Of a stretch of 64,000 bases of DNA, positions 1 through 64,000 are shown in pieces (positions within the stretch are counted from its first letter, which is position 1; each line of letters begins with the position of its first letter). The notes beneath the pieces were generated by a model. That model did no database searches and was not told the origin of the DNA. It saw only the letters and a program-made list of their open reading frames with translations. Source of the DNA: Notoacmeibacter ruber (GTDB taxonomy: Bacteria > Pseudomonadota > Alphaproteobacteria > Rhizobiales > Rhizobiaceae); the NCBI RefSeq assembly GCF_003668555.1, contig NZ_RCWN01000001.1, forward strand, positions 1,474,501 through 1,538,500, written 5' to 3'. A program made the translations under genes and the position numbers.

Positions 1-269
1 CCGACCCGTCCAGCGTCTACAAATCGTCGGGCGTGCAATCCTCCGGTGGTCAGCTCGGCTTCGGCGGCGTGATTCTCCGGTCTTTTGCCGTCCTGCAGGA
101 TCAGATCATACAATCGCTGATGCTCAGCTCGCCGCCGGACATGCTGCTGGCTCCCCCGAGCCAGACCATCGGACTTCTCGACTTTCACCGCGCGGATGAA
201 GCCATCACGATCGGCTACGAGTCCACGATGGCCCAGATCGACGAGATACGCGCCTTTGCGAATGCATAA
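1..269 (+). CDS. patatin-like phospholipase family protein, C-terminal fragment
   Basis: Only the last 88 or so codons are in the window; the reading frame is open from base 3 and no start is visible. The visible part reads DPSSVYKSSG, then a helix RSFAVLQDQI, then PPDMLLAPPSQTIGLLDFHR and ADEAITIGYE. In bacterial patatin/RssA-type (NTE family) hydrolases the C-terminus ends with the same pattern, a 'D-hydrophobic-L-I-A-P' strand followed by a 'G-hydrophobic-hydrophobic-D-F-H' segment and an 'EAI..G' helix. The catalytic Ser-Asp dyad lies upstream of the window, so activity cannot be judged. Family assignment is from the C-terminal pattern only. Confidence 0.65.
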   Translation, partial: DPSSVYKSSGVQSSGGQLGFGGVILRSFAVLQDQIIQSLMLSSPPDMLLAPPSQTIGLLDFHRADEAITIGYESTMAQIDEIRAFANA

Positions 270-333
270 TCCGATTTAAATCAGCACCCTAAGACGATAT
301 TTCGATTCAAATTCTCAATCGCCTGAAGCGCTC

Positions 334-2133
334 TCACGTGATCTCCGCGGCATCGTCGACCCGAAACTGAACACGTCTTTGTCCGTTCCAGTGATTGACG
401 CTGAGGGTTCCCGCAAAGTGCAGTGTTTCACCCTGTCGATTCCTGAGAAAGCGACCGAGATCGTTATCGGCGCAGCGAAAGGCGACGGCATCGAGACGAC
501 CGCCACTCTGTGAGCGAAGAGAAAGGCGGAGGTGGGCACCATCCCTTCCCATGCTCGCGATGTTCTCCATCCGGTGCCGCGCGAGAACGAAGAACGGGCT
601 GGAATGGCCGGCACCGTACGGTCCTGCCGCCTCGATCCTGTCGCAGAGATCGATCGTCAGGCCTTCCGCGCTGAGCGATCCATCGATCCGACGTGCGGCG
701 GCTTGGCGTAGTACCGCAACAAGCCTCGCCAGCCTGTCTTCCAGAAAGCTGCGAAAACCTCCCAATTGCTCTCGCTGGATTGTGATGCCGGCCGCCATCG
801 CGTGGCCGCCGCCCTTTGCTAGAAGACCACGCTCGACGGCTTCCCGAACAATCTTACCGAGATCGACCCCGGCGATCGACCGGCCTGAGCCGGTGCCTTT
901 TCCATTGCGGTCGAATGCGATTGCAAAGGCAGGCCGGCCGAAACCGTCTTTCAGGCGGGAGGCCAGGAGGCCGACCACGCCAGGATGGAAACGATCGCTC
1001 TCGGCGATGAGCACGGCAGGCCCATCGCCTCTGAGAGTTTCAGCCTCGGCCTGGGCTCGCGCGACAGCCAGCATCTCGGCTTCCATCGCCTGGCGTTCAC
1101 TGTTGAGCCCATCCAGCTTTTCGGCGATCGATTCCGCTTCGGTTGAATCCTCGGTCAGCAGCAGTCGCGAGCCGAGCGAGGCATCACCGATGCGGCCGCC
1201 CGCATTGATGCGCGGACCCAGAATGAAGCCAAAATGGAAGGGCCGCAGAGGTTCTCCCAATCGCGCCACCTTCGAGAGGGCAGCAAGACCAGGATTATCC
1301 TGGCGGCGGGCAACATCCAGGCCTCGGACGACGAAAGCGCGATTGACGCCGACAAGGGGAACAACGTCACAAACCGTCGCCATCGCAACGAGATCAAGAA
1401 GACCCATAAGATCAGGGACCGTCTGTCCCCCATCGCGCAGCACACTGTTTGCCGCGACTAGGGCCAGAAAGGTGACACCAGCCGCGCACAGGTGCCCCTG
1501 CCCAGACACATCGTCCTCCCGGTTCGGATTGACCACGGCGAACGCTTCCGCTGGCATGGGACCGGATGGCTGATGGTGATCCAGCACCACGACATCGGCA
1601 CCTGCCGACTTCGCCGCAGCGATGGCTTCAGCGCTATTGGTCCCGCAGTCCACCGTCACGATCAGCGAGGCTTCGCGCGCAAGCGCTTCCATCGCCGGTG
1701 CATTCGGGCCGTAACCCTCGAAAATGCGGTCGGGAATATGGATGGCCGCTTCAGTGCCGAAAGACCGAAACCATCGCGCGAGAATGGCGGCCGAGGCGGC
1801 ACCATCGACATCGTAGTCCCCGAAAATCGCGACCCGTTCTGCCGTGCGCGCCGCCAGAGCAAGCCTCTCGGCCGCAGGAGCCATATCGGTCAATGTTCTG
1901 GGGTCCGGCAGGAGATCGCGTATGGTCGGTTTAAGGAAACCGGCGGCGGCCTGTTGCTCCACCTTTCGCCCCGCGAGGATGCGCGCCACGATCTCGTCGA
2001 TTCCGTCGCTCTGCGTCATCGCCAGAGCCGTTCGCTCCTGGGCTTCGGTCAGACGATGGTGCCACGCGTGGCCTGTGGCACTCTTTTTGACATTGAGAAA
2101 GAATCGCGGCTGCATGGTCTCACTTCCTAACAT
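334..2133 (-). CDS. recJ: single-stranded-DNA-specific exonuclease RecJ
   Basis: 599 aa, close to the usual length for alphaproteobacterial RecJ. It degrades single-stranded DNA 5' to 3' in the RecF recombination pathway and in mismatch and base-excision repair, in the cytoplasm. The DHH phosphoesterase core is complete: DYDVDG at residues 106-111, VDCGT at 161-165, DHH at 185-187 and NPNR near 202. A linker with GPRINAGGR at 306-314 leads to the DHHA1 domain with HPGVVG at 383-388 and GGGHAMAAG at 441-449, followed by the OB-type C-terminal domain. A second in-frame ATG six codons in (base 2115) is an alternative start. It is the last gene of the leftward hom-glpX-recJ group, 30 bp after glpX. 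Confidence 0.95.
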   Translation of the reverse strand: MLGSETMQPRFFLNVKKSATGHAWHHRLTEAQERTALAMTQSDGIDEIVARILAGRKVEQQAAAGFLKPTIRDLLPDPRTLTDMAPAAERLALAARTAERVAIFGDYDVDGAASAAILARWFRSFGTEAAIHIPDRIFEGYGPNAPAMEALAREASLIVTVDCGTNSAEAIAAAKSAGADVVVLDHHQPSGPMPAEAFAVVNPNREDDVSGQGHLCAAGVTFLALVAANSVLRDGGQTVPDLMGLLDLVAMATVCDVVPLVGVNRAFVVRGLDVARRQDNPGLAALSKVARLGEPLRPFHFGFILGPRINAGGRIGDASLGSRLLLTEDSTEAESIAEKLDGLNSERQAMEAEMLAVARAQAEAETLRGDGPAVLIAESDRFHPGVVGLLASRLKDGFGRPAFAIAFDRNGKGTGSGRSIAGVDLGKIVREAVERGLLAKGGGHAMAAGITIQREQLGGFRSFLEDRLARLVAVLRQAAARRIDGSLSAEGLTIDLCDRIEAAGPYGAGHSSPFFVLARHRMENIASMGRDGAHLRLSLRSQSGGRLDAVAFRCADNDLGRFLRNRQGETLHFAGTLSVNHWNGQRRVQFRVDDAAEIT

Positions 2134-2163
2134 AGTGATCCATGTCAGCGACTGCGATAATGG

Positions 2164-3144
<981 letters not shown>

Positions 3145-3349
3145 ATCAATTCCCCCAAAAAATCGCGGCTGCCCTGCGATCCAGCGCGAAATTGGAGGGC
3201 TTGTGTCAGATCGTCGTGACAGGGGCAAGAAGCGCCGGCGCTGCGATCGAGCAAGCAAAGCGGGACACGATAGCCGTGAGAGCCGGGCGTGCGGTAATCG
3301 AACCGATTGAACCGTTTCCGGTGGAAAGATACGCGGGAAAGAGCCGGAG

Positions 3350-4669
3350 CTATCCCGCGGGTTCCATCCGGATCACCTGAGCCGAACCGCGCAAATGCCC
3401 ATCCGACTCAATATCGGCGATCGCCTGCCGCACAGCGGTCTCCATCGTGGCATGAGTGGTCAGGATGATGGCCTTGCTGTCTTTCTCGGGACTATCGGGA
3501 TCGTCGCGCTGAACGATCGACTGCAACGAGATATTCGCAGCCGCCATGCGTTGTGCGATCGCGGCGAAAACGCCCACCTCGTCTCGGACCAGAAGCCGGA
3601 TGAAGTAGCCACCTTCATGGCTGCGCATGCGCGCACGCTGATAGGGAGCCAGTTCCTTCGCCGGGGTGACGAGCGCGGGTACATGCTGACGGCCGGGCCG
3701 GCTTTTCGCGATATCGGCAACATCGCCCATCACGGCGGAGGCCGTCGCCTCGCCGCCCGCGCCCGGGCCGCTCATCAGGAGTGCGCCAAGCAGGTCGGTC
3801 TCCAGCACGACAGCGTTGATCACGTCATCAACCTGCGCAATCTGCGATTCGATCGGCACCATGGTTGGATGCACGCGCTGTTCGATCCCGCGTTCGGTCT
3901 TCTGGGCGACACCAAGAAGCTTGATCCTGTAACCGAGGTCGCGCGCGGCGCGAATATCGGCCAGCGTAATGTTTGAAATGCCTTCCAGATAGATATCGTC
4001 GCCCGCAATCTGTGTGCCGAAGGCAATGGAGGTCATGATCGCGAGCTTGTGCGCGGTATCGTTGCCCTCGATATCGAAGGTCGGATCGGCTTCCGCGTAG
4101 CCGAGGCGCTGCGCATCGGCCAGTACCTCGGCAAAACCGATTTCTTCCTCCTCCATGCGCGTGAGAATGTAATTGCAGGTGCCGTTGAGAATGCCGTAGA
4201 GGCGCGAAACAGTGTTTCCCGCCAAGGCTTCGCGCATTGTCTTGATAACGGGAATCCCCCCCGCCACAGCCGCTTCGAAATTCAGCAGAACACCCTGCTC
4301 TTCGGCGAGAATGGCCAATTCAACGCCGTGCTTTGCGATCAAAGCCTTGTTGGCGGTGACAACATGCTTGCCCGACTGGATGGCGGCCTTGACGGCGGAC
4401 AATGCCGGCTCGCCATCGCCGCCGATCAATTCGACGAAGACATCGAGGTTCGGCGCTTCCGCCAGCTTCACCGCATCGTCATACCATTCCACATTGGACA
4501 GATCGACGCCGCGATCTCTGTTTCGGTCACGAGCGCACGCACTGAGCACTTCGATGGGCCGCCCGCACTGACGCGTCAGCAGTGCATTCTTCTGTTCCAG
4601 CAGCTTGATGAAGGCCGCGCCGACTGTTCCCAGCCCCGCGAGCCCGATACGGAGGGGCTCGGTGCTCAT
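3350..4669 (-). CDS. hom: homoserine dehydrogenase
   Basis: 439 aa from the ATG at 4669, preceded by AAGGATGG at good spacing; an ATG at 4693 is less likely because it lacks a ribosome site. It reduces aspartate semialdehyde to homoserine for threonine and methionine synthesis. The NAD(P)-binding Rossmann motif GLGTVG is at residues 12-17, TANKALI near 105-111, FEAAVAGGIPVIK near 131-143, NGTCNYIL at 162-169, and the catalytic pair in EGNDTAHK (D204, K208). A C-terminal ACT domain (FIRLLVRDEVGVF and onward) indicates threonine feedback control. It starts 20 bp after the stop of the aminotransferase, so the two are probably co-transcribed. Confidence 0.96.
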   Translation of the reverse strand: MSTEPLRIGLAGLGTVGAAFIKLLEQKNALLTRQCGRPIEVLSACARDRNRDRGVDLSNVEWYDDAVKLAEAPNLDVFVELIGGDGEPALSAVKAAIQSGKHVVTANKALIAKHGVELAILAEEQGVLLNFEAAVAGGIPVIKTMREALAGNTVSRLYGILNGTCNYILTRMEEEEIGFAEVLADAQRLGYAEADPTFDIEGNDTAHKLAIMTSIAFGTQIAGDDIYLEGISNITLADIRAARDLGYRIKLLGVAQKTERGIEQRVHPTMVPIESQIAQVDDVINAVVLETDLLGALLMSGPGAGGEATASAVMGDVADIAKSRPGRQHVPALVTPAKELAPYQRARMRSHEGGYFIRLLVRDEVGVFAAIAQRMAAANISLQSIVQRDDPDSPEKDSKAIILTTHATMETAVRQAIADIESDGHLRGSAQVIRMEPAG

Positions 4670-4689
4670 AGTACCATCCTTGTGTCTGT

Positions 4690-5910
4690 TCATTTCTTGA
4701 GCGGCCCACTTTCATCGCCGCCGATCTCCGGAGAGTTTCCGGAGAGAAAACGCTTGATGTTACGCGCGGCCTGACGAATGCGATGTTCGTTCTCGACAAG
4801 CGCGAGACGCACATGGCCATCGCCATGTTCGCCAAAGCCGATGCCAGGAGCCACGGCCACATGGGCCTTTTCGACGAGAAGCTTGGAAAACTCAAGCGAC
4901 CCCATGTCGCGGAACCGCTCGGGGATCGGCGCCCATGCAAACATGGTCGCGGCCGGAGGCGGAACATCGAAGCCGGCCCGTCCGAAGCTCTCGACCATGA
5001 CGTCGCGGCGCTTGTGGTAGATTTCGCGAACTTCTTCGATATCCGATCCGTCACCGTTGAGGGCGGCAGCGGCGGCAACCTGAATGGGGGTGAAGGCGCC
5101 GTAATCGAGATAGGACTTCACGCGCGCCAGAGCTGCGATCAGACGCTCATTGCCCACGGCAAAACCCATGCGCCAGCCCGGCATGGAGAACGTCTTGCTC
5201 ATCGAGGTGAATTCAACCGCGACGTCCATCGCGCCCTCCACTTCCAGAATGGAGGGAGGCGGCGTGTCGCCGAAATATATCTCCGAATAGGCAAGATCCG
5301 ACAGGACGATCAGCTCGTGCTTGCGGGCAAAAGCGATCACATCCCGATAGAAATCGAGTGTCGCGACTTCTGCGGTCGGGTTGGACGGGTAATTCAGGAT
5401 CAACGCCAGCGGCTTGGGAATGGAGTGGCGCACCGCACGCTCCAGAGCCGGCACGAAATTCTCATCCGGCGCCACGGGCATCGAACGGATGACGCCACCG
5501 CTCATGATGAAGCCGAAGGCGTGGATCGGATAGGTCGGGTTGGGACAGAGCACGATATCGCCCGGCGCAGTAATGGCTTGCGCCATGTTGGCGAAACCTT
5601 CTTTGGAGCCGAGGGTCGCGACGATCTGGGTATCCGGATTCAGCGTCACGCCGAAGCGTCGCTTATAATAGGCCGCCTGGGCGCGGCGCAGCCCGGGAAT
5701 GCCGCGAGAGGTCGAGTAGCGGTGGGTACGCGGGTCCTGAACCACCTCGACAAGCTTGTCGACCACGGCCTTCGGCGTCGGCAGATCCGGATTTCCCATC
5801 CCGAGATCGATAATGTCGGCTCCCGCCGCCCGTGCCGCCGCCTTGAGCCTGTTGACCTGCTCGAAAACGTAGGGCGGCAATCGGCGAACTTTGTGGAACT
5901 CTTCCATCAC
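4690..5910 (-). CDS. PLP-dependent class I/II aminotransferase (AlaC/AatB-like)
   Basis: 406 aa fold-type I aminotransferase. Visible features are GMGNPDLPTPK at 37-47, the YSTSRGIPGLR substrate loop, NYPSNPT at 173-179, D205 and Y208 which position the cofactor, the PLP-binding lysine K239 in SMSKTFSMPGWRMGF, and R247. The pattern fits the alanine/valine-pyruvate or LL-diaminopimelate-type subgroup found beside hom in rhizobia. The exact amino donor cannot be decided from sequence. It lies directly upstream of hom, with a 20 bp gap, and is divergent from phaC across the small lipoprotein gene. Its role is probably in aspartate-family or alanine metabolism. Confidence 0.88.
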   Translation of the reverse strand: MMEEFHKVRRLPPYVFEQVNRLKAAARAAGADIIDLGMGNPDLPTPKAVVDKLVEVVQDPRTHRYSTSRGIPGLRRAQAAYYKRRFGVTLNPDTQIVATLGSKEGFANMAQAITAPGDIVLCPNPTYPIHAFGFIMSGGVIRSMPVAPDENFVPALERAVRHSIPKPLALILNYPSNPTAEVATLDFYRDVIAFARKHELIVLSDLAYSEIYFGDTPPPSILEVEGAMDVAVEFTSMSKTFSMPGWRMGFAVGNERLIAALARVKSYLDYGAFTPIQVAAAAALNGDGSDIEEVREIYHKRRDVMVESFGRAGFDVPPPAATMFAWAPIPERFRDMGSLEFSKLLVEKAHVAVAPGIGFGEHGDGHVRLALVENEHRIRQAARNIKRFLSGNSPEIGGDESGPLKK

Positions 5911-6025
5911 TCGATCTCGTTGGTTGTGGTGCGATCAGCCGGAGCAATTACCGGCCGGATTGGCGATGCCGGCCTATACACGTTTCGCCGGCCTGCGAGA
6001 AGGCATGCGCCGAAGCGCGTTTCGG

Positions 6026-6349
6026 TCAGTTGGCGTTGGCGGAAGATGCCTCGATCTGACGAATGGCGTCCTGCCCGTGCGTCTGGCCAAGACGGCGTAG
6101 CCGCATGGCCTCGGCTTCGGAGGTCGGCAGACTGAGCTGGCCGGGCTCTGACGATTCCACGGACCGGATGGTCGCCTGCGCCTCGGCTTGGCCAATCGCC
6201 GGCGCTGCCGCGCCGGATGCCAGGTTAAGGTTGGGGTAGCTACCGTCATCCGCGACCGAATCGGAATAAGGCATGATTTCCGTCTGGCTGCACGAGGCAG
6301 AGAAGCCGGTGATCACAATAAGGCCGATCATGACCATGAGCCTTTGCAT
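6026..6349 (-). CDS. small putative lipoprotein, function unknown
   Basis: 107 aa from the ATG at 6349, which has GAGGAC upstream; the frame is open to 6430 but that extension has no signal-peptide character. The N-terminus MQRLMVMIGLIVITGFSASC is a lipoprotein signal peptide with the lipobox S-A-S-C at residues 17-20. The mature part is short, rich in Ala, Ser and Glu, and ends with a helical segment (SEAEAMRLRRLGQTHGQDAI). No domain was recognised. A small gene in this place, between the aminotransferase and phaC, is seen in related rhizobia. It probably sits on the outer or inner membrane; nothing more can be claimed. Confidence 0.72.
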   Translation of the reverse strand: MQRLMVMIGLIVITGFSASCSQTEIMPYSDSVADDGSYPNLNLASGAAAPAIGQAEAQATIRSVESSEPGQLSLPTSEAEAMRLRRLGQTHGQDAIRQIEASSANAN

Positions 6350-6496
6350 CACATGTCCTCGCTTCGTGACCGAAATCAGCCTGGGTCGTCTCACCCATTT
6401 TACCCATTGGGAATTTTTCTTCTCTGCCATAGTGTTGAAACCATGTCACCTGCGCTGTCGCCAGCGCTGGCGAAATGAACCCTGGGAGGTGGTTCT

Positions 6497-8338
6497 ATGA
6501 ATAAGCGTGAGGATCCGAAAAAGCCTGATTGCAAACCGCAGACTGACCCGGTCCCCATGACCGTCGAGGATACTGAAGCCTTCACACGGAACATGGCCGT
6601 AGCGATCGAAAACGCGGGCAAGGCCGCCGCCGCATGGCTTCGACCGCGCGAACAGCATCCCGAAGACTACCCGTCGGAAACACCGGAAATCGTTCGATCG
6701 ACGGTCGAGACAATGATGCGTGTACGCCAACACTGGCTGTCGAACCCGGTCCGGGCGATGGATATGCAAACCAGGCTGATGGCCGGAATGCTGGAGGCCT
6801 GGAGCACGAATGTCAGCCGCATGGCGGGACAGGATATCCAGCCTGAACCCACCGTGCAGAAAGACAAGCGCTTTGCCGGCGACGACTGGTCCGCGAATCC
6901 CTTTTTCGCCTTCTTACGCGACAGCTTCTTTGTTCTGGACAAGTGGACGAAGGGTCTCGTCGAAGACATGGATGAAATGGACCGGGATGAAAAACGCAAG
7001 GCGGAGTTCCTGCTCGGTCAGGTGATGAACGCGCTGTCTCCCAGCAATTTCCTTCTGACCAATCCGACCGTGATGCGCGAAATGTTCGAGTCGAACGGCG
7101 AGAATCTCGCACGCGGAATGAAGATGCTCGCAGAGGACGTCGAGCGGGGCAAAGGAGAGATCAGACTCCGCCAGGTCGATACGACGCCGTTCAAGGTCGG
7201 CGAGAATATCGCCGTCTCCCCCGGCAAGGTCGTCGCCCGCAACCGTCTTTGCGAAATTCTTCAGTACGAGCCAACGACGAAGGACGTTCTGAAACGCCCG
7301 CTTCTTATCGTGCCGCCCTGGATCAATAAGTTCTACATTCTCGACCTCAACAAGAAGAAGAGCTTCATTTCCTGGGCGGTCGCGCAAGGCCACACCGTGT
7401 TCGTGATCTCTTGGGTCAACCCGGACGAGAGGCACCGGCAGGAGAGTTGGTCCGACTATGCCCGCGATGGCGTCGGCTTTGCCGTGGATACGGCGGAAGA
7501 GATTACCGGCGAGGACCGGATCAACACGATCGGCTATTGCGTCGGCGGCACGTTGCTGGCCTCCACGCTGGCCCTGATGGCTCAGGAAGGCGATAAAAGG
7601 CCGGCCTCGGCGACACTCTTTACGACACAGGTCGATTTTGAATTTGCCGGCGATCTAAAGGTGTTCGCCAACGAACGCCAGGTCTCGGAGATCGAGCAGG
7701 AACTGGACCGAAACGGCTATCTGTCAGGCGACAAGATGGCGACCGCTTTCAATCTTCTGCGATCCAAGGAGCTCATCTGGCCGTACATGGTCAATAATTA
7801 CATGCGCGGCCAGGAGCCAATGGCCTTCGATCTACTCTACTGGAACGGCGACCAGACGCGGATGACGGCAGCCAATCACAGCTTCTATCTGCGGAACTGC
7901 TATCTCGAGAACAACCTTTCCACCGGGCGGATGAAGATCGACGGAAAGTGCGTCAGCCTCTCGGACATTGAGATACCCGTCTATAATCTCGGGACACGAG
8001 AAGACCATATCGCCCCGGCAAAATCCATTCACAAGGGCTGCCGGCAATTTGGCGGGCCGGTCCAATTGGTCATTTCCGGGTCGGGTCATATCGCCGGGGT
8101 GGTCAATCCACCGGCAGCCGGAAAATACCAGTACTGGACGAATGATAAGGCCGATTTCTCCGAGAGCTTCGAGGGATGGCTGGAAGGAGCAGAGGCGACA
8201 CCGGGTTCGTGGTGGCCCCATTGGCAGGCCTGGATCGAATCCATGTCCGATGAGAGAGTGCCTGCTCGCCAGATCACCGGCCTGGCGGGAAAAGTGCTCG
8301 GCGATGCACCCGGCTCCTATGTCCAGGCTCGGATTTGA
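6497..8338 (+). CDS. phaC: class I poly(3-hydroxyalkanoate) synthase
   Basis: 613 aa. PhaC polymerises (R)-3-hydroxyacyl-CoA, mostly 3-hydroxybutyryl-CoA, into storage granules on whose surface it sits. The start is supported by GGGAGGTGG six bases upstream. The N-terminal PhaC_N region (about 80-250) precedes the alpha/beta-hydrolase core. The lipase-like box is GYCVGG at 346-351 with the nucleophile C348, and the partners are D503 in TREDHIAP and H531 in SGSGHIAGVVNPP. All three catalytic residues are present. No phaA, phaB, phasin or phaR lies next to it; in rhizobia those genes are elsewhere. Transcribed divergently from the aminotransferase/lipoprotein side. Confidence 0.96.
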   Translation: MNKREDPKKPDCKPQTDPVPMTVEDTEAFTRNMAVAIENAGKAAAAWLRPREQHPEDYPSETPEIVRSTVETMMRVRQHWLSNPVRAMDMQTRLMAGMLEAWSTNVSRMAGQDIQPEPTVQKDKRFAGDDWSANPFFAFLRDSFFVLDKWTKGLVEDMDEMDRDEKRKAEFLLGQVMNALSPSNFLLTNPTVMREMFESNGENLARGMKMLAEDVERGKGEIRLRQVDTTPFKVGENIAVSPGKVVARNRLCEILQYEPTTKDVLKRPLLIVPPWINKFYILDLNKKKSFISWAVAQGHTVFVISWVNPDERHRQESWSDYARDGVGFAVDTAEEITGEDRINTIGYCVGGTLLASTLALMAQEGDKRPASATLFTTQVDFEFAGDLKVFANERQVSEIEQELDRNGYLSGDKMATAFNLLRSKELIWPYMVNNYMRGQEPMAFDLLYWNGDQTRMTAANHSFYLRNCYLENNLSTGRMKIDGKCVSLSDIEIPVYNLGTREDHIAPAKSIHKGCRQFGGPVQLVISGSGHIAGVVNPPAAGKYQYWTNDKADFSESFEGWLEGAEATPGSWWPHWQAWIESMSDERVPARQITGLAGKVLGDAPGSYVQARI

Positions 8339-8468
8339 GGCCCTCCTGACAGGTTTACCGCAATTGTGCCCAATTCCTGTCACAGCATTGCCAATACTGC
8401 TTCGGTGGAGCGCGGGACACGCTAACCAGCAATTAATCGACTCACGATAAGTGGTCGTAATTCTTACG

Positions 8469-8496
8469 GACTGGCTTCAGACCAATGAGGCCAGTC
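8469..8496 (+). repeat. inverted repeat in the leader of the M15-type lipoprotein gene
   Basis: GACTGGC at 8469-8475 pairs with GCCAGTC at 8490-8496 across a 14-base loop. It lies 20 bases before the TTG start and about 50 before the ATG start, in the phaC-lipoprotein gap. There is no U-run after it, so it is more likely a leader structure than a terminator. Confidence 0.35.
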
Positions 8497-8515
8497 GCCT
8501 AGAGGGGATCACCGG

Positions 8516-9628
8516 TTGCGCGAGTTGACCACGAGCAGGCGCAGTATGCGACAGGCAGCGCTGCTTCTGCTATCCGCGACGAGTCTTTCCCTCGCCGCCT
8601 GCACATCCGGCACTCCCGTCCCTCCCCTCGGACTTGCTTTGGCAGAAGTCGCCGAGTCGCAGGATACCGACGCGACGACCAGCTATAGCACCGATGCGGG
8701 TGATCTCATCGAACAGGGCGACGGCGGCGACGAGAGCGAAGACACCACGCTCGCTCTTGCGGCTGACGAGACGTCTGCAGCAGAGAACGGCCCTGCGGTG
8801 GGCCCCGAGGCTCTTTCCGCAAATCTGCTCGCACCGCCATCCGGATCCGCGACCCCGCCCCCGCCGATCAAGCTGGCGGCCGCAACGCCGCAGGCTGAGG
8901 CGAATCGTGTCGGCGCCGTTACAGCATCTCAGTCCCTCGCCACCAAGGCTTCGGCTGATATCCCAACGCCGATCCGCCTGCCCGACAATGCGATTCCCCG
9001 CGCCAAGGGCCAGGGCGAAATCGCGCTTGCTCTTGCCGAGCCACCTCAGCCGATTCAGCTCGACCGATCCATCGCGGCAAGGCCGAGCGCGCCGCCCTCG
9101 CCCGTTTCCTCCGTTGCGGCTCTGCCGCAAGATGCTCTGCCCGGCGTGAACAAGGACCGGCTTTTCGAGATCGAACGGCGGGATGGTCAGACCGATAATA
9201 GCGACATCGACCTCGACGAACGATCCGAACCGGTGGAAGTGGCGTCCCTTTCGGGCCTTGCACGCTTGGCGCCCAACGGGCTGCGGAAACAGCATGACGA
9301 TGTCGACGTCAATTGTCTGAAGCCATCCTTGGTTCGCGTCCTGAATCAGGTGGAGAGCAAGTTCGGTCGCCCCGTGGTTGTCACGTCGGGTTACCGCTCG
9401 CCCCAGCGCAATCAGCGCGCCAGCGGGGCCAAGAAGTCATTGCACATGTTCTGTGCGGCCGCCGATATCCAGGTCGAAGGCGTCAGCAAGTGGACGCTGG
9501 CCGAATATCTGCGGTCCATGCCGGGCCGCGGCGGCGTCGGCACCTATTGCCACACCAAATCGGTCCATATCGATGTCGGTCCGGAGCGCGACTGGAACTG
9601 GCGCTGCAAGAGGCGCCGTCGCCGCTAA
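8516..9628 (+). CDS. YcbK-like (peptidase M15A/DUF882) lipoprotein
   Basis: Up to 370 aa. The start is uncertain: TTG at 8516 follows AGAGGGG, while ATG at 8546 gives MRQAALLLLSATSLSLAAC, an ideal lipoprotein signal ending in the lipobox LAAC. The middle (about residues 30-240) is low-complexity, rich in Ala, Pro, Ser and Thr, probably a wall-spanning tether. The C-terminal domain (about 260-365) contains VVVTSGYRSP, SLHMFCAAADIQV and HTKSVHIDVG, the His/Asp zinc-ligand pattern of the M15A family of murein-acting peptidases. It is therefore probably an envelope peptidase acting on peptidoglycan peptides. It ends with a basic tail (KRRRRR). It lies downstream of phaC across 177 bp containing a hairpin. 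Confidence 0.8.
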   Translation: MRELTTSRRSMRQAALLLLSATSLSLAACTSGTPVPPLGLALAEVAESQDTDATTSYSTDAGDLIEQGDGGDESEDTTLALAADETSAAENGPAVGPEALSANLLAPPSGSATPPPPIKLAAATPQAEANRVGAVTASQSLATKASADIPTPIRLPDNAIPRAKGQGEIALALAEPPQPIQLDRSIAARPSAPPSPVSSVAALPQDALPGVNKDRLFEIERRDGQTDNSDIDLDERSEPVEVASLSGLARLAPNGLRKQHDDVDVNCLKPSLVRVLNQVESKFGRPVVVTSGYRSPQRNQRASGAKKSLHMFCAAADIQVEGVSKWTLAEYLRSMPGRGGVGTYCHTKSVHIDVGPERDWNWRCKRRRRR

Positions 9629-9772
9629 TTCGCCTTCAGTGCTCATGATTGCCGCGGCTCCCTAACCCGCACGCGGCATAAAGTTTTCCCCAAACGTCTT
9701 TTTTCTCACTTTCGCAGCAATCCGCACTTGCGTTTCGACGGACCTTCCGACTATACGGCTCACACCTCAGGC

Positions 9773-9848
9773 GCGCCCTTCGTCTAGCGGTCTAGGACGC
9801 CGCCCTTTCACGGCGGAAACACGGGTTCGAGTCCCGTAGGGCGTACCA
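9773..9848 (+). tRNA. tRNA-Glu (anticodon TTC)
   Basis: 76 nt including an encoded CCA. The acceptor stem is GCGCCCT with AGGGCGT (first pair G-U), discriminator A, then CCA. The D arm holds CTAGCGGTCTAG. The anticodon stem is CCGCC/GGCGG with loop CTTTCAC, giving anticodon TTC at 9807-9809. The T arm is ACGGG-TTCGAGT-CCCGT. It stands alone, 109 bp before map. Confidence 0.97.
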
Positions 9849-9957
9849 CCTTACTTCTTCTCGACATGATGAAGACTTGCATTTGCGCAGCGACCTTGCC
9901 ATGTCGCTGCCATGTCCAGCCGACCATACGAAGAAACACTTTTTCGAGAGGGCCCCG

Positions 9958-10791
9958 ATGACACTTTACATTGAGGCGGAGGATGACGTGCGCCGCAATA
10001 CCGGCCAGATACGTCTCTATGGCCCTGAGGCCTTCGAGGGCATGCGTAAGGCCTGCCAACTCACCGCACAGTGTCTCGATGAACTGGCGCCTCTCGTGAC
10101 CCCGGGCACGCCGACGCAAAAGATCGACGATTTCGTTTTCGCGTTCGGCATGGACCACGGCGCTGTTCCAGCGACGCTGAATTATCGCGGTTATCGCAAG
10201 AGTACCTGCACGTCCAAGAACGAGGTGGTCTGCCACGGCATTCCCGATCGCAAGCCTCTCCGTGAGGGCGATATCGTCAATATTGATGTCACTTACATTC
10301 TCGACGGATGGCACGGTGATTCCTCGCGCATGTATCCGGTCGGACGAATCAAGCCGTTCGCCCGAAAATTGCTCGAGGTCACGCATGAATGCCTCATGAA
10401 GGGAATCGAGGTCGTCCGCCCGGGCGTCAAGACGGGCGCTATCGGTGAAGCGATTCAGTCTCATGCCGAGGCGCACCGTTATTCCGTGGTACGGGATTTT
10501 TGCGGCCACGGCGTCGGCCAGCTTTTTCACGACGCTCCGAACATCCTGCACTATGGCACAGCTCGGGACGGGGTCGAAATTCAGCCGGGCATGATTTTCA
10601 CGATCGAGCCAATGATCAATCTCGGTCGCCCGCATGTTCGCGTCCTGAACGATGGCTGGACGGCCATTACGGCTGATCGCAAGCTGACGGCGCAGTATGA
10701 GCACACCGTGGGCGTAACCGAGGATGGCTGCGAAATCTTCACCCTCAGCCCCGGCGGGCTTGACCGCCCCGGCCTCGACGACCCAAGCTGA
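9958..10791 (+). CDS. map: type I methionine aminopeptidase
   Basis: 277 aa from the ATG at 9958. GAGAGGG precedes this start, and rhizobial Map proteins begin M-x-x-YIEA just as here; the frame is open to 9877 but that extension is not conserved. It removes the initiator methionine from nascent proteins. The five metal ligands and the catalytic His of the pita-bread fold are present: H93 (CHGIP), D110 (NIDV), D121 (GDSS), H184 (CGHGVG), E217 (TIEP) and E248 (YEHT). It is followed by radC after a 34 bp gap, the usual map-radC pair of Rhizobiales. Confidence 0.97.
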
Positions 10792-10825
10792 TCGGGTAGG
10801 AGCAGATCATCACTGCGGAGGGAAA

Positions 10826-11611
10826 ATGGACGAGACGGATGAACGAGACTTTCTTGACCGTTTCAACCAGACCAGCCGTCCGAATGCGCCCTCAAAGGCC
10901 GCTGCATCCGACAAGCCGAAGAGTTCGAGACCAAAAGACCGCAAGCACTTTCACGGTCACCGGGAGCGGCTGAGAGACCGTTTCGACAGCTATGGCGACG
11001 AGAATTTTCGCGACGACGAACTGCTTGAGCTGTTTCTCTTTCGCATCATTCCCCGCGCCGATACCAAGGTCATCGCCAAGGCGCTTCTGGAGCGCTTCGG
11101 TACTCTCTCCGCCGTGCTGGCGGCGCCCCGTCACCTCTTGTGCGAAGTTCAGAACGTCGGCGACGCCGTCGCTCAGGAGCTCGCCATCACGGCCGCCCTG
11201 CACCGTCGCTGCCTGAAACGCAATATCCAGGGCCGGAAGGTCATCTCGTCATGGTCGTCGCTCATGGATTATTGCCGCACGGCCATGCAGCATGAACCGA
11301 GGGAGCAGTTCCGAATCCTCTTCCTTGACAAGAAAAATGCGCTGATCGCCGACGAGGTCCAGGGCGTTGGCACCGTCGACCATACACCGGTTTATCCCCG
11401 CGAAGTGATCAGACGCGCTCTGGAGCTTTCGGCGACGGCGCTGATTCTCGTTCACAATCATCCGTCCGGAGACCCGTCGCCCTCGCGGGCAGACATTTCG
11501 ATGACGAAGACCATTATCGACGTCGCTGCGCCGCTCGGTATCGCAATCCACGATCATGTCATCATAGCGCGGTCTGGCGAAGCCAGCCTGAAGGCCCAAG
11601 GATACATCTGA
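10826..11611 (+). CDS. radC: RadC family JAMM/MPN protein
   Basis: 261 aa from the ATG at 10826, with GGAGGG just upstream. The N-terminal part (about 40-130) contains the helix-hairpin-helix-like UPF0758 segment ([33 protein letters not shown]). The C-terminal MPN domain carries the metal motif [14 protein letters not shown] at 210-223, matching the JAMM signature H-x-H-x7-S-x2-D. The family's cellular function is unsettled; the name comes from an E. coli mutation later assigned to another gene. The first ~35 residues are basic and poorly conserved. Probably co-transcribed with map. Confidence 0.93.
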
Positions 11612-11660
11612 GGCTCCTGCCGCCGAAAGTCACCTCCCAGAAACATGGGCCGGAAAGATA

Positions 11661-11688
11661 AAGGCCGCGGTCCAGGGACCGCGGCCTT
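11661..11688. terminator. bidirectional intrinsic terminator between radC and tig
   Basis: A near-perfect hairpin: GGCCGCGGTCC at 11663-11673, loop AG, GGACCGCGGCC at 11676-11686, extended by AA/TT. It lies 49 bp after the radC stop and 28 bp after the tig stop. Read leftward it is followed by TTTATCTTT, a reasonable U-rich tail for tig; read rightward the tail is poorer (TTCAAAA). Confidence 0.8.
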
Positions 11689-11716
11689 CAAAACGCTTAC
11701 TGAAAAATCAACGGTA

Positions 11717-13108
11717 TCAGGCTTCGCTGGTCGCCTCGGCCTCCGCAGAAGCCGTTCCCGTGCCGAATTCATCGTCATCTTCAGCCATCAGCTCTTCACG
11801 GCTGACGGTCTTGTCGCTCACCTCGACCTGTTCCATCAGGTGGTCGATGACCTTCTCTTCGAAGATCGGGGCGCGAAGCGCATTCACCGCATCGGGTGTA
11901 TTGCGATAGAATTCCATCACCTGCTGCTCCTGACCGGGATAACGGCGAAGCTGTTCACCGAGAGCCCGCTGCAGTTCTTCATCGGTGACGGTGATGCCTT
12001 CCTTCTCGCCAATAGCCGAGAGCACCAGGCCAAGGCGAACCCGGCGGGCGGCAAGCTTGTTATAATCCGCGCGCGCTTCTTCCTCGCTCGTACCTTCGTC
12101 CTCGAAGCTCTTGCCGTTGCGCTCCAGGTCTGCTGACACCTGGTTCCAGATATTGTTGAACTCGGCCTCGGTCAGCTTCTCGGGCGTCTCGAACTGATAG
12201 CGCTCATCCAGAGCATCGAGCAGCGAACGCTTCACCTTCTGCCGGGTCATCTGGCCGTACTGGCCCTGGATCTGGTCGCGAACGATCTCGCGAAGCTTGT
12301 CCATGCTCTCCAGACCGAGCTTCTTGGCCAGTTCGTCGTCGATTTCCTGATCCTGTGGAGCAGCGACTTCGTGCACTGTCACATCGAATGTGGCTTCCTT
12401 ACCCGCAAGGTGTTCGGCGCCATATTCCTCGGGGAACGTCACGGTGATCGTCTTCTCGTCACCCTTTTTCAGACCGACGAGCTGTTCCTCGAAACCCGGA
12501 ATGAACTGGCCGGATCCGAGAACAAGATTGGCGCCCTCGGCCTTCCCGCCGTCGAACGGCTCGCCATCGACCTTGCCGAGATAATCCAGTGTCACGCGAT
12601 CGCCGTCTTCCGCAGCGCCGTCCTTGGTCTCATAGGTCCGTGCGGACTGGGCAATCTGCTTGACCTGGTCCTCGACTTCCTCGTCGGCGACCTCGACCAC
12701 CGGCCGCTCGATCTTGATGTCGGAGACATCCTGTAATTCGAACTTCGGGACGATTTCGTATTTCAGATCGAATTCGAAGTCCTGCTCGCCGGCAAGAATC
12801 TTTTCGGCCTCGTCCTGATCCTCGGTCATCACGACCTCGGGCTGCATCGCCGCCTTCTCGTCGCGCTCGGAAATCACGTTGCGCGTGGAGTTGGAAACGA
12901 TGTCGTTCACGATCTCGGCCATGAAGGACTTGCCGTACATGCGGCGCAGGTGAGACGTCGGCACCTTGCCGGGCCGGAAGCCCTTGAGCCGCACCTTATC
13001 CTTGGAATCGTTGATCCGCTCCATCAGACGCGATTCCATGTCCGCGGCCGGAACGACGACCTTGATTTCGCGCTTCAGGCCTTCGTTGAGCGTTTCGGTT
13101 ACCTGCAT
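11717..13108 (-). CDS. tig: trigger factor (ribosome-associated chaperone/prolyl isomerase)
   Basis: 463 aa from the ATG at 13108; an upstream ATG at 13129 would add seven unconserved residues. Trigger factor binds ribosomal protein L23 and shields nascent chains. The ribosome-binding loop GFRPGKVP is at 43-50 in the N-terminal domain. The FKBP-type domain spans about 168-248 ([40 protein letters not shown]). The C-terminal substrate-binding domain runs to about 440. It ends in an acidic tail (EDDDEFGTG... EAEATSEA). It is convergent with radC and shares a terminator with it. Confidence 0.97.
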
Positions 13109-13202
13109 GTTCACTCTCTTTTGTCGCATGTGGGAGATGAACCGGCTTCCTCAGTTCGCCGGATGCACCTCCTGCAAAATTCGGTCGTTGCGAGACTGGA
13201 CC

Positions 13203-13284
<82 letters not shown>

Positions 13285-13585
13285 CCATGCCGATGGGAAT
13301 CCACCCGCAAAAGCGCGGCTCTCTTATCACGGGCTTTCGCCGCTTCAAAGGGAAAATCGGCGCCGTTTCGCAGGAATTCCATCGAATGTGCCGGCAGGTC
13401 CCCGACCGAAATCGCTGACGGGGCAGTAAAGAAACCGTTAAACGAAAACGCCTCCAGCCTTGCGCTGTTTGCACCGCACCATTGCAAAGCTATCACTTCT
13501 CTTGTGGGTCCAAAAATAGCAAATGCATATCCAGCAGGCAGCAATCAGATGCCTTCTTGTGCAGACGCATTACGAGGAAAACGAA
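13285..13585. other. 301-bp gap upstream of the DUF1127 gene
   Basis: No convincing open reading frame on either strand. It contains a possible heat-shock-type promoter at 13459-13484 (listed separately) and the leader of the DUF1127 gene. Short runs of open frame here are shadows of the tRNA-Leu/tig boundary and lack ribosome sites. Confidence 0.6.
13459..13484 (+). promoter_or_regulatory. possible RpoH (heat-shock sigma) promoter
   Basis: CTTGCG at 13459-13464 and CCATTG at 13479-13484 are separated by 14 bases. This resembles the alphaproteobacterial RpoH pattern (CTTG, then CCAT at about this spacing). Transcription would begin near 13491, about 95 bases before the DUF1127 start. RpoH control of DUF1127-CcsR loci is known in Rhodobacter. 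The match is partial. Confidence 0.4.
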
Positions 13586-13726
13586 ATGAGCATTTTCGCA
13601 AACTACCGCCGCTGGCGCATGTATCGCAACACGGTCAACGAACTGTCCCATCTGAGCGACGAACAGCTGCGCGACATCGGCGTTTACCGCGGTTCTATCG
13701 AGAAAGTGGCACGGCGCAGCCTTTGA
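13586..13726 (+). CDS. DUF1127 small protein
   Basis: 46 aa, beginning MSIFANYRRWRMYRN. The ATG at 13586 has GAGG upstream at eight bases. The protein has the DUF1127 pattern: a basic aromatic N-terminus followed by ELSHLSDEQLRDIGVYRGSIE, a short helix-turn-helix-like arginine-rich unit. Small DUF1127 proteins bind RNA and affect small-RNA and RNA turnover in several alphaproteobacteria; CcaF1 of Rhodobacter sphaeroides is the clearest case. There, too, the gene is followed by CCUCCUCC-loop RNAs, as here (13909-14079). A transcript with the downstream hairpins, matured by RNase processing, is the natural inference. Confidence 0.88.
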   Translation: MSIFANYRRWRMYRNTVNELSHLSDEQLRDIGVYRGSIEKVARRSL

Positions 13727-13768
13727 TGCTGAGCCAGATCTACGGACGACACAAATTGAAAACTGTTT

Positions 13769-13796
13769 AGGGCCGCTCCGCAATTGGGATGGCCCT
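13769..13796 (+). terminator. hairpin after the DUF1127 gene (terminator or attenuator)
   Basis: AGGGCC at 13769-13774 pairs with GGCCCT at 13791-13796 and is followed by TCTG. The stem is short, the 16-base loop is long and the U-run is poor. Read-through into the downstream RNA region is therefore likely. Confidence 0.4.
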
Positions 13797-13871
13797 TCTG
13801 CTATTCGCTCGCGGAAGGCCAGCGAGGGCAGATATCCCCCTCATGCAATGCTGCTATGCAACATAAATGGT

Positions 13872-13893
13872 AGCGACACCGACCGCGGTCGCT
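13872..13893 (+). repeat. hairpin just upstream of the CCUCCUCC hairpin series
   Basis: AGCGAC at 13872-13877 pairs with GTCGCT at 13888-13893; inside it GACCGCGGTC is a perfect 10-base palindrome (13881-13890). It is followed by TTAAATGTTTT. It could be a processing site, a weak terminator for the DUF1127 message, or the 5' structure of the small RNA. Confidence 0.4.
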
Positions 13894-13908
13894 TAAATGT
13901 TTTCTCGA

Positions 13909-14079
13909 CCGGGGCGGAAAACTCCTCCTCCTAATACCGCGCCGGACCATATTCGCCGAAGCCAACTCCTCCTCCCATGGCTTCGACGGAAGGCGAGAGC
14001 CGGTCATCCTCCTCCCAGACCGGTTCGAACGCAAAAGGCGCCCGTCGGATCCTCCTCCCCCGACGGGCGTTTTGCGTTT
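13909..14079 (+). ncRNA. four-hairpin CCUCCUCC-loop small RNA region (cuckoo/CcsR type)
   Basis: Four consecutive hairpins each place an anti-Shine-Dalgarno-like CCTCCTCC in the loop. Hairpin 1 is 13909-13945 (CCGGGGCGG/CCGCGCCGG, one mismatch, motif at 13922-13931). Hairpin 2 is 13957-13985 (CGAAGCCA/TGGCTTCG, motif 13966-13976). Hairpin 3 is 13998-14025 (core CCGGTC/GACCGG, motif 14008-14016). Hairpin 4 is 14039-14069 (CGCCCGTCGG/CCGACGGGCG, motif 14051-14059), followed by TTTTGCGTTT, so it doubles as a terminator. The motifs recur every 42-44 bases while the stems differ in sequence and stay paired, which shows selection for structure. Position after a DUF1127 gene matches the CcsR RNAs of Rhodobacter sphaeroides and the cuckoo RNA family. 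Confidence 0.85.
14031..14079 (+). terminator. intrinsic terminator formed by the fourth CCUCCUCC hairpin
   Basis: GCAAAA at 14031-14036 and TTTTGC at 14070-14075 extend the perfect 10-bp stem 14039-14048/14060-14069 across a GG bulge, and a U-rich run follows. This is the strongest terminator in the locus and would end the DUF1127/small-RNA transcript before trmFO. Confidence 0.75.
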
Positions 14080-14157
14080 CGGGGGCACTGCCGAAACCTT
14101 GTTGTGTCTGAAGAGACAAGCCCCTATTGCCGGCGAAGCAGCTACGGGAGATGTATC

Positions 14158-15585
14158 ATGACGGATCAACCCATTCATGTTGTCGGCGGCGGACTTGCGG
14201 GCTCCGAGGCGGCCTGGCAGATCGCGCGTTGTGGTATTCCCGTGATATTGCACGAGATGCGAGGCGTGCGCGGTACTCCCGCCCATCATACCGACGGCCT
14301 GGCCGAACTGGTCTGCTCGAACTCTTTCCGCTCGGACGACGCGTCCGCGAATGCCGTGGGCGTCATTCATGCGGAAATGCGCCTGGCGGGATCACTGATC
14401 ATGCAATGCGCCGATTCCAATCAGGTGCCGGCGGGCTCGGCTCTGGCTGTCGATCGAGTCGGGTTTTCCGACGCGGTCACGGCTGCGATCGACAACGAGC
14501 CACTGATTACGGTGACGCGGGAAGAAGTGACCGGTCTCCCGCCCTCTGAATGGGACCAGACGATCATCGCCACCGGCCCTCTCACCGCGCCCTCATTGGC
14601 CGAAGCAATTGCCAAGGTAACAGGTTCAGATGCTCTGGCCTTCTTCGACGCGATTGCCCCGATTGTGCACTTCGATTCGATCGACCTCGACACGGCCTGG
14701 TTCCAGAGCCGTTATGACAAGGTCGGGCCTGGCGGCACTGGAAAGGATTACCTCAACTGCCCAATGGATGAGGCGCAATACGGCGCCTTCATCGATGCTC
14801 TGCTTGCCGGCGACAAGACGGAATTCAGGGAGTGGGAAGGCACGCCCTACTTCGATGGCTGCCTGCCGATCGAGGTGATGGCGGAACGTGGTCGTGAAAC
14901 CCTGCGCCACGGTCCCATGAAGCCGATGGGCCTGACGAATGCGCACCATCCCGACAAAAAGCCTTATGCGGTGGTTCAGCTTCGGCAGGATAATGCGCTC
15001 GGCACGCTCTACAACATGGTCGGTTTTCAGACGAAGCTGAAATATGGCGCTCAGGCTGAGATCTTCCGAATGATCCCGGGCTTGCAGAATGCGGAGTTTG
15101 CCCGGCTCGGCGGCATACATCGCAACACCTATCTCGATTCGCCGCGGCTTCTCGATTCGTCTCTTTCGCTCCTGGCCCGTCGCGGGCTTCGCTTCGCCGG
15201 CCAGATCACCGGTTGCGAGGGTTACGTCGAATCGGCTGCCATCGGCCTTTTGGCAGGACGTTTCGCAGCCGAGGAGCGCGCCGGTGGCGTCCCCGACATT
15301 CCGCCCGCGACCACGGCGTTCGGCGCGCTTCTTAATCACATTACGGGCGGCCACCTCTCAACCGATGACGAGCCCGGTAAGCGTTCGTTTCAGCCCATGA
15401 ATATCAATTTCGGGCTTTTCCCACCTTTGGCGCCGGGGACCAAGCTCAAGCCCGACGATTGGGAAGGCCGTTTCCGGGGCAAAGACAAGGCTCTGGCAAA
15501 GAAGCACGCCCTTTCCGCGAGGGCCTTGGGCGATTGCAAAGCATGGCTGGGCGGAAACGATGGAGCAGCGCAGGCGGCAGAATAG
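14158..15585 (+). CDS. trmFO: methylenetetrahydrofolate-tRNA-(uracil-5-)-methyltransferase TrmFO
   Basis: 475 aa from the ATG at 14158, with GGGAG eight bases upstream; the frame is open leftward through the small-RNA region, but that part is not protein-like. TrmFO makes 5-methyluridine at position 54 of tRNA using methylene-THF and FAD. The FAD-binding motif [11 protein letters not shown] is at 10-20. [11 protein letters not shown] at 51-61 holds C53, the position of the catalytic cysteine in Bacillus TrmFO. A C-terminal [17 protein letters not shown] closes the flavin site. It ends two bases from the stop of the convergent DUF4153 gene. Confidence 0.96.
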
Positions 15586-15587
15586 TT

Positions 15588-17321
15588 TCAGCGACGAAAG
15601 GCAATCCAGTCTTGCCGCCTGAAGAGAAGACTGCCGTCCAGGCGGCCCAACTGCTCGTCCTTGTCTGCCTCCGGTTCCGGCCATACCCAGCGCTGCACGA
15701 GAAAGCGGACTTTCCGTGCTCCTGAGGAGAGTTCCAGACTACGCGGCAACGGCTCTCCCGGCGCCAAAGATCGCGTCTCTGCCTGCAGGTCGAACGTGGC
15801 GCTTTCAGCCCCCACCGTCATGACGATTGTGTTGTTCTGCAAACGCGCTGTTATCGCGGGAGCATTGTCGTCGACCGCTACCTGAAAGGCAGAGCGCTGC
15901 TCTTGGTCCGAAAGAAATACATTACGGATCATCACATCGTATCCGGTCAGATCGATCACCTGCCGATCCAGATCGTGCATACCGCTACTCAGATTGCTAG
16001 GCGTGCGGTCAGGGTCGAGACCGAAATGCCGCGCATACGCCGTCAAATTGTTTCTATCGTCTACCGTCTTTAGAGGTTCATCGACGGTACGATCGAGAAC
16101 CCCGGCCTGGTTAAGATAGGCTAGAGCACCCATTGCCTGGAGTTCCGCCTCGGCCTCTCCGTCGCGAAAATCGGCAATTTCCCTCTCAAAACGGGCCAGT
16201 TGACTCTCGATGGAGATCGACCGTGCGCTCCACGGGCCGACGCAGGAAAGCAAAAGAGCGCCACCGCCAAGGCAGAGAAGAAGGCGGTAATCGTTTCTCA
16301 GCCATTTCGAGACCTGCATGACAGCCCAGACGAGAACAACAAGACCGCCAAGGCCGAGAAGATATCGCTCTTCCGTCACACCGTAGATGCCGACGCGTTC
16401 GTAAAGTGAGACGAACAGCAGGCCAACCGGTACAATGATAAGAGCCGGCCAATATCGCATCATGAACCGGCTCGTTGCCGGGCGTCCGGTACGTTCATGC
16501 CCGGATGTTATGATCAGCGTGCCAAACAGTGTTAAAAGGTAACCGAGAACCATCCAGCCGATCTGGCCTCTCGGAAGGCTTGCGCTGATTGCAATCTTTG
16601 CCGCGTACGCATGAAGGACAAGTGTGTAGATAATCAGCAGCGGAAATGCGCCGAAATCGAACAGCGCCAGCGCAGCGCGGTCGAGCAGAATACGCCCGCC
16701 GAGATTGATTTCGCCTCGCTCCGGGATACGACCAAGGGCGAAAAGCGGCGCCACGAATAGGCCAGTCCAGATCCACGTCTGTGCAAAAACACGATCGGGT
16801 ACCGGCAGTCCGAAAAGATAGCGCAGACTGGCAAGCGTCCCGGACAAACCACCAGCGAAAATCGCCAGCGTGAGTAGACCGAGAGCAGCAGCGAAACCAA
16901 GCCCGCCGAGAACGACTGGCAAGTCATCGCGCTTCGCGTTTGATGCCGCCGCAGGCACAAGCAACACCAGCGCGCCCACGATGGACGGTAACGCGTAATC
17001 GTCGTCGAGTTGAAAAGCAGCGATCAGCCCCAGCACGACGGCGACAACAACTTCGATCAACCGTATCCAACGATATGAATGTGCCTCACTTGCCAGCCTG
17101 ATAACGAGGCTCGAAAGGGCCGCGACAAGAAAGAATGCACCGAAGCGCTCAAATGTATTTTCATCCAGCACATCGGCCTGGGCGAGCGATGCTGAGAGAC
17201 TGAGACCGAAAAGGGCTGTGATGGTGACCGAGAAACGCGCAAACGCCCGCTTCACGCCCTCGGCGGCAAGACCGCGAAGATTTGTGATCGAACGAAGTTT
17301 TCGCTGAGGCCAGCCTGCCAT
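15588..17321 (-). CDS. DUF4153 multi-pass membrane protein
   Basis: 577 aa. About ten hydrophobic segments are visible between residues 30 and 360 (for example AFFLVAALSSLVIRLA, VVVAVVLGLIAAF, IVGALVLLVPAAA, MVLGYLLTLFGTLII, YLLGLGGLVVLVWAV). After these comes a soluble domain of about 210 residues starting near ARSISIESQLARFE. This layout and the motif FVAPLFALGRIPERGE match the DUF4153 family, whose function is unknown. It is tail-to-tail with trmFO (2 bp between stops) and its start is 16 bp after the stop of the phytoene-synthase-like gene, so it is probably the last member of the leftward yajC-secDF transcription unit. Confidence 0.8.
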   Translation of the reverse strand: MAGWPQRKLRSITNLRGLAAEGVKRAFARFSVTITALFGLSLSASLAQADVLDENTFERFGAFFLVAALSSLVIRLASEAHSYRWIRLIEVVVAVVLGLIAAFQLDDDYALPSIVGALVLLVPAAASNAKRDDLPVVLGGLGFAAALGLLTLAIFAGGLSGTLASLRYLFGLPVPDRVFAQTWIWTGLFVAPLFALGRIPERGEINLGGRILLDRAALALFDFGAFPLLIIYTLVLHAYAAKIAISASLPRGQIGWMVLGYLLTLFGTLIITSGHERTGRPATSRFMMRYWPALIIVPVGLLFVSLYERVGIYGVTEERYLLGLGGLVVLVWAVMQVSKWLRNDYRLLLCLGGGALLLSCVGPWSARSISIESQLARFEREIADFRDGEAEAELQAMGALAYLNQAGVLDRTVDEPLKTVDDRNNLTAYARHFGLDPDRTPSNLSSGMHDLDRQVIDLTGYDVMIRNVFLSDQEQRSAFQVAVDDNAPAITARLQNNTIVMTVGAESATFDLQAETRSLAPGEPLPRSLELSSGARKVRFLVQRWVWPEPEADKDEQLGRLDGSLLFRRQDWIAFRR

Positions 17322-17337
17322 GACCGATGTTTTCTTT

Positions 17338-18171
17338 TCAGTTCCGGATGCGACGTTGCAATAGCGCCAAATGATAGCGAAAGGGCGACAAGTGAAGCGG
17401 CGTGCGAGCGACCTCTGCGCTCATTCTATCTGCCTGTCGCAAGAGAAGCCTCGCACCCGCCAACGGCAGATAGACCTGACGAGCCTCTTGCTTGAACTGC
17501 TCTATGGCCCGGTTGGCCTTGTCCAGATGCTCCTCGCCAAGCGCGACCATGGCGCCAACCACACGACCAAGAAACGCATTGTCCTCAGCCTTCAGCCAAT
17601 CTTCGGCGGTTCCGCCAGCGCTCTGCAGCAGATCATCGGGTATCCGAATCTTGCCCGCCCCCCGGTCCATCGCGGCGCTGCTTAATATCTGGCCGATTCC
17701 CCACGCACAGCCTGCATGGCCGGAAGCATCGGCAGACAGGGTGAGAGCTTGACGATCTACGATCTGAAGCAACAGTTGAAACAGCGCGCTACGGGTCTGG
17801 CCACAATAGGCCTCGAGCTCGGTACGGGTTTCAAAACGGTCCGAGTAGAGATCGGAAATGCGGCCGTCCAGCATCATCCCGAACCCGCTCATCGGCAGCT
17901 CGTATTGTGCGACCACATCCATGAGCTGTGAAGCCAAAGGGTGGCTTCGCCCCTCCCCCTGACGTTCGCCCGACAGCACTTCACGCCACCATTGAAGCCG
18001 GATCTCCCCGGCCATGGGCTCCTTTATCAGGCCCGGAATACGTGCCAGTTCGAGGTCGAACAGATGCAGTGTCGCCAGCGCTGCCCGATGATCCTCGGCG
18101 ATGTAGAGGAGCGACGCATATCGCGTCCGGTCGGCGTCACGAAGAGCAGAAAGCGGGTCGAACTCCGCCAT
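17338..18171 (-). CDS. squalene/phytoene synthase-family protein, NDUFAF6-like
   Basis: 277 aa with the squalene/phytoene synthase fold pattern throughout, but the prenyl-transferring aspartates are degenerate. Where true enzymes have D-x3-D in the first motif, this protein has DLELARIPGLIKEPMAGEIR. Where they have Q-x2-N-x2-R-D, it has GCAWGIGQILSSAAMDRG. The segment ending KIRIPDDLL is conserved with NDUFAF6, the mitochondrial complex I assembly factor of this fold. No carotenoid or hopanoid genes are nearby. It follows the Mth938/NDUFAF3-like gene by 4 bp and secDF beyond that. A role in respiratory complex I assembly is inferred; an enzymatic role in isoprenoids is less likely. Confidence 0.8.
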   Translation of the reverse strand: MAEFDPLSALRDADRTRYASLLYIAEDHRAALATLHLFDLELARIPGLIKEPMAGEIRLQWWREVLSGERQGEGRSHPLASQLMDVVAQYELPMSGFGMMLDGRISDLYSDRFETRTELEAYCGQTRSALFQLLLQIVDRQALTLSADASGHAGCAWGIGQILSSAAMDRGAGKIRIPDDLLQSAGGTAEDWLKAEDNAFLGRVVGAMVALGEEHLDKANRAIEQFKQEARQVYLPLAGARLLLRQADRMSAEVARTPLHLSPFRYHLALLQRRIRN

Positions 18172-18175
18172 CGCC

Positions 18176-18574
18176 TCAGTCCACCGCGATCAGCATGGCG
18201 GCGACGGCGCGTTCCTCGGCGAGAAGAACATTATAGGTTCGGACGGCCGCGCCGGTACTCATCGGATCGGAGGAAATGCCTGCCTCTCGCAAAGCCGTGC
18301 GCAATTCCGCAGGTAAAGGCCGAAGGTCCTTTCCCATCCCGACGAGAAGAATCTCGATCTGATCCGCTTCCGCCAGGACACGATCGATATCCGCGGATGA
18401 AAGCTTCCCCTCCTCCTCCGGCTCCCAGCCGTGAATACCGGACGGAAGAAGAAGCAGGGAGCCGCGATGGCTCATATCGGCAAAGCGAAAGCCGCCATTG
18501 CCGTAAGCGTCGATCGGCGCCCGCCCGGGGAAATGGGCAGGACGCAGAACAATGGGGCCTCCGCCTTCACTCAT
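18176..18574 (-). CDS. Mth938-like domain protein (DUF498), NDUFAF3 homologue
   Basis: 132 aa, a single Mth938/DUF498 domain. Visible elements are IDAYGNGGFRFADMSHRGSLLLLP near the N-terminus, then IEILLVGMGKDLRPLPAELR and the end of the domain GAAVRTYNVLLAEERAVAAMLI. Human NDUFAF3 belongs to this family and helps assemble complex I. The gene starts 6 bp after secDF stops and ends 4 bp before the NDUFAF6-like gene starts, so translation is probably coupled. The bacterial protein's function is not established; the guilt-by-association case is that two complex I assembly homologues sit next to the membrane-protein export factor SecDF. Confidence 0.85.
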   Translation of the reverse strand: MSEGGGPIVLRPAHFPGRAPIDAYGNGGFRFADMSHRGSLLLLPSGIHGWEPEEEGKLSSADIDRVLAEADQIEILLVGMGKDLRPLPAELRTALREAGISSDPMSTGAAVRTYNVLLAEERAVAAMLIAVD

Positions 18575-18580
18575 CTGCGA

Positions 18581-21130
18581 TCAAACCCGCGCACCGGCGG
18601 GCGTCACCTTGTCTTCCTCGTCCTTGACCATCTTCGAACCACGCAGCTTGAAAAGGATCAGCAGCGGCGCGGCGTTGAAGATCGACGAGTAGGTGCCGAT
18701 GAAGATGCCGAAGATCATCGCGGCGGTAAACGAGCGGATCACCTCACCACCGAAGAAGAACAACGCGCCCAGCGCCAGCAGCGTCGTCAGCGATGTCATG
18801 ACTGTTCGCGACAAGGTGTCGTTCATCGACACATCCAGAAGCTCCGGCAGCGGCATCTTGCGGTATCGCCGCAGATTCTCCCGCACGCGGTCATAGACGA
18901 CGACCGTATCGTTCAGCGAATAACCGACAATCGTCAGGATGGCCGCAATGGAGGAGATATTGAATTCGATGCCCGTGAGCACGAAGAACCCGATGGTCAT
19001 GATCACATCGTGCATCGTGGAGATGATCGCACCAAGCGCGAACTGCCACTCGAACCGGAACCAGATGTAAAGCAGGATAGCCAACAAAGAGACACCAACC
19101 CCAATCGCGCCGGCGCGCGCCAGCTCGGAACTGATCGTCGGTCCCACCACCTCGGTCCGGCGGAAGTCATAATCGGAAGCCAGTTCATCCTGGACCTTCG
19201 TCGCCGCACTCTGCTCCGCATTGTCACCGGCATCCTGAGCGCCGACGCGGATCAGAACCTCACGCTCCGACCCGAAGGACTGAACCTGAACCTCGCCGAG
19301 ATTGAGGTCGGAGAGCCGCGAACGGATATCGCCGATATCGGCCTGACCCGTCTTGGACTGGGCTTCGATCAGCGTACCGCCCTTGAAGTCGATGCCGAGA
19401 TTCATGCCGACCGTGAAGAACGCGACAAGCGCGGCCACGGACAAGATTGCGGAGATCGTGAACCCGGCCTTGCGAAGCCACATGAAGGGGATCTTCGTGA
19501 CGTCCGGCACCAGTTTGATCGGCGCACCCGGCAATTCCTTTGCACGCGTGCGCTTGTACCAAAAGCCGACCAGCCACCGGGTCAGGGTGAAAGCAGTGAA
19601 GACCGTCGTGACGATGCCGATCGCCAGCGTGACCGCAAAACCGCGAACGGGCCCGGTTCCAAGATAGAACAGGATCACCGCGGCGATCAGCGTGGTCACA
19701 TTGGCATCCACGATCGTGCTCAGCGCGCGCTCGAAGCCCGTTTCGATGGCGTTCAGAACCTTTCGCCCATTGCGGCGCTCCTCGCGGATACGCTCATAGA
19801 TCAGAACGTTCGAATCGACCGCCATGCCGACCGTCAGGACGATACCCGCGATGCCTGGTAGGGTAAGGGTCGCACCAAGAAACGTCAGTATCGCGATCAG
19901 GAGCACGATGTTAGCAACCAGAGCAACGTTCGCGATCAAGCCGAGCGTGCCGTAAACGGCGAACATGAAGCCAACGACGAGAATGGACCCGATGATCGAT
20001 GCCATAAGTCCCGCATCGATGGAGTCCTGCCCGAGCCCCGGGCCGACGGTCCGTTCTTCTACGATATTAAGCGTGGCCGGCAGTGCGCCGGCTCGAAGCA
20101 GAACGGCCAGATCCTTGGCCGACTCCGTCGTGAAGCTACCGGAAATCTGTCCCGAACCACCCGTGATCGGCTCACGGATAACAGGGGCCGAAATGACTGC
20201 CTCGTCGAGAATAATGGCGAACGGACGTCCCACATTCTGCTGGGTGGCCTGACCGAAACGAACCGCTCCGCGATTGTCGAAACGGAAGGAAACAACGGCT
20301 TCACCAGTCCGCTGATCGAAGGTGGGCTGGGCGTCCACAAGGCTCTCGCCCGAAACGATCACCCTGTCCTCAATGAGATAGGGAACGGGCGGGTCATCCG
20401 TCGAATACATAATGGTCGACCCTGCAGGCGGGCGCCCTTCGATGGCGTCCTGAACAGGCGTCGAGGTGTCGACCATCTGGAAGGTGAGCTGCGCGGTCTG
20501 ACCGAGAAGGTTTTTCAAGCGCTCCGGATCATCCAGGCCCGGCACCTGAACGAGAATGCGGTCATCCCCCTGACGCTGAATGACGGGCTCCGTCGTGCCG
20601 AGCTCATTGACGCGGCGACCGACCACCTCGACCGATTGCGTCAGGGCCGAAGAGACCCGATAGGCCAGCCCCTGTTCGGTCAGGTTCAGCCGGACGAGAC
20701 CGTTCTGCGCCTCGTCCATTTCGACTTCCGTCACCTGACCACCGGAAAATAGACCGGCGGAGATGGGCGAAAGCGTATCGGACAGCGCTTCACGGGCCGC
20801 ATCCATCTGGCTCGGGTCACGCAGACGAAACTGCACAGCATTGCCACTGACCGCCAGACCCGTGTAGCCGATGCGCTCGCCACGCAGTGCGCTACGCGCC
20901 TCGTCGCGGATCGATTTCAGCCGGTTTTCGCGTATCTCGTTGGTATCGATCTGCAGAAGGATGTGAGAACCGCCCTGCAGGTCGAGACCAAGTGTCATCT
21001 GCCGGGTCGGAACGAAGTCCGGCAGGGCATCGAGCGTCGAACGCGAGAACAGGTTCGGCAGAGCCACGATAACGCCGGCGAGAACCGTCAGCCAGATGAG
21101 TACGGTCTTCCAACGGGCAAATTGCAGCAT
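18581..21130 (-). CDS. secDF: SecDF fused protein-export membrane protein
   Basis: 849 aa, a natural fusion of SecD and SecF. The SecD half starts with a membrane segment (VLIWLTVLAGVIVALPNLF), then the LGLDLQGGSHILLQID stretch, a large periplasmic P1 region, and membrane helices from about residue 370. The SecF half begins near residue 550 (ISAILSVAALVAFFTVGMNLGIDFKGG) and includes ARAGAIGVGVSLLAILLYI and TIVGYSLNDTVVVYDRVRENLR. SecDF uses the proton gradient to pull translocating proteins outward from SecYEG and also works with YidC. It lies 96 bp after yajC with two hairpins between, and directly upstream of the Mth938-like gene. Confidence 0.97.
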   Translation of the reverse strand: MLQFARWKTVLIWLTVLAGVIVALPNLFSRSTLDALPDFVPTRQMTLGLDLQGGSHILLQIDTNEIRENRLKSIRDEARSALRGERIGYTGLAVSGNAVQFRLRDPSQMDAAREALSDTLSPISAGLFSGGQVTEVEMDEAQNGLVRLNLTEQGLAYRVSSALTQSVEVVGRRVNELGTTEPVIQRQGDDRILVQVPGLDDPERLKNLLGQTAQLTFQMVDTSTPVQDAIEGRPPAGSTIMYSTDDPPVPYLIEDRVIVSGESLVDAQPTFDQRTGEAVVSFRFDNRGAVRFGQATQQNVGRPFAIILDEAVISAPVIREPITGGSGQISGSFTTESAKDLAVLLRAGALPATLNIVEERTVGPGLGQDSIDAGLMASIIGSILVVGFMFAVYGTLGLIANVALVANIVLLIAILTFLGATLTLPGIAGIVLTVGMAVDSNVLIYERIREERRNGRKVLNAIETGFERALSTIVDANVTTLIAAVILFYLGTGPVRGFAVTLAIGIVTTVFTAFTLTRWLVGFWYKRTRAKELPGAPIKLVPDVTKIPFMWLRKAGFTISAILSVAALVAFFTVGMNLGIDFKGGTLIEAQSKTGQADIGDIRSRLSDLNLGEVQVQSFGSEREVLIRVGAQDAGDNAEQSAATKVQDELASDYDFRRTEVVGPTISSELARAGAIGVGVSLLAILLYIWFRFEWQFALGAIISTMHDVIMTIGFFVLTGIEFNISSIAAILTIVGYSLNDTVVVYDRVRENLRRYRKMPLPELLDVSMNDTLSRTVMTSLTTLLALGALFFFGGEVIRSFTAAMIFGIFIGTYSSIFNAAPLLILFKLRGSKMVKDEEDKVTPAGARV

Positions 21131-21155
21131 AACGGTTCCGGGGTCCTGAATAAGA

Positions 21156-21217
21156 TTGCACCGCCTTTTGGCGGCGCAAGGCGGCAGAGATTTGGCAAGA
21201 AGGGCGGCAGAGCCGCC
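21156..21217 (-). terminator. two hairpins in the yajC-secDF gap (attenuator or processing site)
   Basis: Hairpin A at 21156-21179 has TTGC-a-CCGCC, loop TTTT, GGCGG-c-GCAA. Hairpin B at 21203-21217 has GGCGGC, loop AGA, GCCGCC. Read leftward, B is followed by CTTCTTGCC and A by a mixed sequence, so neither is a full terminator. They may lower secDF expression relative to yajC or protect the yajC message end. Confidence 0.45.
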
Positions 21218-21226
21218 TGCTTCGAA

Positions 21227-21562
21227 TTATTTCGTATTGGCCGGCACGGGCTCGCCCTTGACGCGAACGTCCAGGAGGCTGGTGCGCAGGACCTTGACGC
21301 GGGTATCGGGCGCGATTTCGACTTCGAGTTCAACGTCGTCGGCTTTCGTCACCTTGCCGACAATGCCGCCGCCGGTCACAACCGTATCGCCGCGACGCAC
21401 CGCCTTCAGCATCTCGTCGCGACGCTTGGCCGCCGTGCGCTGCGGACGGATGATGAGGAAATACATCACCACGAAGATGAGAACGAAGGGCATGAACTGC
21501 AAAAAGGCGTCTCCTGCACCGGCCGCGCCGGTCCCCTGTGCGAAGGCGGGGGTTACGAACAT
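21227..21562 (-). CDS. yajC: preprotein translocase subunit YajC
   Basis: 111 aa from the ATG at 21562 (MFVTPAFAQ), with CAGGAG upstream; the open frame to 21691 is not conserved. It has one membrane helix (FMPFVLIFVVMYFLIIRPQ) followed by the family signature RPQRTAAKRRDEMLKAVRRGD and TGGGIVGKVTKADD. YajC associates with SecDF and YidC in the holotranslocon. Divergent from the DUF815 ATPase gene across 153 bp, which must hold both promoters. Confidence 0.95.
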   Translation of the reverse strand: MFVTPAFAQGTGAAGAGDAFLQFMPFVLIFVVMYFLIIRPQRTAAKRRDEMLKAVRRGDTVVTGGGIVGKVTKADDVELEVEIAPDTRVKVLRTSLLDVRVKGEPVPANTK

Positions 21563-21715
21563 GAACAAGCTCCTGCGGAAATAACGGTTGAAAGGGCGGC
21601 GAATCCGCCATCGAAACGCGCGCGAAATATAGGACTTTGCACCCTCCGCGCAACCGTGGCACATGACGACACGGCAATGAGGCCGTCCCATGCCCTTTTA
21701 AATGCAGGAGAACAA

Positions 21716-22591
21716 GTGCTGATGGTCGACAAGGAAGAGATATGCCTTCAGTTGGCAGGCATCCGCCAGGCATTGGAACGACTGGCGCCGGCACCGCCCA
21801 TGTCACTGGATATCTCTTCTGCGTCTGCATTCATCTGGCAGCCCGAGCCTTTTCCAGGTTGGCTCGAACCTGTGGATGAGGTCGCGCGTGTGCCCATTTC
21901 CCTGATCCGCGGCGTGGATTCCAGCCGCGACCGCCTGCTGAATAATACGAGACGTTTCGCCGCGGGCCTGCCCGCCAATAATGCCCTTCTCTGGGGCGCG
22001 AGGGGCATGGGCAAATCATCGCTCGTCAAAGCCGTTCACGCCGTCTGCTCGGACGAGCTTCCGCCCGGCGAAAGCCTCAAACTCGTCGAGATCAACCGCG
22101 ACGACATCGAAACGCTTCCGCGGCTTCTGTCGACACTGAAGAAGGCCTCGGCCCGCTTCATTCTGTTTTGCGACGATCTGTCCTTCGATCACGATGATAC
22201 ATCGTACAAGTCGCTGAAGGCGGCGTTGGATGGCGGGATCGAGGGGCGGCCCGAAAATGTTCTCTTCTATGCCACGTCGAACCGTCGACATCTCCTGCCG
22301 CGCGACATGATCGACAATGAAAGGTCGACCGCCATCAATCCGGGAGAAGCCATCGAAGAAAAGGTGTCGCTTTCGGACAGATTCGGATTGTGGCTGGGCT
22401 TTCATAAATCCAACCAGGACGAGTATCTCGCAATGGTGACAGGCTACGCCGACCATTTCGGCTTGGAGGTTCAGCCGGACGATCTGCGCCGCCGCGCGCT
22501 GCAATGGTCTGCGGAGCGAGGCAGCCGTTCGGGCCGCACCGCATGGCAGTTCATCCAGGATCTGGCCGGACAATTGGGCCAGCGGCTGTGA
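21716..22591 (+). CDS. DUF815 family AAA-type ATPase
   Basis: 291 aa if translation starts at GTG 21716 (AGGAG five bases upstream); ATG 21722 gives MVDKEEICL and is nearly as likely. Walker A is GARGMGKSS at 94-102 and Walker B is ILFCDDLSF at 149-157. NVLFYATSNRRHLLPRDM near 180 includes the sensor-1 asparagine. The later SLSDRFGLWLGFHKSNQDEYL is typical of DUF815. The family's function is unknown. It is often found beside the secDF/yajC block in Alphaproteobacteria, as here. Ends before a strong bidirectional terminator. Confidence 0.88.
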   Translation: MLMVDKEEICLQLAGIRQALERLAPAPPMSLDISSASAFIWQPEPFPGWLEPVDEVARVPISLIRGVDSSRDRLLNNTRRFAAGLPANNALLWGARGMGKSSLVKAVHAVCSDELPPGESLKLVEINRDDIETLPRLLSTLKKASARFILFCDDLSFDHDDTSYKSLKAALDGGIEGRPENVLFYATSNRRHLLPRDMIDNERSTAINPGEAIEEKVSLSDRFGLWLGFHKSNQDEYLAMVTGYADHFGLEVQPDDLRRRALQWSAERGSRSGRTAWQFIQDLAGQLGQRL

Positions 22592-22610
22592 ACCCGTAAT
22601 GCGCAAAAGA

Positions 22611-22636
22611 AAAGGCCGGCTTGCGAGCCGGCCTTT
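22611..22636. terminator. bidirectional terminator between the DUF815 ATPase and nlpD genes
   Basis: AAAGGCCGGCT, loop TGCG, AGCCGGCCTTT, followed rightward by TTGTATTTC and leftward by TCTTTTGCGC. It is a perfect 11-bp stem between two convergent genes. Confidence 0.9.
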
Positions 22637-22659
22637 TTGTATTTCAGTTTGAGCGGCTT

Positions 22660-24162
22660 TTATTCAAGCCACTTTGCCGGATCAACCGGGTTCGACTTCT
22701 TGCGAACTTCGAAGTGAACCTGCGGCGCGCTCGCATTTCCGGTCGTGCCTGCCCGTGCAACCTGCTGTCCACGAACAACCTTGTCGCCCTTCTTCACCGA
22801 CAGCTCCGAGGCGTTGCCATAGACAGTGGTGGTGCCGTCATCGTGCTGAATGAGAACGGTGTTGCCGAGATCCTTCAAACCGCTGCCGGAATAGACGACC
22901 ACGCCGTTTTCCGCAGCCTTCACCGGAGTGCCCATCGGCACGGCGATATCGATACCCGAATTGCCGCCGCCGAAGCCTCTGATGACTCTGCCCTTGGCCG
23001 GCCAGCGCAATTTGGAAACACCGGTCGCCTTCGGCGCGTTTTCGGTAGCCTCAGCCGCCTTGGCAATGGTTTTCACCTCTTCGCTCTTGGGCTTCTCATA
23101 GCTCGGCAACTTGGCCTTGGCTTCGGACTTGGCCGCCTCGGTCTTGGCGTTGCTCTTCGCCTCGAGCGGCCCGGTTGCGATCGGATCGACGGAAGCGCTG
23201 GAGGCACCGCCCGCCGACGCCAGTTCGCGGCCGGGCAATGTCAGGACCTGCCCGACCCGGATCGTATCGTCCGACATGCGGTTAGCAGCCTTCAACGAAG
23301 AAACGCTTGTGCCCGCACGCCGGGCAATCGCTGCCAGCGTATCGCCGGCAACCACCCGGTACTGCCCATCCTTGCCGCTCGAGGACGAAGGTGCTGTGGC
23401 CGCAGACGCACTGCTGGCCTGATTCGAGGCCGGAGCAGCGTTCGACTGACCGAAGGAAAGACGGGGAATGACCAATGTCTGACCCGCACGCACATCGGAT
23501 GCGTTACCCAGATTGTTGGCCTTCGTAATCGCTTCGACCGGAACGCCGTAGCGCCGCGAAATACTGTAAACGGTCTCGCCGTCGCCAAGTGTGACCTTCG
23601 TGCCTTGCCCGTTCCACTCGGCCTTATTGGCGGTCCTAGCGGGGGTTGGAGAGGAAGTCGTCGTTTCAGCCGGCGAACCTTGCGATTGGGAGGCCGGCGC
23701 AAGCGGCGCACTGACCACACGGGTGGGCACCGATCCCGTTGAGATGGTGTCGGCACGGCTGGGCGGCGCCAGCAGCGTCGAGCCGCCGTTAGAATTGGAA
23801 GGCGGAAGCTGGCGTCGATCGTAAATCGGCGTCCGCGCCGCTGATGGCTGAGAGCTGTAGACCGGCGTCGTAGGCGCAGCACTTGCGTAAGTGCCGGGTG
23901 CATTTGCCACCGCAGCCGAGCCTCGGAGATCCTGATTGGGCCGTGCCGGCCCTCCTACCCGCTGAGGACTGGAGCTGACCGAGCCGGTGCTCATGGAGTC
24001 CACGCCGCCGGCGCTAGGAACCGCACTGTTGTAGAACCCGTCCTGATCGAAGCGAAGCGCGTCCGTGCTACAACCAGCCAGAAGACCCGCTGCAAGAAGA
24101 AGGACAACACCCCTCCCTGTCACGAGACGGTTGCGCCGCGTTACTGAAACGTCACTCCGCAT
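22660..24162 (-). CDS. nlpD: NlpD-like lipoprotein with two LysM domains and a degenerate LytM (M23) domain
   Basis: 500 aa from the ATG at 24162. The lipoprotein signal ends in the lipobox LLAGC (C31). A long Ser/Pro/Ala linker follows. LysM 1 (KVTLGDGETVYSISRRYGVP, about 180-230) and LysM 2 (YRVVAGDTLAAIARRAG, about 262-308) bind peptidoglycan. The C-terminal LytM domain lacks its zinc ligands: the usual H-x-G-x-D is NSGIDIAVP, the Y-x-H loop is VYGNASEL, and the H-x-H is QVHFEVR. It is therefore expected to activate cell-wall amidases, as E. coli NlpD does, rather than cut the wall itself. It follows surE-pcm on the same strand, the conserved surE-pcm-nlpD order. Confidence 0.9.
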   Translation of the reverse strand: MRSDVSVTRRNRLVTGRGVVLLLAAGLLAGCSTDALRFDQDGFYNSAVPSAGGVDSMSTGSVSSSPQRVGGPARPNQDLRGSAAVANAPGTYASAAPTTPVYSSQPSAARTPIYDRRQLPPSNSNGGSTLLAPPSRADTISTGSVPTRVVSAPLAPASQSQGSPAETTTSSPTPARTANKAEWNGQGTKVTLGDGETVYSISRRYGVPVEAITKANNLGNASDVRAGQTLVIPRLSFGQSNAAPASNQASSASAATAPSSSSGKDGQYRVVAGDTLAAIARRAGTSVSSLKAANRMSDDTIRVGQVLTLPGRELASAGGASSASVDPIATGPLEAKSNAKTEAAKSEAKAKLPSYEKPKSEEVKTIAKAAEATENAPKATGVSKLRWPAKGRVIRGFGGGNSGIDIAVPMGTPVKAAENGVVVYSGSGLKDLGNTVLIQHDDGTTTVYGNASELSVKKGDKVVRGQQVARAGTTGNASAPQVHFEVRKKSNPVDPAKWLE

Positions 24163-24280
24163 GAAACACCTGCCCTTATACCCAAAACGCGTACTGGCCG
24201 GCATTAGAACCTATTAATCTTACTGCCCGGTTAAATCATTGGACCGACAGACGAGAAGCGTCCTCATGGCGAGGCGATGC

Positions 24281-24922
24281 TCAGAGAAAAAGCGCCTTTT
24301 CCTCGGCAAGAGGCTGCATCCGGGCAGTGGCAAAATCGGTTCGCTCGAACCGGCTGCCAACCTTCTCCAACCGGGCGACGGTTTGCTGCTGCTCAGGCTC
24401 TCCGATGGCGAGCACGGCGATACCGCCGCTGGCCATCATGTTCGAAATATTTCGCGGGAGTTCGGAAAAGGAGGACCAGACGATCATCCGGTCGAACGGC
24501 CCCTCGCCCGTCTCCAACACGTCGAAGGCACTGCCGTGACGTATCGAAACATGCGTAAAGCCCAGACGCTTCATCTGACCGGCGGCGGCGGTGGCCAGTG
24601 TTCGGTAGCGTTCGACGGATATGAGCTTTTCAGCCTGCGCTCCGATTACGGCGGCTGTGAACCCGCTACCGGTTCCTATTTCCAGCACATTTAGGCCGGG
24701 CTTCAGATCGAGGCGGGCGAGAATCCTGATCTGCTGATCCGGGCTTTCCAGCGTCTCTCCGCATTTGATCGGCAAGGAACGCGGCTGCCAAATAGCGTCG
24801 CGATACGCCGGATCAACGAAATGATCGCGCCCCGCCTTCTCGAAGGCGGAAACAAGAGCGGGATCGGTTATGCCGTTCTCCCGCGCACGCAGCGCGAATG
24901 CGGCAAATCCTTCACTCATCAT
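24281..24922 (-). CDS. pcm: protein-L-isoaspartate O-methyltransferase family protein
   Basis: 213 aa; the second Met (24919) is an equally good start. Pcm uses SAM to methylate isoaspartyl residues so that damaged proteins can be repaired. The SAM-binding motif LEIGTGSGFTAAVIG is near 80-94. The substrate-loop region LPIKCGETLESPDQQ near 50-64 corresponds to the canonical G-Q-T-I-S-x-P but with changes (GETLESP). ERYRTLA and GPFDRMIVW follow the expected order. The ATG shares one base with the surE stop (TGATG), implying translational coupling. A second, more divergent relative lies at 48085-48744. Confidence 0.88.
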   Translation of the reverse strand: MMSEGFAAFALRARENGITDPALVSAFEKAGRDHFVDPAYRDAIWQPRSLPIKCGETLESPDQQIRILARLDLKPGLNVLEIGTGSGFTAAVIGAQAEKLISVERYRTLATAAAGQMKRLGFTHVSIRHGSAFDVLETGEGPFDRMIVWSSFSELPRNISNMMASGGIAVLAIGEPEQQQTVARLEKVGSRFERTDFATARMQPLAEEKALFL

Positions 24923-25683
24923 CAGCCGAGGCGATCTTTCAGCGCGCCGAGTGTCTCATCATCGGTCAGGTTCAGCTTAAGCGCCGAGACCGAGATGTGC
25001 TTGTTCCGCAGGGCCTGAATGTCGGTTCCCTCCTGCTCGTCAACCTTCTCGCGTCCGAACCGCACCCAGTAATACGGGAAGCCGCGACCATCGGACCGCT
25101 GCTCGACACCGATCGTATGCATCATCCGTCCTTGGCGCGTCACTTCCACACCTTCGACCTCATCGGCGGCACATAGCGGGAAGTTGATATTGAGAAGGGT
25201 ACCATCCGGCAGATCCATGCCGACGAGTTTTTTGAGGACCTCGGGACCGTGAACCTCTGCTGGCTCATAAGAGACGCTTCGTTCGCTGCTGCCGTCCCAT
25301 TGATAGGCCTGGCTCAACGCGATGGATGGAATTCCCATCAACGTGCCCTCGATAGCTCCCGCGACAGTACCGGAATAGGTCACGTCGTCGGCAATGTTTA
25401 CGCCGGAATTGATGCCGGAGAGGATGAGATCGGGCGGACTGTCCATAATGTGCTTGACGGCCATGATGACGCAATCGGTCGGCGTCCCGCGCACGGCATA
25501 GTGCCGCTTGTCGATTTCTCGCATCCGCAAGGGGTGCGACAGGGTGAAGGAGTGGGACAGACCGGACTGGTCCGTTTCCGGCGCCACTGTCCAGACATCG
25601 TCCGACAGTGTCTTCGCCACACGCTCCAGCGCGGCCAGTCCTTCGGAGAGAATACCATCGTCATTGGTCAGCAGAATACGCAT
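24922..25683 (-). CDS. surE: 5'/3'-nucleotidase SurE
   Basis: 253 aa, full length for SurE. It is a metal-dependent nucleoside monophosphatase of survival and stationary phase. The metal site begins with LTNDDG at 5-10; S-G-I-N-S-G-V-N-I near residue 85 and GTPTDCV upstream of it complete the active site. Between serS and pcm with pcm translationally coupled, the usual serS-surE-pcm order. Confidence 0.96.
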
Positions 25684-25761
25684 TCGGTCCTCGTTGCCTC
25701 TCCTCGGAGCAAATGAATCATCGCATTGATGAATTCGCCCAGATCGTTCTTTTGATTCAGC

Positions 25762-27042
25762 TTATGCCTTCGCGACCCGATCGATACCGCCCATATAGGG
25801 CCGCAGGACATCCGGCACGGTGATGGACCCGTCCTCGTTCTGATAGGTTTCCATCACAGCAATCAACGCACGGCCGACCGCCACACCGGATCCGTTCAAT
25901 GTATGAACAAACTGGGTCTGTTTCTCACCCGCGCTGCGATAGCGGGCATTCATGCGGCGCCCCTGAAAGTCACCGCAGACAGAACACGATGAGATCTCCC
26001 GATAGGCATTCTGGCCCGGCAGCCAGACCTCGATATCGTAAGTCTTGCGAGCGCCAAAACCCATATCGCCCGTGCAAAGCACGACCGTGCGAAAATGGAG
26101 CCCAAGTTTGTCCAGGACGGTCTCGGCGCATTTCGTCATGCGCTCCAGCTCTTCAACACTGCTGTCAGCGTCGGTAATGGAGACCATCTCCACCTTGTAG
26201 AACTGGTGCTGGCGCAGATATCCGCGCGTATCGCGCCCGGCTGAGCCCGCCTCGGATCGGAAACATGGCGTCAGGGCCGTATAGCGCCTCGGCAGATAGT
26301 CATGGTCGATGATTTCCCCGCTGACGATATTTGTCAGCGAGACCTCGGCCGTCGGGATCAGCCAACGATCGTCCGTGGTACGAAACAGATCCTCGGCGAA
26401 TTTTGGCAATTGCCCGGTGCCATAGAGCGCTTCGTCACGGACGAGAAGCGGCGGCTGGCATTCGGTGTAGCCATGCTCTTGCGTATGCGTATCGAGGAAG
26501 AACTGACCAAGCGCCCGTTCCAGTCGAGCCAACGGGCCGGAGAGCAGCGTAAATCGCGTGCCGCTCATCTTGGCTGCCGTTTCAGGGTCCATCATTCCGA
26601 GTGCTTCGCCCAGTTCGAAATGCTCTTTCGGGGCAAAAGCGTATTCGCGCTTTTCGCCGACCTTGCGCACCTCGACATTGTCGTCTTCATCCGCACCAAC
26701 CGGCACGTCGGGCAATGGGACATTGGGCAGCGTCGCCAGAAGATCATTCAGCTCGGCGTCGAGCTCGCGCGCCCGCGCCTCTCCTGCCTGCAGATCGCTT
26801 TTTAGCGTCGACACTTCCGCCTTCAGGGCTTCGGCTGTTTCCTTGTCGCCCTGCCCCATCGCCTGGCCGATCTGCTTGGAAGCCGCGTTACGGCGCTCCT
26901 GCATATCGTTCAGCTTGGCCTGGTGAGCACGGCGATCGGCATCGAGGCCGAGAATTTCGCGTGCTTTGGGCTCTGCGCCGCGATAAGCCAGCGCTTTATC
27001 GAGGTCGTCGGGATTCTGGCGAATCCATTTGATGTCGAGCAT
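25762..27042 (-). CDS. serS: seryl-tRNA synthetase
   Basis: 426 aa from the ATG at 27042 ([15 protein letters not shown]); the frame is open to 27102 without similarity. It is a class II enzyme charging tRNA-Ser. The N-terminal long antiparallel coiled coil (about 25-105, rich in Ala/Glu/Lys/Arg) grips the tRNA. Motif 2 is [15 protein letters not shown] and motif 3 is [19 protein letters not shown]; the serine site segment [14 protein letters not shown] precedes motif 2. It lies between tatC and surE on the same strand. Confidence 0.97.
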
Positions 27043-27158
27043 GAAAAGGCTCTCGAAAAGGAGATGTCGGGATCGTTCGAATACTGGCGCCCCTCTTGCC
27101 ATGCGTCGGCATGAAAGAAAACCGCCAACCGACCCTCATCACCGGAAAGACAGAGAGC

Positions 27159-27974
27159 CTATTCGGAAGCCGTTTCGTCCCCGTCCTCGACTTCGCGCGG
27201 ACGCTCGACACGCTTCGCCATGAAGATCGCGATCTCGTAGAGAATGATCGTCGGCAGCGCGAGACCGATCTGACTGATCGGATCGGGAGGTGTGAGGACT
27301 GCTGCCGCTACGAAGGCCAGCACGATCGCATATTTGCGCTTGTCCTTCAGCCCTTCGGAGGTGACCATACCGACCCGGGCCATCAGCGTGGTCGCCACGG
27401 GAAGCTGAAAGACCAGCCCGAAGGCGAAAATCAGCGTCATGCAGAGGCCGAGATATTCCGAGACCTTCGGTAGAAGCGAAATTTCCACCTGGCCGGGCGT
27501 ACCGATCTGTTCCTGGCTCAGGAAAAACCACATCACCATCGGCATCGTGAAGAAATAGACAAGCGCCGCCCCGACCAGAAAGAGGATCGGAGAAGCCACC
27601 ATGAACGGCAGAAAGGCAGAGCGTTCGTTTCGATAGAGGCCCGGCGCGACGAATTTCCAGATTTGTGCAGCGATCAACGGAAACGCCAGTACGAGGCCGC
27701 CAAACATGGCGATCTTCAACTGGGTGAAAAAGAATTCCTGTGGCGCGGTGTAGATCAGCTCTACATTACGGTGATCGAGCCCGGCCCAATCCACCGCCCA
27801 GCGAAATGGCTGCACGAGAAGGTTGAAAAGCTGCTTGGCAAAATAGAAGCAGATGAGAAATGCGACGAAGAATCCGCCAACAGCCCAGATGAGGCGTTGC
27901 CGCAATTCGATCAGATGCTCGATCAGCGGAGCGCTGGAGCTCTCGATATCGTCGTCATCATTGAAGGTGCTCAC
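27159..27974 (-). CDS. tatC: Sec-independent translocase subunit TatC
   Basis: 271 aa with six predicted membrane helices (for example LIWAVGGFFVAFLICFYFA, MFGGLVLAFPLIAAQIW, PFMVASPILFLVGAALVYFF). The conserved N-terminal LIEHLIELRQRL includes the glutamate of the twin-arginine recognition site. FVAPGLYRNER and LTPPDPISQIGLALP are family signatures. TatC recognises Tat signal peptides together with TatB. Its start overlaps the tatB stop by four bases (ATGA). It carries an acidic, poorly conserved C-terminal tail. Confidence 0.97.
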   Translation of the reverse strand: MSTFNDDDDIESSSAPLIEHLIELRQRLIWAVGGFFVAFLICFYFAKQLFNLLVQPFRWAVDWAGLDHRNVELIYTAPQEFFFTQLKIAMFGGLVLAFPLIAAQIWKFVAPGLYRNERSAFLPFMVASPILFLVGAALVYFFTMPMVMWFFLSQEQIGTPGQVEISLLPKVSEYLGLCMTLIFAFGLVFQLPVATTLMARVGMVTSEGLKDKRKYAIVLAFVAAAVLTPPDPISQIGLALPTIILYEIAIFMAKRVERPREVEDGDETASE

Positions 27975-28432
27975 GTCCGCCCCTCTTCAGCCGGATCGGC
28001 TTTCGAGGCAGACGCCGCGGGCGCGCTCTGGCCTTCTATAGGTGCAGTCTGCGCGGGAGCCGGCGCCTCGCCGTCGCTGGCACCCGAGCCCTTGACCGGC
28101 GTCGCCGGCTTCGCATCGGACGGCTTCGTGGTCGTCGCGGTCCGCAGGTCGGATTCCATCTCGCGCCCGATCTTGTTCAGCGACGAAAGTTCACGGCGAA
28201 TCGCGGTTTTCGGATTGAGAGAACGGGCATCGTCGACGATGCTTTTGACATCGTCGAGTTCCGCCTCCTTCAACGCTTCATCGAACTGCTTGCGAAAATC
28301 GCCCGCCATGGATCGCATTTTCGACGTGGTTCGGCCGAAGGTCCGCAGCATGCGCGGCAGATCCTTTGGTCCAACCACCACGACCAGCACGATCGCGACG
28401 ACCAGCAGTTCTGGCCAGCCAATATCAAGCAT
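27971..28432 (-). CDS. tatB: Sec-independent translocase subunit TatB
   Basis: 153 aa. One N-terminal membrane helix (GWPELLVVAIVLVVVVGPKDLP) with the TatB glutamate and G-P hinge, then an amphipathic helix (RMLRTFGRTTSKMRSMAGDFRKQ...). The last 60 residues are Ala/Pro/Ser rich and disordered. It sits between tatA, 42 bp away, and tatC, with a four-base overlap. Confidence 0.95.
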   Translation of the reverse strand: MLDIGWPELLVVAIVLVVVVGPKDLPRMLRTFGRTTSKMRSMAGDFRKQFDEALKEAELDDVKSIVDDARSLNPKTAIRRELSSLNKIGREMESDLRTATTTKPSDAKPATPVKGSGASDGEAPAPAQTAPIEGQSAPAASASKADPAEEGRT

Positions 28433-28474
28433 CAGACTTCAGCGCTCCGAAGACCATCACGCATGGACGTGGAA

Positions 28475-28702
28475 TCAGGCCTTGCGGTCTTCCGACGTCG
28501 GCTCGTTATCGATGGTCGTACCGGTTGCATCACGGCGATGCTCGACGGAAGCCTTGTCGCTGTCCTCGTCGCTCATCCCCTTCTTGAAACTCTTGATACC
28601 CTTGGCGACATCGCCCATCAGTTCCGGGATCTTGCCGCGGCCAAACAGCAGCAGAACCACAACCAGAACGATCAGCCAGTGCCAGATCGAAAACGTACCC
28701 AT
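28475..28702 (-). CDS. tatA: Sec-independent translocase subunit TatA
   Basis: 75 aa. A membrane helix ([23 protein letters not shown]) contains the F-G-x-x-K-(I/L)-P hinge, followed by the amphipathic helix [18 protein letters not shown], which is the TatA (rather than TatB) signature. Polymerised TatA forms the pore for folded proteins. First gene of tatABC. Confidence 0.96.
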
Positions 28703-28744
28703 TGTCTTTTCCTCAATCCCCGGCGTTGGAACCTCGATGTAGGC

Positions 28745-29869
28745 CTAGTCGGGCTTCGATGCAAACACAAGAACGTCTGAACGACGCAATGAAAGCCTGA
28801 CTTTTTTTACCTCGGGCGGCAGATAGCCTTCGCGTATCGTCGCCCGGACCCGCTCTTCCGCCCCGGCCACGGCGAGCTCTAGAATTTCACTCACTCCGAG
28901 AAACCGGCGCTTGACGATTCGCGCCTCGATGTCTCCCTCAGCTTCGGAAACCCCGATACCCACTAGCCGAATGGCGACATGGACTGTGGAGCCGTTGACG
29001 AAGCCTCTCGCCTCCATGATGCCCAGCGGCGTCTCGACGGTGCCGTTCTCGACCGTCCCCTTGAACAGGTTTACTTCGCTGAAGAAACGTGCGGTGAAGA
29101 GGTCGACAGGCTGATGATAGAGTGTCTCGGCCGTACCCACCTGAACGACGCGACCGTCCTTCAAGAGCGCAATCCGGTCGGCGATGCGCATCGCTTCTTC
29201 CGCGTCATGTGTCACGATGATCGCCGTGGTCCGGCTTTGCCGCAAGATAGCAAGCGTCTCGGCCCTCACCGTGTCCTTCAGGCGCGAATCGAGGCCCGAG
29301 AACGGCTCGTCCATCAACAGCACGGCCGGCCGCGGGGCAAGTGCGCGGGCAAGGGCGACTCTCTGTTGCTGCCCGCCGGAAAGCTCATGCGGATAAGCAT
29401 CAACCTTATCGGAAAGGCCGACCCGCGCCAAAGCCACCCTGGCTTCCGCGGCACCATCCTTGCGGCTTAATTCCGTCAGGCCGAAACGGGTGTTTTCCAG
29501 CAAGGTCAGGTGCGGAAACAGCGCGAAATCCTGAAACACCATTCCAATGGAGCGTTTTTCCGGGGGCAGAAAATGCGACGGCCCGGCAATCTCCCTGTCA
29601 TTCAGCATGACCCGTCCGGCACGTTGAGGCTCGATCCCGGCCGCAATGCGCAGAAGGGTCGATTTACCCGACCCGGAAGGCCCAAGCAGGCAGAGAACCT
29701 CACCGGCTTCGGCGACCAGATTGACGTCATTGAGAACCGGCTTTTCGTCGTAGGCATGTTCGACATGCTCGAAGGCCAGACGCGCCGCGAAACTGACACC
29801 CACGGATGTGGGCAGATCATCGACCTTCTTATGAATTACGGACATTCGATCACGCTTCGCTTTATCCAT
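28745..29869 (-). CDS. ABC transporter ATP-binding protein, FbpC/PotA-like, without adjacent permease
   Basis: 374 aa. Walker A GPSGSGKST at 63-71, Q-loop Q113, signature LSGGQQQR at 163-170, Walker B LLMDEPFSGLD at 184-194 and switch His H221 (THDAEEA) are all intact. The C-terminal region (about 255-370) looks like a TOBE substrate/regulatory domain, as in ferric-iron, sulfate, spermidine and sugar importers. Start at 29869 has CGGAGGCG close upstream; M9 at 29845 is an alternative. No permease or binding-protein gene is nearby, so its partners and substrate are unknown. It occupies the place between nagZ and tatA where scpA-scpB are found in many Rhizobiales. Confidence 0.88.
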   Translation of the reverse strand: MDKAKRDRMSVIHKKVDDLPTSVGVSFAARLAFEHVEHAYDEKPVLNDVNLVAEAGEVLCLLGPSGSGKSTLLRIAAGIEPQRAGRVMLNDREIAGPSHFLPPEKRSIGMVFQDFALFPHLTLLENTRFGLTELSRKDGAAEARVALARVGLSDKVDAYPHELSGGQQQRVALARALAPRPAVLLMDEPFSGLDSRLKDTVRAETLAILRQSRTTAIIVTHDAEEAMRIADRIALLKDGRVVQVGTAETLYHQPVDLFTARFFSEVNLFKGTVENGTVETPLGIMEARGFVNGSTVHVAIRLVGIGVSEAEGDIEARIVKRRFLGVSEILELAVAGAEERVRATIREGYLPPEVKKVRLSLRRSDVLVFASKPD

Positions 29870-29931
29870 CGCCTCCGTCGTGAAGCATGGAACTGGCTCG
29901 GGTCAATATCCAGACTCAAGAAAGAAGGAAT

Positions 29932-31083
29932 TCAGGCCAGAACGGCCGTCAGTTCCTCAAACTCCGAGCGGCATGCGCCTTCATCGGCATAATCTTGTCG
30001 GCCCAGCGGTTTCAAGGCGCGCTCCGCGCGCTCGGCAATTAGACCAGTCACTGCGGGCGTACGGCTCGCCAGATCGATCATCTCGTGCAATTCACCGTTA
30101 CAGTGCAGCGCCATATCGCAACCGGCGGCAAAAACGTCAGCTGCGCGCTGGGCATAGCTACCGCTCATCGCATGCATGCAGAGATCGTCGCTCATCAAGA
30201 GGCCGTCAAAGCCGATCTCGCCGCGAATGATCTCCTCGACGACCTTGCGGGACGTCGTCGCCGGTCGATCCGCATCGAGAGCCGAATAGATGACATGCGC
30301 CGTCATGCCCATCACGGCTTCATTCAAACCACGAAACGGCGCGAAATCCTGTTTCAACTCGTCAAGCGAAGCATCCACCACCGGCAGTTCAACATGGCTG
30401 TCAGCACCCGCGCGACCGTGTCCCGGAATGTGCTTGATGACCGGCAGAAGCCCCCCGTCGAGCAGGCCCTGCATGACGGCGCGGCCGATAGCCTCGACCT
30501 GCTCGGGCTGATGGCCGTAGGCCCGATCTCCGATAATATCGTGCGCACCAGCTACGGGAACGTCAAGGATCGGCAGGCAATCGGCATTGATGCCGTAGCG
30601 GGCGAGGTCGAATGCATGCAGGCGAGCGAGAAGCCATGCCGCGCGAAGGCCCTCGTCACGATCGCGCTCGTAGATACGACCAAGAACCGCTCCTGGCGGA
30701 TAATGGGGTGCCAGCGGTGGCGTCAGGCGCTGAACGCGCCCGCCTTCCTGATCGATGAATACGGGCATGTCCGGGCGACCGACACAATCCCGAACCGAAG
30801 CCACGAGGTCGGTTAATTGGTCCGCCCCGCCGATATTGCGCGAAAAGACGATAAATCCCCACGGCCGCTCATCGCGGAAGAAGGCGATCTCATCGTCCGT
30901 TAGCGCCTTTCCGGCAGCTCCGACGATCATGGCTTTCGATTCGGTCATGGATGATGGTTGCGCCGGTTGAGCGTGGTCTGAAAGAGTAAGAAAACGTTTT
31001 GCACGGGGAAAGTTCACCAGTGCCAGTGTCGCCGCCACACCAGCGGTGAGCCCGAGCGCCGTACGTCGTGTGAATGGCCTCAT
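29932..31083 (-). CDS. nagZ: beta-N-acetylhexosaminidase, GH3 family (NagZ)
   Basis: 383 aa from the ATG at 31083, which has GGTGAG upstream and lies 23 bp after the SPOR gene stop. NagZ removes N-acetylglucosamine from anhydromuropeptides in wall recycling. The GH3 signature KHIPGHGRAGADSH is at 217-230 and the nucleophile lies in MSDDLCM (D299/D300). The usual NagZ body starts at MTESKAMIVG (base 30948). The 45 residues before it contain TRRTALGLTAGVAATLALVNF, which resembles a twin-arginine signal or membrane anchor. If real, this enzyme would be exported or anchored rather than cytoplasmic. An ATG at 30948 exists but has no ribosome site. Confidence 0.9.
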   Translation of the reverse strand: MRPFTRRTALGLTAGVAATLALVNFPRAKRFLTLSDHAQPAQPSSMTESKAMIVGAAGKALTDDEIAFFRDERPWGFIVFSRNIGGADQLTDLVASVRDCVGRPDMPVFIDQEGGRVQRLTPPLAPHYPPGAVLGRIYERDRDEGLRAAWLLARLHAFDLARYGINADCLPILDVPVAGAHDIIGDRAYGHQPEQVEAIGRAVMQGLLDGGLLPVIKHIPGHGRAGADSHVELPVVDASLDELKQDFAPFRGLNEAVMGMTAHVIYSALDADRPATTSRKVVEEIIRGEIGFDGLLMSDDLCMHAMSGSYAQRAADVFAAGCDMALHCNGELHEMIDLASRTPAVTGLIAERAERALKPLGRQDYADEGACRSEFEELTAVLA

Positions 31084-31105
31084 GCGCTCACCGTGGGTGC
31101 GTTGA

Positions 31106-33829
31106 TCAGCGGCGTGGCAGGCAATCGCCTCCGGCAGACTTGATCTGTCCGCAAAGGGCCTGCGCATCGGAGAAGCTGGATGCCGAGATATTGACGCGAT
31201 AATAGGTCCCGCGCCCTGGAATATCCGCGGGCACGATGTTTACGCCACGACCGGAAAGCAACGATCCATAGCGCTGGCTCATCGCGGTGTAGCTGACCTG
31301 AGCCGCCTCGCGGGACGGATGCGAGGAGATCTGCACCCAGGCCGCAGGCGTCGCACCCGAAGACGTGGTTTCTGCAACCGGCGCCTGTGCGACCGACGCG
31401 GATGCCTGCGTGTTTTCTACCGAAGCAGTTTGCTGCGGCGTGACCCGGCCAACATTCGGTCGAACCTGCGGCAGTGGGATTTCGACGATTTGCGCGGCAA
31501 TCGACGCAGCATCGGGATCATCGTCCACCGCCTCGGCGGCCGCGGCTTCCGTCGCGCTGGAGGCTAGCGATTCGGTCGACGCATCACCGCTAGCAGGCGC
31601 AAGAGCAACCTCCAGGCCGCTCTGATCGTTCGCGCCACCATTCTCATCGATGGTTGACGCAGCCGAAGCACTCGCAGTGTCGGGAGCGAGAGCGCCCGCA
31701 TCGGGATTCGCTGCCTTCTCGGCTGCATCCGCGCTGACGACGGCTGTCGCGCCGGCGGCAGTCGAACCTGTGGCCGCGACATTGCTCGATGCTCCTCTCG
31801 GAACGATCGAGCCGTCAGGCTTCACGATGAAGGTACGCACCTTTCGTGGCTCAATGGACACCACATTCGGGCGATCCGCTGTGCCACCTTCGACATCTTC
31901 GGCTGCAATACGGGTTTCGTCCTTACTGGCGATCTCGAGCGGTTGCTCCGTCGTATCGACCAGCTGATCCTGTCGGGGTTGCTCTCCGTCGCGTCCTTCG
32001 ACGGTCTCGTAGACCTCGTTTTCAGCGACGGCGGATTTCGCAGCGGTCGATTCAGCCGGCTTTACCTTTACCGGCTCGCTGTCGGCCCGCACGATGGCAA
32101 CGTCGCCATCCGACTCTCCGCCAGAGAAATAGGCATAACCGCCGCCGGCCAGAAGCAGTACCGCGAGTGCGACACCCCCGTAAAGCCCGTAGCGGGAAAA
32201 CGACGAACCCCGGCTCGGTGGCAGAGCACCAAGCCGCTGATCACTGTCGGCAAAATCGTGACGGAAGTCTTCCGAATCTTCGGCAGGCGATAGCTGGCTC
32301 ACATCAAAGGCAGGATCGGCAGCGGCCGTGGCGTACAACCATTCCGCATTACCATTCCGCTCGATGGCACCATCAGCATCGGCAGACAGGTTTTCCGCGT
32401 CATCATCGGACGCCGCATAGACGTCCTGAGGCGCGGCCGTCATGCCCTCGGCACGAAGGATATCGGCGAACTCGTCCGCCAGCGCATCCTCTTGTAGTGT
32501 AGTGCCGGCGTTCGTCTCCCCGGAAGACAATTCCGGAAGATCAAGCGGCTCGGTAGCAGGAACAACGGCTTCGTCATAAACGCGTGTTTCGATTTCCGGG
32601 GCTTCTGGATCGCCATAGTCCGAAACATCTGCGACAGGTTCTTCGGCAGCGCTATCGTACGCTTCATAGGCGGCCGCCGAGACTACAGCGACCATCGCCT
32701 CATCCTCGTGATCGATCATCGAGCGATCGTCCGCCGCCTCGGATCCGTCTCCATCAAGCTCGAACTGAAAATCATCTTCGGAGACCGCGGAAGTGTCCTC
32801 ATACGAAACCGCATCGTCATACGATAGATGATCGTCGTTGCTGGCATCCGCGCTGTCGAGAATCTCCGTCAATTCAGCAGTTTCCGTTTGCGAGGCCTGC
32901 GCCCCCGGCTGCATATCGGCCGCACCGAGTGTTTCCCAAACGGCTCTGGCATCTTCATCACCGGCCGTAGCGGTCATCTCATCATAAGAAACCGGGGCCT
33001 CTGCCTGATCCGCATCGGCAAGGTCTTCGCGCAAAGCCGCATCGAATGCGTTGGCAAAGTCCTCTTCATCGAATTCGGCGGCAGTGAGCGTTTCCTCTGC
33101 TTCAGCAGGTCGCTCGTCGAAAAAATTGCTCTCATCGAACTCGGTCATGTCGAGATCGTTGGCATCGAGATCGATATCGAACTCATCGGGGCTGGAGGCG
33201 GACAGGGAGACATCTTCCATATCGTTGCCGGCAGCCGAAGCCTCATGAGACGCGTCCGGCATCGGCTCGATCCCGTCTTTTTGGAGAAACTCATCAGGCC
33301 GAGACGCGGGCAGGTCCGAGCCTGACAAAATAAGGTCGAGATCGTCCATCTCGCGGGCTTCCACAGCCACCGAAGACTCATCAGAAAGAGCCGGTTCAGG
33401 AGCGTCAAGCTCACTACGCTCGGCCTCGAAATCATCCGGACCGATGTTCGAAACTACGGCCTCTTGGTCAGAGTTCTCAGGCGAGACCGCTGCGTCCGAG
33501 GGTGAGGCATGCCAACCCTCTGTGACGGCCTGACTTTCGGTTTCGACAGGATCGTCGACACCGGAGAAATCGAAATTCGGTTCGTTGTCGCCATAGGCCG
33601 GCGATTCGGTCGTAGGCTCTTGCGGGTCGCGCAGCAGTTCGTCGTCCTGCATCGGGACAAATGAGGCATCCAGCATTTCTGCCAGATGCGACTCGACCGG
33701 CTCGTCTGCCGGATCATCGGCCCGTGATGAATTATCGAGCCCGATAATACGCGTCAGCTCGGCCAGCGGATCGTCGTCCGCTAGCGAGAAGTCGCGATCA
33801 GAAGGCTTCTTCTGCGAATTGGCTGCCAT
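31106..33829 (-). CDS. large acidic SPOR-domain membrane protein
   Basis: 907 aa from the ATG at 33829 (CGGAG upstream). Residues 1 to about 540 are cytoplasmic, extremely acidic and low in complexity (repeated D, E, A, S). One membrane helix follows (YGLYGGVALAVLLLAGGGYAYF, about 545-566). A Pro/Ala/Ser/Thr periplasmic linker leads to a C-terminal SPOR domain (AAWVQISSHPSREAAQVSYTAMS to the end, about 830-907), which binds denuded glycan strands at division sites. Genes for SPOR proteins sit between argS and nagZ throughout Rhizobiales. A part in septal wall remodelling is likely; the function of the acidic region is unknown. Confidence 0.88.
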   Translation of the reverse strand: MAANSQKKPSDRDFSLADDDPLAELTRIIGLDNSSRADDPADEPVESHLAEMLDASFVPMQDDELLRDPQEPTTESPAYGDNEPNFDFSGVDDPVETESQAVTEGWHASPSDAAVSPENSDQEAVVSNIGPDDFEAERSELDAPEPALSDESSVAVEAREMDDLDLILSGSDLPASRPDEFLQKDGIEPMPDASHEASAAGNDMEDVSLSASSPDEFDIDLDANDLDMTEFDESNFFDERPAEAEETLTAAEFDEEDFANAFDAALREDLADADQAEAPVSYDEMTATAGDEDARAVWETLGAADMQPGAQASQTETAELTEILDSADASNDDHLSYDDAVSYEDTSAVSEDDFQFELDGDGSEAADDRSMIDHEDEAMVAVVSAAAYEAYDSAAEEPVADVSDYGDPEAPEIETRVYDEAVVPATEPLDLPELSSGETNAGTTLQEDALADEFADILRAEGMTAAPQDVYAASDDDAENLSADADGAIERNGNAEWLYATAAADPAFDVSQLSPAEDSEDFRHDFADSDQRLGALPPSRGSSFSRYGLYGGVALAVLLLAGGGYAYFSGGESDGDVAIVRADSEPVKVKPAESTAAKSAVAENEVYETVEGRDGEQPRQDQLVDTTEQPLEIASKDETRIAAEDVEGGTADRPNVVSIEPRKVRTFIVKPDGSIVPRGASSNVAATGSTAAGATAVVSADAAEKAANPDAGALAPDTASASAASTIDENGGANDQSGLEVALAPASGDASTESLASSATEAAAAEAVDDDPDAASIAAQIVEIPLPQVRPNVGRVTPQQTASVENTQASASVAQAPVAETTSSGATPAAWVQISSHPSREAAQVSYTAMSQRYGSLLSGRGVNIVPADIPGRGTYYRVNISASSFSDAQALCGQIKSAGGDCLPRR

Positions 33830-33870
33830 AATTTTCTCCGCACGCCATACCTGCTCGGAGCGCTGCAGGC

Positions 33871-33893
33871 ATCCGGCCCCACTGTGGCCGGAT
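33871..33893. repeat. inverted repeat between argS and the SPOR gene
   Basis: ATCCGGCC at 33871-33878 and GGCCGGAT at 33886-33893 form a perfect 8-bp stem with a 7-base loop. No U-run follows on either strand. It could stabilise the argS message or partly terminate it. Confidence 0.4.
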
Positions 33894-33947
33894 AGCAACG
33901 CAATGTGGGCAAATGGTGACGGTAACTATGCAGACGCCTTGACAGAT

Positions 33948-35699
33948 CTAGCGCATCTCTTCCGGAGCTGAGGCACCGGTGACCGCAAGACCCGCAGAAA
34001 GAACATTCCGCACGGCCATCACCAGACCCAACCTGGCTCGCGTCAACACTGCATCATCATGCTTAACGAACCGTAACTGAGCGTTCTCGGTCCCGCGATT
34101 GTAATGGGTATGGAAAGCACTGGCGAGATCGTAGAGGTAAAAGGCAACACGATGCGGCTCCATCGCGGTCGCCGCCGACTCGACCAGGCGCGGCCACTCG
34201 GCGAGCTTACGGATGAGCGCGATCTCGCCTTCGTCCGTCAATTGATCCGCGCCCTGACCGATCCCCTCCTGTGCGGCGACCTCGGGCCCGAAAGCCTCGA
34301 CGGCCTGGCGAATGATCGAATGAGCGCGTGCGGCGGCGTATTGCACGTAAAAGACCGGATTATCCTTGCTTTGCTCGGTCACCTTCGCGAAATCGAAGTC
34401 GAGCGGCGCATCGGCCTTGCGGTAAAGCATCATGAAGCGGACAGCGTCGACACCCACCTCATCGACAACGTCGCGAAGCGTAACGAAATTACCCGTCCGC
34501 TTGCCCATGCGAACCGGCTCGCCTTCCCGGTACAGCTTGACAAGCTGGCAGAGCAGAACATCGATATCGATCGTCTCGGAGATCGCGCGTGCCAGCGCCT
34601 CCATGCGCTTGACGTAGCCGCCATGATCGGCGCCGAGCACGAAGATCAGCTTGTCGAAGCCGCGCTCGAACTTGTCTTCCATATAGGCGACATCTGCGGC
34701 GAAATAGGTGTAGGCGCCGTCGCTCTTGACGAGCGGCCGATCCATATCGTCCCCGACCTCGGTCGAGCGGAAAAGGACCTGCTCGCGGTCCTCCCAGTCT
34801 TCCGGCAGTTGACCCTTCGGCGGAGGCAAAGTGCCCTCATAGACGAAACCTTTCTGCCGCAGACCCTCGACAGCTGCACCGATCTTTCCGCCATTGTCGC
34901 CGTGAAGAGTCCGCTCTGAGAAGAAAACGTCATGCCGGATGTTGAGGGCGGCCAGATCTTCACGGATAAGATCCATCATCATCGAGACGGCCTTGTCCTT
35001 GGCGATAGCGAGCGCATCCGCTCCGCTCATGTCCAGCAAGGCGCGGCCATGCTCTTCGGCCAGCGCCGTGCCGACCGGAACCAGATAATCGCCCGGATAG
35101 AGCCCTTCGGGAATTGAGATCGTCTCGCCGAGCGCCTCGCGGTAACGCAGAATCACCGATTCACCGAGAACGTTGATCTGCCCGCCCGCATCGTTGACAT
35201 AATATTCGCGCGTGACGGCGTAGCCTGCGAAAGCGAGAAGTCGTGCCAGCGCATCGCCGACGACCGCACCACGGCAATGGCCGACATGCATCGGGCCTGT
35301 CGGATTGGCGGAGACATATTCCACATTCGTTGCGCGACCCGCCCCAAGATCGGAGCGGCCATAATCCTCGCCAGCATCGAGCATAGTCCGCAACTGACTG
35401 TGCCAGAAACCGTCAGAGAGCCGCAGATTGATGAAGCCGGGCCCCGCCACCTCAATCGAGGAGACGTCCTCATCCTTGGCCAGTTCATCGGCGATGTTCT
35501 GCGCCAGATCACGCGGTTTCATGCCGAGGGATTTCGCCAGGACCATGGCCACATTGGAGGCAAGGTCACCATGGGCAGGATCGCGCGGCGGCTCAACCGT
35601 CAGGCGTGACAGATCAGGCGACACACCCTCTTTATCTTTAAGATCAAGAGATTGGACGACCGAACGGATTCTCTGCGCGAAATCGGCAAAAAGGTTCAT
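33948..35699 (-). CDS. argS: arginyl-tRNA synthetase
   Basis: 583 aa, class I enzyme charging tRNA-Arg. The arginyl-specific N-terminal add-1 domain (about 1-110) precedes the catalytic core with [12 protein letters not shown] (HVGH at 138-141). [16 protein letters not shown] is the conserved core segment. In place of a standard KMSKS loop it has [11 protein letters not shown], as many ArgRS do. The C-terminal anticodon-binding DALR domain ends [21 protein letters not shown]. It lies between dgt and the SPOR gene on the same strand. Confidence 0.97.
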
Positions 35700-35716
35700 A
35701 GGAGTTCTCGTTTCTT

Positions 35717-35770
35717 ATCGGCGGCAGGGTCTCTGAACGGCGAGCCACGTCGGGCTGCCGCGTAGCCGAT
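35717..35770. repeat. imperfect long inverted repeat between dgt and argS
   Basis: ATCGGCGGCAG at 35717-35727 can pair with CTGCC (35755-35759) and GCCGAT (35765-35770) across a 5-base bulge. It lies in the 77-bp gap ahead of the dgt stop and may be a processing structure. Confidence 0.25.
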
Positions 35771-35776
35771 CGCTTG

Positions 35777-36991
35777 TCAGGCGTCAAACAGCCGTTCGAT
35801 CTCTTTCAGGGCGTAACTGTCGGTCATACCGGCGATAAAGTCGGCTACGATACGTGCTGCTCGCGCCTCATCACCCTGTAACACCGCCTCACGCCGCCAC
35901 TCGGAAGGAATCGAGGATAGATCTGTGATATAGCGCTCGAACAAGCGTGTGACTGTGTCTTCGGCCAAGGCCCGAAACGTCATGATGCCCGGCGCGCGAT
36001 ACATGCGATCGAAGAGAAAGGCCTTCAGCAGACGGTCCGTCTCTCTCATCTCCGGCGAAAAACCGACAGTCTGCGAACCGCGGCGGCGGATCGCGTCAGC
36101 ATTCTCGGGCTTCTCTTGCGAGATGATCGTACGCGCGCCTTCGATCACGTCTTCCACCATAGCGGTGATCTGACGGCGCTGAAATTCGTGAGTGATGCGC
36201 GAAAACTCCAGCCCCGGCCAGCGGTCCCTCACCTCATTCAGCGTGTCTGCAACGAAGGGGACCGCCTCGGCCAAATCGTCGAGCGTGAAGAGCCCGGCAC
36301 GAATGCCGTCATCAATATCGTGCGTGTTGTAGGCGATGTCGTCGGCAATGGCGGCCGCCTGCCCTTCAATGCCGCACCACTCGGACAGTCCCAGAGGAAA
36401 TTGCGCATCGAACTCCAGAAAATAGGCAGGCACTGTCTCATCGGCCGAAGCACCGTCTCCCGTTACCGGCCCGTTATGCTTGACCAAACCGTCCAGCGTT
36501 TCCCAGCACAGATTGAGCCCATCGAAGGCGGCATAACGCCGCTCCAGCTTGGTGACGACCCGTAGCGATTGCGCATTATGATCGAAGCCGCCGAACGGCT
36601 TCATCATCGCATTGAGCGCATCTTCGCCGGCATGACCGAATGGCGTATGGCCGAAATCATGGCAAAGCGCGACCGCTTCCGCAAGATCCTCGTCGGCTTC
36701 CAGGGCACGGGAAATCGCTCGCGCGATCTGCGAGACCTCGATCGTATGTGTTAGCCGGGTCCGATAATGATCGCCGTCATCGCTGATGAAGACCTGTGTC
36801 TTGAGCTTGAGCCGGCGAAAGGCCGTGGAATGGATGATTCGATCTCGATCGCGCTGAAATGCCGTCCGCGTTGGGCTTTCGGGTTCGGGGATCAATCGGC
36901 CTCGTGTCGCTTCCGGGTCACACGCCCAGGGGGCGCGAGGCCTGTAGCCGAAACCGATTCCGGTCAATCTGGATGAGGCGTCTTCTTGCAT
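35777..36991 (-). CDS. dgt: deoxyguanosinetriphosphate triphosphohydrolase-like protein
   Basis: 404 aa from the ATG at 36991; the frame is open to 37066. An HD-superfamily dNTP triphosphohydrolase: H82 in RLTHTIEV, H111-D112 in [13 protein letters not shown], and a later conserved Asp in [20 protein letters not shown]. The N-terminal [21 protein letters not shown] is characteristic of type 2 dGTPases. These enzymes control dNTP pools; exact substrate preference is not predictable. It is divergent from erpA with 89 bp between, the standard arrangement in Rhizobiales. Confidence 0.95.
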
Positions 36992-37080
36992 TTCGTTCTC
37001 TTGCTTCGAGTAGCCTGCGTTGACGTTACGCCGAATGCTTCTTACCTCTGTCAGGAAACCAGACAAAGGCGACCTGCGCC

Positions 37081-37428
37081 ATGAATGCTATCGACCATCC
37101 CATGAAAACGGTCAGCATCACTGAGAGTGCTGCCAAGCGCATCGTGCGCATCGTCGACGATTCGGAAGACAAGATCGGCCTTCGCGTCACCGTCGAGGGC
37201 GGCGGGTGCTCGGGCTTCTCCTATCTGATCGACCTGACCGATTCCAGGAACGATGACGACAAGGTGTTCGAGCGTGACGGCGCCAAAGTCCTGATAGATG
37301 AGCTTTCCATGGTTTACATGGCGGGTTCGCAGATCGATTTCGTCGACGATCTGATCGGCCAGGCCTTCAAGATCGACAATCCGAACGCCGTCGCCTCGTG
37401 CGGCTGCGGCACCTCCTTCTCTATCTGA
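37081..37428 (+). CDS. erpA: A-type iron-sulfur cluster carrier (ErpA/HesB family)
   Basis: 115 aa. It delivers Fe-S clusters to target enzymes. The three cluster cysteines are present: C43 in GGGCSGFSY, and C107 and C109 in SCGCGTSF. The end of the domain ([15 protein letters not shown]) is typical. It is divergent from dgt; the gene may serve essential targets of isoprenoid and respiratory metabolism as in E. coli ErpA, but ErpA and IscA types are hard to separate by eye. Confidence 0.92.
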
Positions 37429-37500
37429 GATCGTCTGCCGCTTTACCTCGCCTTCGTGTCCCGCTAGGTCCTTCAGCCTGAGTATGGGAGACCGGGCAGC

Positions 37501-38298
37501 ATGAAGATCGCGACCTTCAACATCAACGGCATCAAGGCACGCCTCGATGTTCTGCTGGCCTGGCTGGATGAAAGCCAGCCGGATATTGTCGGTCTCCAGG
37601 AGATCAAGAGCCAGGATGAAACCTTTCCTCGCTCGGCGCTTGAAGATCGTGGCTGGCATGTCGAGACACATGGCCAGAAAGGTTTCAACGGCGTCGCCCT
37701 GATCTCAAAGACCCCGCCTTCGGAAGTCAATCGCGGCCTGCCAGGGGACGATAATGGCGACGCCGACGAACAGGCCCGCTTTATCGAAGGCGTGTGGGAA
37801 ACGGCGGACGGGCCGCTGCGTGTCGTCTCGCTCTACCTTCCCAATGGCAACCCCGTCGGCGAGGATCGCAAATGGGGCTACAAGCTGCGGTGGATGGAAC
37901 GTTTGCAGCTCTGGGCACGCGAACGGCTGGATTTCGAGGAGATGCTGGTTCTCGCCGGTGACTACAACGTCATCCCTCAGCCCCGCGATGCCCGGCATCC
38001 GGAGAACTGGAGCGACGACGCGCTGTTCCAGCCTGAGAGCCGCGAAGCCTTTCGCAAATTGCTGGCCCTCGGCTTTACCGATGCCATAAGGGCCTGCCAG
38101 AGCGAAGGCGATATCTACACGTTCTGGGACTATCAGGCCGGCGCCTGGCAGAAGAACAACGGCATCCGCATCGACCACATGCTTCTTTCACCGGAAGCTG
38201 CCGATCGCCTGGTTTCAACCGATGTGGAAAAGCACGTCCGAGCCTGGGAAAAGCCGTCCGACCATGTGCCTGCCATCGTTAATCTGCGTTTGAGTTGA
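37501..38298 (+). CDS. xthA: exodeoxyribonuclease III
   Basis: 265 aa AP endonuclease/3'-5' exonuclease of base-excision repair. Catalytic positions visible: N8 in FNINGIKAR, E34 in LQEIK, D and N in LAGDYNVIPQPRD, the loop NNGIRIDHMLLS, and the C-terminal DH in KPSDHVPAIV. It starts at 37501, 72 bp after erpA on the same strand, and ends 16 bp before the convergent exoR-like gene. Confidence 0.96.
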   Translation: MKIATFNINGIKARLDVLLAWLDESQPDIVGLQEIKSQDETFPRSALEDRGWHVETHGQKGFNGVALISKTPPSEVNRGLPGDDNGDADEQARFIEGVWETADGPLRVVSLYLPNGNPVGEDRKWGYKLRWMERLQLWARERLDFEEMLVLAGDYNVIPQPRDARHPENWSDDALFQPESREAFRKLLALGFTDAIRACQSEGDIYTFWDYQAGAWQKNNGIRIDHMLLSPEAADRLVSTDVEKHVRAWEKPSDHVPAIVNLRLS

Positions 38299-38314
38299 TC
38301 CGGGTCGGAAACCG

Positions 38315-39115
38315 CTATTCCGCGCTGACGACGATCTCGCCAAGCTGGTGACGGCTCATTTCATAGGCCAGTCGCCGTTCGGCCTCCGAAGCCAAACCGA
38401 AAGCCTGTTCCTGCCGCTGGCGGATCCAGCCGCGGTCGTTGCTGCCTGCCTTGTTCAGCGCTGTCGTCAGCATCGCCAGTCCCTCGACGGTCCGCCCCTT
38501 CTGGAAAAGCAGGTCTCCGAGTAGAGCTTGGGCGCCGGCATGGCCCTTGCCCGCTGCAAGCTGCAGCCAGCGCGCCGCACGGCGAAGGTTGCGCTGCTCG
38601 TCCAGAAGCATGTGACCGATCTCGAACTGCGCCTGTGTGTTACCGTAAACGGACGCGGCGCGAACATAGAGATCCATGGCCGCGCTTTCATTGGGCCGCA
38701 CTTCCGTATTGGCTATGCCGGTGCGGAAATAACGCGCCAGCGCCACAAGCGCGTCGGAAACGAAAATTTCTTCCTGCGAGCCGGGAACGGCTCCATCGTC
38801 CACGATCTTCCGGAACATCTGGAAAGCGCGATAATCATCTTCAGCGATGCCATCGCCATCAGCATACATCCGCGCCATTTTCCACTTGGCGCCGGCATGT
38901 CCTTCCTGAGCGGCCTTAGCATAGGCGGCAAGCGCCCCGTCCTTGTCTCCACTACGATAGAGTTGGTAGCCGCTGCGAAACTGCGCCCACGGATCCGCGC
39001 TGCGCTCGCCCTCGTCGGCGGCAAGCGCACTTGTCCCGATCGAAACGACCAACGCTGCAGCAGCCACGAACGGCCCACAAAAATCCCACGGTGATGAGCG
39101 TCGCAAACGCATCAT
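38315..39115 (-). CDS. exoR: ExoR-like periplasmic Sel1-repeat protein
   Basis: 266 aa from the ATG at 39115 (GAGAGG five bases upstream); ATG 39130 is an alternative. An N-terminal signal peptide (FVAAAALVVSIGTSALA) precedes Sel1/TPR-like repeats: GYQLYRSGDKDGALAAYAKAA, GHAGAKWKMARMYADGDG, AQFEIGHMLLDEQ, GHAGAQALLGDLLFQKG. Order, length and repeat spacing match rhizobial ExoR, the periplasmic repressor that binds the ExoS sensor and holds the ExoS-ChvI system off, controlling succinoglycan, motility and acid response. Next to xthA, a neighbourhood shared with rhizobia. Assignment rests on architecture; the ExoS-ChvI genes are not in this window. Confidence 0.75.
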   Translation of the reverse strand: MMRLRRSSPWDFCGPFVAAAALVVSIGTSALAADEGERSADPWAQFRSGYQLYRSGDKDGALAAYAKAAQEGHAGAKWKMARMYADGDGIAEDDYRAFQMFRKIVDDGAVPGSQEEIFVSDALVALARYFRTGIANTEVRPNESAAMDLYVRAASVYGNTQAQFEIGHMLLDEQRNLRRAARWLQLAAGKGHAGAQALLGDLLFQKGRTVEGLAMLTTALNKAGSNDRGWIRQRQEQAFGLASEAERRLAYEMSRHQLGEIVVSAE

Positions 39116-39307
39116 CGCATCCTCTCTCATGCCCCTTTACCCAACCGGATCATCTCATCGAACCGGTCGCCATCCCCTTAAGAGATGATCACGCCGTCCA
39201 CGCAGCGGCGTCGTCCTCTCACCTGTAACGGGTTTGTGGCGGCATCCGGGCACAGTTCCGAATCGCACGCCGCTTTCCAGCGACGTGACGCGAGTCTGTT
39301 GCGCAAT

Positions 39308-40285
39308 TCACACAGATTCGTGCCGAGCCTCGGACTCGTCTCCCATGGGGCCGGACTTGCCGTGCTCGGGATCGGAAGCTGGAAACAGCCGCGACAGTAT
39401 TATGCCTCCGGCGAGGATAAAGAGTGTACCGAGAAGGACAGCCATGGACGGAACGTGAACCACCTCGTGCAGGAGCATACGCGCGCCGATCAAGACGAGG
39501 ATCAGCGCGAGAGCGGGCTCCAGAAAGCGGAAATGCCGCATTACTCCCGCCAGAATGAAGAACAGGACGCGCAAACCCAAAATCGCGAAAACATTGGACG
39601 AGAACACAATGAAGGCGCGGTCCGACACGGCAAGCACGGCCGGAATGGAATCGACAGCAAAGATCAGATCCGTCACCTCGACGGTGACCAGAACGATGAA
39701 GAGGGGAGTCATCCAATAGCGGCCATCGCGCCGGATCAGAAAACGCTCGCCATGATATCTGTCGACGGCGCGGCCCGTTTTCATCAGTAGACGGACAGTT
39801 CGGCTCTGCTGCGGGTCGAATTCCTCGCTGCTGTCGCCGAACATCATTTTCGCGCCGGATACCAGCAGGATCAGTCCGAGCACGTAACCAATCCAGTAAT
39901 AGCGATCGACCAGTTCCGCACCTGGCAGGATAAGCGAAAGCCGGATCAGGATTGCCCCCGCAATACCGTAGAAAAGCACTCTGTGCTGGGCCTCCTCAGG
40001 AACCGAGAACGCCTTGAAGATCAGGGCAATGACAAAGATATTATCGAGGGAAAGCGAGACCTCGATCAGATAGGCTGTCAGAAATTCCGAGCCCGCATCC
40101 GGTCCATCCAGCGTGAAGAGAGCTGCGGCGAAAAGGAAAGCAAGCGCCACATAGCATGACCAGGTGATGACTGCTTCGCGAACGCCGATAATGTGCGCTT
40201 TGCGGTGAAAGACAAAGAGGTCGAGAAAGAGAAGAAGAGCGACGCCCGACAGAAATGCTGGCCAGAGATAGGGAAAGTCGAGCAC
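39308..40285 (-). CDS. TerC/Alx family integral membrane protein
   Basis: 325 aa with about nine membrane helices. The family aspartates are present: YLIEVSLSLDNIFVIALIF in the first half and VEVTDLIFAVDSIPAVLAV in the second. FYGIAGAILIRLSLIL and RVLFFILAGVMRHFRFL match Alx-type members. Alx/TerC proteins export manganese or protect the envelope from metal stress; the precise ion is not readable from sequence. It is divergent from the class A PBP gene with 97 bp between; no yybP-ykoY riboswitch is apparent there. Confidence 0.9.
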   Translation of the reverse strand: MLDFPYLWPAFLSGVALLLFLDLFVFHRKAHIIGVREAVITWSCYVALAFLFAAALFTLDGPDAGSEFLTAYLIEVSLSLDNIFVIALIFKAFSVPEEAQHRVLFYGIAGAILIRLSLILPGAELVDRYYWIGYVLGLILLVSGAKMMFGDSSEEFDPQQSRTVRLLMKTGRAVDRYHGERFLIRRDGRYWMTPLFIVLVTVEVTDLIFAVDSIPAVLAVSDRAFIVFSSNVFAILGLRVLFFILAGVMRHFRFLEPALALILVLIGARMLLHEVVHVPSMAVLLGTLFILAGGIILSRLFPASDPEHGKSGPMGDESEARHESV

Positions 40286-40382
40286 GTTCGTGTCTGTCCA
40301 CTTCAGGGTGAGAGGAGGCGCGGTAAACTTCTGTATGGTTCGTGACCAAGAGATAAGAAGGCCAGTGCCAAGATAGAAGCCC

Positions 40383-42395
40383 GTGGCGTGGCTTCCTGTC
40401 CGGTTATCCGGTCATCTTGACGCCACGTTGCCGAAACTGAATGTCGACGCGGTGCGTACCGCAGATTCTTGCAAAACCAAAGGAGTCGACACAATCCGTC
40501 GCATTCTGTCCGGTATAGGTGATCTTCTGGCGGCTATCGTGCTTCTTGGCACAGCCATCGTTGCATGCGCCGGTGTGTGGTTGGCCAGCATGACGGTCGA
40601 TGGCGACTATGACCGCGCGTCTCTCCATCACCGCGCTTACTCGTCTTGGGCTCACGTCGACCCGGGAACAAACGGCATTCGTAGCCAGGATGTCCAGATC
40701 GTCGCTCCTCTGCATCTGCAACCGCACCAGATCTCGGAAACCGTGCGAGAGGCATTCCTGACGGCCGAGGATCGCTGGTTCGAGGTGCATCCGGGCTTCA
40801 ACCCGCTCACCTTCGGCCGCGCCATCCTTCAGGAGATGCAGGCGACGCTCGGGTTTGGGGGTAGCGGCGGCGGTGGCTCGACCATCACCCAGCAACTGGT
40901 CAAGAACCTCATTCTGACCAGTGAGCGGGACTATCTCAGGAAATTTCGTGAACTGCTGATCGCTTTGCGTCTGGAGACCATCTTCAGCAAGGACGAAATC
41001 CTTGCCATGTATCTCAACAACATTTTCTTCGGTCACGGCGCCTACGGCATCGAAGCGGCGTCACGCACCTATTTCGGTCGTAGCACGGTTTGGCCCCGGC
41101 GTAGCGGCACGATCAACATCGGCGAAACCGCATTACTCGCGCTCAGCGTTCGCGCGCCTTCGCGCAGCAACCCCGATAATGGCCGCGTACGTCTCGAAAG
41201 CGAAGCACGCCAGCTCATCAGCGCTATGAAGACACGAGGCTTCCTGACCGCTGCGGAGGCGAGAAATGCCGACGCGCAACTGCATCGCGCCAAGGGCGAT
41301 CTCGACTGGGCCATGCATATTGCTCGAGCTCGCGATTTCGCGCTTGGCGTGGGCCTGCCGGAAGACCTTCAGAACCGAGCACAGCCAATGGTGGTCTCCA
41401 CAACGCTTGAGCCGGAGGCCCAGCTCTATGCCGACCGGGCGGTTGAGCGTCTGCTGCAACGCGCGCGCAGAGTGGATTCCGCCTATGATGATGCAGCTGT
41501 GGTCATTCTTCGGCCCGACGGGGCCATCGCAGCCATGTCTGCCGCACAATCCTATCGCGATGCGGGTGGCTTCAACGTGCTGGCCGAAGGACGGCGATCG
41601 CCGGGCTCCACGATAAAGCCCTTCATCTATCTGTGCGCCTTCGCCGATGGAAAGACGCTGGAAACCCCTGTCCAGGACACCGCCAAGGAGTTCCGCGATG
41701 GATGGACGCCGCGCAATAGCGATGGGCGCTATCTCGGCCGGATGACGGCAGGCCGCGCACTGGCCTTGTCGCGCAATCCGCCCGCTGTCGCCCTATGGTT
41801 CGATTACGCGAACTGTTTCAATCGAACCATGCAGCAACTTGGAATCAGCGGCACGTTGCCGAACCAGCCGAGCGCCGTTCTCGGAACAGCTTCGGTGGCA
41901 CCCCTCGATATCGCCCGCTGGTATGCGACGCTTGCGAATGGTGGTCGTACGGTCGAGCCCTATGCGATCTGGCACGCCAGAAGCACGGAGGGTCGAACCA
42001 TCTATCACCATGAACTGCCGCCTGCCGAACCGACCCTGCTCTCTACGAACCGCTCTGCGCGCTGCACTCTCGAACGTGGTCTGAAAGGCGTCGTATCGTC
42101 AGGGGGAACGGGAAAACGCGCCGCGTTCGCCCATCCTATGGCCGGCAAGACCGGCACCAGCCAGAACGGTCGTGATGCCTGGTTCGTCGGCTATACCGGC
42201 CGCTATGTCGCGGTGGTCTGGCTGGGCGCCAAGCAGCGAACCCCGAAGCAAGCCATATCGGGTAGCGGCCTGCCGGCGCTTATCTTCGCCAATATGATGG
42301 CCACCCTCCATCAGGGCAAAGCGCGTCTGCCCCTGCCTTGCGACAGCCGGTCGCCGAGACCCGAAGGCCCCGGCGACCTAGCGCTGACGGACTGA
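40383..42395 (+). CDS. class A penicillin-binding protein (transglycosylase/transpeptidase)
   Basis: Up to 670 aa; the start is unclear because no in-frame ATG precedes the first domain. GTG at 40383, TTG at 40425 and GTG at 40452 are candidates. A membrane anchor (LLAAIVLLGTAIVACAGVWLA, about 48-68) is followed by the GT51 domain with catalytic E129 in TAEDRWFEVHPG and GGSTITQQL at 164-172. The transpeptidase has SPGSTIKP (S409, K412), SRN at 463-465 and KTGT at 589-592. All catalytic motifs are intact, so it can polymerise and cross-link peptidoglycan. It lacks a long C-terminal extension. Tail-to-tail with valS, 6 bp apart. Confidence 0.93.
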   Translation: MAWLPVRLSGHLDATLPKLNVDAVRTADSCKTKGVDTIRRILSGIGDLLAAIVLLGTAIVACAGVWLASMTVDGDYDRASLHHRAYSSWAHVDPGTNGIRSQDVQIVAPLHLQPHQISETVREAFLTAEDRWFEVHPGFNPLTFGRAILQEMQATLGFGGSGGGGSTITQQLVKNLILTSERDYLRKFRELLIALRLETIFSKDEILAMYLNNIFFGHGAYGIEAASRTYFGRSTVWPRRSGTINIGETALLALSVRAPSRSNPDNGRVRLESEARQLISAMKTRGFLTAAEARNADAQLHRAKGDLDWAMHIARARDFALGVGLPEDLQNRAQPMVVSTTLEPEAQLYADRAVERLLQRARRVDSAYDDAAVVILRPDGAIAAMSAAQSYRDAGGFNVLAEGRRSPGSTIKPFIYLCAFADGKTLETPVQDTAKEFRDGWTPRNSDGRYLGRMTAGRALALSRNPPAVALWFDYANCFNRTMQQLGISGTLPNQPSAVLGTASVAPLDIARWYATLANGGRTVEPYAIWHARSTEGRTIYHHELPPAEPTLLSTNRSARCTLERGLKGVVSSGGTGKRAAFAHPMAGKTGTSQNGRDAWFVGYTGRYVAVVWLGAKQRTPKQAISGSGLPALIFANMMATLHQGKARLPLPCDSRSPRPEGPGDLALTD

Positions 42396-42401
42396 CGCTC
42401 G

Positions 42402-45293
42402 TCAGGAACGAAGATTGGCGACAGCCAGTTCTAGCCGCGCCGCCTGACGCGAAAGTTCGGCCGCTTTTTCCCGTTCGGCAGCGACAACTTCGGGGTCCGC
42501 CTTGGCGACGAACTTCTCGTTGGCAAGTTTCTTTTCGCTACGCGCAAGGTCATCCCTCGCCCCTTTCAGGGCCTTCTCCAGACGAAGGGTCTCGGCATCG
42601 ATATCGATGAGTTCTCCAAGCGGCAGACAGAAGGTCGATTCGCCAATCACGACCTGGGCAGACCGTGGCGGAGCTGCCTCCTGATGATCGATGCTCTCGA
42701 TGCGAGCCAAGCGTTCGATCGCGGAATGATGGTGACTGAGCCGGCGCTTCGTTTCGTCCGGTGCGCCCGTCACGACCAGAGGCGCCTTTGCCGCGGCCGG
42801 AACATTCATCTCGGCTCTGAGCGAGCGAACACCGCTGATGACATCGATCAGCCAGTTGATCTCCAGCGCAGCATCTTCGTCCCGCATTTCAGCGCGGGGC
42901 CATGCAGCATGGCAGAGCAAACCGTCGCGCTCCGCAGTGCCAGCCCAGAGCTCCTCGGTCAGGAACGGCATGAACGGATGCAGCAGCGCGAACGACTGGT
43001 CGAGAACATAGCCGAGGCAGGCGCGTGCTTCGGCTTTCGCCGTTTCATCTTCACCGTTGAAAACCGGCTTCAGCAGTTCGAGGTACCAGTCGCAGAGATG
43101 GTTCCATACGAACCGGTAGAGAGCCCCGGCAGCCTCGTTGAAGCGATAGTCGCCGAGCGCCTTGTCGACCGTGTCGACGGTGCGGGATAGCTCGGTCAGG
43201 ATCCAGCGATTGAGCTGGTCGCTGGCCGAGGCCGGATCAAAATCGCCGCCATGGACCGCACCGTTCATACCGGCGAAGCGCACCGCGTTCCAAAGCTTCG
43301 TGCCGAAGTTGCGATAGCCGGCGATCCGCTGTTCGTCGAGCTTCACGTCGCGACCCTGTGCGGCCATGATCGCCAGAGTGAAACGCAGGGCGTCCGCGCC
43401 ATATTCATCGATCAGCTTGAGCGGATCGATAACGTTGCCCTTGGATTTGCTCATCTTCTGGCCGTGCTTGTCGCGCACGAGCGCATGGACATACACCGTC
43501 TCGAACGGCTCCTTCTCCATGAAGTGAAGCCCCATCATCATCATCCGAGCCACCCAGAAGAAGATGATGTCGAAACCCGTGACCAGAACATTCGTCGGAT
43601 ACCAGGTCGCCAGTTCCTTGGTCTCGTCGGGCCAGCCCAGCGTAGAGAAAGGCCAGAGCGCCGAGGAGAACCAGGTGTCGAGGACGTCGGGATCCCGGGT
43701 CAGAAGATCGCCCGGCTCCAGATTTTCCAGCTTCTCCTCGACGAAGGCCTTCCACGGTCCTTCATGAGCGATGTAGTGCTGGATGGCGGCGCCAAGCGCC
43801 TCCTCCTCGGTCTTGCGAACAAAAACCTGTCCATCGGGACCGTACCAGGCCGGAATGCGATGGCCCCACCAGAGCTGCCGCGAGATGCACCACGGCTCGA
43901 TATTCTCCATCCACGCAAAGTACGTGTTTTCCCAGTTCTTCGGCACGAAGTTCGTGCGTCCCTCCCGGACCGACTCGATCGCCGGCTCGGCCAGAGTCTT
44001 GGCGTCGGCAAACCACTGATCGGTCAACATCGGCTCGATGACATCACCGGACCGATCGCCAAAGGGCTGCATGATCTTCTTGTTTTCGACCAGAGGGATC
44101 GTCTCTCCCTCTTCATTGGTCACGGTAACCGCAAGGCCCTCTGCATTGATCGCTTCGACCACACGTTTGCGGGCCTCGTAACGATCGAGGCCTCTCAGCT
44201 CATCGGGAACCAGATTGATCGCGTCGACCGTGACCGGGTCCGGCTTTTCGCCGGAGCGGACCAACGCCATCGCCTTTGCGGCCTCATCAGCGTAAGGCTC
44301 TCCATCGGCGCGCATCTGTGCCTTTTCGTCCATCAGCCGATAGAGCGGAATATCGTTACGCTGAGCGACGCCATAGTCGTTGAAATCGTGCGCGCCGGTG
44401 ATCTTAACGGCTCCGGAACCGAATTCGGGATCCGGATACTCGTCGGTGATGATTGGAATCAGGCGGCGATGCTCTCTAGGGCCGACCGGAATTTCGCAAA
44501 GTTTGCCGATGATTGGCGCATAGCGCTCGTCCGATGGATGGACGGCAACCGCTCCGTCGCCCAGCATCGTCTCCGGCCGGGTCGTGGCGATTGAAATGTA
44601 GTCGCGCGTTTCACGAAGGGTTTCGTTGCCCTCCGCATCCTTCTCGACATATTCGTAGGTCTCGCCGCCGGCCAGCGGATATTTGAAGTGCCACATATGG
44701 CCGTCGGCTTCCTTGTTCTCCACCTCCAGATCGGAGATGGCCGTCTCGAAAGTCGGATCCCAGTTCACCAGCCTTTTGCCGCGATAGATCAGGCCCTCAT
44801 CATAGAGCCGAACGAAGACCTCGAGCACGGCTTCCGAGAGACCGTCATCCATCGTGAACCGCTCGCGGCTCCAGTCGCAGGAGGCCCCGAGGCGCTTCAA
44901 CTGGTTGAAGATCGTGCCGCCCGATTCCTCTTTCCACTGCCAGATACGTTCGACGAAGGCATCTCGGCCCATGTCCCGCCGGCCCTGTTCTCCCCGCTCG
45001 GCCAGTTGGCGCTCGACGACCATCTGCGTTGCGATACCGGCATGATCCATGCCCGGCTGCCACAAAACATTGTCGCCCAACATACGACGCCAGCGGATCA
45101 GCACATCCTGCAACGTATTGTTGAGGGCATGGCCCATATGCAGCGAGCCGGTTACATTCGGAGGCGGAATGACGATGCAGTAAGGATCCGCGCCTGACTT
45201 GGACCCCGCGCCGGCAGCGAAAGCATCGGCATCATCCCAGCGTGCAGCGATCTTCGGTTCGATGGAGGAAGCGTCGTAAGTCTTGTCCAGCAT
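42402..45293 (-). CDS. valS: valyl-tRNA synthetase
   Basis: 963 aa class I synthetase. The HIGH-type motif is HMGH at 52-55 in PPPNVTGSLHMGHALN. The CP1 editing domain follows (ISIATTRPETMLGDGAVAVHP). The catalytic loop KMSKSKGN is near residue 617. The protein ends with the anticodon domain and the C-terminal tRNA-binding coiled coil (RLEKALKGARDDLARSEKKLANEKF). First in the conserved valS-popZ-tolC group, downstream of popZ on the same strand with 100 bp between. Confidence 0.97.
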   Translation of the reverse strand: MLDKTYDASSIEPKIAARWDDADAFAAGAGSKSGADPYCIVIPPPNVTGSLHMGHALNNTLQDVLIRWRRMLGDNVLWQPGMDHAGIATQMVVERQLAERGEQGRRDMGRDAFVERIWQWKEESGGTIFNQLKRLGASCDWSRERFTMDDGLSEAVLEVFVRLYDEGLIYRGKRLVNWDPTFETAISDLEVENKEADGHMWHFKYPLAGGETYEYVEKDAEGNETLRETRDYISIATTRPETMLGDGAVAVHPSDERYAPIIGKLCEIPVGPREHRRLIPIITDEYPDPEFGSGAVKITGAHDFNDYGVAQRNDIPLYRLMDEKAQMRADGEPYADEAAKAMALVRSGEKPDPVTVDAINLVPDELRGLDRYEARKRVVEAINAEGLAVTVTNEEGETIPLVENKKIMQPFGDRSGDVIEPMLTDQWFADAKTLAEPAIESVREGRTNFVPKNWENTYFAWMENIEPWCISRQLWWGHRIPAWYGPDGQVFVRKTEEEALGAAIQHYIAHEGPWKAFVEEKLENLEPGDLLTRDPDVLDTWFSSALWPFSTLGWPDETKELATWYPTNVLVTGFDIIFFWVARMMMMGLHFMEKEPFETVYVHALVRDKHGQKMSKSKGNVIDPLKLIDEYGADALRFTLAIMAAQGRDVKLDEQRIAGYRNFGTKLWNAVRFAGMNGAVHGGDFDPASASDQLNRWILTELSRTVDTVDKALGDYRFNEAAGALYRFVWNHLCDWYLELLKPVFNGEDETAKAEARACLGYVLDQSFALLHPFMPFLTEELWAGTAERDGLLCHAAWPRAEMRDEDAALEINWLIDVISGVRSLRAEMNVPAAAKAPLVVTGAPDETKRRLSHHHSAIERLARIESIDHQEAAPPRSAQVVIGESTFCLPLGELIDIDAETLRLEKALKGARDDLARSEKKLANEKFVAKADPEVVAAEREKAAELSRQAARLELAVANLRS

Positions 45294-45393
45294 GGCCTTC
45301 GGGTCCTTTTAGGGAAGGCCATGCATATCGCGAGCGTGCGCCCCGAAGTCAACCGAACTTCTGGCAGCGACCTGGTTTGTGCGCCGAACCTAG

Positions 45394-46425
45394 TCAGCCG
45401 CCCTGAGCGATCCGTTCGATTTCTTCCTTCACGAGACGCTCCACAAGCGTCGGAAGATTGTTGTCCAGCCAATCCTGAAGCATCGGCCGCAGCATCTCTT
45501 CGGCCATCTCGTCGAAATTGCGCTGCCGGCTGGCAAAGAACGCCTCTTTCAATTGTCCGAAGGAGTCGGCCACGGCACGTCCGGCCTCGCGAGAGAGGAT
45601 CGGCGTCAGCCCGCCCGCAATGTCCAGCTCCCGGTCAGTCGAGGCGGCCGGTTCGGAAGGGCGGGACGCCGGCTGGCTCGGCAGCGACTGACGTTCAAGG
45701 GCCTTGCCGCGCTCAAGACGCTCGGCAACGGCGCGGAAACTATCTTCCGACGGCACCCTGTGCGGCATATCCGCTACCTTTTCAGCAGGGGAAGTCGCAT
45801 CGTCTGGCGTTGCGGTTTCAGCGCTTGCAGTCGTCTCGGTCGCTTCGGTCTCTGGCTCTGATTCCACCTCAACCTCAGCCTCAGCCTCGGTCAAATCGTC
45901 GTCGCTTTCGGAGATCAACGAAGACTGCCAGCTTGGCGTTTCCGGTTTCGCGTCGACCTCATCCTCGGAAGTCCCGCCAAAATCATCGGCCGAGCGCGAA
46001 AGCCGTGCCTGAATGTCGGCGAGGCTGAGCGGGCGGCTGACTTGCGGTTCGCCCGATGCGACAGAAGGAGAAATCTCCTCCTTTTCAGCGAAGACCTCTT
46101 TTGCAGCAGGAGGCGGTGCCGGCGACGTATCGGTGACTGCTTCGCGGAAGGCGTTCAGTTCCGCTTCACCGGCTGCGATCACATCGCTGTCGACATCGTC
46201 GCCGTTATCATCGTCAAAGCTGACGAAATCATCGAGAACAGTGCTGGCCTCGTCGCTCTCGTCTTCATCGCGGTAGCGGTCGAACCCGGTCGTCTGTCGC
46301 TCATACCGCTCCTTCTGCCCTTCGGCAGCCGAAGCCGCTGCATCCGATTCCTCGATAATCTTGCGAATGGATGCGAGTATCTCATCCATCGAAGCCTCGC
46401 GTGCAGCACCGCTAGCCTGCGACAT
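45394..46425 (-). CDS. popZ: polar organising protein PopZ (DUF2497)
   Basis: 343 aa. The two conserved ends of PopZ are present: the N-terminal helix MDEILASIRKIIEESD at 13-28 and the C-terminal multimerisation helices EMLRPMLQDWLDNNLPTLVE to the end (about 300-343). Between them lies a long acidic, Pro/Ser/Thr-containing disordered region typical of PopZ. In Caulobacter and Agrobacterium PopZ self-assembles at a cell pole and anchors ParB-parS and division regulators. The place between valS and tolC is conserved in Rhizobiales. Cysteine-free and strongly biased in composition. Confidence 0.88.
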   Translation of the reverse strand: MSQASGAAREASMDEILASIRKIIEESDAAASAAEGQKERYERQTTGFDRYRDEDESDEASTVLDDFVSFDDDNGDDVDSDVIAAGEAELNAFREAVTDTSPAPPPAAKEVFAEKEEISPSVASGEPQVSRPLSLADIQARLSRSADDFGGTSEDEVDAKPETPSWQSSLISESDDDLTEAEAEVEVESEPETEATETTASAETATPDDATSPAEKVADMPHRVPSEDSFRAVAERLERGKALERQSLPSQPASRPSEPAASTDRELDIAGGLTPILSREAGRAVADSFGQLKEAFFASRQRNFDEMAEEMLRPMLQDWLDNNLPTLVERLVKEEIERIAQGG

Positions 46426-46561
46426 TACTACGCCCTCTCCCCGAACATTATCCGGTCTATGGCAATACGAATCGCCCTGACCCTACCGGAGGCCGGATCG
46501 GATGAGAATCCCTCTCACACCGTCACGGGTGGCGATTCACAGCTATCGGAGTCAGCGGTTT

Positions 46562-47965
46562 TCAGCGGCCGTCGGGCGTCCGCAAGCCATACCAGGCGTC
46601 CTCGACCGCTTCCAGATGCTCGTCCGGATCGTGGCGCTTCACGCCAAGACCAAGCGAATCGGCGGTCAGACGTCCGGTGGCCGAAAGAATACCGAGCGAT
46701 GCGACAACCGCATCGCGCTCCGCCCCCACCTGGGTGACCTGCGCCGTGATGAGAGCCGACTGTGCATCCAGAACGTCAAGCGTCGTGCGCTGCCCGACAT
46801 TTCGCTCCTCAATGACCCCGTTCAGGGCCAGCGTCTGAGCTCCGATCAGATCGAGGCCGGCGGTGATGGCCTCGCGGGCAGCGACATACTGGTTCCACGC
46901 GGCGATCACATTGGCGCGCACCTGATCGATAGTGACGTCGACATTGATCCGCGCCTGGCTGAGCTGTTCCTTGGCCTGCCGGGTCTGGGCCGAAGCGATG
47001 CCGCCCTGATAGATCGGTACGGTGACCTGCGCACCGATCGTCGCCGTCAGCGTGTCCGTCGACGATGAGGGCGCCGGGCCGTCGATGGAAGTATCGCTGA
47101 ACCCCTGCTCGATTGAGGCCGTCGCACCCACCTGAGGCATGAAGGCGCCTTCACGCGACTTGACGGTGAAACTGGATGCATCGACGAGGTGCCGGTTGGC
47201 CTGAATCGCCGGATGGTTGTTCAAGGCGATGGCCATAGCGGTATTGAGCGAACCGGGAAGGTTCTTCGTCAGCGGCGAGGTCGGCCGCAGGTCGCCGGGC
47301 ATGCGACCAACGACCTGGCGATAAGTGGCTTCGCTGACCGCTAGATTGGAACGCGCCAGATAGAGCAGCGCCTGCGCCTGCGAGAGCGACGCCTGCGCCT
47401 GCGAAACGTCCGTCCGGGTCGATTCGCCCACATCGAAACGGGCCCGGGCACTGCGAACCTGCTCGCGCAGGAATTCAAGGTTGCGCGTCCGAAGGTTGAC
47501 GAGTTGGCGGTCCCGCAGAACGTCCATATAGGCCGTACCGGCGTTAAAGAGCGTATTCTGCTCGGTATTCACCAGATTGGCCTGGCTGGCATACACATTC
47601 GATTCGGCAGACCTGACATTGTTACGGGTCTGAAACCCGTCGAAGAGGGTCTGATTGATCTGAACGCCGAAATCGATCGAAAGCGTATCGGAATCCCTGG
47701 TCGTGGTCGCGCCGGCGGACGACGTTTCCTGACGCTGGGCGACACCGGCCAGCGAACTCGTCGCGCTGATCTGTGGCCGCATCCCGCCCTTGGCGATCGG
47801 GATATTCTCATCGGCCACGCGGACGCCCGCACGAGCACTGTTGAGGTTCGCATTATAACCATAGGCCGACGCCATCGCGCCGAAGATCGTTTCCGCATTT
47901 GCCGGAGCAGTTGCCAATGCGAAAGCGCATGAAAAGCTTATCACCTTGAGAGTGTTACGGAACAC
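46562..47965 (-). CDS. tolC: TolC family outer-membrane efflux protein
   Basis: 467 aa from GTG at 47965, preceded by GGATGAG; this start exposes a clean signal peptide (VISFSCAFALATAPANAET). The frame is open to 48037 (TTG). Two OEP repeats of long helices with outer-membrane strands are seen: NLNSARAGVRVADENIPIAKGG and the second copy starting near AIQANRHLVDASSFTVKSREGA. QINQTLFDGFQTRNNVRSAESN and IGAQVTVPIYQGGIASAQTRQAKEQL are the paired TolC signatures. It serves as the exit duct for efflux pumps and type I secretion; no partner gene is adjacent. Confidence 0.92.
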   Translation of the reverse strand: MFRNTLKVISFSCAFALATAPANAETIFGAMASAYGYNANLNSARAGVRVADENIPIAKGGMRPQISATSSLAGVAQRQETSSAGATTTRDSDTLSIDFGVQINQTLFDGFQTRNNVRSAESNVYASQANLVNTEQNTLFNAGTAYMDVLRDRQLVNLRTRNLEFLREQVRSARARFDVGESTRTDVSQAQASLSQAQALLYLARSNLAVSEATYRQVVGRMPGDLRPTSPLTKNLPGSLNTAMAIALNNHPAIQANRHLVDASSFTVKSREGAFMPQVGATASIEQGFSDTSIDGPAPSSSTDTLTATIGAQVTVPIYQGGIASAQTRQAKEQLSQARINVDVTIDQVRANVIAAWNQYVAAREAITAGLDLIGAQTLALNGVIEERNVGQRTTLDVLDAQSALITAQVTQVGAERDAVVASLGILSATGRLTADSLGLGVKRHDPDEHLEAVEDAWYGLRTPDGR

Positions 47966-48084
47966 GTTCTCATCCAATCGCAGTACTTTGACTCTTACGT
48001 TTTCGTACGGGGCCGGATCGAAGAGGTCCAGTCCCAAGAGCCGAGCATCGAAATCGCTTCCGAAGATCGGCCATCAGGTGTGTC

Positions 48085-48744
48085 TCAAAAGACAAAGCCG
48101 GGCTGACGACGAAATCCGGGAACCGGTTTGACAGCGCAATTGAACGCCGTCCTGCCGCCGCCGACTCCGTTACCGCCAATATAGAGAACGGCGTTGGCGG
48201 CATTGCCGTGACCTTCAACGGTCACAAGGCGGCCGCCCGGCTTGAGCTGCTTGAGAATCGCATCGGGCACATAGTCCACCGCTCCGCCGATCAGAATGAC
48301 GTCGAACGGCGCTTCGTCCTCACACCCATTTTCCGGATTGCCGTTGAGCACAGCAACATTGTCGTAACCGAGGGCCGAAAGACGCTCGCTCGCTGTTTCC
48401 GAAAGGCCTTCATCAGGCTCGATGGCAATCACGCTCGAGGCGATCGTCGCCATGATTGCCGAGGAATAACCCGTGGCGCAGCAGAGATCGAGAACGACGT
48501 CGCTGGCCTTCACATCCGCCAGCTGGACCATCTTAGCCAGGGGCCCCGGCTCGATAAGGTAGCGCGCCGGCGCCACTTCGATGTCCTCATCGATATAGGC
48601 GAGATCGCGAAGCCGCGATGGCACGAACTCCTCGCGCGGAACGTTAAGGAAGGCCTCGAGCACCGGTAGTGCCGTCACGGCGGTCGTCCGTAACTGTCCA
48701 TCAACCATCTTGCGGCGAAGCTCTGTAAAACCCTGGCTCATCAT
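48085..48744 (-). CDS. divergent protein-L-isoaspartate methyltransferase-like protein
   Basis: 219 aa from ATG 48744 (MMSQGFTELRRKMVDGQLR); other ATGs at 48741, 48747 and 48753 are possible. It keeps the Pcm-like order KMVDGQLR, PREEFVPSRLRDLAYIDEDIEV and a SAM fold (VVLDLCCATGYSSAIMA), but the canonical loop G-Q-T-I-S-x-P is replaced by ARYLIEPGPLAKM and the G-T-G-S-G-Y motif by CCATGY. Isoaspartate repair is therefore doubtful. Upstream of tolC on the same strand, a conserved pairing in Rhizobiales. It may methylate an envelope or secretion-related substrate; unknown. Confidence 0.8.
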   Translation of the reverse strand: MMSQGFTELRRKMVDGQLRTTAVTALPVLEAFLNVPREEFVPSRLRDLAYIDEDIEVAPARYLIEPGPLAKMVQLADVKASDVVLDLCCATGYSSAIMATIASSVIAIEPDEGLSETASERLSALGYDNVAVLNGNPENGCEDEAPFDVILIGGAVDYVPDAILKQLKPGGRLVTVEGHGNAANAVLYIGGNGVGGGRTAFNCAVKPVPGFRRQPGFVF

Positions 48745-49005
48745 CATCCCCATTACGCTGCGCGGATCGTCTCCGGCAGGCGGATATTCGATCAGGTCGA
48801 TAGCAACAAGCCTGCGGCATCGCAAGGCGGCAGCCTTCCCATCTGATCTTGCCAAGCGCCTACAAAATTGCGCCACGCTCGCGGTGAAGAGGGCTTGACG
48901 GAGCGAAACCAGTGAAGATATGCAAAGCCCGCTGAGGACGGAGATTTTTATCCGGCTAGTTGTTTAGCTTCAAGTCTTTGGCATAGCGTGTTTTTCCACG
49001 TAAAT

Positions 49006-49079
49006 GGCCTCGTGGCGGAGTGGTTACGCAGAGGACTGCAAATCCTTGCACCCCGGTTCGATTCCGGGCGAGGCCTCCA
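49006..49079 (+). tRNA. tRNA-Cys (anticodon GCA)
   Basis: 74 nt with encoded CCA. Acceptor stem GGCCTCG/CGAGGCC, discriminator T (normal for tRNA-Cys). Anticodon stem AGGA/TCCT with loop CTGCAAA, giving GCA. T arm CCCGG-TTCGATT-CCGGG. It ends one base before the stop of the convergent small membrane-protein gene. Confidence 0.96.
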
Positions 49080-49367
49080 TCACTCTTCATCAACCGATTT
49101 TTTCGTGCTTCGCCGCGCGTTGCGCCAGCGTCCGAACCAGCTGACGAAGCGCCGACGTGTCCGCCGCATCCGTGGATTGTCGATGGAAAGCACCGTCAGG
49201 CCGAGCGGTATCATCCAGAAACCCAGAACGGGCAGAAAGCCAAGCGCTCCGCCGGCGACGAGAGCCCAGCCAAGAATGAGGCGACCCGGACGCGAGCGGG
49301 GAATCGCCACGGACCGGCCGAAGAGGTCGAATGTGCGCCGACCCTTGCGAGGCTCGTGATCGTCCAT
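49080..49367 (-). CDS. small conserved membrane protein
   Basis: 95 aa from ATG 49367 with AAGGA upstream; the frame is open to 49436. A basic N-terminus (HEPRKGRRTFDLFGRSVAIPRSRPGR) precedes a hydrophobic hairpin or one to two helices (LILGWALVAGGALGFLPVLGFWMIPLGLTVLSI), then a basic tail (PRMRRTRRRFVSWFGRWR). The GFLPVLGFWM-x-PLGL pattern recurs in uncharacterised proteins of Alphaproteobacteria. Located between tRNA-Cys and tRNA-Asn. Function unknown. Confidence 0.68.
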   Translation of the reverse strand: MDDHEPRKGRRTFDLFGRSVAIPRSRPGRLILGWALVAGGALGFLPVLGFWMIPLGLTVLSIDNPRMRRTRRRFVSWFGRWRNARRSTKKSVDEE

Positions 49368-49493
49368 CGATTTTTTTCCTTGTTGAACATCGCGAATGGC
49401 CGGGAAGCGACAAAAGATCGAGAGATTTTTTAACATGGCGGCTTGGCAAGTCGGAAAGGCCTCTGCTATAGGCCGCTTCGCTTGAGCCGCTGT

Positions 49494-49568
49494 TCCCCGG
49501 TAGCTCAGTGGTAGAGCAACCGGCTGTTAACCGGTTGGTCGCTGGTTCGAATCCGGCCCGGGGAGCCA
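49494..49568 (+). tRNA. tRNA-Asn (anticodon GTT)
   Basis: 75 nt with encoded CCA. Acceptor stem TCCCCGG/CCGGGGA, discriminator G. D arm AGCTCAGTGGTAGAGC. Anticodon stem CCGG/CCGG around CTGTTAA, giving GTT. T arm with GGTTCGAATCC. Confidence 0.96.
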
Positions 49569-49766
49569 CTTTCTTCCATTCATCGTTCGCCACTTTGATC
49601 GACACCGACGCTATATCTGCTGTTCGGTAGCGCTTCTTTATAGGTCGAAGCCCGACGAGCCGCTCCTACAATCCGCCTTCCCTAACGGACCGTCTTCCAT
49701 TTTGGGTGTTGATGGAATCGGACGGAACGCCAAGAGTGCTGAACTGATCCGTAAAGGTTTGGATTC

Positions 49767-50735
49767 ATGATCAAACGTGACACCAGCATCGACGAAGCGG
49801 CGCGGGCCGGCTGGCTCTATTATGTGGCCGGCAAGACCCAGGATCAGATTGCGACTCAACTCGGGGTCTCACGCCAGCGCGCGCAGCGTCTTGTGAGTCG
49901 GGCGGTCAGCGAGGGATTGGTCAAGGTCCGGATCGACCATCCCATCGGCGAGTGCATGGAATTGGCAAGACAACTCGCCGCCCGTTACGATCTTAGATAT
50001 GCCGAGGTCGCACCGACAGATCTGGATGCGCCCAATTCGCTGGTCGGTCTGGCGACACAGGCTGCCGCCGCAATGGAATACTGGCTGCGAAAGCCCGAGC
50101 CGCTGACGATCGCCGTAGGCACCGGCCGCTCTCTCAAGGCCATGATCGAACAGCTTTCCCCGATCCAGTGTCCGCAGCACAAGCTCGTTTCGCTCACCGG
50201 CAATGTGCGGCCCGATGGTGCGGCCGCCGTCTATAATGTCATTTTCACCCTGAACGACATTCTGAGCGTCAATGCCTACCCCATGCCCCTCCCGGTCATC
50301 GCTTCGTCGGCTGAGGAACGGCAAATGCTGCTGGCCCAAAAGACCGTCGCGCATACGATGAAGCTGGCTGCGCAATCGGACGTCGCCTTCGTCGGCGTCG
50401 GTGAACTGGACGAGCGTGCTCCCCTCATGGTCGAGGGCATGGTGACAGCCGACGAACTATCTGATCTCCGAGCCCAGGGCATTGTTGGGGAAATGCTCGG
50501 CTGGGTTTTCGATCGCGACGGACGACTCGTCGAAAATGCCCTCAATGCGCGCGTTGCAAGCTCGCCGATCCCCGACCGGGAAACATGCCTGGTTATTGGT
50601 GTTGCAAATGGCGAGCGCAAATTAGGCGCGATCCGCGCCGCACTGGTCGGGCGGCTTGTCAATGGAATGATGACCGATGAGAGCACGGCCCGTGCGCTTC
50701 TCCAGGACGACGTCTCCTCCCCTAACGAGCCCTAA
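49767..50735 (+). CDS. SorC/DeoR-type sugar-binding transcriptional regulator
   Basis: 322 aa. An N-terminal helix-turn-helix (KTQDQIATQLGVSRQRAQRLVSRAVSEG, about 23-50) is followed by a SorC sugar-phosphate-binding domain (AVGTGRSLKAMIEQL, SLTGNVRPDGAA, AFVGVGELDERAPLM, NALNARVASSPI). SorC regulators respond to a sugar or sugar phosphate; in Rhizobiales members of this type (SmoC) control sorbitol/mannitol uptake operons. AAAGG precedes the ATG. The next gene, 334 bp on, is a mannitol dehydrogenase, which it probably regulates; the usual polyol ABC transporter genes are absent here. Confidence 0.88.
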   Translation: MIKRDTSIDEAARAGWLYYVAGKTQDQIATQLGVSRQRAQRLVSRAVSEGLVKVRIDHPIGECMELARQLAARYDLRYAEVAPTDLDAPNSLVGLATQAAAAMEYWLRKPEPLTIAVGTGRSLKAMIEQLSPIQCPQHKLVSLTGNVRPDGAAAVYNVIFTLNDILSVNAYPMPLPVIASSAEERQMLLAQKTVAHTMKLAAQSDVAFVGVGELDERAPLMVEGMVTADELSDLRAQGIVGEMLGWVFDRDGRLVENALNARVASSPIPDRETCLVIGVANGERKLGAIRAALVGRLVNGMMTDESTARALLQDDVSSPNEP

Positions 50736-51069
50736 AGTTCCATCGTTTCACCCACACAAATATCGGCAAAATTTCCTGTCGGAACCTTGCAGAGAGCTTT
50801 TGCTCATGCGAAATGCAACTGCTCACCGACATCGCCCTTCAATACCGGTGAACCGCAAGCAAGGCTTGCTTGCCGTGCCGCTCAGGCGGCAGCTTGCCAC
50901 AGATGGCGGGGGCTCATAACACACCGGGCATTTAGTCGTTTGCCCGCAGGGAGGAAAGTTGGATTGCTGATTCTGCTCGCCCCGCCTTCGGGCTGCGTGG
51001 TGCCCGCACCCGCGCCGATCAGCGCCCGCCGCGCCACCTGCCAGTGAAATGTCACGCGAGGATCCTTTG
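50736..51069 (+). promoter_or_regulatory. 334-bp gap between the SorC regulator and mtlK with an inverted repeat
   Basis: No credible gene. GCAAGCAA at 50855-50862 and TTGCTTGC at 50866-50873 make an 8-bp inverted repeat with a 3-base spacer, a possible operator for the SorC regulator or a hairpin. A second short hairpin CCGC-TCAG-GCGG follows at about 50877-50888. The right third (about 50970-51045) is very GC-rich and open in one frame but has no start and no similarity I recognise. The mtlK ribosome site GAGG is at the end. Confidence 0.45.
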
Positions 51070-52536
51070 ATGGCCGTTGCCCTGAAGTCTTCCACCCTTT
51101 CCGAGATCGAGAACGCCAAGGTCCCCTCCTACGACCGCACGGCTCTGAAAGCCGGCATCCTTCACATTGGAGTCGGCAATTTTCATCGCGCTCATCAGGT
51201 CGCCTATCTCGACCGCCTGTTCGAAAGTGGAGAAGATCACGATTGGGCCATCTGCGGGGCAGGCCTCATGCCCTTCGATACGACGGTTCGCGACACGCTG
51301 GCGAAGCAGGATTTTCTCTCCACGATCGTCGCGCAGGAAGCGGGAAGCTCGGCGGCCCGTGTCACCGGTCCGATGATCGAGTTCGTCGAGCCGGGGGATC
51401 CGCAGGCCGTTGTCGACCGTCTTGCAGACCCGGCCATCCGCATTGCCTCGCTGACGATCACGGAGGGCGGCTACTTCCTCGATGCGTCGGGCCATTTCAA
51501 TCCGGACCATCCGGCAATCGTTGCCGATAGCCGAAAACCGGAGAGCCCGGAAACGGTCTTCGGCGTTCTCGTCAAGGCCCTGAAGCAAAGGCGCGACAGT
51601 GGCCAGACGCCATTCACGGTGATGAGCTGCGACAACCTCCCGCATAATGGCGTCATCGCCCGCGAAGCGGTCACAGGGCTCGCGCGCCTTTCCAATCCCG
51701 AACTGGCCGACTGGATCGATATAAATGTCACCTTCCCCAATGCCATGGTGGACCGCATCACGCCCGCCACGGGAGATCGCGAACGAGAGCTGGTTCGCGA
51801 ACTGTTCGGTATCGCCGATCAATGGCCGGTTTTCTGCGAAGAGTTCATTCAGTGGGTTCTGGAAGACAAGTTCGTCAATGGCCGTCCTTCGCTCGACAAG
51901 GTGGGCGTGCAGTTCGTAACGGACGTCACGCCCTACGAGACGATGAAGATCCGCATTCTGAACGGCGGTCATGCGGTGATCGCCTATCCGAGCGGACTGA
52001 TGGACATTCACTTCGTCCACGAAGCAATGGAAAACGAGCTTGTCCGTGACTTCCTGACAAAGGTCGAGCAGGAAGAGATCATTCCAACGGTGCCACCTGT
52101 CCCAGAGACCGATCTCGACGAGTATCACCAGCTCACCCAGCAACGGTTTGCCAATCCCAAGATCGGCGACACGGTGCGTCGCCTCTGTCTCGACGGGTCG
52201 AACAGGCAGCCCAAATTCATTATTCCGTCCATTGCGGACAATCTGAAGAGCGGTCGCGCGCCGAACGGCCTGGCTCTGGAGAGTGCTTTGTGGTGCCGCT
52301 ATTGCTACGGAGAAACGGAAAGCGGCGCCGTCATCGAAGCGAACGACCCGAACTGGGACCGCCTGAAGAAACAGGCCAGGGCTGCCAAAGACGACCCGAT
52401 GGAATGGCTCGCTATGGATGACATCTATGGCACCGTCGGAGCCGATCATTCCTTCCGCGAACTGTTCGCCGGCTGGTTGAACATGCTTTGGCGCGTCGGA
52501 ACCCGAAAGACTCTGGAGACATATCTCGAGCGCTGA
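51070..52536 (+). CDS. mtlK: mannitol 2-dehydrogenase family protein
   Basis: 488 aa from ATG 51070, with GAGG nine bases upstream; ATG 51049 is an alternative. It is a long-chain polyol dehydrogenase: NAD-binding ILHIGVGNFHRAHQ at 30-43, and the catalytic K-x4-N-x2-H signature in MKIRILNGGHAVIAY. VMSCDNLPHNG and NVTFPNAMVDRI are family segments. It oxidises mannitol, and often arabinitol or sorbitol, to the ketose. Placement downstream of a SorC-type regulator supports a polyol role. Neither the ABC transporter nor fructokinase lies adjacent, so substrate import must be encoded elsewhere. Confidence 0.92.
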   Translation: MAVALKSSTLSEIENAKVPSYDRTALKAGILHIGVGNFHRAHQVAYLDRLFESGEDHDWAICGAGLMPFDTTVRDTLAKQDFLSTIVAQEAGSSAARVTGPMIEFVEPGDPQAVVDRLADPAIRIASLTITEGGYFLDASGHFNPDHPAIVADSRKPESPETVFGVLVKALKQRRDSGQTPFTVMSCDNLPHNGVIAREAVTGLARLSNPELADWIDINVTFPNAMVDRITPATGDRERELVRELFGIADQWPVFCEEFIQWVLEDKFVNGRPSLDKVGVQFVTDVTPYETMKIRILNGGHAVIAYPSGLMDIHFVHEAMENELVRDFLTKVEQEEIIPTVPPVPETDLDEYHQLTQQRFANPKIGDTVRRLCLDGSNRQPKFIIPSIADNLKSGRAPNGLALESALWCRYCYGETESGAVIEANDPNWDRLKKQARAAKDDPMEWLAMDDIYGTVGADHSFRELFAGWLNMLWRVGTRKTLETYLER

Positions 52537-52643
52537 CCGAGCGGCGCTTTCAGCGCAATTTCACATCTTTCAACGAAGGGTGCATTGAACCCTGCACCGC
52601 GCGCGATACAACCATCCGGAGAACCCTCAGACACGGATGGATC

Positions 52644-54101
52644 GTGCCCTCACCAGACGACAATCGCCCGGCTCTGGTCCTGTTTCGCAACGATCTGCGG
52701 CTTGAGGACAACCCTGCCCTGAATGCCGCTCGGCTAAGCGGCTGTCCGCTCGTGTGCGTCTACATTTACGAGACCGAGGGCGACGCGGCGTTTCGACGAC
52801 CGGGTAGTGCAAGCCGCTGGTGGCTGCACCACTCGCTGGAAAGCCTCTCCTCGTCAATCCGGTCAAAAGGCGGAAGCCTGATTTTGCGCTCTGGTCGGCT
52901 TGTCTCCGCCGTTGAAAGCCTCATTGCCGAGACAGGTGCTTGCGAAGTCCACGCATCGCGCCGTTATGATCCGGCCGGGCTGGAGGCGGATACCGAACTG
53001 GCCGACGCACTTCGCGACGGCGATATCCCCTTTTATCGGCATGAAGGCTTTCTGCTTCACGAGCCCTCCTCGGTCCGAACGTCGTCGAACCGATTTTACC
53101 GTGTTTTTTCACCGTTCGCCCGCAAGGTCATTCCGCTGGTTCAGGATGCGCGGCCAGAAACATGCGATCTGCCTTTCCATTTCGCATCGCCACCCGAGAG
53201 CGATAAACTCGGCGATTATGCATTTCTGCCCAGCGAGCCGGACTGGGCTTCAGGTTTCTCGCCGCAATGGCAACCCGGTGAGGAAGGCGCTCAGACAACG
53301 CTTCAACACTTCCTGTCAAACGGTTTGAGTGATTATACGGTTGGCCGCGATCATCCCGGCAAATACGGAACATCTCGCCTCTCGGCGCATCTGGCTTTTG
53401 GCGAGATCAGCCCTCGCCAGGTCTGGCACGGTGTGGAGACGGCGGCGCCACGTAATCCCGGGCGCGGCGTCACGACCTTTCAGCGCGAATTGATCTTTCG
53501 GGAGTTTGCCTGGCATCTGCTGACCAACCTGCCCCAGATGGCCTGGAGCAATATCGACAGCCGGTTCGACCGTTTTCCCTGGCAAGAAGACGCCAACGAC
53601 CCTTCGCTTATCGACTGGCAAAAGGGCCTTACGGGCTATCCCATCGTCGACGCCGGCATGCGCGAGCTCTGGCAGACAGGCTGGATGCACAACCGTGTCA
53701 GGATGATCGTCGCAAGTTTTCTGACCAAACATCTGATGGTGCATTGGAAGCGCGGCGAAGAATGGTTTTACGACACGCTTGTCGATGCCGACCCGGCCAA
53801 TAATGCTTTCAACTGGCAATGGACAGCAGGATCCGGCGCCGACGCTGCGCCTTTTTTTCGTATTTTCGCGCCCGTGACCCAGGGACGCCGCTTCGATGCC
53901 GACGGCAGATATGTCCGGGCGTTCGTGCCAGAGATCGCTGCCCTTCCAGACAAGTTTCTGCATGCCCCATGGGAAGCACCGGATGACGTACTTTCCGCCG
54001 CCAATGTGAAACTCGGCGTCGACTATCCTCGTCCTTTGGTAGACCACGCTGCGGCACGCCAGCGAGCGCTCGACGCATTTAAAGGCCTGAAGGACGATTG
54101 A
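52644..54101 (+). CDS. phr: deoxyribodipyrimidine photolyase
   Basis: 485 aa from GTG 52644 (GGATGGATC upstream), giving MPSPDDNRPALVLFRNDLRLEDNP; the frame is open to 52488 but that part overlaps mtlK. Class I CPD photolyase: N-terminal antenna-binding Rossmann domain (LVLFRNDLRLEDNPAL), then the FAD domain with GKYGTSRLSAHLAFGEISPRQVW, FQRELIFREFAWHLL, GYPIVDAGMRELWQTGWMHNRVRM and NWQWTAGSGADAAPFFRIF. It repairs UV-made pyrimidine dimers with blue light. First gene of an operon with an FAD oxidoreductase, DUF1365 and cfa; its stop overlaps the next ATG by one base. Confidence 0.96.
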   Translation: MPSPDDNRPALVLFRNDLRLEDNPALNAARLSGCPLVCVYIYETEGDAAFRRPGSASRWWLHHSLESLSSSIRSKGGSLILRSGRLVSAVESLIAETGACEVHASRRYDPAGLEADTELADALRDGDIPFYRHEGFLLHEPSSVRTSSNRFYRVFSPFARKVIPLVQDARPETCDLPFHFASPPESDKLGDYAFLPSEPDWASGFSPQWQPGEEGAQTTLQHFLSNGLSDYTVGRDHPGKYGTSRLSAHLAFGEISPRQVWHGVETAAPRNPGRGVTTFQRELIFREFAWHLLTNLPQMAWSNIDSRFDRFPWQEDANDPSLIDWQKGLTGYPIVDAGMRELWQTGWMHNRVRMIVASFLTKHLMVHWKRGEEWFYDTLVDADPANNAFNWQWTAGSGADAAPFFRIFAPVTQGRRFDADGRYVRAFVPEIAALPDKFLHAPWEAPDDVLSAANVKLGVDYPRPLVDHAAARQRALDAFKGLKDD

Positions 54102-55507
54102 TGAATTTTGTAGACCCTGCCCTGTCCCGCCAAACGCGTGAAGGCCAAAAGGAAAAGCCCGACATTGCGGTCATAGGCAGCGGTATTTCAGGCGCCTCTT
54201 GCGCATGGGCCTTGCGGCATTGTGCCAATGTGACCCTTTTCGAAGCCGAAGACCGTGCAGGTGGCCATACAGCCACACGCGACGTGCAGATTGGCGACCG
54301 GAAGATTCCGGTCGACACCGGCTTTATTGTTTTCAATACGCTCACCTACCCCTTGCTGACCACGCTTTTTGATCATCTGCGGGTCAGGACGGAAGAGAGC
54401 GAGATGAGCTTTTCGCTCTCGATGGATAACGGCAGTTTCGAATGGGCTGGCTCCGATGACTGGCGGCAGGCAATCGCTCAGAAACGCAACATATTCCGTC
54501 CGCGGTTCTGGCAGATGCTCTGGGGCATGAAGCGTTTCAACGAACGCTCCGCAGAAGAACGGGGCTCCGCCTATCTGAAATCGCTCACCCTTGGGGAGTG
54601 GCTGGATCATCATAATTTCAGTCAGGCATTCCGCGACGATTACCTGATCCCGATGAGCGCAGCTATCTGGTCGACACCGCGCGAAGCGATGCTCGATTTT
54701 CCCGCAGACGCGTTCCTCTCCTTCTTCCACAACCACCGCCTCAACAGCATGGACCGGCCGAAATGGCGAACCGTGAGCGGCGGTGCGCGCAACTATCTCG
54801 ATCGCCTTCTGGCTCCGGTCGGCCGCGATGGCCGAGTGCTGCTGAATGCGAAGGTGGACGCCGTGCTTCCATCGGAAGCCGGACCGATCGTCCGGACGAG
54901 CCGGATCGAGCGGCGGTTCGACCATGTGGTTCTCGCCAGCCATAGCGATCAGTCGCTCGCAATGCTGTCAGCCGATACCAACACGCGGAGGAAGTCGGTT
55001 CTCTCCGCCATTGGCTACCGGCCGAACCGTGTGATTTTGCACAGCGACTCATCTTTCATGCCCAAGCGTCGGCGCGCATGGGCAGCGTGGAACTATCACC
55101 GCTCCTCAGAGGAAGAGGGCAACGGAGAGGTCTCCGTGACCTATTGGATGAACAGGCTGCAGAATATCGATTCCGAGATTCCGCTGTTCGTCACGCTCAA
55201 TCCCAGTACCGAGCCCGATCCTGCAACGATTTTCGGCGAATGGCGCTACGATCACCCACAGTTCAATGCAGGTGGAATGGCGGCGCAAGGCATTCTGGAG
55301 GCGGTTCAAGGCAAAGACGGCATCTGGCTGGCTGGTGCATGGACCGGTTACGGCTTCCATGAAGATGGCCTCCGTTCGGGCTTGCGTATCGCCGCCGCCC
55401 TCGGGGCCGACATCCCATTCCCTGCCGAATTGGAGCCGTTTTATCCCACCGATGCGGACGTCGAAACACCAAAGGACGGCTTGAGGAGAAAAGAGGCGGC
55501 CGAGTGA
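54101..55507 (+). CDS. FAD-dependent amine-oxidase-type oxidoreductase
   Basis: 468 aa from ATG 54101, with AAGGA upstream and one base shared with the phr stop. The dinucleotide-binding motif AVIGSGISGASCAWAL and the following ADHTV-type end (VTLFEAEDRAGGHTATRDV) are near 25-65. A C-terminal flavin segment GIWLAGAWTGYGFHEDGLRSG closes the fold. It belongs to the NAD/FAD-binding proteins that accompany DUF1365 and cyclopropane-fatty-acid-synthase genes; the substrate is unproven and may be an unsaturated or modified membrane fatty acid. Next gene overlaps by four bases. Confidence 0.87.
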   Translation: MNFVDPALSRQTREGQKEKPDIAVIGSGISGASCAWALRHCANVTLFEAEDRAGGHTATRDVQIGDRKIPVDTGFIVFNTLTYPLLTTLFDHLRVRTEESEMSFSLSMDNGSFEWAGSDDWRQAIAQKRNIFRPRFWQMLWGMKRFNERSAEERGSAYLKSLTLGEWLDHHNFSQAFRDDYLIPMSAAIWSTPREAMLDFPADAFLSFFHNHRLNSMDRPKWRTVSGGARNYLDRLLAPVGRDGRVLLNAKVDAVLPSEAGPIVRTSRIERRFDHVVLASHSDQSLAMLSADTNTRRKSVLSAIGYRPNRVILHSDSSFMPKRRRAWAAWNYHRSSEEEGNGEVSVTYWMNRLQNIDSEIPLFVTLNPSTEPDPATIFGEWRYDHPQFNAGGMAAQGILEAVQGKDGIWLAGAWTGYGFHEDGLRSGLRIAAALGADIPFPAELEPFYPTDADVETPKDGLRRKEAAE

Positions 55508-56376
55508 AGCGACGCCTGCCCTCCACGATGACTGCAAACGGTGCGCCGCCAGAAGACGCCGCCGTCCTCTATGCGGGGAAGGTGATGCATCATCGCCTTC
55601 ATCCTGTCGGCCATCGCTTTTCCTACAAGGTTTATTCCCTGCTGATCGACGTCGACCGCCTGGACGAGGCCAACCGCCTGTCTTTCCTTCTGGGTATTGA
55701 AGCTCCCGGTCTTCTCTCCTTTCGTGCGACCGACCATCTGCGAAAAGACCAGACAGACCTGCGCCACCAGGCGGACGCTTGGTTTCGCGAGGCAAAGCCG
55801 TCCTCACCCCTACCCCACCGCTGGCTCCTGCTGTGCTATCCGCGCATGTTCGGATGGGTCTTCAATCCGATCAGCGTCTGGTTCGGATTGAGCGAGGACG
55901 ATACGGTGCAGATGATCGTCTACGATGTCCGCAATACCTTTGGCGGAAGACATGCATATCTCGCGCCAGTGATTGAGAGCGAAATCAGCAATGCGGGGAT
56001 CCGGCAGAGCAGCGACAAGCGCCTCCACGTCTCGCCCTTCATCGGCCCTGAGATGACCTATGATTTTCGCGTCCTGCCACCGGGAGAGGCGGTCAAGCTG
56101 CGTATTCACGAAACCGACAGGGAGGGGCCGCTGTTCGAGGCCGTGTTTGCCGGTCGGCAGCATCCCGTCACTACCCGCTCTCTGCTGGGGTACCTCTTCG
56201 CCATCCCCTTCCTGCCGTTCAAGATTTATGCTGCAATCCACTGGGAAGCCTTGAAGCTCTGGATCAAAGGCGTGAAATTTCGTGGCGCCGGTGATCAGGA
56301 CCGTGACGATCATGACACGATCCAAAGCCGATCTGCTTCTTGCGGCGCGCGACCTGAAGGACACGAGTTTCCATGA
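55504..56376 (+). CDS. DUF1365 family protein
   Basis: 290 aa from GTG 55504 (four-base GTGA overlap with the preceding stop); ATG 55528 is an alternative. Family segments visible: YAGKVMHHRLHPVGHRFSY near the N-terminus, LLCYPRMFGWVFNPISVWFGL, IVYDVRNTFGGRHAYL, KRLHVSPFIGPEMTYDFRV and FAIPFLPFKIYAAIHWEALKLW near the end. No catalytic mechanism is known. It is nearly always next to the FAD oxidoreductase and a cfa-type methyltransferase, as here, so it likely takes part in the same lipid modification. Stop overlaps the cfa start by four bases. Confidence 0.93.
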   Translation: MKRRLPSTMTANGAPPEDAAVLYAGKVMHHRLHPVGHRFSYKVYSLLIDVDRLDEANRLSFLLGIEAPGLLSFRATDHLRKDQTDLRHQADAWFREAKPSSPLPHRWLLLCYPRMFGWVFNPISVWFGLSEDDTVQMIVYDVRNTFGGRHAYLAPVIESEISNAGIRQSSDKRLHVSPFIGPEMTYDFRVLPPGEAVKLRIHETDREGPLFEAVFAGRQHPVTTRSLLGYLFAIPFLPFKIYAAIHWEALKLWIKGVKFRGAGDQDRDDHDTIQSRSASCGARPEGHEFP

Positions 56377-57617
56377 CCGACACAAGCCTTCAAGAGATTC
56401 ACATTCGTCCTGGCATGGAATTGCCAAAGGCTCTGAAGGACATTCCCCTTACTGCTCGCAAGGCATTGGCCAGCCTCTCCTCGATCCGCGCCGGGTCGTT
56501 GCGAGCGACCCTGCCGGACGGCCGCCTCATCGTTATAGAGGCCAACAAGGCTGGCCCTGCCGGCCAATTGCATCTCTACAATTGGCGCCTACCACGCCGT
56601 GCTTTTATGGATGGAACGGTTGGCGTTGCCGAGAGCTGGTTTGACGGCGATTGGGACAGCCCCGACATCGTCACCTTTCTGGAGCTTTTCCTCGCGAATA
56701 CCGAAACCTTGAACGAGGTTGCGAGCACCGGCAGCAGGCTCTCGCACATGGTGCAGAAGGTCCGGCACTGGCTGAACAGCAATTCGCGAAGGGGTGCCCG
56801 TCGCAATATCTCGGCTCACTACGACCTAGGCAACGATTTCTATCGTCTCTGGCTCGACCCTACCATGACGTATTCATCGGCCCTTTGGCAGGCTGGCACC
56901 GAGACGCTGGAAGAGGCGCAGAAAGCGAAATACGAGGCGTTGCTGGATGCCATGAATGTGAGCGCCGGCGAACACATTCTGGAAATCGGCTGCGGCTGGG
57001 GGGGCTTTGCAGAAAGCGCGGCCCGGAGGGGATGCCATGTCACGGGGCTGACCATCAGCCAGCAGCAACATGATTTTGCCGAGCAGCGCCTTGCGGATGC
57101 CGGGTTTGCTGACAGGAGCGAGATCATTTTTCGCGATTACCGGGACGAAACGGGCCTTTACGACCATGTTGCTTCCATCGAAATGTTCGAGGCGGTGGGC
57201 GAGCGTTGGTGGTCTACCTACTTCGAAACGCTCAGGCGAACGCTCAAGCCTGGGGGCACGGCAGGGCTCCAGATCATCACGATTCACGAGAGCGCATTCG
57301 AGGATTATCGCCGCTACCCCGATTTCATACAGCGTTACGTCTTTCCAGGCGGCATGCTGCCGACGCCCACCCATCTGCGAGCGCTGGCAAGCGAGGTGGG
57401 CCTCTCCATCGAATATGAAAATCCATTTCCTCAGGATTATGCCCGCACGCTTGCCCTCTGGCGTGAGCGGTTCGAAGAGGCATGGCCGAAGGTCCGGGCT
57501 CTGGGATTCGACGAGCGCTTTCGAAAGGTCTGGCTGTTTTATCTCTATTATTGCGAAGCCGGTTTCCGGCAGGAGCATATCGACGTTCGGCAGATCATCC
57601 TGCGCAAGCCCGCTTAG
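56373..57617 (+). CDS. cfa: cyclopropane-fatty-acyl-phospholipid synthase family methyltransferase
   Basis: 414 aa. A SAM-dependent methyltransferase acting on unsaturated acyl chains of phospholipids. The SAM motif ILEIGCGWGGFAESAARRG is near residues 195-213. Other family hallmarks: ISAHYDLGNDFYRLWLDPTMTYSSA, GLTISQQQHDFAEQRL, SIEMFEAVGERWW, QRYVFPGGMLPTP and LFYLYYCEAGFRQ. Members of this subfamily linked to DUF1365 may methylate fatty acids on the path to furan fatty acids rather than making cyclopropanes, so the product is uncertain. Last gene of the phr operon; its end overlaps the convergent GNAT gene by four bases. Confidence 0.92.
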   Translation: MTDTSLQEIHIRPGMELPKALKDIPLTARKALASLSSIRAGSLRATLPDGRLIVIEANKAGPAGQLHLYNWRLPRRAFMDGTVGVAESWFDGDWDSPDIVTFLELFLANTETLNEVASTGSRLSHMVQKVRHWLNSNSRRGARRNISAHYDLGNDFYRLWLDPTMTYSSALWQAGTETLEEAQKAKYEALLDAMNVSAGEHILEIGCGWGGFAESAARRGCHVTGLTISQQQHDFAEQRLADAGFADRSEIIFRDYRDETGLYDHVASIEMFEAVGERWWSTYFETLRRTLKPGGTAGLQIITIHESAFEDYRRYPDFIQRYVFPGGMLPTPTHLRALASEVGLSIEYENPFPQDYARTLALWRERFEEAWPKVRALGFDERFRKVWLFYLYYCEAGFRQEHIDVRQIILRKPA

Positions 57618-58165
57618 GAAAGCCCACCGAGTTTCTGAAACCGTTCAGGCTCGCTCAATGGCCGTATCGTGCCCTGCGAGCGCTCGGTGACTTCAAATCC
57701 GAAACGCTGATAGAGCCGTAATGCAGCGGGGTGATCGAGCGACGTCGTACCGATCGTGACGCGCTCCGTCCCTTCATTCCATGCTGCCGACAAGGCCGCG
57801 TGAAAGAACCAGCGCGACAGTTTGCGCCCCTGAGCATGCGCCATAAGGCCGAAGTGGACGATATGCGCAACGCCGTCACGCTTCCGGTCGATCTCGAAAA
57901 GCCCGGCTGGTGCGCCATCAAGATAGAGCACCGCGATATCCGTCGTGGATGCATCGAGGATGGACCGCAACGTATCGTCCGGAAGACGCATCCGCTGCAC
58001 CCAGTGATGATTGCGGCCGATCTGGTCGAGGAGGAACCGATAGAATGCAAGTGGCACGTTGGATACGCGCATCAGGGCCATCTGCCCCGCCAGAGGCGCC
58101 GGCGGCATCGGGCCGGGTGGCTCCGTTCTTTGAAGCCAGGTGAAAACCGCTTTCAGTTCACTCAT
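57614..58165 (-). CDS. GNAT family acetyltransferase
   Basis: 183 aa. The GNAT fold is visible from IAVLYLDGAPAGLFEIDR (strand pair), VHFGLMAHAQGRKLSRWFFHAAL (acetyl-CoA-binding loop, where the usual R/Q-x-x-G-x-G/A is AQGRKLS) to GTTSLDHPAALRLYQRFGFEVTER. The N-terminal helix region carries MRLPDDTLRSILDAS. Substrate unknown. It is convergent with cfa, overlapping by four bases, and 24 bp downstream of sseA on the same strand. Confidence 0.85.
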   Translation of the reverse strand: MSELKAVFTWLQRTEPPGPMPPAPLAGQMALMRVSNVPLAFYRFLLDQIGRNHHWVQRMRLPDDTLRSILDASTTDIAVLYLDGAPAGLFEIDRKRDGVAHIVHFGLMAHAQGRKLSRWFFHAALSAAWNEGTERVTIGTTSLDHPAALRLYQRFGFEVTERSQGTIRPLSEPERFQKLGGLS

Positions 58166-58189
58166 TTGTGCTGACAGTCACGGCTCCGC

Positions 58190-59056
58190 TCAACCACCGG
58201 CTCGCGCCGGTCCGGTCTCCACATCCGTTTCCGGTCGAGAGCCCCACTCCGACCAGGAGCCGTCATAGAGTCGAACATTCTCATACCCGGCTTGCTCCAG
58301 CGCCAGAAGCAGAGCCGCCGCTGTCACGCCGGACCCGCAACTGGTGATGACAGGCCGGTCCTTTTGAACACCTGCGTCTTCAAAGAGCGATGCGAGAGCC
58401 GCTTCGTCCTTGAGGGCCCCGTCTTTCGACAGACTTGTTGTCGGGACATTGCGCGAACCGGGGATGTGACCGGACTTCATGCCTTCGCGTGGTTCAGGCT
58501 CCTCTCCGGTGAAGCGGCCGGCAGGGCGAGCGTCGACGATCACGGCATCGCCCGAGCCGGCAACAGCTTTCATCTCATCGAGCGAGACAACGGCATTTTC
58601 ATCGAAATCGGTTTCGAACAGGCAGGGTGCGACCTTCGTCGGCTCCTTGGTAACTGGGCGCCCCTCGGCTTTCCAGCCATCCGCGCCGCCACTCAGAACC
58701 GCAACATTTTTGGCTCCCATTGTGCGGAGCATCCACCAGACCCGCGGCGCCGTGAAGAATCCTGGCCCGTCATACACGACGATCCGGTCATGCACGGCGA
58801 CGCCCATGGAACCGACATGCTGCGCGAAATGTCGTGGCGAAGGCAAAGTGTGAGGCAGATCGGAGCCAGGCTCGACGACCAGATCCTGATCGAAGAAGAC
58901 CGCGCCGGGAATGTGACCGGCCTCATACTCTTCTTCCGCATCCCGGCCCTGCGCCGGCAGATACCAGGAGGCATCCAGGATCGACAGCCCCGGCTCATGC
59001 AGGTGCTCTTCAAGCCATTCGGCGGAAACCATCGGCTGCGGCAATTCGTCGGTCAT
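58190..59056 (-). CDS. sseA: 3-mercaptopyruvate sulfurtransferase
   Basis: 288 aa from ATG 59056 (GAAGG seven bases upstream). Two rhodanese domains in tandem: the first (about 8-140) is inactive, the second (about 155-280) holds catalytic C240 in ITSCGSGVTA, the mercaptopyruvate-type CG-S-G-V-T loop rather than the thiosulfate-type loop. VDARPAGRFTGEEPEPREGMKSGHIPGS is the typical bridge. It moves sulfur from 3-mercaptopyruvate to acceptors. Its ATG overlaps the stop of the GFA-family gene by four bases. Confidence 0.94.
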   Translation of the reverse strand: MTDELPQPMVSAEWLEEHLHEPGLSILDASWYLPAQGRDAEEEYEAGHIPGAVFFDQDLVVEPGSDLPHTLPSPRHFAQHVGSMGVAVHDRIVVYDGPGFFTAPRVWWMLRTMGAKNVAVLSGGADGWKAEGRPVTKEPTKVAPCLFETDFDENAVVSLDEMKAVAGSGDAVIVDARPAGRFTGEEPEPREGMKSGHIPGSRNVPTTSLSKDGALKDEAALASLFEDAGVQKDRPVITSCGSGVTAAALLLALEQAGYENVRLYDGSWSEWGSRPETDVETGPARAGG

Positions 59057-59529
59057 GAAGGCGCCTTCCATTCGTGTCGCGTGTGCCATTCGGCGAGCGA
59101 TTCATCGGGATATTCATCAAAGTGCTTATCGCCTGGCCCATCATGCACCTCGGCCCAATTGGCCTTGGAATCGAGCATGAGGGAGGTGATCGCCGGCGGC
59201 TCCGGCAGATCATTGTCGATGGCGGAGGCAAAGGGATGAATGAGGTCCGGCCAGGTGGGATCGAAAAGCCAAAGCCCCGATCCGCAGCGGCTACAGAAAT
59301 GCCGTTCGCCGGAACTCGTTCCATGCTCCATCTCGGCATGATAGACGGTGACATTCTCCCGGCCCTCGACCTGCATCGTATCGGCATCAGCGCCCAGATT
59401 GATCGCATAGCCGCCACCGCCCTGTTGCTTTCGGCAAATGGAGCAATAGCAGCGCTGATACGGAACGGGAGCTGAGGACTCGCAGGTGAAGCGAACCGCC
59501 CCGCAATGGCAGGAACCTTCGAGTTTCAT
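59053..59529 (-). CDS. GFA family zinc-binding protein (glutathione-dependent formaldehyde-activating-like)
   Basis: 158 aa from ATG 59529 (AAGGGGCAAT upstream). Zinc-binding cysteines of the GFA fold: C8 and C10 in GSCHCGAVRF, then RCYCSICRKQQGGGG, and FCSRCGSGLW. The family includes glutathione-dependent formaldehyde-activating enzyme, but most members have unknown substrates; there is no formaldehyde dehydrogenase nearby. Coupled to sseA by a four-base overlap, with cysK and alaX upstream, so a thiol-related role fits. Confidence 0.88.
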   Translation of the reverse strand: MKLEGSCHCGAVRFTCESSAPVPYQRCYCSICRKQQGGGGYAINLGADADTMQVEGRENVTVYHAEMEHGTSSGERHFCSRCGSGLWLFDPTWPDLIHPFASAIDNDLPEPPAITSLMLDSKANWAEVHDGPGDKHFDEYPDESLAEWHTRHEWKAPS

Positions 59530-59557
59530 ATTGCCCCTTCTTTCCTTCACCGATCGG

Positions 59558-60298
59558 TCAGGAAGAATCTAGGGCACCGAAGCGAATTCGGAAACGCCGG
59601 TTTTCACGCCCTTTCTTTTCGATCTTGCCAATGTGGACCGGTCCGACTTCGCCCGTCTCGGTAACATGGGTGCCGCCGCAGGGCTGGCTGTCGACATTCG
59701 CGTCATCCCCGATGCATACGAGACGGATCGACCCTGTTCCGCGCGGCGGTCGGACATTCTTGCTTTTGACAAGGCCGGGATTGGCTTCCAGCTCGCTCTC
59801 CTGGATCGTACGCGTGAAAATCGGATGATTTTCGCTAACAAGACGCATGATTTGGCTGGTGATTTCCGCCTTGTCCGGGGCATCGGCCATGTCGAAATCG
59901 ACACGGCTCTCCTCCTCACCCACCGAAGCGCCGGTGATCGGAAAAGGGCAAACGACAGAGAGCAGATGGCAAGCCGTATGCATCCGCATCAGCTTATGCC
60001 GACGCTCCCAATCGATGTGAAGGATAAGCTTTTCGCCGGGTTCCGGTAGCACGCCTCCCCCGGTCAGGTGGCGGATGACGGATTTGGACGGATCACCATA
60101 GACCGTGCCGGTGACAGCTATCTGAGTGCCGTCGGCACGTTCCAGAAAGCCGGTATCGCCCGGCTGCCCGCCAGAGGTCGCGTAAAAGTTTGTCCGGTCG
60201 AGAAGGATCGCGCCATCGCCGTCTACGGCGACGACGTTTGCTTCCACCGTCGATAGATAGGCATCGGCCGCAAAGAGCTGCTCGGTCGGATCAGCCAT
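59558..60298 (-). CDS. alaX: alanyl-tRNA editing protein AlaX
   Basis: 246 aa, free-standing editing domain of the AlaRS type. It hydrolyses Ser- or Gly-tRNA-Ala made by mistake. The four zinc ligands are intact: H107 and H111 in MHTACHLL, C207 and H211 in CGGTHV. The N-terminal part has YATSGGQPGDTGFL, showing the longer type II AlaX layout. Between cysK (6 bp) and the GFA gene (28 bp), all leftward. Confidence 0.94.
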   Translation of the reverse strand: MADPTEQLFAADAYLSTVEANVVAVDGDGAILLDRTNFYATSGGQPGDTGFLERADGTQIAVTGTVYGDPSKSVIRHLTGGGVLPEPGEKLILHIDWERRHKLMRMHTACHLLSVVCPFPITGASVGEEESRVDFDMADAPDKAEITSQIMRLVSENHPIFTRTIQESELEANPGLVKSKNVRPPRGTGSIRLVCIGDDANVDSQPCGGTHVTETGEVGPVHIGKIEKKGRENRRFRIRFGALDSS

Positions 60299-60304
60299 CG
60301 GACG

Positions 60305-61336
60305 TCACGCGTCTTCGAAGGGGATGTCGATCTGCGGCGTCGTTTCCATCCAGCCGGGGACCGGCAGTCCCTTCCCTTCGAGAAAATCAGGGTTGAAGAG
60401 CTTGCTCTGATAGCGTGTGCCGTAATCGCAGAGGATGGTCACGATGGTGTGGCCGGGTCCCAGATCCTTGGCAAGGCGGATTGCGCCGGCAATGTTGATC
60501 CCGGAGGAGCCGCCCAGGCATAGGCCTTCCTCCTGCACCAGATCGAAGATGATCGGCAGCGCTTCCTCGTCGGGAATACGATAGGCAAAGTCCGGTGTGA
60601 AGCCTTCGAGATTGGCGGTGATGCGCCCTTGGCCGATCCCTTCGGTGATCGACGTACCTTCGCTCTTCAATTCGCCATCGGTGTAATAGCTGTAGAGAGC
60701 AGCACCGCCCGGATCGGCAAGCGCCGATTTGATCTGCGGGTTGTGCTCCTTCAATCCCATCGCCGTGCCTGCCAGCGTGCCGCCGGTGCCCACAGCCGCG
60801 ACGAACCCGTCGACCTTTCCGTCAGTCTGGCGCCATATCTCCTGCGCGGTGGTCCGAATGTGTCCATCGCGATTGGCCACATTGTCGAACTGGTTCGCCC
60901 AGATCGCGCCCTTGTTGGATTCGCGGGCGAGCTTTTCAGCCAACCGGCCCGAAACCTTCACGTAATTGTTCGGGTTCTTGTAGGGAACAGCGGGAACCTC
61001 GAGCAATTCGGCTCCCAGAAGGCGGAGCGCATCCTTCTTCTCCTGGCTCTGCGTTTCCGGAATCACGATGACGGTCCGGTAGCCGAGCGCCTTGGCCACG
61101 ACGGTGAGGCCGATACCCGTATTGCCGGCCGTCCCCTCGACGATGACTCCGCCAGGCTGCAACAACCCCTTTTCCTCCGCATCGCGGATAATGAAGAGGC
61201 CGGCCCGGTCCTTCACGGACTGACCGGGATTGAGAAATTCCGCCTTGCCGAGAATTTCGCAGCCGGTCAGCTCCGATGCCTTGTGGAGGCGAATGAGCGG
61301 CGTTTCGCCGATGCAATCGAGAACTGAGCGAGCCAT
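60305..61336 (-). CDS. cysK: cysteine synthase A (O-acetylserine sulfhydrylase)
   Basis: 343 aa from ATG 61336, with GGAAA upstream; ATG 61348 is close and also possible. PLP enzyme making cysteine from O-acetylserine and sulfide. PLP lysine K42 in PGQSVKDRAG; substrate loop EGTAGNTGIGL at 67-77; phosphate loop AAVGTGGTLAGTA; the C-terminal part contains LCLGGSSGINIAGA. It heads a leftward group with alaX, the GFA gene and sseA. Confidence 0.94.
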   Translation of the reverse strand: MARSVLDCIGETPLIRLHKASELTGCEILGKAEFLNPGQSVKDRAGLFIIRDAEEKGLLQPGGVIVEGTAGNTGIGLTVVAKALGYRTVIVIPETQSQEKKDALRLLGAELLEVPAVPYKNPNNYVKVSGRLAEKLARESNKGAIWANQFDNVANRDGHIRTTAQEIWRQTDGKVDGFVAAVGTGGTLAGTAMGLKEHNPQIKSALADPGGAALYSYYTDGELKSEGTSITEGIGQGRITANLEGFTPDFAYRIPDEEALPIIFDLVQEEGLCLGGSSGINIAGAIRLAKDLGPGHTIVTILCDYGTRYQSKLFNPDFLEGKGLPVPGWMETTPQIDIPFEDA

Positions 61337-61526
61337 TTGTTTTTCCATCGTTTCGAGTTTCTGCAACAGAGGCGGGAAACTATGAGGCCACTCAAACCGG
61401 TTCAAGCGCTCCTGTTCCACCTCTCCGGCCTGACACGCAAAATCAGCCTTTTCTTCAGCCGCTTCACGCAACGCCCTGAAACCCTATCTGGCGCTGCAAG
61501 ACAGTTTTCAAGTTGGAGACGAACCG

Positions 61527-62393
61527 ATGTCCCTCTACCGAGCAAAGCCAGCCGATGGCGTCTGTTTCCTGACCGGCGCTTCATCGGGCATCGGGCGTGC
61601 TACCGCCCTGATCCTGGCGCGAAAGGGATGGACGGTTCTCGGCGTGGCCCGCAGTGAAGACAAGCTCAAGAGCCTTGCTGATGAAGCGGAAGCATTGCCG
61701 GGTAAAATCATCCCCGCTCCCTGCGACGTCACCGACGAAGATGCTTTGCAGGCCTTGATGGAACGATCTGTTGCCGAACATGGCGCGATCGCCCTCGCCG
61801 TTTTTGTCGCAGGCAATTACTGGCCGGTCATCGGCACGGACCCCAGTCTGGAGAACCTAAAAAAGACATACAAAATCAACGTATTTGGAACGTTGAACGG
61901 ACTTGTTCCAGCCATCCTGCACATGCGCGAGCGTGGCCGCGGACACGTCGCCATCGTCGGGTCGGTTTCAGCCTATGGCGGCCTGCCCATGGCTTCGGCC
62001 TATGGCGCTTCGAAAGCCGCCCTCAACAACATGGCCGCGGCGCTGAAATTCGATCTCGACAAGATCAACATCCGGACTCAGATCATCAATCCGGGCTTTG
62101 TAGATACGCCGCTTACCGAGCAGAACAACTTTCAGATGCCGTTCCTGATGGAGGTGGACGACGCCGCCGAAGCCCTGGTCGACGGCCTCGAACATGGCGG
62201 GTTCGAAGTGACCTTCCCGAAATCGCTCGCCTATATCCTGAAATTCATCAACCTCTTCCCCTATGGGGTCTATTTCCCCGTCATGCGCCGGGCGATGGGC
62301 TGGAAGGACAGAAAAGTTCGCGAGCCAAAGCATTTTTTCGCCAGACCCGATCGCGAAAAGCGGCCCGATGCCTCTGGTGACGATGTCGACTAG
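61527..62393 (+). CDS. short-chain dehydrogenase/reductase
   Basis: 288 aa. Classical SDR: cofactor loop TGASSGIG at 16-23, the N-A-G position is altered to VAGNY, S146 in VGSVSAYGG, Y159 and K163 in YGASK. The C-terminal region (FPKSLAYILKFINLFPYGVYFPVMRRAMG) is a hydrophobic, possibly membrane-attached tail, seen in SDRs acting on lipids. GGAG lies upstream of the ATG. Substrate unknown. Overlaps the convergent MFS gene by four bases. Confidence 0.9.
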   Translation: MSLYRAKPADGVCFLTGASSGIGRATALILARKGWTVLGVARSEDKLKSLADEAEALPGKIIPAPCDVTDEDALQALMERSVAEHGAIALAVFVAGNYWPVIGTDPSLENLKKTYKINVFGTLNGLVPAILHMRERGRGHVAIVGSVSAYGGLPMASAYGASKAALNNMAAALKFDLDKINIRTQIINPGFVDTPLTEQNNFQMPFLMEVDDAAEALVDGLEHGGFEVTFPKSLAYILKFINLFPYGVYFPVMRRAMGWKDRKVREPKHFFARPDREKRPDASGDDVD

Positions 62394-63775
62394 GGCGTCA
62401 GGGTGACCGACTCGGTTTCAATCCGGCTGCGAAGCTCTGTCTGAGCGTCTTCATCCAGCGGAAAGTTCCACATCAGTGCAATGGCGATCAGCTTGAAAAC
62501 GATGGGTGTCCAGCCATAGAGCGCGGCGAGCGTGAAAAGCGCCGTCCCGCTGTTGTTCGTACCGTCTGACGCGTTAAAGCCGACCGATTGCAAGATTGGA
62601 AAGGCTATTCCGACGCCAAGCGCCAGCGATAATTTGGTGGCCAGCGACCATGCCGAAAAATAGAGCCCCGAGCGTTGCTCCCCTGTCGCAGCGGTATCGA
62701 TATCGATGACATCGGCCTGGATCGATGATGGCAGCGACAGGTCGAAGCCGAGCGCCAGGCCGGTAACGACGACGATAACGGCAAATATGATCGCTCCCAT
62801 CGGCCCGGTCAGGAACGGTACCACCACGAAAACCGCGCACGCAAAGAGCATGGCCCAGCACCAGGCGCGGTGTTTTGAGAGCTGCCTGGAAAGAAAAAGA
62901 GCCAGCGGCACGCCCAATACGCCACAGGCGAAATAGGTGAAGAGAAGCGGGCCCTGCCAATCCGGCAGACCAAAACGCGCCTCCACGAAATAAAGAAAGA
63001 GCGTCGCCGGCACGCCATTAGCCAGCCCATTCAGCAGATAGGCGGCGATGAGACGGAGGAACGGGCGGTTGGCGGCCATTGCCGCCAGACCTTCCCGAAA
63101 CGCGATGCGATAGCGGCGGCTATGCTCATCGGGTTCCGGCACCACAGCGAGCGCAAGGCCACCCGAAAAGACAAGCACCAACCCTATCGAAAGCCCGAGT
63201 ACGGCGAGGCCGTGCCATCCCTCGGTGCTGTCGGTGACACGTCCACCATCGATCGCGAAAGGCAAGGCGATGGCAACGAGCGTGCCAATCAGAGTGCCGC
63301 ACTCGCGAAAACCCGCCACACGACTGCGTCCGCGATAATCGGTTTCCAGCTCTGCACCCCAAGCCACATAGGGCAGGTAAGCGACGGTGAAGGAAACTGC
63401 CAGCGCCGTGGCCCATGCGAACAGATAGCCAAGCCCCGCGCCCGCCGGTGGCGCCAAGAGCATATAGGCGCTGACCGCTGTCGGCAGGATGGATATGGCC
63501 ACCGCCGTGCGGCGCCGTCCGAATGCCGGGCGATAACGATCAGCCATCCAGCCAACACACGGATCCGAGATCGCGTCTATCAATCGGACAGCGAGCAGCA
63601 CCACCCCGACAGCGCCGAGCGGCAAGCCAAGGACATCCGTGTAGAAGGTCGGAACGACCATGTAGAGCGGCAACGTCAAAGCCGCGAGCGGCAGCGCCGG
63701 CAGAGCGTAGATACCAAGACGCCATGCCGACAGACGCTTCGCAGGGTTTCGACTGGGACGGGCCGCATTCGTCAT
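62390..63775 (-). CDS. GPH/MFS_2 family transporter
   Basis: 461 aa, twelve membrane helices. The GPH (glycoside-pentoside-hexuronide:cation symporter)-type pattern is present: VRLIDAISDPCVGWMADRYRPAFGRRR in the first loop (the MFS D-R-K/R motif), YVAWGAELETDYRGRSRVAGFRECG, and a repeated loop in the second half (LFLSRQLSKHRAWCW). The ATG at 63775 has no obvious ribosome site. Its substrate cannot be predicted. MFS_2 proteins of this kind accompany light-stress lipid genes in some Alphaproteobacteria. Convergent with the SDR gene. Confidence 0.87.
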   Translation of the reverse strand: MTNAARPSRNPAKRLSAWRLGIYALPALPLAALTLPLYMVVPTFYTDVLGLPLGAVGVVLLAVRLIDAISDPCVGWMADRYRPAFGRRRTAVAISILPTAVSAYMLLAPPAGAGLGYLFAWATALAVSFTVAYLPYVAWGAELETDYRGRSRVAGFRECGTLIGTLVAIALPFAIDGGRVTDSTEGWHGLAVLGLSIGLVLVFSGGLALAVVPEPDEHSRRYRIAFREGLAAMAANRPFLRLIAAYLLNGLANGVPATLFLYFVEARFGLPDWQGPLLFTYFACGVLGVPLALFLSRQLSKHRAWCWAMLFACAVFVVVPFLTGPMGAIIFAVIVVVTGLALGFDLSLPSSIQADVIDIDTAATGEQRSGLYFSAWSLATKLSLALGVGIAFPILQSVGFNASDGTNNSGTALFTLAALYGWTPIVFKLIAIALMWNFPLDEDAQTELRSRIETESVTLTP

Positions 63776-63896
63776 CAGGTCGAATTAGCGCGCTGCCAAG
63801 CAGAAGGAAGCGATCTCAGATCATCGCGAAAAACTGTATATCCACAATGCATTGAACGAAAAACCGGAATCAAGACGCGAATAGCCGCCGACCGGT

Positions 63897-64000
63897 TCAA
63901 GATGATTGCGGCTTGGCGTCCCGGGAAAACAGGTAGATCAAGAGACCAAGCGCCAGAACAATGGCGTAGAACCCGAAAACGGCCTCGTAGCGCCACGCCG
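63897..64000 (-). CDS. membrane protein, C-terminal fragment cut by the window edge
   Basis: About 34 codons, open to the right edge and ending with TGA at 63897-63899. The visible part is AWRYEAVFGFYAIVLALGLL followed by IYLFSRDAKPQSS, one membrane helix with a short basic tail. No family can be named from this piece. The frame was chosen because it is the only one giving a membrane-helix pattern with a natural stop. Confidence 0.5.
   Translation of the reverse strand, partial: AWRYEAVFGFYAIVLALGLLIYLFSRDAKPQSS

Follow-up and report, generated by a model that had tools for sequence, protein, structure and literature searches.

The closest described relatives of the locus reported here are RNAs in which adjacent hairpins carry one shared loop motif. 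Two of them, RFMSmelA075 and RFMSmelA099, consist of three and four hairpins, respectively, each with a CCUCCUCCC loop on a variable stem, and a single family with a varying number of hairpins has been proposed for this type (PMC3927594). In Sinorhizobium meliloti, the three loops of NfeR1, the founder of the ar14 family, are redundant in their action on the mRNAs of ntrB and two ABC transporters, and the NfeR1 promoter is bound and activated by the regulator LsrB (PMC10746234). In the CIN1 locus of Rhodobacter sphaeroides, the DUF1127 gene ccaF1 precedes the anti-Shine-Dalgarno hairpins of CcsR1-4 on the same strand; protein and four RNAs arise from one precursor under an RpoHI/RpoHII promoter, and CcsR-like RNAs are often associated with short DUF1127 proteins in Alphaproteobacteria (PMC10253847). 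An RNA-binding role of DUF1127 proteins is disputed (PMC12501420). LsrB has been equated with VtlR (PMC11975290), which in Brucella activates AbcR2 together with three DUF1127 genes (PMC12595884) and in Agrobacterium tumefaciens directly activates abcR1, atu1667 and vrsA (PMC7486931). Both the RNA family and its DUF1127 neighbourhood were already known; what the present locus appears to add, judged from its sequence, is candidate LsrB-type boxes before both the DUF1127 gene and the RNA array.

The locus lies in a window of 64,000 nucleotides (the whole stretch of DNA analysed) from Notoacmeibacter ruber. Pfam bears out both of the neighbours named by an earlier sequence-only reading, tig (11717-13129, minus strand) and a GidA/TrmFO-type gene (14158-15585, plus strand); the latter, labelled GIDA in Pfam, is presumably trmFO, the name used in that reading and here. 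A tRNA gene (13203-13284, minus strand) also stands between tig and the locus. The 46-aa DUF1127 gene claimed upstream of the hairpins is real (13586-13726, plus strand; PF06568, E 1.6e-14, 53.7 bits). Its frame is open upstream as far as an ATG at 13523, which would add the stretch 13523-13585 and give 67 aa, but the lengths of relatives favour the shorter form. The only other DUF1127 match in the genome falls in an 85-aa open frame (L118; C1:1577316-1577399, minus strand, 34.3 bits). As in CIN1, the DUF1127 gene and the array are adjacent on the same strand.

The array (13909-14073, plus strand) comprises four hairpins, each with CCUCCUCC in its loop. Hairpin 1 (H1) occupies 13909-13945 with its motif at 13924-13931, hairpin 2 (H2) 13954-13988 with the motif at 13968-13975, hairpin 3 (H3) 13993-14032 with the motif at 14008-14015, and hairpin 4 (H4) 14035-14073 with the motif at 14051-14058. 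The CCTCCTCC starts at 13924, 13968, 14008 and 14051 are thus 44, 40 and 43 nucleotides apart, so that the sequence-only reading had the number of hairpins right but not their spacing, given as 42-44. Its placement of a motif in every loop was also sound, folding having left all four unpaired; in H2-H4 all nine bases of CCUCCUCCC are unpaired, as in the ar14 loop, while the H1 motif lacks the ninth C, reading CCUCCUCCU in the window versus CCUCCUCCC in both congeners compared below. The stems had been called well paired, which holds for H2 (-13.3 kcal/mol; 4 of 200 shuffles as good), H3 (-19.1 kcal/mol; 0/200) and H4 (-25.1 kcal/mol; 0/200) but not for H1 taken alone, whose -15.3 kcal/mol was equalled by 18 of 200 shuffles and does not exceed chance. 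None of 100 shuffles folds as well as the region 13727-14082 taken as a whole (z -4.14). Across both strands of the window CCTCCTCC occurs eight times, whereas shuffles average 2.91 and 2 of 100 attain eight, and none of 200 base shuffles placed four motifs on one strand within 200 nt, from which we conclude that the cluster is not due to chance. The proposed terminator on the last hairpin is plausible from the position of H4 at the end of the ar14 model, and H4 probably serves as one, but it is missing from the calls of the terminator scan, which gave one other hairpin, 14076-14097, where shuffles led us to expect 1.8.

Membership of the array among the cuckoo/CcsR/ar14 RNAs, and the identity of its loop as an anti-Shine-Dalgarno sequence, were both correctly predicted. 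The recommended covariance-model search returned a full-length match to Rfam RF02344 (ar14) at 13948-14075 on the plus strand (model positions 1-123 of 123) with 86.3 bits, above the gathering score of 58.8. The match begins with H2 and covers H2-H4; H1 lies outside it, giving the window four hairpins where ar14 has exactly three and where NfeR1 likewise has three. In other respects the array resembles ar14/NfeR1 in its CCUCCUCCC loops, its variable stems and an LsrB-type box upstream. Adjacent hairpins of varying number, a shared loop motif and divergent stems also place it with the cuckoo/SmelA075-SmelA099 type, and no difference was seen from SmelA099, a comparison made with its description, not with its sequence. 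The supposition that one motif per hairpin within a continuous RNA makes the locus a variant is not supported, since three or four such hairpins are the form already described (PMC3927594, section 2.7). The RNA is real and well supported, and neither its family nor its type of gene neighbourhood is new. When 41 genomes (that of N. ruber included) were searched with the ar14 model, 32 matched with an E of at most 0.001 and 25 scored over the cut-off; within the same family 24 of 25 genomes matched, all 24 over the cut-off, and in other families of the order 8 of 16, one of them over the cut-off.

Comparison with relatives provided the alignment requested for the stems and separates them from the loops: the stems covary and the loops are fixed, as an anti-Shine-Dalgarno RNA predicts, with one exception in the form of the evidence for H2. 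The outcome that the sequence-only reading had named as refuting, varying loops on stems without covariation, was not observed. Arrays at least 80% alike to a retained one, including L020 and L021, were removed, which left 31 three-hairpin arrays to align. RNAalifold predicted a structure for H3 and H4 in which 21 of the 22 consensus pairs have both bases altered in some relative (9/9 in the H3 helix, 12/13 in that of H4) and 90.1% of cells pair. Its covariation score is 0.545, whereas shuffles average 0.261 and slid versions give 0.061-0.150; the score is favoured by the structure having been predicted from the same 31 sequences. RNAalifold gave no structure for the H2 alignment of 26 arrays, in our view because its stems do not align in register, and a swap test was used instead. 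In this test, applied per hairpin to 26 of the 31 arrays (L048, L054, L029 and both arrays of L032 omitted), each left flank was folded with its own or a foreign right flank. Own partners paired at -16.2 kcal/mol in H2 versus -7.4 for foreign ones (1.7% of foreign as good), at -16.5 versus -7.5 in H3 (1.4%) and at -27.6 versus -18.3 in H4 (3.4%). For 250 hairpins from 59 sequences, a set with 136 distinct left flanks and hence many close relatives, the means were -19.9 kcal/mol with own and -9.0 with foreign right flanks, and at least six pairs formed in 249 of the 250 own combinations versus 75% of the foreign swaps. The stem of H1 differs in the two congeners yet pairs well there: own partners gave -15.3, -14.7 and -17.5 kcal/mol, whereas the window and congener partners exchanged gave -9.8 to -12.1; both congeners share the left side, so this counts as a single difference.

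The sequence surrounding the array was compared among three congeneric genomes, the window and two others, and the identities that follow refer to segments picked after the alignment had been seen. Relative to the window, H2 is 98-100%, H3 97% and H4 94-98% identical, H1 81% and the DUF1127 gene 75-78%. Two short palindromes stand out from the remainder of the locus, which is 38-65% identical (40-49% in 14078-14157; 47-48% in 13727-13843, a low estimate in which MAFFT misplaced the hairpin that follows DUF1127). Box 1, TTGCACCGCACCATTGCA, a LysR-type palindrome before DUF1127 (13469-13486, plus strand), belongs to a stretch (13469-13487) that is 95% identical to each congener, the preceding 69 bases being 38% and 46% identical. 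Box 2, TGCAATGCTGCTATGCAA, an LsrB/VtlR-type palindrome between DUF1127 and the array (13844-13861, plus strand), belongs to a stretch (13844-13864) that is 100% identical in all three, and in each the box starts 80 nt upstream of the H1 motif. The VtlR motif is CAATGCAGCCATGCA (PMC12595884). Box 2 agrees with it at 13 of 15 positions, close to the putative promoter of the array, while box 1 agrees at 11 of 15, a weak match with four mismatches; box 1 may also be an LsrB site, although the case is weaker than that for box 2. The window box reads TGCA-N5-GCAT on the minus strand, compared with TGCA-N6-GCAT as written for NfeR1 (PMC10746234).

Box 2 is the sole VtlR site with at most two mismatches on either strand of the window (mean 0.1 in 20 shuffles) and the sole exact CAATGCNGCNATGCA in the 3.25-Mb genome. 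With one mismatch, 11 further genomic sites appear, against 2 in the control; 10 of the 11 fall within open frames of 80 codons or more. The 18-base form TTGCANNGCANCATTGCA, derived from both boxes, has two exact genomic matches, the boxes themselves, and two with one mismatch. The same kind of site recurs in relatives. In 83 sequences (the window, two congeners and 80 named loci kept from at least 591 in a scan with trmFO), VtlR sites with at most two mismatches number 20 in the 2.2 kb before trmFO (177,539 bp), one per sequence, versus 1 elsewhere (568,279 bp), and TGCA-N5/6-GCAT in either direction occurs 155 versus 82 times (0.87 versus 0.14 per kb), the loci being related and the counts uncorrected for coding versus intergenic composition. 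The remaining 63 of the 83 lack any such VtlR site in the DNA before trmFO. Between the window's DUF1127 gene and box 2 stands a terminator-like hairpin (13769-13796, plus strand, -16.5 kcal/mol) that would mark the end of the DUF1127 mRNA. It is not among the calls of the terminator scan and 9 of 200 shuffles fold equally well; its counterparts in the two congeners are stronger (-22.5 and -25.1 kcal/mol, n=2) and are followed by AGCTTTTGC. Downstream of box 2, CTTAAAT (13892-13898, plus strand), read from the sequence, could be a -10 element, with transcription then starting near 13905. A promoter consensus scan listed nothing in 13000-14400 and there is no clear -35 before the array, which would fit an activator-dependent promoter. 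A short stem at 13872-13893 overlaps the possible -10; it is weak alone (58 of 200 shuffles as good) and is present in the congeners too, with one A-T to G-C change. Of the 11 one-mismatch VtlR-like sites, the sole one not covered by an open frame of 80 codons or more lies at C1:520238-520252 on the plus strand (L140).

A regulator suited to these boxes is encoded in the same genome. A LysR gene directly beside trxB specifies a protein that matches PDB 9HH1 (E 5.4e-128), the LsrB structure of A. tumefaciens (PMC11975290), and by this likeness it is an LsrB orthologue; among the 25 NCBIfam models listed for it, none reached its cut-off. Taking boxes, stems and loops together, we consider that the array is, with a probability of about 0.72, a trans-acting sRNA of the ar14/cuckoo type that is switched by LsrB from its own promoter, in parallel to DUF1127, and blocks Shine-Dalgarno sequences. 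The redox-responsive LysR regulator LsrB (VtlR) would switch on the array through the box at 13844-13861, with a start near 13905, and the DUF1127 gene, having an LsrB-like box and a terminator-like hairpin of its own, would yield its protein in parallel with the RNA. Each stem would hold one CCUCCUCC loop open, the loops would block the start of translation by pairing with the purine-rich Shine-Dalgarno sequences of mRNAs, and the four loops would offer repeated docking sites. By analogy with NfeR1, the array RNA should silence mRNAs with purine-rich ribosome sites. The nine-base complement, GGGAGGAGG, is found 3-9 nt before an ATG at 4 places in the genome versus 1 in the control; numbers this small do not show target enrichment, and the target set would therefore have to rest on shorter pairing. 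The genes behind the four places, which we take to be those for a GlnE-like adenylyltransferase, a branched-chain keto acid dehydrogenase E1, an ABC permease and an enoyl-CoA hydratase, are leads only.

The sequence-only reading had likened the locus to CcaF1-CcsR, and the likeness holds in so far as a DUF1127 gene sits beside the RNA. Under the corresponding mechanism, a single transcript from a promoter before DUF1127 would be cut by RNase E, with help from the DUF1127 protein, into mRNA and sRNA. The gene order is that of R. sphaeroides (PMC10253847), and among relatives the arrangement can be very tight. In 77 of the 80 named loci (three were too short to count; tig was recognized in 33, the others being represented simply by the DNA before trmFO), arrays precede trmFO in 57, a DUF1127 gene in 52 and both in 43, so that both elements recur among relatives, a recurrence that lends this place no evident role in translation. 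In 21 of these loci fewer than 250 nt separate the end of a DUF1127 gene from an array downstream of it, and 19 of those have the stop 20-29 nt before the first motif, which suggests co-transcription there; in the other 22 loci with both, every DUF1127 gene lies downstream of the arrays. In the window, the distance from stop to first motif is about 197-198 nt and contains the terminator-like hairpin and the invariant LsrB-like box, neither belonging to the R. sphaeroides pattern, and a shared transcript is on that account doubtful. Furthermore, the R. sphaeroides promoter is of the RpoHI/RpoHII type (PMC10253847), and no RNA binding was seen for YjiS, the DUF1127 protein of Salmonella (PMC12501420). 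Processing of one precursor is consequently an unlikely account of the window, whose sequence speaks against simple co-transcription without deciding the matter; we read DUF1127 and the array as two units with a shared regulator.

Rather more doubtful is a role as a sponge or decoy, in which the loops, copies of the CCUCCU at the 3' end of 16S rRNA, would mainly tie up Shine-Dalgarno sequences or some other factor in bulk and have no specific targets. Fixed loops on stems free to vary would be expected of such a device, and relatives with as many as four arrays at one locus would be consistent with a dose effect, but NfeR1 has named targets, which it silences through pairing in their start regions (PMC10746234). 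That the array has no RNA function, as a chance motif cluster or a piece of coding sequence, is barely credible: open frames of 189 aa (minus), 62 aa (minus) and 44 aa (plus) do cross the region and the trmFO frame extends upstream without a stop as far as 13897, but the shuffles (0/200 with such a cluster), the ar14 match and, strongly, the covariation speak against it.

The preferred reading, an LsrB-switched sRNA made in parallel to DUF1127, may be one state of a more general arrangement. We give roughly even odds to the view that in Rhizobiaceae the DNA before trmFO (bounded on its other side by tig wherever tig was recognized) forms an LsrB-governed module whose DUF1127 genes and arrays multiply and rearrange, the redox sensor LsrB setting both protein and RNA through repeated boxes, and arrays switching between the tail of a DUF1127 mRNA and a free sRNA with its own LsrB box. 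The former arrangement is seen in 11 of 13 Mesorhizobium loci (the remaining two end at contig ends) and the latter in the genus of the window. If true, the module would join the VtlR-DUF1127 story from Brucella with the LsrB-NfeR1 story from Sinorhizobium, which stand separately in the literature consulted. LsrB and DUF1127 do occur together in some openly licensed papers, and in that literature, partly represented by excerpts, no paper was found joining LsrB, DUF1127 genes and such arrays. The candidate control sites predict one redox regulator for both a DUF1127 protein and a multi-loop anti-Shine-Dalgarno RNA and mark where the two could be separated, so that the reason why DUF1127 genes travel with such RNAs becomes testable by promoter fusions.

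By exact CCTCCTCC count, the arrays of relatives comprise 59 with three hairpins, 24 with two and 4 with four. Four loci (L105, L077, L092 and L024) hold three or four successive arrays, with nine motifs each in L077 and L092, as if whole arrays had been duplicated. The closest named trmFO among the matches listed is from Shinella (82%), and the genera of the closest named trmFO genes among those matches are presumably Rhizobiaceae-like. Several searches looked for related elements beyond the locus. The -35/-10 signature that precedes NfeR1 homologues, CTTAGAC-N17-CTATAT, has no occurrence with at most three mismatches in 12801-14400 even with the spacer allowed to be N16..18, and an ar15 (AbcR) search found no match in this genome and none in the controls either. 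A class-wide search for three motifs returned 10 of 385 genomes (N. ruber included), the other nine hits looking, by eye, like tandem or low-complexity repeats and being rejected; its built-in control was uninformative, the motif reading the same backwards. Within the N. ruber genome, the sole other CCTCCTCC pair at array-like spacing lies at C1:2073017-2073075 on the plus strand (L116). The ar14 model has two further matches in this genome. One (L003:1501-1643, with its match at C1:136419-136531, minus strand) was rejected because it is better explained as a candidate ar7 RNA (57.8 bits, under the gathering score of 60). The other, a diverged ar14-like candidate (L002:1501-1621; C1:2031944-2032064, minus strand), scores 37.4 bits, below gathering, and contains one CCTCCTCCC stretch and one TTTCCTCCCC stretch.
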